Shown: piece after piece, positions 1 to 37,441 of the stretch | Numbering within the stretch: position 1 is the first letter of the stretch | Layout of the letters: every line of letters begins with the position of its first letter | Assembly: GCA_937929885.1 (NCBI GenBank) | Contig: CALFUQ010000404.1 | Coordinates: 1-37,441, forward strand | Source: an uncultured Saprospiraceae bacterium | Lineage (GTDB): Bacteria; Bacteroidota; Bacteroidia; Chitinophagales; Saprospiraceae | DNA length: 37,441 nt | Reading direction: 5' to 3' | Made by a program: the position numbers and the translations under genes | The notes under the pieces: model-generated | The model's database searches: none | Seen by the model: only the letters and a program-made list of their open reading frames with translations | What the model was told of the DNA's origin: nothing

Positions 1-435
1 GGTTCAGGTTATAATGGCATTTACACAGGCGATGGCACAGCTCCACCAAATACTTCCGTAACCATACCTGATGTACTTAATTTTGTAGGTGACATTTCAG
101 TCTCAGGGCAAATCTTAGGCCCGTCTGATCAAAGACTTAAACTGGCAGCAAGTCCTATCGAACGATCTCTTAGTTTGCTCAATCAACTTAAACCTGTAGA
201 ATACAATTTTAACGTTGAAAAATTCACGAACTTAAATTTGCCTGAACAAAAACAATTTGGATTATTAGCGCAAGATGTTGAAACCGTTTTTCCTTCACTA
301 GTTAAAGAGTTTAAAACAGTTGATGGTGAAGAATATAAGTCTGTAAACTATCATGGTTTGATTTCGCTACTTATCGCATCAATTCAAGAACAACAAAAAG
401 AAATTGATTTATTGAAAAAACAGATCAAAGATTAA
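1..435 (+). CDS. Tail fiber domain-containing protein / S74-type intramolecular chaperone domain (C-terminal part; 5' end outside window)
   Basis: Frame is open from base 1 (GSGYNGIYTGDGTAPPNTSVTIPDVLNFVGDISVSGQILGPSDQRLKL...). SDxRLK motif, FGLLAQDVE..FPSLV, YKSVNYHGLISLLIASIQEQQKEI are typical of Bacteroidota tail-fibre/S74 chaperone C-termini. The listed ORF start at 175 (TTG) is internal. Confidence 0.8.
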   Translation, partial: GSGYNGIYTGDGTAPPNTSVTIPDVLNFVGDISVSGQILGPSDQRLKLAASPIERSLSLLNQLKPVEYNFNVEKFTNLNLPEQKQFGLLAQDVETVFPSLVKEFKTVDGEEYKSVNYHGLISLLIASIQEQQKEIDLLKKQIKD

Positions 436-682
436 TTATTGATATAATCATAATAAAATATTTTCTTTTCACTTAGTTTGATGCTTTTGAGCATAACTAT
501 TAGTCTCAGGTTACTAATCTTCATCCAAAAATTGAGAAACTAAAATGTAGGTCTGACATACAAATTAACATCCTGTATTTACTACCTTTTTACTGGTAGA
601 TTAATCAAATATTTCTTCCCATCATTATGAGTTAATTCCGTTACTTTTACGGAGCTTTTTTAGTTGTAAAGCCGTTTAGATA

Positions 683-690
683 TAGGTTTG
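683..690 (+). promoter_or_regulatory. Candidate Bacteroidota -7 element TAGGTTTG upstream of TonB receptor
   Basis: Perfect match to TAnnTTTG; TTTT at 658-661 about 21 nt upstream; receptor start about 43 nt downstream. Confidence 0.4.
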
Positions 691-732
691 TAGTGAACTA
701 ATGGCTAACAACTTCTTTAAACTCCTTACTTG

Positions 733-3462
733 ATGATAAAACTCTCTAAGACTTTAATAGTCTTCCTCCTAATTTCAATTGGGTTTGCGACAATTTCATA
801 CTCGCAAGAAGCACAACAAACTCTTATCACCGAAAACTTTAGCAACCAAAGTTGCAAGGCTATTCTGAGTCAGTTACAAGATAAATATCGAGTCAGATTT
901 TTCTTTAAAGAAAGTGAATTACCAAAGAGGATGTTTGATATCCAATTCACTGATCAATCGGTCGATGATGTGTTAGATCAATTACTACTAAATTCTTCAC
1001 TAGGACATTATAGTTATAGAGAGAATGGAATAATTATTCTCCCAGTTGTAGATATGGAGACTGAGTATTCTGCGGAGTATTATGCAGCACTAGATAAATC
1101 GGTGGGTGAACCACAGTCAACTAGTACTTCTCAAACTCAATTAGTAAGCATAGGGAATATTAGCACACTAGATGCTTCAGGATCTGCTATTGTCACTGGG
1201 AGGATAATCGATGACCAGACAGACGAACCTATTATAGGTGCAACAGTCAGATGGGTTAATACCGATGGTGCAGACGTAACCGATTTTGATGGGAATTTCA
1301 AAACTCAGGTACCTTCTGGCTCACGAGAATTATTAGTCGAGTATATCGGTTATCAAAACCTAATACAAGTATATGATGTCAAAGGTAATGGTCAGCTTGA
1401 CCTTAGACTAGAGAAAGAAGCTGTTGGATTAGATGAAGTTACCATTACTGCTCAGGCAGCAAACTCTAATGTAGAGAAAGCACAAATCGGAGTAGCAACA
1501 TTAAGTGTAGCAGAAATAAAAAAATTGCCAGCATTTATGGGTGAGGCAGATATTGTGAAGAGTTTACTCTTACAACCTGGTGTTAGTTCTCTTGGAGAAG
1601 GAGCCTCTGGTTTTAATGTTCGTGGTGGAGATGTAGATCAAAATCTGGTTATGCAAGATGAAGCGTTCTTTTTTAATTCTTCTCATGCCCTGGGATTCTT
1701 TAGTGCATTTAATGCAGACATGGTAAGCTCAGTCGATCTATACAAAGGAAATATCCCTTCTAAGTTTGGAGGAAGGCTTGCGTCGGTGATGGATGTTAAA
1801 CTTAAGAACGGTAATAACAAAAGATGGAGACTTAAAGGTGGAGCAGGATTAGTATCTAGTAGGATCGGATTAGATGGACCAATAGGAGATAAGATTACAG
1901 TCAATACTGGTTTCAGATCATCTTATGCTGACTGGGTGCTTAACCTAATAGATATCCCTGAGGTGCAAAACAGTTCTGCTTTTTTCTATGATGCCAATGT
2001 GAGAATCAACATGAGATTCAATGAAAAGAATAATCTGACCTTGTCTGGGTATTCTTCCTCTGATGATTTTGTTTACAATAATGAATTTGGGTTTGATTAC
2101 TCTACCCTAATTGGAAACCTGTCTTACAACACTACTTTCTCAGACAACATACTTAATAAATTTAGCGCAGTATATAGTCAGTATAAGAGCAGCCAATCTC
2201 AACTAACTGGTTTTGAAGGGGCTAGGATCGGTAATGATATTAACTATGTAAAACTAAAAGATGAATTATCGATCACTAATAGCAATGAATTAAGAATCGA
2301 TGTAGGAGGTTCTGCGATTTATTACTTTATGAAACCTGGTGTCCGAACGTCTCTAGGCGATATGAGTACAGTTATTCCTAAATCACTGGAAGATGAACAG
2401 GGATTAGAAGCAGCAGCCTTTGCTAATATCGAATTGCCTATCGGTGATGCCTTATTGATAACAGGAGGTGTTAGATTAAGTTACTACCAATACCTAGGTG
2501 CTAAATCAGTATTCCAATATACTGACCCTATTAATCCCACACTGGCAACTATTGGCGAGCCAATACAGTATGGTGATGGAGATGTTATTGCTTCTTACTT
2601 TACACCTGAGCCTAGATTATCACTTAGGCTTAAGCTGACAGACGATATATCTATAAAGACTGGATATAGTAGAACAGCCCAATATATCAATCAGATATTT
2701 AACTCAGACTCCCCTACTCCTAGTTCACAATGGCAACTTTCTACTGAGTACTTAAAACCACAAACCTCTCATAATCTATCCATAGGTTACTTCCATAACT
2801 TTGCAGATAATAACTGGGAAACCTCATTTGAAGTATATGGTCGACAGATAGATCAGTTATATGATTATCGTGATTTCGCTAACTTATTTGTCAATGAACA
2901 TCTAGAGACAGAACTACTCTCGGGAGAAGGAAGGTCTTACGGTGCAGAGCTAAGTATCAAAAAGAAAAAAGGAACTTATAATGGTTGGTTAAGTTATACT
3001 TACTCACGAGCAGAAAGATTAATAGATGGAATTAACGATGGCAATTACTACCCTAGTAATTTTGACAAGCCACATGACTTATCATTAGTTCTAAACTACC
3101 AGCCCAATAAGAGAAATACTTTTACGGTGAACTTTAATTATGGAACAGGTAGACCTACTACAGCTCCTGTGGGCAATTTCTTGACTAAAACAGGATTATT
3201 CGTTCCTATTTATACCGAGCGTAACCAATTAAGGATTCCTGACTATCACCGAATAGACGTTGCATATACTTTGGGGAAAGGTTGGAAAAAAGACAAACGA
3301 TTTCAGAGTAGTTGGACACTTTCGGTATACAATATATATGGAAGGCGAAATGCATTCTCAGTATACTATGATAATACAGGTGCAAGGAAAGCGATTGCTA
3401 ATAAGCTATCTATTCTTGGATATGCATTCCCTGCAATAACATTCAACTTCGAAATTATATAA
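733..3462 (+). CDS. TonB-dependent receptor with N-terminal STN domain and carboxypeptidase-regulatory-like domain
   Basis: Signal peptide; STN-like region (FSNQSCKAILSQLQDKYRVRFFFKESELP...); VTGRIIDDQTDEPIIGATV; plug motif (GFNVRGGDVDQNLVMQDE); beta-barrel to C-terminal aromatic region. ORF track starts at TTG 730; ATG at 733 preferred. Confidence 0.9.
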   Translation: MIKLSKTLIVFLLISIGFATISYSQEAQQTLITENFSNQSCKAILSQLQDKYRVRFFFKESELPKRMFDIQFTDQSVDDVLDQLLLNSSLGHYSYRENGIIILPVVDMETEYSAEYYAALDKSVGEPQSTSTSQTQLVSIGNISTLDASGSAIVTGRIIDDQTDEPIIGATVRWVNTDGADVTDFDGNFKTQVPSGSRELLVEYIGYQNLIQVYDVKGNGQLDLRLEKEAVGLDEVTITAQAANSNVEKAQIGVATLSVAEIKKLPAFMGEADIVKSLLLQPGVSSLGEGASGFNVRGGDVDQNLVMQDEAFFFNSSHALGFFSAFNADMVSSVDLYKGNIPSKFGGRLASVMDVKLKNGNNKRWRLKGGAGLVSSRIGLDGPIGDKITVNTGFRSSYADWVLNLIDIPEVQNSSAFFYDANVRINMRFNEKNNLTLSGYSSSDDFVYNNEFGFDYSTLIGNLSYNTTFSDNILNKFSAVYSQYKSSQSQLTGFEGARIGNDINYVKLKDELSITNSNELRIDVGGSAIYYFMKPGVRTSLGDMSTVIPKSLEDEQGLEAAAFANIELPIGDALLITGGVRLSYYQYLGAKSVFQYTDPINPTLATIGEPIQYGDGDVIASYFTPEPRLSLRLKLTDDISIKTGYSRTAQYINQIFNSDSPTPSSQWQLSTEYLKPQTSHNLSIGYFHNFADNNWETSFEVYGRQIDQLYDYRDFANLFVNEHLETELLSGEGRSYGAELSIKKKKGTYNGWLSYTYSRAERLIDGINDGNYYPSNFDKPHDLSLVLNYQPNKRNTFTVNFNYGTGRPTTAPVGNFLTKTGLFVPIYTERNQLRIPDYHRIDVAYTLGKGWKKDKRFQSSWTLSVYNIYGRRNAFSVYYDNTGARKAIANKLSILGYAFPAITFNFEII

Positions 3463-4514
3463 TGACGAAGTTAATAGCATTTACATCAATAGCTCCTGTG
3501 TTGCTTTTGTGCGCATGTTTAGATGAGGTAGAATTTGATGTACCTAATGAATTTCAAAATACTGTCGTCATCAATGGAAAGATAGTTAAAGGAAATCCTT
3601 CAACAGTAGAAGTGACAGTCCAAAACTTATTTGATTTCGCATTTACAGGTGAATCATTTTTAAATGCTCAAAGTGTTCAACTATTCGATGAGAATGGTCA
3701 TAAATTAAATTTGCCTGTTAAGGGACCAGGCACCTACGAACTTAAGATCTATCCTAATTCTGGTTTCGATGTAGAAATCGGCAACTCATATGGCATTGAG
3801 GTAAAATTATTTTCTGGTCAGTCATTTGAATCAGAACTTGCTGAATTAGTAGGTGTACCAAAAATGCAAAAGTTAGAATCTAGATTAGTTAATAAGGAAA
3901 TTATAAATTTTGTAAGTGAAGAGCTCGAAGTTCAACCAGTTATAGAATACATAGTGAATACTTCACTACTATCTGATGGTCTGGAAAGAACAAACTTAAA
4001 GTGGGATTTTAATCGAACTTACAAATTTACAGACGACTCATCTCATGTGTGTTATGTGACTACCGTTGTAGATGCGGATTTGATTGAAAGTGTAAATGAA
4101 TCTCAAATTACATCTTCATCTCTAGATGATTATTTGATACTAGAACAACGGATTTCTCAACAAATGGTGGAAGGACAATACACTTTCGTTATTCAAGAAG
4201 CATTGGATGAAAATGCAATAATATTTTGGGAACAAGTAAGAGCATTATCAACAAACAATGGCACCTTCTACGAACCTCCTCCAGGGCAATTAATTACAAA
4301 CCTCAAGCAATCAAATGATACTGAAGGGTCAGTGTTTGGATTTTTCTATGCTACAGAACATGATACCTTAAAGGTTTATGTGGATTCTACTTTTATCGAT
4401 CTAAGTATTCCTGTTTGTCCTCGTCCCCCACGTGCTGGACCTCCAGTATGTGACGAATGCTGTAGCTGCCCTAGATTTTTTTCAACAATTAAACCATCAT
4501 ATTGGATAAATTAA
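3462..4514 (+). CDS. DUF4249-like lipoprotein (paralog 1)
   Basis: Lipobox-like LLLCACLDE; paralogous to 4547-5611 and 7413-8504; C-terminal CDECCSC...KPSYW. TAATG overlap with receptor stop suggests translational coupling. Confidence 0.75.
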   Translation: MTKLIAFTSIAPVLLLCACLDEVEFDVPNEFQNTVVINGKIVKGNPSTVEVTVQNLFDFAFTGESFLNAQSVQLFDENGHKLNLPVKGPGTYELKIYPNSGFDVEIGNSYGIEVKLFSGQSFESELAELVGVPKMQKLESRLVNKEIINFVSEELEVQPVIEYIVNTSLLSDGLERTNLKWDFNRTYKFTDDSSHVCYVTTVVDADLIESVNESQITSSSLDDYLILEQRISQQMVEGQYTFVIQEALDENAIIFWEQVRALSTNNGTFYEPPPGQLITNLKQSNDTEGSVFGFFYATEHDTLKVYVDSTFIDLSIPVCPRPPRAGPPVCDECCSCPRFFSTIKPSYWIN

Positions 4515-4546
4515 TTAAATGCATTTTTTTGCAATTTAGAACGCAT

Positions 4547-5611
4547 ATGATCAAACAGAAAATATTATTATTTGGACTTTTAGGCATTTGCTTATTCAGT
4601 GCATGTATTGACGAGATAGACTTTGATGTACCTAACGAATTTCAAAACACTACGGTTATCATTGGTAAAATCGTAAAAGGTAATCCTTCCAAGGTTGAGG
4701 TAAGCATTCAAAAAGTTTTTGATTTTGCTTTTGAAGGAGAAGTATTTGTAAATGCTCAAAGCGTAAGAATAGTCAATGAAGCTGGAACTAAACTTGAAGT
4801 CCCTATTAGCGGACCTGGAGAGTATGAATTATATATAGATGCTGCATCTGGATTTGATGTTGAGATTGGTAATTCTTATAGCCTAGAAGTTGGACTATTT
4901 GATCAACAGACCTTTAAATCAGAATCTGCAGTATTAATCCCAGTGCCTGAGATGGAGGCAGTAGATCATAGATTGGTTATGAAAGAAGTTCTAAATTTTG
5001 AAAACGAACTAGAAGTTCAACCAAGAATAGAATATGCCGTAAATACATCCTTAATCTCAAATGTAAATCAAGCAAGGACTAGTCTGAAATGGGATTTTGA
5101 ACGTACTTATAAACAGTCGGACACAGAAGGTGGAGAATGCTATGTGAGTGGGTTTGCAGATTTTGATCTAATACAAACTATCAATGCTAATGAAGTAACT
5201 GCAACAGATCTCAATGATTACTTAGTACTTGATCAGCGATTGTCTAATACCATGGTAGAAGGCCAGTATGTCTCTGTAATACAAGAAGCGTTAGATGAAG
5301 ATGCTATAAAATTTTGGGAACAGATAGAAGGCCTATCATCTAATAATGGAACATTCTATGAACCACCTCCAGGTCAGATAATTTCTAATTTTGAAAACAT
5401 AAGTGATATAGAAGGATCTGTCTTTGGATATTTCTATGCTACTCAACATGATACAATTAATCTATTTGTGGATTCCTTATTCATTAATCAATTTGCAACA
5501 ATCTGTCCTCGTCCTCCAGGTCAAAATCCTAATCCTCCTTGTGACGATTGTTGTGATTGCACGCAACTTTCTAATAGCACCACTGTAAAACCATCTTTTT
5601 GGACTAGATAA
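4547..5611 (+). CDS. DUF4249-like lipoprotein (paralog 2)
   Basis: Signal peptide/lipobox MIKQKILLFGLLGICLFSACIDE begins at the internal ATG 4547 (ORF track start 4502 would give a non-signal extension); C-terminal CDDCCDC...KPSFW. Confidence 0.75.
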   Translation: MIKQKILLFGLLGICLFSACIDEIDFDVPNEFQNTTVIIGKIVKGNPSKVEVSIQKVFDFAFEGEVFVNAQSVRIVNEAGTKLEVPISGPGEYELYIDAASGFDVEIGNSYSLEVGLFDQQTFKSESAVLIPVPEMEAVDHRLVMKEVLNFENELEVQPRIEYAVNTSLISNVNQARTSLKWDFERTYKQSDTEGGECYVSGFADFDLIQTINANEVTATDLNDYLVLDQRLSNTMVEGQYVSVIQEALDEDAIKFWEQIEGLSSNNGTFYEPPPGQIISNFENISDIEGSVFGYFYATQHDTINLFVDSLFINQFATICPRPPGQNPNPPCDDCCDCTQLSNSTTVKPSFWTR

Positions 5612-5620
5612 TTTAGTACT

Positions 5621-7300
5621 ATGAAAAATATCACACTCTATATTATTTGCTTATTTACATTCTGCGCTGCGAGTAGTGCATATGGTCAAGATCAATGTAA
5701 TGTGCATCTAGATAAGTCATTCTATGTAACTGGTGAGATTATCTGGTACAAGCTATACTTACCTGCCGCTCTAAAAGATAAAAGTGTCGCGATCAAAACT
5801 ACTCTTGTCGCTGCTAATGGAGCCTCTGTAGACGATCATTTTAATGTTACTGGTGGTGACAGCCATGTGTCAGGATATTACAAACTTCCTTTTGACCTTA
5901 GCTCCCAAGTTTATTCATTAGTATTTTCTGCTACTCGTAGTAAAATTGATGCGGAAGAGATCCTTGCAGAAATATTTGTTCCAGTGTATAATGATTTGGA
6001 ATCGATACCAACTACCGAAATGGTAAATCAGGTAGATATAAACAGCTATAACTCTACACTTAATTCTTCAGGAAACTTAGCAATAGAAATTACCCTAGAC
6101 AAAGAAAGTTATAACAGCAGAGAGAAAGTAAACGCAAACATAAAAGTTAAAAATGCTAGTGGTAGCCCTATCGCTGCAAATGTATCTGTATCCGTAAAAG
6201 ATGCTGAATTGCTACCTGGCGATATGAATTCGACAACTGCATTTGCAGGAAACTCTGTAAACTTCGAATTCAAGGATGATACGTACATGGAAAAAATGTA
6301 TGTCAAAGGAAGCTATGTAAAAGATGATGGTGAGCTAATTCCAAATGAAATTATAGGTGCTTATGCAAACAATGAAAATAAACTCTACTTCGCTGTACCA
6401 GATCGAACAAATGGAAAATTTCATTTAGAGTTCCCTAATTACTATAATTCTAAATCCATTCAATTTTTTCCATTTGTAGATGACGGGAAAGACCTAAAAA
6501 TTACGCTTAATCCTGTCGGCAAACCGAATGCTAAACAATTAAGCTATAGCCAATCTATAATAGATTATATAAAATTAAGCCGTCAGAGAAAAAAACTTTT
6601 CCAGCGGTACACTGCCCTAGAAAGTAATATCAAACCTAAAGAATACGAAACGGAAGTTGTAGAATTTAAGTCAAGTAAGTCGTATGATATTACCGAGTAT
6701 AAGTCTTTTGAAAATGTTGCTAGCTTTTTAAAAGAAGTCTCTACTCCTCTAAGAATGAAGCCAAAGAAAGGAGTATATGAAGGAGCTATGTATATGCCTT
6801 CTAAGCTTAAAGGTTTTAGTCAATATTCTGAGTCTCCACCAATCTATATTTTGAATGGATACTTGACTAGGAATTCAGACTATGTAGCAAATTTGGATTT
6901 GGATATCGTTACCAATATAGCAATGATGTATGACCCCAAAAAGATAAGAGACGAGTATAAAATCTTCGGTGCCGCAGGAGTAGCACAGCTTAAGTTAAAA
7001 TCTAAGGACATCATGATCCCAGAATCTGATAAAGAAGAAATATTCATGATTAGTGGATTGTTACCAGAAACTACATTCCCAACATTTGATCCAAGTGACA
7101 TAAATGATGATCAGTTTCAGCCTTTCTTCAGACCCCAACTATACTGGAATGGTAATCTGTCTACTGATAATTCTGGTAGTTTAGATATTGACTTTTATCA
7201 GTCAGATGATATCAGCACATTTGTGATCGAAGTCGTAGTACAAGGAGCTGATGGCTCTGTCTCTAAGGCACAGAAAACTTATCAAGCTGTGTGGCAGTAG
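5621..7300 (+). CDS. Secreted MG2 (macroglobulin-like)-type protein
   Basis: Signal peptide MKNITLYIICLFTFCAASSAYGQ; N-terminal VHLDKSFYVTGEIIWYKLYLP resembles MG2 domains; C-terminal FRPQLYWNGNLSTDNSGSLDIDFYQSDD resembles Bacteroidota MG2/plug-containing proteins. Confidence 0.6.
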   Translation: MKNITLYIICLFTFCAASSAYGQDQCNVHLDKSFYVTGEIIWYKLYLPAALKDKSVAIKTTLVAANGASVDDHFNVTGGDSHVSGYYKLPFDLSSQVYSLVFSATRSKIDAEEILAEIFVPVYNDLESIPTTEMVNQVDINSYNSTLNSSGNLAIEITLDKESYNSREKVNANIKVKNASGSPIAANVSVSVKDAELLPGDMNSTTAFAGNSVNFEFKDDTYMEKMYVKGSYVKDDGELIPNEIIGAYANNENKLYFAVPDRTNGKFHLEFPNYYNSKSIQFFPFVDDGKDLKITLNPVGKPNAKQLSYSQSIIDYIKLSRQRKKLFQRYTALESNIKPKEYETEVVEFKSSKSYDITEYKSFENVASFLKEVSTPLRMKPKKGVYEGAMYMPSKLKGFSQYSESPPIYILNGYLTRNSDYVANLDLDIVTNIAMMYDPKKIRDEYKIFGAAGVAQLKLKSKDIMIPESDKEEIFMISGLLPETTFPTFDPSDINDDQFQPFFRPQLYWNGNLSTDNSGSLDIDFYQSDDISTFVIEVVVQGADGSVSKAQKTYQAVWQ

Positions 7301-7412
7301 TTATCTAGACTTTTATAAACTTTCCAAGAAAGGATTAATAGCCAACCCAACCATAATAGAACGTTATGTTTAAACTTGAAGCGAAAAGCTATCTGCAAGC
7401 GTTTTATACTAA

Positions 7413-8504
7413 ATGAATCACCTATTGGCAAAACGACTAGTTCAAGCTTTTACTTTTATTGCTTTAGTCTTTTGTTATGGCTGTTTGGATCAGATTCAAT
7501 TTGATCCGCCATCGGAATTCCAAAATTCTACGGTTATCATGGGTAAGATTGTCAAGGGCAATCCTTCCTCGGTAGAGGTTACCATACAGAAAGTATTTGA
7601 TTTCTCCTTTACAGGTGAAAATTTTGTGAATGCTGTAAGTGTGCAAGTAGTAGATGAGAGTGGTAAAAAATTAGATATACCTCAGCAACAACAAGGTTTC
7701 TATAAACTAGCGATCTTGCCATCTATGGATTTCGAAGTAGAGATTGGTCGTTCGTATGGCATCGAGATAAGCCTATTCGACGGACAAAGTTTTAAATCAA
7801 GTTTAGAAGAACTAATTCCAGTTCCTGGGATGGAGTCTGTAGAGCATAAACTCATTACTAAAGAGGTCACAACTCCAGATAGCATAACACAGAATGTAAC
7901 TCTTGTGGAGTATCGAGTAAATACACCCTTAATCGCTGATGCAAATCAAAAAAGAACAAATGTCAAATGGGACTTGCTACGTACTTATAAAAAAACTGAT
8001 TTGATAGCGCGGGATGTCTGTTACGTTAGTGGTTTTGAAGAGTCCGATTTAATACAAACTTTTAATACGACAGGTAATACTACCTCTACAATTAATGATC
8101 GATTACTATTAGAACAAGTGGTTACTCGAATTATGGTAGAAGGTCAGTATGTGTCAGTTATCCAAGAATCTCTGAACGAAGGTGCAATGGAATTTTGGGA
8201 TCAAGTAAATGGTTTATCATCTAATAGTGGAACGTTCTTCGAACCACCTCCAGGTCAAGTAGTAACTAACATTAAGAAAACTAATGAAGTGGAGGGTGCA
8301 ATATTTGGATACTTCTATGCAACAGAACATGACACTATTCATACATTTGTTGATTCTACATTTGTTGATTTTTATACTGCTATTTGTCCACACCCTGATA
8401 ATGTCCCAAGAGAAAATAGCGACTTCGGACCTTGTGATGATTGTTGCTTTTGCCTATGGACACCAAATAGTACTACTGAGAAACCTTCTTTCTGGACTAG
8501 GTAG
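7413..8504 (+). CDS. DUF4249-like lipoprotein (paralog 3)
   Basis: Paralogous to 3462-4514 and 4547-5611 (FQNSTVIMGKIVKGNPSSVEVTIQKVFDF); C-terminal CDDCCFC...KPSFWTR. Confidence 0.75.
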   Translation: MNHLLAKRLVQAFTFIALVFCYGCLDQIQFDPPSEFQNSTVIMGKIVKGNPSSVEVTIQKVFDFSFTGENFVNAVSVQVVDESGKKLDIPQQQQGFYKLAILPSMDFEVEIGRSYGIEISLFDGQSFKSSLEELIPVPGMESVEHKLITKEVTTPDSITQNVTLVEYRVNTPLIADANQKRTNVKWDLLRTYKKTDLIARDVCYVSGFEESDLIQTFNTTGNTTSTINDRLLLEQVVTRIMVEGQYVSVIQESLNEGAMEFWDQVNGLSSNSGTFFEPPPGQVVTNIKKTNEVEGAIFGYFYATEHDTIHTFVDSTFVDFYTAICPHPDNVPRENSDFGPCDDCCFCLWTPNSTTEKPSFWTR

Positions 8505-8515
8505 AATAAATCTTG

Positions 8516-9508
8516 TTACTTCCTTTCCTTATAAAGCTTTGCGAAGTCTTTAGCAAAATAAGTAAGTATACTATCAGCTCCAGCACGATGAATAGAAAGT
8601 AAAGTCTCAGGCATAGCTTCTTCATATTTAAGCCACCCTTTTTGGCAGGCTGCTATGAGCATAGCACACTCACCACTAACATGATAAGCAGCAATAGGGA
8701 GATCAAAATTATCCTTCATCATGTGAATGATATCTAGATAATTTAAAGCTGGTTTGACCATTAAAAAATCAGCGCCTTCTATCGTATCTAGTTCTCCTTC
8801 TATCAGTGCCTCCATCTTATTCGCGGGATCCATTTGGTAAGTTTTTTTATCCTTCGGTATATCAGCGCCTTCTACAGGAGCCGACTCTAGCGCGTCTCTA
8901 AATGGGCCATAGTATGCACTAGCATATTTTGCTGTGTAAGACATAATCGAAACATCACTAAACCCTTTACCATCTAGTGCCTCTCTGATTGCTCTTACTC
9001 TCCCATCCATCATGTCTGATGGGCCAATAATATCAAATCCCGCTGCTGCTTGAGCTAAAGACATTTTCTGTAAGACTTTCAATGTCTCATCATTTATAAT
9101 CTTTCCATTTTTGACTATGCCGTCATGTCCATCAACACTATATGGATCTAGTGCAACGTCAGAGATCAAGCAAACCTCAGGAAATTCCTTTTTAATCTTC
9201 GCTGCGGCCTTTAAATAAAAATTCTTTTTGCTGTAGCTGTATTTCCCAACTTTGTCTTTGTCCTTATCGGCTATATGTGGAAATACGATAAAGCTATTTA
9301 TCCCTAGCTTTATACAGCTCTCAATCTCTCCCAGCATCTTATCAATAGACCATCGATAATTACCTGGCAGTGATTTAACCTCACTCTTGACTTTTTTCCC
9401 ATCTTCCAGAAACAATGGATACACAAGATGATCTGGAGTTAATATGGTTTCTCTTACCATATTCCTAACTGCTACTGATTTTCTATTTCTTCTAGGTCGT
9501 CGATTCAT
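8516..9508 (-). CDS. hemB: Delta-aminolevulinic acid dehydratase (porphobilinogen synthase)
   Basis: RRPRRNRKS.. N-terminus, [44 protein letters not shown] motifs. Confidence 0.97.
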
Positions 9509-9738
9509 TTTGTCTTTTTAGAATTATGCGGTACAGGGTCATGACCATGAGGTCCCCAAGGATGACATTTACATATCCTCTTTAATCCAAGAAATATGCC
9601 TTTTATTACACCCCATTCATTGATTGCATCAATCATGTATGCAGAGCATGTAGGTTGGAATCTACAAGAAGGGCCGAGTAAAGGGGAAATAGCGGTTTGA
9701 TAAAATCTAACTGGAAGTATAAATATCTTTTTGAACAA
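9505..9738 (-). CDS. yidD: Membrane protein insertion efficiency factor YidD
   Basis: [28 protein letters not shown]...[20 protein letters not shown] is diagnostic of YidD. Overlaps the hemB start by 4 nt. Confidence 0.95.
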
Positions 9739-9743
9739 CCTTT

Positions 9744-10262
9744 TTAGTTTAATTCTAGTGTTCCTAAAGTTTTACCTTTCTGTAAAAGAAAGTGTTCTTT
9801 TTTATCCTTTGAATACTTCATAGCTACCACATTACTTTGATCATCAAATGTTTCAATCAGAATCTTATTTTCTACTTGAATATTGTTTTGCGGTACAACA
9901 TTGACCACTTCAAAATAACACCATACTGCCAATAGATCTTCAGATACTTCCTTGCCCACAAATTCGATTTCATACATTTTGTCATCTACACTAATCAAGA
10001 AAGTTTCGGCTAGATACTTTGTCAAAATCGAATCTGCATTAGCAGCTTCTTTGCTAGTACATAATTTTAAATTTTCCTCTTTTAAAACCTTTGCTATTGC
10101 TTCTTCTAAATCGTCAATGAATATTCTTAAAGAAATTTGCAGGGCACTCTCCTCGGCACTGTAATGAATATCGCACTTAGATAGATGAAATTCGTGCTCT
10201 AGTTGATGAGTCTGACAGACTCCCAAAAGACTTAAAAAGAGTATATAAATTACTTGTGTCAT
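9744..10262 (-). CDS. DUF6702-like family protein
   Basis: [34 protein letters not shown] resembles this Bacteroidota family. Confidence 0.55.
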
Positions 10263-10543
10263 ATCCTAAGAACCGTAATTATAGAACAATTTATATCAGC
10301 TTTTGGTGCCTTTAATCATGCAATTGTAATTTTCAGGTAGAGGTTAACCCTTAATGTCTCAATAAGCCACAGATGTTAAAGTTATTAGATCGCAACCCTT
10401 TATAGAATAACTGACGTCAAAATGGCTACATAACAATATCTAGATAGACTTTTATGTACAAAATAGTCGCACTAAATAGTACGACTAAATCAACTGTTAA
10501 CTATAGTTCTTTAAGAGGCAACTATAATTAGCAAAGCGTTGAA

Positions 10544-10577
10544 AAATAAAGGAGGCTTAAAGAAGTCTCCTTTATTT
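10544..10577 (-). terminator. Rho-independent-like hairpin 3' of the 10583-11305 gene
   Basis: Inverted repeat AAATAAAGGAGGCTT / AAGTCTCCTTTATTT with 4-nt loop; U-rich continuation on the minus strand. Confidence 0.7.
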
Positions 10578-10582
10578 CTATG

Positions 10583-11305
10583 TTAAAATATTCCGTGAAA
10601 TTTATATGCTAGTCTGATTCCTCCTGATACATACCAATCTTTGAATCTTGGGTTGCGGCTATCACTTATACCATCAAGATAATCTGTAGAGGTATATCTC
10701 ATACCAGCTTCAGCACTTACACCCAATCTAGGAGTTAGTTCTACTCTTAGTCCACCACCAAATGGGAAAACTAAATGTGTATTTGAATATTGGTCAGGTT
10801 GTAGTTCTAATGCACTTGATGGTAAGCCAACTACATTTGGGCTAAAAAATCCTGCACCAACTCCGGCAAATGCAAAAGGAGAAAACTTCTTTTTATACTT
10901 CAGTTTTACTGATGGGCATCCTACTCTATATATTTTTTCTTTAGACTTAAAAGCTGTTAATATGCCTTTACTTCTATTAAACGGATAATAGGTAAAGAGC
11001 ATAGAATGCTCAGAAAATAATGCATTGAAACTCAGATTTGGAGTCCAATCTCGACGAGAAGGAAAATTTTGATCATCCCCTGATATGGTTCCGTTAATCA
11101 TACTATAAGAAATACTCATATTCTGATTGAGCATATAAGCCACCTTTACTCCAAATGCTGCATGTGAGGATTGCAGCGAAAAAATTGGACTTTCGTTTAC
11201 GTCACCTTGATATGATGCATATCCTGCATAACCACTTATCTCAAATCTCTGTCCTGATACAAATAGTGGTAATAGGAATATTAGTATTGCAGTTACTATT
11301 CTCAT
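10583..11305 (-). CDS. Outer-membrane beta-barrel protein, possibly DUF6089 family
   Basis: Signal peptide; EISGYAGYASYQGDVNE; FAFAGVGAGFFSPN; C-terminal SGGIRLAYKFHGIF. Confidence 0.6.
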   Translation of the reverse strand: MRIVTAILIFLLPLFVSGQRFEISGYAGYASYQGDVNESPIFSLQSSHAAFGVKVAYMLNQNMSISYSMINGTISGDDQNFPSRRDWTPNLSFNALFSEHSMLFTYYPFNRSKGILTAFKSKEKIYRVGCPSVKLKYKKKFSPFAFAGVGAGFFSPNVVGLPSSALELQPDQYSNTHLVFPFGGGLRVELTPRLGVSAEAGMRYTSTDYLDGISDSRNPRFKDWYVSGGIRLAYKFHGIF

Positions 11306-11384
11306 TCTATTAAGTTTTAGGGTGGGTGTTTCCCAATACTATTAAGTCACTGAATGAGCATTGTCAACCGCTGAAAAGAGACAT

Positions 11385-11392
11385 TACTTTTG
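11385..11392 (+). promoter_or_regulatory. Candidate plus-strand Bacteroidota promoter (TTG-N21-TACTTTTG)
   Basis: TTG at 11361-11363, 21-nt spacer, perfect TAnnTTTG at 11385-11392; points into the intergenic region 3' of ahcY. Confidence 0.35.
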
Positions 11393-11448
11393 TATAATAG
11401 ATTACATTCCTATGATTATATTTCAACATATGTATCTCTGAAATACAT

Positions 11449-11483
11449 AAAAAAAGGGCCCTTAGATATTCTAAGAGCCCTTT
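11449..11483 (-). terminator. ahcY rho-independent terminator
   Basis: AAAGGGCTCTTAGA/TCTAAGGGCCCTTT hairpin (one mismatch) followed by T-run on the minus strand. Confidence 0.8.
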
Positions 11484-11505
11484 AAATATTGACTTTTATG
11501 TCAGA

Positions 11506-12816
11506 TTAATATCTGTAGTATTCTGGCTTATAAGGCCCTTCTTGAGGTACGCCGATATAATCTGCTTGATCTTTTCTAAGTTCCTCTAGCTCTACACCGA
11601 TTTTGGCTAAATGTAGTTTTGCAACTTTCTCATCTAAATGCTTAGGCAGCATGTAGACTTTGTTTTCATACTTATCAGTATTCTGCCATAACTCTAGTTG
11701 TGCTAAAGTCTGATTTGTAAATGAATTAGACATCACAAATGATGGGTGGCCTGTAGCACATCCTAAGTTTACCAATCTTCCTTCTGCTAGGATCAAAACA
11801 TCTTTGCCATCGATTGTATACTTATCTACTTGTGGTTTGATTTCTACTTTCGTATCACCGTAAGTTTTGTTTAACCATGCCATATCGATCTCATTATCAA
11901 AGTGACCGATATTACATACAATCGCTTTGTCCTTCATTCCTCTGAAGTGCTCTTCAGTAAGAATATCTTTATTCCCAGTTGCCGTTACTATGATGTTTGC
12001 ATCTTTAACTGCATTGACCATTTTCTTAACAGCAAATCCATCCATCGCAGCTTGCAATGCACAAATTGGATCCACTTCTGTAACAGTAACTCTACATCCT
12101 GCACCTTTAAGTGAAGCTGCACTACCCTTACCTACGTCACCATATCCTGCTACTACAGCTACTTTGCCAGCCATCATCACATCCGTTGCTCTTCTTATCG
12201 CATCCACGCACGATTCTTTACAACCATACTTATTATCAAACTTTGACTTAGTTACTGAGTCATTGATATTGATTGCAGGGATTGGTAACGTCCCTTTTGT
12301 TACTCTCTCATAAAGTCTGTGTACGCCAGTTGTAGTCTCTTCAGATATTCCTTTGATGTCTTTAACTAACTCAGGGAATCTATCTAATACCATATTAGTT
12401 AAATCACCTCCATCATCCAAAATCATATTCAATGGCTTCCCTCCCTCAAACGCAAACAATGTCTGTTCTATACACCAATCAAACTCTTCTTCATTCATAC
12501 CCTTCCACGCGAATACTGGTACACCAGTCTCTGCTATAGCTGCAGCAGCATGATCCTGCGTAGAAAATATATTACAAGATGACCATGTCACCTCAGCACC
12601 AAGTGCAGTTAATGTCTCAATCAATACCGCAGTCTGAATAGTCATATGAAGACAACCAGCTATCCTTGCACCTTCTAAAGGCTTAGAATCTCCGTATTCA
12701 TCTCTGAGAGCCATAAGACCTGGCATCTCTGCTTCTGCAAGGCCCATTTCTTTACGGCCCCAGTCTGCTTGGTTAATATCTTTAACCTTATAGTTTAATG
12801 TTTGTGTTTCTGACAT
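11506..12816 (-). CDS. ahcY: Adenosylhomocysteinase
   Basis: [54 protein letters not shown]-terminal KPEYYRY. Start placed at ATG 12816 (MSETQTL) because a promoter motif lies between it and the ORF-track start at 12861. Confidence 0.97.
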
Positions 12817-12842
12817 TTTATAAAATTGTTTTAAATGGAGTG

Positions 12843-12873
12843 CAAAAGTAGATTTTTGCACATTCTAATCCAA
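12843..12873 (-). promoter_or_regulatory. ahcY promoter: TTG-N20-TACTTTTG
   Basis: On the minus strand TTG (12873-12871), 20-nt spacer, TACTTTTG (12850-12843) matching the Bacteroidota TTTG/TAnnTTTG promoter type. Confidence 0.6.
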
Positions 12874-12918
12874 TGAGGAATCGGCACTTTTAGAATATTA
12901 ATAAATTAAATATGATTG

Positions 12919-14934
<2,016 letters not shown>

Positions 14935-15073
14935 TTACTGTAAATCCTTAATAATGAGTTGGTTTCATATTACTAATTTTATAAAATGAATTAGATCAAA
15001 ATAAGCCCAAATGCAGAATAAACAACTGCGAAATATGCAGACACGAAATTTAATATTCAGGATTTGAGATCAT

Positions 15074-15493
15074 ATGAAAGACTTCTATATATCAACTGAG
15101 GATGAGTTAATAAAGCCAGTAAAGTGGCTCTTTGAAAACATGCGAGATAAGCATATTATTTGCCTAGAAGGCCAACTCGGAGCGGGCAAAACAGCCTTCG
15201 TAAAGCAAGTAATTGCCCATCTCAAGTCCAAAGATGAAGTATCGAGTCCTACCTACTCTATCATCAACGAATACCACTACGATGAAGGGAAACTCTATCA
15301 CATGGATCTATATCGGCTCAACTCGATTGAAGAGGCCTTAAATATCGGAATCGAAGAATATTTAGATGCTAAAAACTTATGTTTTATTGAGTGGGCAGAG
15401 CTCATTGCGCCTATCTTGCCCGAATCATTTATCAATATCAAAATAGAAGTCCAAGAAGACGCCTCTCGGAAACTTATAATTAGTAACTTATGA
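15074..15493 (+). CDS. tsaE: tRNA threonylcarbamoyladenosine biosynthesis ATPase TsaE
   Basis: GQLGAGKTAFVKQ Walker A; SPTYSIINEY; MDLYRL; FIEWAE. Confidence 0.93.
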   Translation: MKDFYISTEDELIKPVKWLFENMRDKHIICLEGQLGAGKTAFVKQVIAHLKSKDEVSSPTYSIINEYHYDEGKLYHMDLYRLNSIEEALNIGIEEYLDAKNLCFIEWAELIAPILPESFINIKIEVQEDASRKLIISNL

Positions 15494-15513
15494 ATCTGAA
15501 TGTGAATTAATAT

Positions 15514-16743
15514 ATGGCTGATCAACCCAAAAATTATTCGTTCTCCACCTTCTTTTCCAAAGGACAATATGAGACCCAAGTAGAAATGCTTGAGGTAGGT
15601 GGAAAGAGTAAAAATTTATCAATCGGAATTCCCAAAGAGAATTTAAAAGATGAGCATAGGGTTATGCTTGTACCCTCTTCGATAACTACACTCACAGGTT
15701 ATGGTCACAGGATTCTTGTAGAAACTGGAGCTGGCGACGACTGCAATTTTACAGATCATAATTTTTCTGAGGTAGGTGCTGAAATAGCTTCGGATAAGAA
15801 GCAAGTGTATGAATGTGACATCATAGTTAAAGCATCACCGCCAACATTAGAAGAATTAGATCTCTATCATGAAAATCAGATTCTTATCTCTCCTCTGCAC
15901 ATTCCTAAAGTTAGTTCGGAGTTTTTATTGAAGCTCAAGCAAAAGAGAATCATTGCGATAGCACTTGAGTACCTGCAATCTGAAGATGGAAGCTTCCCAG
16001 TTGTAAGGATCATGGGTGAGATAGCAGGCAGATCTGCTATGCTTACTGCAGGAGAATTATTAGCTAACACTAACAACGGTAGAGGAGTACTTCTAGGTGG
16101 AGTCACTGGCGTACCTCCTGCTAAGGTGGTAATCCTCGGTGCAGGAATAGTTGGCGAGTCTGCTACTCGTATAGCAAGAGGACTTGGCGCATCAGTGAGG
16201 GTTTTTGATAATGACATTTCTAAGCTTATGCGACTACAGTCGAATATCGGTAGTCAATTACATACGTCATCTCTCAATCCAGTTTACCTATCTTATCAAC
16301 TTACAAGCGCTGATATTTTAATTGGCGCTATACATTCTAAAGTAGGGAGAACACCCATCATCGTAACAGAAGAGATGGTAAGCAAAATGAAATCTGGATC
16401 TGTTATCATAGATGTGAGTATTGATCAAGGTGGGTGTATAGAAACATCTAGAATAACAAGTCACTCTAAGCCGACTTTTACAAAGCATGATGTGATTCAC
16501 TATTGTGTGCCTAATATCCCTTCTAAAGTAGCACGGACAGCCTCTATTGCCGTAAGTAATATTCTTACACCACTTATTCTACAGGTAGCTAATTCTCACA
16601 ATACTGACCATCTGTTGATCAATCATTTTGGTATAAGAAATGGAGTATACACCTACAAAGGGTGTTTAACCAATGAATATCTAGCTAATAGATTTGAGAT
16701 TAATTATACTGCTCTGGATCTTCTGTTGAGCTCTAATCTTTAG
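15514..16743 (+). CDS. ald: Alanine dehydrogenase (AlaDh/PNT family)
   Basis: IGIPKENLKDEHRVMLVPSS; MGEIAGRSAMLTAGE; VILGAGIVGESATRIARGLGASVRVFDNDISKL; VIIDVSIDQGGCIETSR. Confidence 0.9.
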   Translation: MADQPKNYSFSTFFSKGQYETQVEMLEVGGKSKNLSIGIPKENLKDEHRVMLVPSSITTLTGYGHRILVETGAGDDCNFTDHNFSEVGAEIASDKKQVYECDIIVKASPPTLEELDLYHENQILISPLHIPKVSSEFLLKLKQKRIIAIALEYLQSEDGSFPVVRIMGEIAGRSAMLTAGELLANTNNGRGVLLGGVTGVPPAKVVILGAGIVGESATRIARGLGASVRVFDNDISKLMRLQSNIGSQLHTSSLNPVYLSYQLTSADILIGAIHSKVGRTPIIVTEEMVSKMKSGSVIIDVSIDQGGCIETSRITSHSKPTFTKHDVIHYCVPNIPSKVARTASIAVSNILTPLILQVANSHNTDHLLINHFGIRNGVYTYKGCLTNEYLANRFEINYTALDLLLSSNL

Positions 16744-16894
16744 AAACAATATCATAATTTATTGCTTATGGACTAAAATATGGGTCTTGTTTAACCTTAC
16801 AGGACATTTTGTTTAACTTTTTTATCAATTAGTTGAACATGTTTGATTTAAACTAGTTTAAGTACCATTAAACAAACTATCAAAATCAAATTCA

Positions 16895-17824
16895 ATGTAT
16901 TCACTGTTCAAAATTTTAACCCTAGCATTTTTATCAATAGCATTAGTCTCATGTGGAGATGATGACGACCCAGTAACTCCAGTAGTAGAAACAAATACAA
17001 TTGTCGATATAGCTGTTGGAGATGCTCAATTCAGCACTCTAGTGGCTGCTTTAACAAGAGTCGATTTAGTTTCTACGCTCCAAGGAGATGGACCGTTCAC
17101 AGTATTTGCTCCAACAAATGCAGCTTTTACAGCTTTAGGTGTTGATCTAGCAACAATCTCTGATGACGCATTAAAAGAAATCCTACTTTACCATGTCTTA
17201 GGAGCTGAAGTAAAGAGCACTGACTTAGCAGATGGTCAGACATATGCATCAACTGCTGCTGCAACAGGACCAGGAGGAAATGCATTATCAATGCTAGTAG
17301 AGAAAGCTAACGGAGGTGTAAAAGTTAATAATGTAGCCACAGTAACTGCGGCAGATATAAGCGCTGATAACGGAGTAATCCATATTGTAGATAATGTCAT
17401 TACACCACTTGATATCGTAGGGCATGCTCAAGCAAACTCTAATTTCTCAAGTCTTGTGGGTGCTTTGGTTAGTGCTCCAGGAGAGTTAGTTGGTGTGTTG
17501 CAAGGTGATGGCCCATTTACAGTGTTTGCACCAATCAACTCAGGTTTTGATGCTATCGCTGATGTAGTAGCAACACTAACTGGAGATCAATTAGCTTCTG
17601 TCTTGACTTATCATGTTGTAAGCGGTGCTAATGTCCTATCAACTGACCTGAGTAATGGAATGGAAGTAGCAACTGTCAATGGTCAAAACTTTAAAGTACT
17701 TCTAGGAGACAAAGTACAATTAGAAGATGCTGGAGGCAATGCTTCAGATGTTATCATAACAGATGTACAAGCTACTAATGGCGTGATACATGCGCTTGGA
17801 AGTGTGATAATTCCTGCACTTTAA
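16895..17824 (+). CDS. Lipoprotein with two fasciclin (FAS1) domains
   Basis: Lipobox LVSCGDDDD; duplicated LQGDGPFTVFAPTNAAF / LQGDGPFTVFAPINSGF and NGVIHIVDNVITP / NGVIHALGSVIIP. Confidence 0.93.
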   Translation: MYSLFKILTLAFLSIALVSCGDDDDPVTPVVETNTIVDIAVGDAQFSTLVAALTRVDLVSTLQGDGPFTVFAPTNAAFTALGVDLATISDDALKEILLYHVLGAEVKSTDLADGQTYASTAAATGPGGNALSMLVEKANGGVKVNNVATVTAADISADNGVIHIVDNVITPLDIVGHAQANSNFSSLVGALVSAPGELVGVLQGDGPFTVFAPINSGFDAIADVVATLTGDQLASVLTYHVVSGANVLSTDLSNGMEVATVNGQNFKVLLGDKVQLEDAGGNASDVIITDVQATNGVIHALGSVIIPAL

Positions 17825-17850
17825 ATAAGAAAATTATAAACTTCTAATTT

Positions 17851-17882
17851 GGCTGAATCAGATTCTGGTTCAGCCATTTTTT
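17851..17882 (+). terminator. Terminator after the fasciclin gene, abutting the convergent ilvA 3' end
   Basis: GGCTGAATCA...TGGTTCAGCC hairpin followed by ATTTTTT; reaches the ilvA stop codon at 17881. Confidence 0.75.
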
Positions 17883-19140
17883 ATACAAGCATATTAAAGA
17901 GCACAGGGTTTTCATTCACATGTTGGAAGCTAAAACCATGAGCTTTCAACTTCTCAACAAAAGAATCAAATCCCTCCTTTTCCTCTAACTCAATCCCAAC
18001 CAATGCTGGACCTTGCTCTCGACTAGTCTTCTTAGTATATTCAAAGTGAGTGATATCATCTTGAGGACCAAGAAGATTTAAAAATTCTCTTAGTGCGCCA
18101 GCTCTTTGAGGAAACTGCACTATGAAGTAATGCTTCTTACCCTCATAGATTAATGCGCGCTCTCTAATATCCTCAGTTCTTCTAATATCGTTGTTTCCTC
18201 CACTGAGTATAGCTACTACATTCTTGCCTTTGATCTTATTTTTGATATCATCTAAAACAGAAATTACAATTGCTCCAGCTGGCTCCATGACAATCGCTTC
18301 ATCGGTATAAAGCTCAAGAATGGTAGAGCATATTTTTCCTTCGGGAACCAGATAGATATCATCAATTATGTTTTGGCTTAACTTGAATGTAGTCTTACCA
18401 ACTGACTTCACCGCGATACCATCAGCAAAAGGATCTATTTCTTCTAACTGAACTACTTTCTTTTCTTTTAATGAATTATACATTGCTGGAGCACCAGAGG
18501 ATTCTACAGCTATGATCTGAGTCTTAGGACTTATCTGCTTAAAGTAACTACCCACTCCAGATATCAAACCACCACCCCCTACTGACACAATCAAATAATC
18601 TATCTCTACATCCATATCATCAAGAATCTCTTTTCCTACAGTCCCCTGACCAGCAATTATATCCTTATCGTCAAATGGATGTATGAATGGAAGCCCTTTC
18701 TCCTCAGCAACCATACAAGCGGCTTCGAATGCATCATCAAAAGTATCACCATGCAATAAGATCTCCACTTTGCCACCACCATGATGACGAACCTTATTTA
18801 TCTTTTGCTCAGGTGTTGTAGACGGCATGTAAATGACTCCCTTTACATCGAGCAGCCTACAAGCCATTGCAACTCCTTGGGCGTGATTTCCTGCAGATGC
18901 ACACATGATACCTTTTGCTAATTGCTCAGCAGGCATCTTGGACATCTTGTTATATGCACCTCTAATTTTGAATGATCTCACTACCTGCATATCCTCCCGC
19001 TTTAGATATAACTGGCAGTCATATTTTTGGGAAAGATTATGATTAAGTAATACTGGCGTATGAGTTATCACCTTGCTAAGCGTCTGCTCAGCAGCAACTA
19101 TTTCCTCGATGGGAATCAAACCTGATTTAGTAATATCCAT
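17881..19140 (-). CDS. ilvA: Threonine ammonia-lyase (threonine deaminase) with C-terminal ACT-like regulatory domain
   Basis: KREDMQVVRSFKIRGAYNKM; SAGNHAQGVA; VSVGGGGLISG; C-terminal FIVQFPQRAGALREFLNLLGPQDDITHFEY. ATG at 19140 preferred over upstream TTG 19146. Confidence 0.95.
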   Translation of the reverse strand: MDITKSGLIPIEEIVAAEQTLSKVITHTPVLLNHNLSQKYDCQLYLKREDMQVVRSFKIRGAYNKMSKMPAEQLAKGIMCASAGNHAQGVAMACRLLDVKGVIYMPSTTPEQKINKVRHHGGGKVEILLHGDTFDDAFEAACMVAEEKGLPFIHPFDDKDIIAGQGTVGKEILDDMDVEIDYLIVSVGGGGLISGVGSYFKQISPKTQIIAVESSGAPAMYNSLKEKKVVQLEEIDPFADGIAVKSVGKTTFKLSQNIIDDIYLVPEGKICSTILELYTDEAIVMEPAGAIVISVLDDIKNKIKGKNVVAILSGGNNDIRRTEDIRERALIYEGKKHYFIVQFPQRAGALREFLNLLGPQDDITHFEYTKKTSREQGPALVGIELEEKEGFDSFVEKLKAHGFSFQHVNENPVLFNMLV

Positions 19141-19144
19141 AAAC

Positions 19145-19175
19145 AAAAAAAGAGCAACTATAAAGTTGCTCTTTT
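19145..19175 (-). terminator. Intercistronic terminator between ilvC and ilvA
   Basis: Perfect 12-bp stem AAAAGAGCAACT/AGTTGCTCTTTT with TTAT loop, T7 tail on the minus strand, ending 5 nt before the ilvA ATG. Confidence 0.8.
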
Positions 19176-19200
19176 AAAATATTATCTAATAAGAATCAGA

Positions 19201-20247
19201 TTAATTATTTTCTGGTCTTAAGCTTCTCACCGTCTTTCCTGCTCTCCACATTTCAGACTCTCTTAACTCCTTAAGTTCCTCTTCTAACTTTACTCGGTAA
19301 TCGTCTTTACTATTGCTATCTATTGAAAGCTGAGCTTCATTACCTGATGCTACACTATCATATAGCTCTGCAAATACAGGTGCCGTTGCGTCTCTAAATT
19401 TTTTCCACCAATCTAATGCTCCCCTTTGTGCAGTGGTAGAACAGTTAGCATACATCCAGTCCATGCCGTTCTCAGCTACAAGTGGATAAAGCGATTGAGT
19501 AGCCTCCTCTACGGTCTCGTTAAATGCTTCTGATGGTGAATGACCTCTCTCTCTTAGTAAATTGTATTGAGCAGCAAATAATCCTTGGATCGCTCCCATC
19601 AAAGTTCCTCTTTCGCCTGTAAGATCTGAGTATACTTCTTTTTTGAAATCCGTCTCAAAAAGATATCCCGCACCGATTCCAATCCCGATGGAGATCGCTC
19701 TATCGAAAGTTGTACCTGTGAAATCCTGGTGGATTGCATAGCTACTGTTCAAACCTTTTCCTGCTAAGAACATTCTTCTAAGACTTGTTCCTGAGCCTTT
19801 AGGTGCTACTAAAAATACATCGATATTCTTTGGAGGGTTAATTTTTGTACGCTCATTAAACGTGATACCGAAACCGTGAGAAAAGTATAATGCCTTTCCT
19901 TCCGTCAGGTGTGGCTCGATTAAAGGCCATGCTGCAATTTGCGCAGCATCAGAAAGTAGGTACATAATAATATCTCCTTGCTTAACTGCATCTTCTATTG
20001 CAAATAATGTCTCTCCTGGTACCCAGCCATCGGCAACAGCTTTGTCATATGATTTAGAAGGACTTCTCTGTCCGACGATCACATTGAATCCATTGTCTCT
20101 CAAGTTTTGTGCTTGACCTGGGCCTTGCACACCATAGCCTATTACAGCTATTTTTTGATCCTTAAGATAATCTCTTGCTTTGTCTAATGGATATTCTTCT
20201 CTAGTCACTACTGTCTCTTCTACTCCTCCAAAATTTAATCTTGCCAT
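19201..20247 (-). CDS. ilvC: Ketol-acid reductoisomerase (NADP+)
   Basis: IAVIGYGVQGPGQAQNLRDNGFNVIVGQR; VAPKGSGTSLRRMF; YSDLTGERGTLMG. Confidence 0.96.
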   Translation of the reverse strand: MARLNFGGVEETVVTREEYPLDKARDYLKDQKIAVIGYGVQGPGQAQNLRDNGFNVIVGQRSPSKSYDKAVADGWVPGETLFAIEDAVKQGDIIMYLLSDAAQIAAWPLIEPHLTEGKALYFSHGFGITFNERTKINPPKNIDVFLVAPKGSGTSLRRMFLAGKGLNSSYAIHQDFTGTTFDRAISIGIGIGAGYLFETDFKKEVYSDLTGERGTLMGAIQGLFAAQYNLLRERGHSPSEAFNETVEEATQSLYPLVAENGMDWMYANCSTTAQRGALDWWKKFRDATAPVFAELYDSVASGNEAQLSIDSNSKDDYRVKLEEELKELRESEMWRAGKTVRSLRPENN

Positions 20248-20291
20248 TTTGTTTGTCTAATTTTTAATAAATAATTTAATAAGGAGCAGCA

Positions 20292-20831
20292 TTAGTTACT
20301 GTTGCTCATTTTTATGTTTAGTGATTTTAAATACTTGTTTAGTCGTTCCATAGGTTTTACAATCGCTACTCTTCCTGATCTGACGAACTCATAGATACCA
20401 ATACTTCTTAATGCTTTTAACAAAGCCTCCGTCTCATTTTCATAACCTGTCTTTTCTATTACGATATATTCTTCTTCTATACTTAAGATTCTTGCATTGT
20501 GTTCTCTGACGATTCGTTCTAACTTCTCACCATTGAAGAATGCTTCTATAGGAACTTTATACAAAGCGATCTCTTGATAAACGATCTCATCATTGTCATA
20601 GTAGAACGCTTTAAGGACATCTACTTGTTTATCTAGCTGTGCACAAAGTTTTCTTACGACATCATCTGTTTCATTTACTACGATCGTAAATCTATGGATG
20701 CCTTGCATCGAAGACTTTGAAACAGACAAGCTCTCTATATTAATGTGACGCTTAGTGATCACACTTGCAATTCTAATCACAAGTCCTGTCTGGTTTTCTG
20801 TAAATACCGTTAATGTATAGTCCTTTTTCAT
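20292..20831 (-). CDS. ilvN: Acetolactate synthase small (regulatory) subunit
   Basis: ACT domain [36 protein letters not shown]; 4-nt overlap with ilvB. Confidence 0.92.
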
Positions 20832-22564
20832 TCTAATGCAATTTCGTTTACAGCCTTACCTGAGGCTATCATAGGAAATATATTTTCTTCGTTTTGAACT
20901 TTCACATGTAGCAGGTATGCTCCTTTATAGTCGAGCATTTCTTTTACGCTGCTTTCTAGATCTTTAGGATCTTCTATTCTTTTTCCTTTTACTCCGAATC
21001 CATCTGCAATTTTTACAAAGTCTGGGTTCTCTAACTCTACAGCAGAATATCTTCTATCGAAAAACAACTCCTGCCATTGCCTTACCATCCCAAGGTGCTC
21101 ATTGTCTAGCAAAAGAATTTTTACTCTTACATCCCACTGGGTCAAAACCCCAAGCTCTTGCAAGGTCATCTGAAAGCCTCCATCTCCAATTACTGCTATG
21201 ACATGCTTCTTTGGCTTAGCCATTTTAGCTCCTATCGCTGCTGGTAATCCATAGCCCATAGTTCCTGCACCACCAGAAGAAACCCAAAGGTCTTTATCTA
21301 GGTATTCATAATATCTCGCTGCGATCATTTGGTGCTGACCTACATCGGTAACTACAATAGCTTTCCCTTTAGTCTGATCAGATACCTCCTTGATAACTCT
21401 TCCCATCGTCAACTCACCTGTCATGTTTTTCTTAAGATCTCTTGAGATCACTTTTCTATGCTCTATCCTATGACATGCATGAAACTCATCTAACCATTTC
21501 TTGTAACTCTTCTTTTTCACTTTCGGCATCAATGCCTTGAGCGCATCTTTAGCGTCACCTAATAATGGCACTTCTACTTTTACATTCTTATTGATCTCAG
21601 AAGGATCTATCTCAATGTGTATTTTCTTGGCTTGCTTTGCGTACCTGCTCAAATCTCCAGTAACCCTATCATCAAATCTCATCCCTATAGCAATCAAAAG
21701 ATCGCATTCATTTGTTTTCACATTAGGACCTAGGTTACCATGCATTCCTAACATTCCTACATTTAGCGGATGGTCACTCGGTATTGTAGAAAGTCCATGA
21801 ATTGTAGTTCCAACAGGGATCCCAGTTTTCTCTACGAATTTCTTAAACTCATTTTGAGCTTCTGCAATATGGATACCATGCCCAGCTAAGATGAGTGGTT
21901 TTTTTGCTTTATTAATGAGCTTAGCTGCTTGCTCGATCGATTCTGCAGAAATAGTTCGTTTAGGAATATAACTCCTAATAACTGGATCTTTGTCATATCT
22001 AAATTCTATTTCTTGTAGCTGTGCATCTTTTGTAATGTCAATTAAGACTGGCCCTGGTCTTCCAGTATTAGCTATGTGAAAAGCCTTTGCAAATGCAGCT
22101 GGAATTTCTTCTGCTTTAGTGATTTGAACATTCCACTTTGTTATTGCCGTAGAGCACCCAATCACATCTACTTCTTGGAATGCATCTGAACCTAACAAAT
22201 GACTAAATACCTGACCAGTAATGCAAACTAATGGTGTAGAATCAAGTAGTGCATCTGCCAAGCCTGTAAAAAGGTTTGTTGCACCTGGCCCTGAGGTGGC
22301 CATACAAACACCAGTTTTTCTAGATACTCTAGCAAAACCCTGTGCGGCATGTATTGCACCTTGCTCATGACGAGTCAGAATGTGTTGTATCTTATTTTGA
22401 TATCCGTGTAGCGCATCGTACACTGGCATGATTGCTCCACCAGGGTATCCATATATCAGGTTCACTCCTTCTTCCAAAAGACACATAAGAATCGCTTCTG
22501 ATCCAGATACCTTTTTGGCCTTTTTCCTACTGACCCGTTTTTTCGCTTTACTTTTTACGCCCAT
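20828..22564 (-). CDS. ilvB: Acetolactate synthase large subunit, biosynthetic type
   Basis: [58 protein letters not shown] ThDP-binding motif. Confidence 0.96.
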
Positions 22565-22575
22565 TTTTTACAAAT

Positions 22576-24249
<1,674 letters not shown>

Positions 24250-24274
24250 GTACTTTTATAATCTTCTATAAACT

Positions 24275-24304
24275 AAAAAAGCCACTCAAAAAATGAATGG
24301 CTTT
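24275..24304 (-). terminator. Attenuator terminator in the ilvD leader
   Basis: Minus strand AAAGCCATTCA-TTTTT-TGAGTGGCTTT-TTT: 11-bp stem followed by U-tract, between the BCAA-rich leader peptide and ilvD. Confidence 0.85.
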
Positions 24305-24326
24305 AATTTTAATATATCTCTTAATA

Positions 24327-24333
24327 CCATCCA
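24327..24333 (-). promoter_or_regulatory. Antiterminator element UGGAUGG in the ilvD leader
   Basis: Can pair (7 bp incl. one G-U) with CCAUUCA, the upper part of the 5' arm of the terminator stem, giving a mutually exclusive structure. Confidence 0.6.
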
Positions 24334-24339
24334 GAGTCA

Positions 24340-24384
24340 TCAGGTGATTACCACAATAATATTAATGACTAAAGATGTATTCAT
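24340..24384 (-). CDS. Putative ilv leader peptide MNTSLVINIIVVIT* (attenuation)
   Basis: Minus-strand ATG AAT ACA TCT TTA GTC ATT AAT ATT ATT GTG GTA ATC ACC TGA; 8 of 14 residues are Ile/Val/Leu; purine-rich GAAGAA upstream; followed by antiterminator and terminator before ilvD. Confidence 0.8.
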   Translation of the reverse strand: MNTSLVINIIVVIT

Positions 24385-24461
24385 AATTTATTCTTCTAAA
24401 CTTATCTGAAAGGTGAATCATATTTTACTCTTATCAAAGTTTTATTTAATTTTTTTATCTC

Positions 24462-25523
24462 TTAGGCTTGTAATATGCAATTTGCGATGTAGTCACCTAC
24501 CTCAGAACATTTCTTAGAAACCTCTTTGTCTAAGTCCTCTGATACAAAGTTATCATCCATAGATTTCTCCACTGCCCTTCTTATCATGTCTCCTTCTTCT
24601 ACAAGATTCAAATGATCTAACAACATCGCTGCTGATAGAATCGTAGCAATCGGATTTGCGATATCTTTTCCTGCGCCTTCAGGGTAGGAACCGTGAACTG
24701 GTTCGAATACTGCCGTACTTTCTCCAACAGAAGCAGAAGGCAACAACCCTAATGAACCAGTTATCACACTAGACTCATCAGATAATATATCTCCAAATAA
24801 ATTCCCAGTTACCATGACATCAAAGCGCGTAGGTTCTTGAATGATCTTCATAGCAGCATTATCTACGAATAAATAATCTACGGCAACATCACTATAGTCT
24901 CCGACCATATCTTGCATAGTCTCTCTCCACAATCTTGAAGAAGCTAATACATTTGCCTTATCAACTAGAGTCAGTTTATTATTTCTTTTCCGAGCGTAAC
25001 CAAATGCTAGTTCAATGATTCGCTTTATCTCAGGTCTAGTATAAGTCATGGTATCAAAAGCCATGTTCAAATCTTCAGATCTTCCTCTAGTTCCAAAGTA
25101 TACTCCACCCGTCAACTCTCGTATAACTACAAAGTTGGCTCCTTCTATCAATTCTTTTCTCAACGGAGATTTATGAATCTGAGAAGGAAAAGTATTAACA
25201 GGTCTTATATTTGCATACAAACCCAAACTTTTTCGCATCCTCAACAAGCCCTGTTCAGGTCGTACTTTTGCCTTAGGATCATTATCATACTTAGGATGTC
25301 CGATTGCTCCAAAAAGCACTGCATCAGAATCTTGACAATTCTTAAAAGTCTCCTCTGGAAATGGATCGCCTGTCTCATCTATAGCCACCGCTCCTACAAG
25401 ACTCTCCTTAAAGTCAAAACTATGTCCTGCTTTGTTCGCGATTGCATTAAGCGTTTTAATTGCTTGTTCTGTAACTTCTGGACCGATGCCATCTCCTGGC
25501 AATTTTGCTATCTTAAAATTCAT
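24462..25523 (-). CDS. leuB: 3-isopropylmalate dehydrogenase
   Basis: KIAKLPGDGIGPEV; LLRMRKSLGLYANIRPV; ELTGGVYFG; FGDILSDESSVITGSLGLLPSAS; EPVHGSYPEGAGKDIANP. Confidence 0.95.
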   Translation of the reverse strand: MNFKIAKLPGDGIGPEVTEQAIKTLNAIANKAGHSFDFKESLVGAVAIDETGDPFPEETFKNCQDSDAVLFGAIGHPKYDNDPKAKVRPEQGLLRMRKSLGLYANIRPVNTFPSQIHKSPLRKELIEGANFVVIRELTGGVYFGTRGRSEDLNMAFDTMTYTRPEIKRIIELAFGYARKRNNKLTLVDKANVLASSRLWRETMQDMVGDYSDVAVDYLFVDNAAMKIIQEPTRFDVMVTGNLFGDILSDESSVITGSLGLLPSASVGESTAVFEPVHGSYPEGAGKDIANPIATILSAAMLLDHLNLVEEGDMIRRAVEKSMDDNFVSEDLDKEVSKKCSEVGDYIANCILQA

Positions 25524-25560
25524 TTACGCTGCCTCTTTTCCTTTTTCTATAAATATTTGA

Positions 25561-27108
25561 CTATGCTATCTTAGTACTGCCTAGTTCTATCTGATTATTA
25601 TTTTCTAAAATATTAAGCATCTTGATCGTTGCCTTGATCGCAGCTACTGCTTGATCAGAATCCAATCCTGCAGTCTTAAATTGCTTACCATTAAAATCCC
25701 AGGTGATTACAGTGTGGCATAATGCATCTGTCTGCCCACCTGGGGGTATAGTGACATTATAATCTATAAGCTTAGGATAATCCTTTTCTAAGTCGTCATA
25801 AATTTTCCAGAGTGCATTCATGAATGCATCATACTGTCCATCTCCTGAAGCAGATTTTTTATACTGTTTACCATCTAGTTCTATACAAATTGAAGCTGAG
25901 GATTCTAGACCCGATGCAACTGCTAAAGAATAATTAATCACGTGAATCTTTTGCTCTATCTCTTGACTCTTTAATACATCTACTATGATGTATGGAAGAT
26001 CTTCTTTAGTGACGATTTCTTTTTTATCTCCGAGTTCATTGATACGCTTCGTCAACTTCTTCATAGAATCATTATCTAATTCTATTCCCAGTTCTTCTAA
26101 GTTTTTCTTGATACTGGCTTTACCTGCTAGCTTACCCAGTGCATAAACTCGCTGTCTATCAAAACGCTCAGGTCTTAGATCGTTGTAATAAAGATTCTTC
26201 TTGTTATCTCCATCTGCATGGATACCGCTCGTCTGCGTAAAAACAAATTCACCAATGATTGGCTTATTTCCCGGAATCCGAATTCCAGAAAAAGATTCTA
26301 TCATCTTACTCACTTTATACAACTTCTTCTCATCTATACCCAACTCACAATCCATATGATCTCTCAACACTCCGATGACACTCGATAGTGGTACATTGCC
26401 AGCTCTCTCACCTAAGCCATTTAACGTTGTGTGGATTCCTCTTATACCTGCTTTGACAGCAGACATTACATTTGCTGCAGCTAAGTCATAATCATTATGA
26501 GCATGGAAATCAAAATTCAAATCAGGAAACCTCTTTTTGATCTCTGTACAAAATTCAAAAGTCTGATCTGGATTTAAAACTCCCAACGTATCAGGCAACA
26601 TGTATCGATTTATATTTTCATCCCTAAGTGCCTCTACCATATTGTAGAAATACTCAGGTGATTCCTTCATTCCATTAGACCAATCTTCAAAATAGATATT
26701 GATAGTGATACCCATTTCATTTGCCTTGCTGATTACTTGCTTAATATCAGCTATGTGTGCTTCTGGAGTTTTTCTTAATTGATGGGTGCAGTGATTTAAA
26801 GAACCTTTAGTTAGTAGATTGTTGACAGTTGCCCCAGCATTCTTGATCCAGTCTAGTGATCTAGTGCCATCTACAAATCCTAAAATTTCTATCGCTTCTT
26901 TATATCCATTCTTTGATGCCCATTCTATGATCTGCTTCACAGCTCTAAACTCTCCTTCTGAGACATGTGCAGAAGCAATCTCTAATCGGTCGACCTTAAG
27001 CTCTTCTAACAAAAGCTTAGCCATATGTAACTTCTCACTTTCAGTAAAAGATACACCAGAGGTCTGTTCTCCATCCCTCAACGTTGTATCCATTATTGTG
27101 ATCTTCAT
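25561..27108 (-). CDS. 2-isopropylmalate synthase/(R)-citramalate synthase-like protein with C-terminal LeuA-type regulatory domain
   Basis: [42 protein letters not shown]-terminal about 120 aa LeuA-dimer-like region (IHVINYSLAVASGLESSASICIELDGKQYKKSASGDGQYDA). Substrate specificity cannot be decided from sequence here. Confidence 0.8.
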   Translation of the reverse strand: MKITIMDTTLRDGEQTSGVSFTESEKLHMAKLLLEELKVDRLEIASAHVSEGEFRAVKQIIEWASKNGYKEAIEILGFVDGTRSLDWIKNAGATVNNLLTKGSLNHCTHQLRKTPEAHIADIKQVISKANEMGITINIYFEDWSNGMKESPEYFYNMVEALRDENINRYMLPDTLGVLNPDQTFEFCTEIKKRFPDLNFDFHAHNDYDLAAANVMSAVKAGIRGIHTTLNGLGERAGNVPLSSVIGVLRDHMDCELGIDEKKLYKVSKMIESFSGIRIPGNKPIIGEFVFTQTSGIHADGDNKKNLYYNDLRPERFDRQRVYALGKLAGKASIKKNLEELGIELDNDSMKKLTKRINELGDKKEIVTKEDLPYIIVDVLKSQEIEQKIHVINYSLAVASGLESSASICIELDGKQYKKSASGDGQYDAFMNALWKIYDDLEKDYPKLIDYNVTIPPGGQTDALCHTVITWDFNGKQFKTAGLDSDQAVAAIKATIKMLNILENNNQIELGSTKIA

Positions 27109-27180
27109 TTTTATACTTTGACTAAGATTTAGGCTGCAATTATTGTGCTAACGAGGACAGCTAATATTTCTTATTTATAG

Positions 27181-27777
27181 TTAGAAAGGTCTTGCTCCTG
27201 CAAATGCCTTTATATCATCCTTAAGATTCAAAAGGTAGTCTATGTCATCATAGCCATTCAGCATATTACCTTTTTTGTATTCATTGATTCCAAACGTCTC
27301 CGTTTCTCCACTATTTACAATCGTAAATACTTGTTCTGTTAAGTCTACTTTGAACTCTGCATTCGGATCTGCCTCAATCGCTTTGAATATTTTATCCAAA
27401 AATTCTGGGCTTAGCTGAACTGGTAATACACCGATGTTCAAACAATTGTTTCTAAAAATATCTGCAAAGAAACTTGAGACAACACATCTGAATCCATAAT
27501 CATAAACTGCCCATGCAGCATGCTCTCGAGAAGACCCTGAACCAAAGTTTTTCCCGCCAACTAAAATCTTGCCTTTATAGGTAGGATTGTTCAAAACAAA
27601 ATCTTCCTTTGGTGAATCATCACTATTGTATCTCCAATCTCTAAATAAATTATCACCAAACCCTTTACGCTCTGTTGCTTTTAAAAAACGGGCTGGAATA
27701 ATCTGATCAGTATCCACATTTTCTATCGGAAGTGGTACTGCAGTTGATTGTAGTATGCTGAATTTATCGTAAGCCAT
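27181..27777 (-). CDS. leuD: 3-isopropylmalate dehydratase small subunit
   Basis: [60 protein letters not shown]. Confidence 0.96.
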
Positions 27778-27789
27778 TTTATAAATTAT

Positions 27790-29196
27790 TTAAGCTAATA
27801 CTGGTTCCATCAATTCTCTAGGATCAGTAACCTTTCCAGTCACTGCAGCGGCAGCTGCCACTAGTGGGCTAGCTAAAAGTGTACGTGATCCAGGTCCTTG
27901 TCTTCCTTCAAAATTTCTATTACTTGTACTTACTGATAACTTTCCAGCAGGTATCTTATCATCATTCATCGCCAAGCATGCAGAGCAACCCGGTTCACGA
28001 AGTTCAAAACCTGCTTCTGTTAGAATATCTATAATACCTTCACTATGAATTGCCTCCTCAACTCTATGGGAACCTGGCACTAACCAAGCTGTTACATTGT
28101 CCGCTTTCTTCCTTCCTTTTACTATTGATGCAAATGCTCTAAAATCTTCTATTCGGCCATTGGTACAACTACCTAGGAATACAAAATCAATTGGCTTCCC
28201 GATCATCGCATCTCCCTCGTTAAAACTCATATACTCGAGTGATTTTTTAAACGACTTTGCGCTTGTCCCGTCTCCAGCTTTAGGGATACTATTAGATATG
28301 CCGAAGCCCATTCCTGGATTAGTACCATAAGTAATCATCGGCTCTATATCCGCTGCATCAAAAGTTAACTCCTTATCGAAAGTTGCCCCTTCATCAGTTT
28401 GGAGTGTCTTCCAATAATCCATCGCTTTATCCCATCCATCTCCTTTAGGAGTAAACTCTCTACCTTTTATATATTCAAAGGTTTTTTCGTCTGGTGCAAT
28501 CATTCCACCTCTAGCTCCCATCTCAATACTTAGATTGCAAACAGTCATCCGACCTTCCATTGACATCTCTTCAAACACACTGCCAGCATACTCTACGAAG
28601 TATCCTGTAGCACCTGAAGTAGTCAATTGTGATATTATATATAGTGCAACATCCTTAGGTGTCACACCGATATTTAATTTTCCATTGATATTGATTCTCA
28701 TGCTCTTCGCCTTTGGCTGCATGATGCACTGACTTGCCAAAACCATCTCTACCTCAGACGTCCCGATACCAAATGCTATCGCACCAAAAGCTCCGTGTGT
28801 AGAGGTATGAGAATCACCACATACTATCGTAGCACCTGGAAGTGTAATTCCATTTTCTGGTCCGATTACATGTACGATTCCATTTTTGTCATGACCTAAA
28901 CCCCAGTAAGCAATACCATGGGATTCAGTGTTAGCTCTTAGTGCTTCTAACTGATTAGCAGATAATGGGTCTTCTACAGGTAGATGCTGATTCATCGTAG
29001 GGGTGTTATGATCAGCTGTAGCGAAAGTCTTGTTCGGATATAGGACTTCAATATTTCTATTTTTTAATCCTAAAAAGGCTACAGGACTTGTCACCTCATG
29101 TACTAAATGTCTATCGATAAAAAGTACATCTGGCCCATTCTGAACACTCTGCACGACATGCGAATCCCAAACCTTGTCAAATAACGTTTTTCCCAT
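27790..29196 (-). CDS. leuC: 3-isopropylmalate dehydratase large subunit
   Basis: [87 protein letters not shown]. Confidence 0.97.
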
Positions 29197-29210
29197 TACT
29201 CTATTAAATC

Positions 29211-30371
29211 TTATGCTACTGAAGAAAATGATTTATTGATCAATTCTTTTAGGTCATCTGGATTAACTTCTTTCTGAGAATCAGCCAGCGTTAAGAATTG
29301 TTTGTAAACAATGTCCAGTTCGTCTTTTGTAAGATCGAAACCTATTTGTTTTGCTTTGTAAGCTAGAGCCGCTCTACCACTTCTTGCTGTCAATACTATG
29401 ATTGACTGATCAAGCCCTACTTCTCTCGGATCGATGATCTCATAGTTTTCTCTTCTCTTGATCACACCGTCTTGGTGGATGCCTGATGAGTGAGCAAATG
29501 CATTCACCCCTACAATCGCTTTGTTAGCTTGTACAGGCATACTCATACTATCAGATACCAATCTGCTAATCGGGTTAAGCATCTCCGTATTTATGTTAGT
29601 ATGATATTGGTTTTTGAATTTTTGTCTAATTACCATTACTACTTCTTCTAAGGAAGTATTCCCTGCTCTCTCCCCTATTCCGTTCATAGTACACTCTACT
29701 TGTGTAACTCCATTCATTACACCTGCAATCGAGTTAGCTGTAGCTAAACCCAGATCATTGTGGCAGTGTGCTGATATTATGCACTTGTCAATCCCTTTGA
29801 CATTTTCTGCTAAATACTTAATCTTCTGACCAAACTCACCTGGCAAACAATATCCTGTTGTATCAGGAATATTTAAAACTGTCGCTCCTGCATTCACAAC
29901 TTCTTGAATCACCTTAGCTAGATATTCATTATCAGTCCTACCTGCATCCTCTGCGTAAAATTCTACATCCTCTACAAATGACTTTGCATACTTAACTGCT
30001 TCTCTTGCTCTCTCGATTATCTTATCTGGTGTTGTAGCGAATTTGTATTTGATATGCTCAGGGGAAGTTCCTATCCCTGTATGGATTCTTGGGCGAGCTG
30101 CCTTTTCTAATGCTTCTGCAGCAACCTTGATGTCTTGCTTCACTGCTCTAGATAGTCCACAAATGATCGGTTTTCTGATTTCCTTAGAAATCATTTCAAC
30201 TGCCTTAAAGTCTCCTGGACTCGAAATCGGAAATCCAGCTTCTAATACATCCACACCTAGATTTTCTAACTCTCTGGCGACAGTCATTTTTTGGGTGTGG
30301 TTTAATTTACACCCTGGTACTTGCTCTCCATCTCTTAGTGTAGTATCAAATATCTGTATCTCCTTACTCAT
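29211..30371 (-). CDS. leuA: 2-isopropylmalate synthase (short form, catalytic domain without full C-terminal regulatory domain)
   Basis: [76 protein letters not shown]; 386 aa total. Confidence 0.88.
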
Positions 30372-30525
30372 GGTATTAGTTTTTAGACTTTTACGTGCTT
30401 TACATTAAAGATATTTGACAAGCATATTATCTGAAAACCCTTTATTTTTAGTAATACAAAGCCTGGAGTGGTTTAATGTTACCTAAACAATTGATTATCA
30501 GTTTTTTATAATATTTTATTCTACA

Positions 30526-32085
30526 ATGCCTAAGCAATCTACCGAGTACTTAATACAATTAGTCAGCAACTTAACATCTGCGGAAAAGCGGAATTTCAGG
30601 CTATTTGTAAATAGGAATAATGCTAAGAATGATAAGCTGTTTGTGCAGTTATTTGATGTAATCGATAAGAATAAGAAGCATGATGATGCTACCATACTTG
30701 CTAAAATACCTGATCTCAAACCTGTCCAATTATCAAATGTAAAGGCCAATCTCTACAAACAGCTACTCTCCAGCCTAAGGCATATCGAGCGGAATAATCA
30801 AATAGATATAGCAGTTAGAGAAAACTTAGATTACTCCAAAATCTTGTACTCTAAGGGTCTATACAAAGCTAGTCTTGCCCTATTAGACAAAACAAAAAAA
30901 CAAGCAAAACAAAATGGACTTCACTCAGCAGCATTGGTAGCACTAGAATTTGAAAAATACATAGAGTCACAATATGTAACTGGCAGTATGTACCCCAAAG
31001 CAAAACAGATCACTGATGAAACTGATGAGTTAATCAACAAGCTTGATCTGACCAATGACCTATCTAATCTTTCGATATCAATGTACGCTTTGTACTTGCA
31101 ATATGGCCATGTGAAGCGAGGAGAGAATTATGATAAAGTAACTAGCTACTTCAAAGATAATATGCCATCTGTCGAAGTTTACAATCTAGATTTTTACCAA
31201 AAACTATATTTATACCAATCCTATGTCTGGTACAACTTTATGATTCAAGATTTCCCGAGTAACTATAGGTATGCTCAGAAGTGGGTAGATCTTTTTAGAA
31301 AGTATCCAGAAAAGATTAGTACTGACACCGCCTTGTACATAAAAGGTCTCCACAATGTTTTATCTGCGTTGTTTATGTCTGGCAGGTATGATAAGTTCAC
31401 TCAAAATTTTGAGCTACTTAATAATTTTAGCTCAGATTTAAATAGGTCAATGACCAAAAACGAAGAAGGTCAACTGACACTTTATCAATCTATACATGCA
31501 ATACATTTGATTTTCCTTACAGGCTTATATGATGAAGGAGCATTAAATATGCCGCAGATAGAAAAGCTAATCGAGCAAAATAAATATGAATGGGATCTGC
31601 ACAAGATCATGGTGATCAGATATAAAATCGCATGCATTTATTTTGGAGCTAATAAATTGGACAAGGCACTTAACCTTCTTAACAAGATTATCTCTCACAA
31701 CTATACAGAGATCAGAGAAGACATCCAATGCTATTCCCGAATACTGAGTCTTGTGAGTCATTTTGACTTAGGTAATGAGTTCTTAGTAAGTTATCAAGTG
31801 AAGTCCGTCTACAGGTTTTTGCTTAAGACACACCAACAACAAGAGGTGCTTAAAGAGGTATTCAAATTCTTGAGAAAGACGCCAAACATTCTTCCATCAG
31901 AGATCAATGGAGAATTTAAAAAACTAAGAGATAGACTACTTAAACTACAAGGTGATCCTTTTGAGAGAAGACCATTTTTATATTTTGATATAATCTCTTG
32001 GTTAGAATCTAAGATCAATAATAGTCGAATCCAGACTGAGATCCAGAATAAAATCCAACTTAAAGCTGCTTCGCTGGCAAGATAA
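30526..32085 (+). CDS. Conserved hypothetical, likely alpha-helical repeat protein
   Basis: 519-aa ORF, strong coding composition, helical-repeat-like pattern (LEFEKYIESQYVTGSMYPKAKQITDETDELINKLDL...); no recognised catalytic motif. Confidence 0.6.
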   Translation: MPKQSTEYLIQLVSNLTSAEKRNFRLFVNRNNAKNDKLFVQLFDVIDKNKKHDDATILAKIPDLKPVQLSNVKANLYKQLLSSLRHIERNNQIDIAVRENLDYSKILYSKGLYKASLALLDKTKKQAKQNGLHSAALVALEFEKYIESQYVTGSMYPKAKQITDETDELINKLDLTNDLSNLSISMYALYLQYGHVKRGENYDKVTSYFKDNMPSVEVYNLDFYQKLYLYQSYVWYNFMIQDFPSNYRYAQKWVDLFRKYPEKISTDTALYIKGLHNVLSALFMSGRYDKFTQNFELLNNFSSDLNRSMTKNEEGQLTLYQSIHAIHLIFLTGLYDEGALNMPQIEKLIEQNKYEWDLHKIMVIRYKIACIYFGANKLDKALNLLNKIISHNYTEIREDIQCYSRILSLVSHFDLGNEFLVSYQVKSVYRFLLKTHQQQEVLKEVFKFLRKTPNILPSEINGEFKKLRDRLLKLQGDPFERRPFLYFDIISWLESKINNSRIQTEIQNKIQLKAASLAR

Positions 32086-32260
32086 AATTGAAATCAATCA
32101 TGGAAGAGGGACAGATGGATTTGTAGATGCTACAGATACTCTAAACGTTAAGGTCGGTTTGGTCCAAAGAGGCTACTCTGCAAATGACATCAAAAAAATA
32201 TGGGGTGACAATTTCCTAAGAGTATTCAAGGAAGTAGAACGTTTGGCTTCACAAAAATGA
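32081..32260 (+). pseudogene. Remnant of membrane dipeptidase (peptidase M19) C-terminus
   Basis: Frame beginning 32081 reads DKIEINHGRGTDGFVDATDTLNVKVGLVQRGYSANDIKKIWGDNFLRVFKEVERLASQK*, resembling the M19 dipeptidase C-terminus (..GSDFDG..DGxxDxxxxPNxxxxLxxRGYSexDIxKIwGgNFLRVfxeVE). No in-frame ATG and no upstream catalytic domain. Confidence 0.7.
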
Positions 32261-32288
32261 GATTAATTCGTCGACAATAAAGAGATGA

Positions 32289-32320
32289 TTTGATATTTTG
32301 AATTATTGGCCTTAGTTTTA
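32289..32320 (+). promoter_or_regulatory. Candidate promoter for the pheA leader: TTTG-N20-TAGTTTTA
   Basis: TTTG at 32289-32292, 20-nt spacer, TAGTTTTA (one mismatch to TAnnTTTG) at 32313-32320. Confidence 0.4.
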
Positions 32321-32328
32321 CGGTGATA

Positions 32329-32394
32329 ATGATAAACAAGACTTTTAGCACATATTTTAGTTTCTTTTACTTTTTTACCAAAAAGAAGGACTAG
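32329..32394 (+). CDS. Putative phe leader peptide MINKTFSTYFSFFYFFTKKKD* (attenuation)
   Basis: ATG ATA AAC AAG ACT TTT AGC ACA TAT TTT AGT TTC TTT TAC TTT TTT ACC AAA AAG AAG GAC TAG; 6 Phe and 2 Tyr in 21 aa, directly upstream of antiterminator/terminator elements and pheA. Confidence 0.85.
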   Translation: MINKTFSTYFSFFYFFTKKKD

Positions 32395-32398
32395 GACT
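32387..32398 (+). repeat. Tandem AGGACT-AGGACT antiterminator element
   Basis: Each AGGACT is the reverse complement of AGTCCT (32428-32433) in the 5' arm of the terminator; the leader stop codon TAG (32392-32394) lies inside the element. Confidence 0.6.
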
Positions 32399-32423
32399 AT
32401 ATAGTAGCTAAAATCAAAAATAT

Positions 32424-32455
32424 AAGGAGTCCTGCAGTGTAGGACTCCTTTTTTT
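32424..32455 (+). terminator. Attenuator terminator upstream of pheA
   Basis: Perfect 10-bp stem AAGGAGTCCT / AGGACTCCTT with GCAGTGT loop and T7 tract, 22 nt before the pheA start. Confidence 0.9.
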
Positions 32456-32477
32456 GTTTTAGGAATTGATCTAATAA

Positions 32478-33329
32478 GTGGATAAAACAATTGCAATACA
32501 AGGATATCGGGGATGCTTTCACCAAGAAGCAGCTGCTAAGTATTTTAATAGTACCGATCTATCTGTATTAGAATGTGATACATTCAACAAGCTTGGGGAA
32601 GCAATCAGCGATGAAGTGGCACCTATAGGAATCATGGCAATAGAGAATTCAATTGCGGGTAGTATAATTCAAAACTATAGGATTCTTAGAGAGAATGACT
32701 TTACAATTGTAGGTGAAGTATTCCTAAGGATAGTACATAATCTAATGGCATTACCAGGTGAAAATATTCAATCACTTAAGGAAGCTAGTTCTCACCCAAT
32801 GGCCATAAATCAGTGTTTGCACTTTTTTAAACAACATCCGCATATTAAACTTGTAGAATCAAATGATACTGCCCTAAGTGCCAAACTGGTCAGTGAAAAT
32901 GGATTAGAAGGTTATGGCGCGATTGCAAGTAAAACGGCTGCAAAATTGTATGGTTTAGAGATTTTAAATGAAGGTATAGAAACTTCGAAGATCAATTACA
33001 CACGATTTTTTATCATTCAAAAAAATGAGTGTGTTATTAATCATGATGAAGTAAATAAAGCTTCCATTTATTTGCGGGTATTAGACAAACCAGGATGTCT
33101 ACTTAAAGTCTTGAAGATAATCGAAGATCAAAACACCAATATCAGTAAACTACAATCATATCCTGTATTGGGCAAAGTGAGCGAATACTTCTTTCATTTA
33201 GACCTTGAGTTTACTCACTACTTACAGTATAGAAACATCATGGATAAACTTCAGGATGTAACAATGGAATTAAAAGAATTAGGCTCTTACAAAAAAGCGA
33301 AAGTATATGATAATCAGCCCGTCGGATAG
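32478..33329 (+). CDS. pheA: Prephenate dehydratase (with ACT domain)
   Basis: IAIQGYRGCFHQEAAAKYF; IMAIENSIAGSI; GAIASKTAAKLYGLEIL; NYTRFFII; ACT region ASIYLRVLDKPGCLLKVLKIIEDQNTNISKLQS. GTG start. Confidence 0.93.
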   Translation: MDKTIAIQGYRGCFHQEAAAKYFNSTDLSVLECDTFNKLGEAISDEVAPIGIMAIENSIAGSIIQNYRILRENDFTIVGEVFLRIVHNLMALPGENIQSLKEASSHPMAINQCLHFFKQHPHIKLVESNDTALSAKLVSENGLEGYGAIASKTAAKLYGLEILNEGIETSKINYTRFFIIQKNECVINHDEVNKASIYLRVLDKPGCLLKVLKIIEDQNTNISKLQSYPVLGKVSEYFFHLDLEFTHYLQYRNIMDKLQDVTMELKELGSYKKAKVYDNQPVG

Positions 33330-34488
33330 AATAGGAAAAGTAAAGACATATTACTTCGCTACCAAGCTTGCTCAGATCGCTAAGATGAATAAGGAAGGTA
33401 CGCCTATAATTAATCTTGGAATAGGAAGTCCAGATCAACTGCCTCCTTCTGCTGTCATCGACAGGCTCAATGATGCAAGTAAAGGGTCTGATGTAAACAA
33501 GTATCAATCTTATACAGGTATTCCTCAGCTTAAAGAAGCATTTGCAAATTGGTACCTAAGACATTTTACAGTCGAGGTAGATCCCACCAAAGAAGTGCTT
33601 CCGCTCATCGGATCTAAAGAAGGCATTATGCACATCGCCATGTCATTTCTTAATCCTGGTGACAAAGTTCTTGTTCCTAATCCAGGTTACCCAGCATATA
33701 GGATGACTACACTTTTAGCTGGAGCTGAACCATTACCTTTTGACCTTAAGGAAGATAATGATTGGCAACCAGATTTTGAAGCGATAGAAAAAGAAGACCT
33801 GAGCAAAGTAAAGATTATGTGGGTCAACTACCCTAACATGCCAACAGGAGCAAAGGGATCAAAAGAACTTTTCAAAAAGCTTATTGCATTCGGAAAGAAG
33901 CATAGCATCTTAATTTGTCATGACAATCCTTATGGATTTATTCTGAATGACAAGCCAATGAGTATTATGGAATTTCCAGGTGCTAAAGATGTTGCACTTG
34001 AATTAAACTCTTTAAGTAAATGTTATAACATGTCTGGATGGAGAGTCGGTGTGATGGTAGCAAACCAAGATATAATCCAGTCTGTGCTTAAGTTTAAAAG
34101 TAACATGGACTCGGGCATGTATAAGCCGTTACAGATCGCTGCTACGGAAGCGTTAAGTCAGGATCAAGCTTGGTTTGACAGTTTGAATGCAGAATACCAA
34201 AAGAGAAGAGAAGTAGTTTGGCAGATCATGGATATCCTCCAATGTCAATATGATAAAGACAGAGCGGGGCTATTCGTTTGGGGTAAAGTACCAAGCGATG
34301 TATCAGATACAGAAACTTGGGTGGAAAAGATCTTACAAAAAACTAGGGTGTTTATTACGCCAGGATTCATTTTTGGCACTAATGGTGCACAGTATATAAG
34401 AATATCTCTTTGTACGGATGTAGCAACATTCCAAAAAGCATTGAGCAAAATCGAAAAATATATAATCCTTGAAAAATCAATAGCATGA
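33307..34488 (+). CDS. Class I/II PLP-dependent aminotransferase (probably aromatic/prephenate-pathway)
   Basis: INLGIGSPDQLPP; NPGYPAYRM; WVNYPNMPTGA; SLSKCYNMSGWRVGVMVAN. Located between pheA and tyrA; overlaps pheA by 23 nt. Confidence 0.85.
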   Translation: MIISPSDRIGKVKTYYFATKLAQIAKMNKEGTPIINLGIGSPDQLPPSAVIDRLNDASKGSDVNKYQSYTGIPQLKEAFANWYLRHFTVEVDPTKEVLPLIGSKEGIMHIAMSFLNPGDKVLVPNPGYPAYRMTTLLAGAEPLPFDLKEDNDWQPDFEAIEKEDLSKVKIMWVNYPNMPTGAKGSKELFKKLIAFGKKHSILICHDNPYGFILNDKPMSIMEFPGAKDVALELNSLSKCYNMSGWRVGVMVANQDIIQSVLKFKSNMDSGMYKPLQIAATEALSQDQAWFDSLNAEYQKRREVVWQIMDILQCQYDKDRAGLFVWGKVPSDVSDTETWVEKILQKTRVFITPGFIFGTNGAQYIRISLCTDVATFQKALSKIEKYIILEKSIA

Positions 34489-35351
34489 AAATCTGTGTAG
34501 TAGGCTTAGGTTTGATAGGTGGGTCAATGGCAATTGATCTTAAAGTAAAGGGGCATCATATAATTGGTGTGGATAAGAGTCCTTCTCATATTGAGAAAGC
34601 ATTGGAACTAGGTTTGGTAGATGAGGTGCATGACCTAAATAATGCACTAGAGGAGGCTGAAGTTGTGATCATTGCTGTACCAGTTGATGCAATAGAAAAA
34701 GTTTTAGTGAACGTACTGGATCAAATGAATCCGAAAGCAATAGCAATAGATGTAGGGTCTACCAAACAAGAAATATGTGAAAGTGTAAAGACACACAATA
34801 AGCGAGGTAGATTTGTAGCTGCGCATCCTCTTGCAGGTACTGAGTTCTCTGGACCTACTGCCGCGATTCCAAACCTGTTTAGCGGTAAGAAAAATATCAT
34901 CTGTGAAGAAGAGCGCATTGATGAAGATGCTCTGGATACTGCCTTACAGGTCTTCTCAGAAATAGGGATGACGAATATATTTATGAATCCAGATAACCAT
35001 GATATGCACGTTGCATATGTTTCTCACCTTTCTCACGTAAGTGCATTCACACTCGGTTTGACAGTACTAGATATAGAGAAAGACGAGAAGCAGATATTTA
35101 ATTTAGCAAGTACAGGATTTGAATCTACCGTCCGTCTTGCTAAAAGTTCTCCTAACACTTGGGCATCTATTTTTAATAAAAACTCAAATCATCTGGCGAA
35201 AGCGTTAGATAACTATATATCAAAACTCCAAGAATTTAAATCAGCCATCGAAAATCAGGATTCTGAAAAAATGAAAGCCCTGATGGATGATGCTAATGAT
35301 ATCAAAAGAGTATTAAAAGGAATAAAATTGAACGTTGTTAAATTAAGCTAA
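34485..35351 (+). CDS. tyrA: Prephenate dehydrogenase
   Basis: ICVVGLGLIGGSMAIDLK; DVGSTKQEI; AAHPLAGTEFSGP; DMHVAYVSHLSHVSAF; 4-nt overlap with preceding gene. Confidence 0.9.
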   Translation: MKICVVGLGLIGGSMAIDLKVKGHHIIGVDKSPSHIEKALELGLVDEVHDLNNALEEAEVVIIAVPVDAIEKVLVNVLDQMNPKAIAIDVGSTKQEICESVKTHNKRGRFVAAHPLAGTEFSGPTAAIPNLFSGKKNIICEEERIDEDALDTALQVFSEIGMTNIFMNPDNHDMHVAYVSHLSHVSAFTLGLTVLDIEKDEKQIFNLASTGFESTVRLAKSSPNTWASIFNKNSNHLAKALDNYISKLQEFKSAIENQDSEKMKALMDDANDIKRVLKGIKLNVVKLS

Positions 35352-35353
35352 AT

Positions 35354-36445
35354 ATGTCAACTGAAACATTAACTCAAAAATCAAAAACTAACTGGTTCCG
35401 AAAGACTGATGTACCTGTCGTGATCTCAGGACCATGCTCTGTAGAAACAGAGGAACAAGTATTAGAAACTTGTAAAAGACTTAAAGCTACTGGTAAGGTA
35501 GATATCTTAAGAGGAGGAATCTGGAAACCAAGAACCAGGCCTGGCACTTTCGAAGGTATCGGGATTAAAGGGTTGCCATGGATGAAAAGAGTCAAAGAAG
35601 AAACTGGTCTACCTATCACTGTAGAAGTTGCTAAAGCTGCACACGTAGATGCTTGTTTAGCATTTGGTGTTGATATCCTTTGGATAGGTGCTAGGACTAC
35701 AGTTAATCCATTTGCGGTACAAGAGATTGCTGATGCGGTAAGAGGAGTGGACATTCCTATCCTAGTTAAGAATCCTATAAATCCTGATCTAGCATTATGG
35801 ATGGGAGGCATGGAAAGGTTTAGAGCGGTAGGTGTGGAAAAACTTGGCGCAATTCACAGAGGGTTCTCTCATATCGGTGAGAAGTTTTACAGGAATAGAC
35901 CTGAGTGGCAAATTGCTATCGAATTCATGAGGCAAAATCCCGACACCCCATTAATCGGAGACCCAAGCCATATCTGCGGCAGAAGAGATATACTTAAGGA
36001 TGTATCTCAAAAGGCAATTGATTTAGGATTTGATGGACTAATGGTTGAATCTCATATCGATCCTGATAATGCATGGAGTGATGCTAAGCAACAAATTACT
36101 CCAGAGGTATTAGGTGATATGATCACTTCGCTCAAGGCAAGACAAACAAAAGAAAATGATGAAGGCGCACAAGGCTCACTTGATTACTTAAGACAAGAGA
36201 TAAATACGATCGATGATGACATCCTAAATCTATTCGCATCTCGAATGGGAATCGCTAGAAAAATCGGTGAGTATAAAAAAGCTAATAACATGACCATCCT
36301 ACAACAAAAGAGATGGAATGAAATAATAGAGAAAGTACAGGCTAAAGGAGTAGAAAAGGGATTAAGCAAAGAGTTTATATCTAAGTATATCAAAGCGGTG
36401 CATGATGAGAGTATCAATCAGCAGGAAGAAATAATGAAGGGGTAG
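35354..36445 (+). CDS. Bifunctional 3-deoxy-7-phosphoheptulonate synthase / chorismate mutase (AroQ class, C-terminal)
   Basis: VVISGPCSVETEEQVLETCKRLKATGKVDILRGGIWKPRTRPGTFEGIG; IGDPSHICGRRDI; C-terminal LRQEINTIDDDILNLFASRMGIARKIGEYKKANNMTILQQKRWNEI is AroQ chorismate mutase-like. Confidence 0.93.
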   Translation: MSTETLTQKSKTNWFRKTDVPVVISGPCSVETEEQVLETCKRLKATGKVDILRGGIWKPRTRPGTFEGIGIKGLPWMKRVKEETGLPITVEVAKAAHVDACLAFGVDILWIGARTTVNPFAVQEIADAVRGVDIPILVKNPINPDLALWMGGMERFRAVGVEKLGAIHRGFSHIGEKFYRNRPEWQIAIEFMRQNPDTPLIGDPSHICGRRDILKDVSQKAIDLGFDGLMVESHIDPDNAWSDAKQQITPEVLGDMITSLKARQTKENDEGAQGSLDYLRQEINTIDDDILNLFASRMGIARKIGEYKKANNMTILQQKRWNEIIEKVQAKGVEKGLSKEFISKYIKAVHDESINQQEEIMKG

Positions 36446-36465
36446 ATATAGAAATAAACAATTAC

Positions 36466-36500
36466 AAAGGCGTGTCAATTGATTTTGATGCGCCTTTTTT
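36466..36500 (+). terminator. Terminator of the aromatic amino acid operon
   Basis: AAAGGCGTGTCAA / TTGATGCGCCTTT hairpin followed by T6. Confidence 0.8.
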
Positions 36501-36579
36501 GTTAATTCTAAAAACATCCTAAAATTCTGATTCCATAAACCTATCTTCGCAAGTTTAGTTATATATGCAAAGGGACTAA

Positions 36580-37441
36580 ATGCCTAAAAAACCGATAACT
36601 CAGGACTACATAGAAGTCATAGGAGCACAAGAAAATAATCTACAGAATATCTCTGTCAAAATACCCCGTAACCAGCTAGTTGTTGTGACAGGGATAAGTG
36701 GCAGTGGGAAGTCATCACTTGCATTCGATACAATCTATGCGGAAGGACAACGCCGATATATGGAGACCTTTTCTGCATACGCTAGGCAATTCTTAGGGAA
36801 GATGGATAGACCTGAGGTCGAAAAAATAGAAGGTCTAAGTCCAGTGATCTCAATCGAACAAAAAACTACTGGTTGGAACCCTCGATCTACTGTAGGTACT
36901 ACTACAGAGATTTATGACTTCCTGAGACTACTATATGCAAGGATAGGAGAAGCATACTCCCATGTAACAGGTAAGCGAATGGTGAAATACTCTGAAGAGA
37001 AAATCATCAAGCAAATCCTCAAAGACTTTAATGGTAAAAAGATCATCATCCTATCTCCGATGATCCGAGCTCGCAAAGGACACTATAGAGAACTTTTAGA
37101 CCAAACAAGAAAGAAGGGTTATACCAAAGTTAGAGTCGATGGAAAGATTGTGGATCTGGTTCCTGGATTACAACTAGACAGATATAAAGTACACGATATA
37201 GAAATCGTAGTAGACCGACTTAAAATCGAAAAAGGTAAGCGAGAAAGACTGGCAGCTTCAATGGAGATTGCTATGAAGCTGAGCAATGATTTTATCATGG
37301 TGCAGAATGCAGATACTGATGAGATCTATCCATTCAGCAAAAAGTTGATGTGTGCAGATAGTGGAATCTCTTATGAAGAGCCTTCACCTAATTCCTTCTC
37401 ATTTAATTCTCCTTACGGGACTTGTAAAACTTGTAAAGGAC
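36580..37441 (+). CDS. uvrA: Excinuclease ABC subunit A (N-terminal part, truncated by window end)
   Basis: ATG at 36580: [97 protein letters not shown]... open to the window end. Confidence 0.96.

Follow-up and report, generated by a model that had tools for sequence, protein, structure and literature searches.

The window, a 37,441-nt stretch of contig CALFUQ010000404.1 (assembly GCA_937929885.1) from an uncultured Saprospiraceae bacterium, contains an operon of four genes for aromatic amino acid synthesis that is preceded by a short reading frame rich in Phe and Tyr codons and by an intrinsic terminator. The features of this operon are listed below.

32289 to 32292, plus strand: probable -33 promoter element, TTTG, separated by a 20-nt spacer from the -7 element
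32313 to 32320, plus strand: probable -7 element, TAGTTTTA, which agrees with TAnnTTTG at 5 of its 6 fixed bases and ends 8 nt upstream of the leader ATG
32329 to 32394, plus strand: leader peptide ORF, MINKTFSTYFSFFYFFTKKKD* (region 1), with aromatic codons at positions 6, 9, 10 and 12 to 16
32387 to 32392, plus strand: AGGACT copy 1, a possible alternative partner of the terminator 5' arm (-8.5 kcal/mol)
32392 to 32398, plus strand: region 2, the putative antiterminator strand TAGGACT (copy 2, across the leader stop codon TAG), -9.8 kcal/mol with region 3
32424 to 32435, plus strand: region 3, terminator 5' arm, AAGGAGTCCTGC
32439 to 32450, plus strand: region 4, terminator 3' arm
32449 to 32455, plus strand: T7 tract of the intrinsic terminator, near which the 3' end of the attenuated RNA is expected
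32478 to 33329, plus strand: pheA, prephenate dehydratase, GTG start
33307 to 34488, plus strand: PLP aminotransferase, probably the aromatic aminotransferase of the operon
34485 to 35351, plus strand: tyrA, prephenate dehydrogenase (NF006307, above cut-off)
35354 to 36445, plus strand: DAHP synthase/chorismate mutase (DAHPS/CM) fusion

The leader ORF, which is presumably translated, encodes 6 Phe and 2 Tyr among 21 residues. It matches base for base the 21-codon ORF with 8 aromatic residues reported in a preliminary description of this DNA, which had also named the four downstream gene products correctly. The folding of the leader region suggested there gave a structure more stable than dinucleotide shuffles (z = -3.1). 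The terminator (32424 to 32450, -18.4 kcal/mol) is followed by the T7 tract and then, as described, by a gap of 22 nt to the pheA GTG at 32478; its stem can be drawn as a perfect 10 bp with a 7-nt loop or as 12 pairs if the loop closes to 3 nt.

Two copies of AGGACT stand head to tail at 32387 to 32392 and 32393 to 32398, running across the leader stop codon, and both are complementary to AGTCCT at 32428 to 32433 in the terminator 5' arm, in agreement with the preliminary description. A third copy lies inside the terminator 3' arm (32441 to 32446). The proposal that the tandem copies act as the antiterminator holds with respect to pairing with region 3, with the correction that copy 2 is the likeliest working strand, because it forms the better helix (-9.8 versus -8.5 kcal/mol) and sits where the relatives of this sequence have their single region 2. 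Copy 1 would be fully exposed only with a ribosome stalled at codon 16 or earlier. The 1:2 hairpin of the preliminary description, in which the partner strand was 32362 to 32368, was not confirmed. Folding without a ribosome pairs region 2 with upstream sequence, and the local hairpin joins 32370 to 32376 with 32382 to 32388 at a weak -3.1 kcal/mol; it is not conserved in the two closest relatives (L111 and L112) and was rejected as a conserved element. The attenuator model does not need it.

Leaders and terminators before pheA in Bacteroidia

The survey of pheA upstream regions drew on genomes related to that of the window, on its family, on an even sample of the phylum and on named genomes, and the scan searched for a short ORF with at least five aromatic residues in eight and a terminator 12 to 130 nt past its stop codon. 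Among 180 distinct upstream regions of Bacteroidia-type pheA, 157 contained this unit, against none on the reverse strand of the 180 and none in five dinucleotide shuffles of each. Some loci had already been inspected when the ORF and terminator criteria were fixed, and the loci share ancestry, which means that these counts do not amount to independent trials; the contrast between pheA upstream regions and controls is total despite this. Because the unit recurs in relatives and is absent from the reverse strand and the shuffles, a chance origin is excluded.

Upstream regions filed under other pheA types were positive in 2 of 35 cases, a Dysgonomonadaceae bacterium (L063) and a member of the window's own family (L122), both of which had been misfiled by a crude N-terminal motif; the remaining, more distant pheA genes, which include one from the window's family (L132), gave 0 of 33. 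The unit was not detected in 23 of the 180 regions; in several of these, pheA directly follows another gene, the terminator of a leader escaped detection, or the genome is that of an endosymbiont. The endosymbiont loci from Blattabacterium (L069) and Azobacteroides (L084) have no attenuator and have probably lost it. Before pheS, no phenylalanine leader with a terminator was found in 6 relatives, and this is counted as specificity of the attenuator for pheA.

In total, aromatic leaders occupy the same place in 160 pheA loci and form 181 leader-terminator units, every one of which contains both Phe and Tyr codons (181/181). Phe makes up 24.6% and Tyr 18.3% of leader residues, compared with 4.3% and 3.7% in PheA itself. 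The leaders stay rich in aromatic residues while their sequence changes, and beyond this richness their sequence shows no conservation across the class; relatives do keep the terminator and its T tract. The closest relatives, whose PheA proteins are 66% (L111) and 60% (L112) identical to that of the window, have the leaders MKQYSFSNYFYFYYFSQE and MKSFSFSSYFFFYYFFSKKR, each with its own terminator. The comparison of upstream regions that had been proposed as a check therefore shows the aromatic ORFs to be kept. A hairpin lacking an aromatic ORF, named beforehand as the case that would count against the model, was also looked for; the one apparent example that was checked (L127) has an aromatic ORF with a GTG start. 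Trp was considered as a third sensed amino acid and rejected: 47 of the 181 units contain a Trp codon, yet Trp accounts for 1.3% of leader residues.

Mutually exclusive pairing and the position of the ribosome

Pairing between regions 2 and 3 was assessed by swapping, in which the stretch from the last aromatic codon to the terminator was matched with the terminator 5' arms of its own and of other loci. The own arm paired better than the mean of the swapped arms in 178 of 181 units (mean of -13.5 versus -8.4 kcal/mol), and, of the first 91 units, 79 had a duplex better than dinucleotide shuffles (p <= 0.05). At its longest, the Watson-Crick 2:3 helix averaged 6.7 bp, compared with 4.2 bp in shuffles. 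The pairing strands differ by lineage and change together, being TAGGACT/AGTCCT in the window, GACAGGATTTT/AAAATCCTGTC in Dysgonomonas and relatives, and GGGACTT/AAGTCCC, GGGGCTTTTT/AAAAAGCCCC or GGAGCTACT/AGTAGCTCC in other family members. Covariation between regions 2 and 3 is strong. Of 126 2:3 helices with 6 bp or more, 101 use region-3 bases that are also fully paired in the terminator; since the same bases serve both structures, antiterminator and terminator cannot coexist.

Region 2 begins at a median of 11 nt (duplex measure) or 12 nt (perfect-helix measure) past the last aromatic codon, although relative to the stop codon its start varies widely, between about 27 nt before the codon and 4 nt after the first base of the codon. 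Such spacing would follow if region 2 were positioned by the leading edge of a stalled ribosome. In 178 of 181 units the start of region 2 precedes stop+12, so that a ribosome at the stop codon would cover it. In a simulation of the window sequence, the leading edge of the ribosome was assumed to lie 15 nt beyond the start of the P-site codon; with A-site codons 6 to 18, region 3 paired with region 2, and it lost this partner from codon 19 on. The switch at codons 18/19 therefore puts the aromatic codons 6 to 16 on the "on" side and the stop codon on the "off" side. The geometry first proposed for this leader, with region 2 free during a stall at an aromatic codon and masked at the stop codon, is reproduced by the simulation and agrees with the spacing seen across the 181 units.

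These features very probably constitute a ribosome-mediated transcription attenuator of the pheA-aminotransferase-tyrA-DAHPS/CM operon that senses charged tRNA-Phe and tRNA-Tyr. The reading is built on the leader, the terminator, the mutually exclusive pairing, the covariation, the spacing and the function of the operon as they appear in the DNA, from which we infer where transcription starts, that ribosome and polymerase are coupled, that the ribosome stalls, and which way the operon responds; for Bacteroidota, transcription-translation coupling is an assumption. Transcription would start just before the leader ATG, with a ribosome trailing the polymerase. When charged tRNA-Phe or tRNA-Tyr is scarce, the ribosome would stall on one of codons 6 to 16, leaving region 2 (32392 to 32398) free to pair with region 3 once the latter emerges, and this pairing would block the 3:4 terminator so that the operon is transcribed. 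When both charged tRNAs are plentiful, the ribosome would reach codons 19 to 22 and cover region 2, region 3 would pair with region 4, and transcription would end near 32455. Every prediction of the earlier attenuator model that could be tested at the sequence level (conserved leader, 2:3 covariation and spacing) was upheld, with the 1:2 hairpin as the exception.

In the window itself the 2:3 helix is short (about 7 bp, -9.8 kcal/mol) and reaches p = 0.1 against shuffles when taken alone. Folds of the full-length leader contain the 12 terminator pairs in every case, whatever the position of the ribosome. The terminator is thus thermodynamically favored at full length, and antitermination would therefore have to be kinetic, as is usual for attenuators of this class.

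It is very unlikely that the switch senses a small molecule, a protein or the nascent peptide itself (as an arrest peptide), with the leader codons as passengers. Some regulated 5' regions do combine ORFs with riboswitches, which gives this idea a general precedent, but no T-box or riboswitch model of Rfam has a gathering match in the window, and an arrest peptide or ligand pocket is disfavored because the leader is not conserved beyond its aromatic content. The leader codons also match the products of the operon, and the same holds elsewhere in the genome. A Trp-rich leader (WWW), MILNTNWWWLQKTKILGTS, with a terminator precedes trpE (L228) and matches Rfam RF01692, Bacteroid-trp, at 49.2 bits (threshold, 49), and a His-rich leader (HTHHH), MRYVIHTHHHFGITRVC, with a terminator precedes hisG (L223). 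The window holds a second candidate attenuator on the minus strand, where an Ile/Val/Leu-rich leader, MNTSLVINIIVVIT* (24384 to 24340), is followed by a terminator (24304 to 24278) just before a gene (24249 to 22576) that adjoins ilvB (20837 to 22507). The pheA switch is thus one of a set, since leaders also precede trpE, hisG and the ilvB-adjacent gene, and to judge from the sequences the sensed codons follow the operon in each case.

A further alternative, that the hairpin is merely the terminator of the upstream gene (30526 to 32085) and the aromatic ORF a chance reading of T-rich DNA, has a very low probability. The hairpin is a good terminator with a bidirectional stem, and aromatic codon runs do arise by chance: on raw genome DNA, runs of five Phe/Tyr codons are no commoner than the reversed pattern (143/163 versus 144/157), so that a genome-wide count of such runs was discarded as uninformative for finding attenuators. 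The hairpin, however, lies about 340 nt past the upstream gene, with a probable promoter between that gene and the leader. A leader ORF complete with start and stop codons, together with a terminator, is present in 157/180 of the pheA upstream regions and in none of the controls; leader content is retained as the sequence changes, and the 2:3 pairing covaries. That the leader acts mainly on pheA translation, by translational coupling or reinitiation, is hardly credible either; short leader ORFs near the next gene have been proposed to raise its translation in Bacteroidota (PMC4833913), but here 83 nt with a T7-terminated hairpin separate the leader stop codon from the pheA start, compared with a spacing of 11 to 14 bp in that class, and the terminator with its T tract is conserved.

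Probable promoters and serial attenuators

The ribosome-mediated attenuator appears to be transcribed from promoters of the Bacteroidota type, for which the -7 consensus is TAnnTTTG. An exact match occurs in the 60 nt ahead of the first leader at 123 of 160 loci, compared with 9.7 expected, and in 111 of these 123 relatives TTG is found 17 to 23 nt further upstream (29.8 expected). The -7 element of the window is imperfect, and a match of its quality is reached by 19% of shuffles when taken alone; in L111, the closest relative, the corresponding site reads TAGCTTTG and lies 10 nt ahead of the ATG. Distances from TAnnTTTG to the ATG are bimodal, at 4 to 11 nt (26 loci, including L002, L003, L009, L111, L114 and L119) and at 16 to 46 nt. 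Transcription from this promoter class starts a few bases past the -7 element, so a -7 element that abuts the ATG implies a leader RNA that is leaderless or nearly so. This suggests near-leaderless translation of the leader in the 26 loci and, by inference from its imperfect element, in the window.

Two Phe/Tyr leader-terminator units stand in series before pheA in at least 21 loci, mostly from one clade of the window's family (L005, L007, L008, L014 to L018, L021, L024, L025, L028, L060, L131, L206, L208 to L211, L220 and L222). A promoter motif is missing ahead of the second leader in 20 of the 21 tandem loci. Of the tandem loci, 14 could be placed on a tree of PheA, and 13 of them belong to a single supported clade (24 rows) inside the window's family. 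The window belongs to a different clade of this family and carries one unit, with no second attenuator of the kind seen in its relatives within 700 nt upstream. The two leader ORFs of Salmonella mgtCBR sense different signals, whereas both copies in the tandem pheA loci are Phe/Tyr leaders. The likeness between the two systems lies in the serial arrangement, since two short leader ORFs in series control one transcript in mgtCBR (PMC3641672) as in the 21 or more relatives, the window having one. Many leaders of the tandem clade (for example, those of L005, L014, L015 and L060) have Gly-x-Pro or Ala-x-Pro as their last three residues (FFYGSP*, FFYGQP*, FFYAQP*), and the C-terminal proline might slow release and so prolong the masking of region 2.

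Relation to known leaders and significance

Control of amino acid operons by leader peptides is textbook knowledge for Proteobacteria, and the pheA attenuator of Escherichia coli (pheL) has a Phe-rich leader peptide and a mutually exclusive antiterminator and terminator before pheA. The Bacteroidia element resembles pheL in these respects. It differs in that Tyr codons are about as regular as Phe codons, the operon also includes tyrA and DAHP synthase/chorismate mutase, no 1:2 hairpin is conserved, and the promoter is of the Bacteroidota type. The corresponding Rfam family, RF01859 (Phe_leader), has no match in the window, and the best relative (L005) scores 35.7 bits against a gathering threshold of 55. 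No Rfam family reached threshold on the window and 12 pheA relatives, and a class-wide phe attenuator family of Bacteroidia is not in Rfam.

Within the phylum, the literature found amounts to a single Rfam family for trp and short mentions in transcriptome studies. Bacteroid-trp (RF01692) is a leader-peptide RNA before trp genes of Bacteroidota (Weinberg et al. 2010, PMC2864571); it shares the layout of the pheA attenuator and senses Trp rather than Phe/Tyr, and its model stays below threshold (49 bits) on the window and on every pheA leader tested. In Flavobacterium psychrophilum, a 2021 study reported a structured pheA 5' element that is conserved in Flavobacteriaceae and has no Rfam match, together with clues to leader-peptide attenuation before amino acid operons (PMC9723704); the passages of that study on this element present neither a leader sequence nor an antiterminator, and they describe neither covariation nor an occurrence outside the family. 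ORFs in 5' untranslated regions of Bacteroides thetaiotaomicron were described as "reminiscent of leader peptides" (PMC7366714). The class of mechanism is thus classical, and the example from this phylum was partly anticipated by RF01692 and, as far as those passages go, by PMC9723704. With Lopatovskaya 2010, a candidate source, lying outside the scope of the search, nothing was found that describes a Phe/Tyr family spanning the class or its covariation, nor any account of the tandem form or of near-leaderless leaders.

We lean toward the view that the attenuator in the window belongs to an undescribed, class-wide family of aromatic attenuators in Bacteroidia, which includes a near-leaderless group with the window among its members and a neighboring clade with serial pairs. 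This family, which could join Rfam, is of higher interest than the attenuator of the window itself. The near-universal presence of the Phe/Tyr attenuator before Bacteroidia-type pheA, and its absence from the distant pheA genes sampled, would mean that translation in these bacteria trails transcription closely enough to control termination, and coupling in Bacteroidota becomes testable at a single site. Bacteroidota use little Shine-Dalgarno pairing, and the near-leaderless leaders pose the question of how ribosomes start in such a phylum. For the organism, the switch most likely lets the bacterium read its own supply of Phe and Tyr and turn on the genes for their synthesis. In the neighboring clade, serial attenuators would multiply two decisions, giving a lower leak and a steeper response if the proposed reading is true, and so provide a natural experiment on the effect of doubling a switch.
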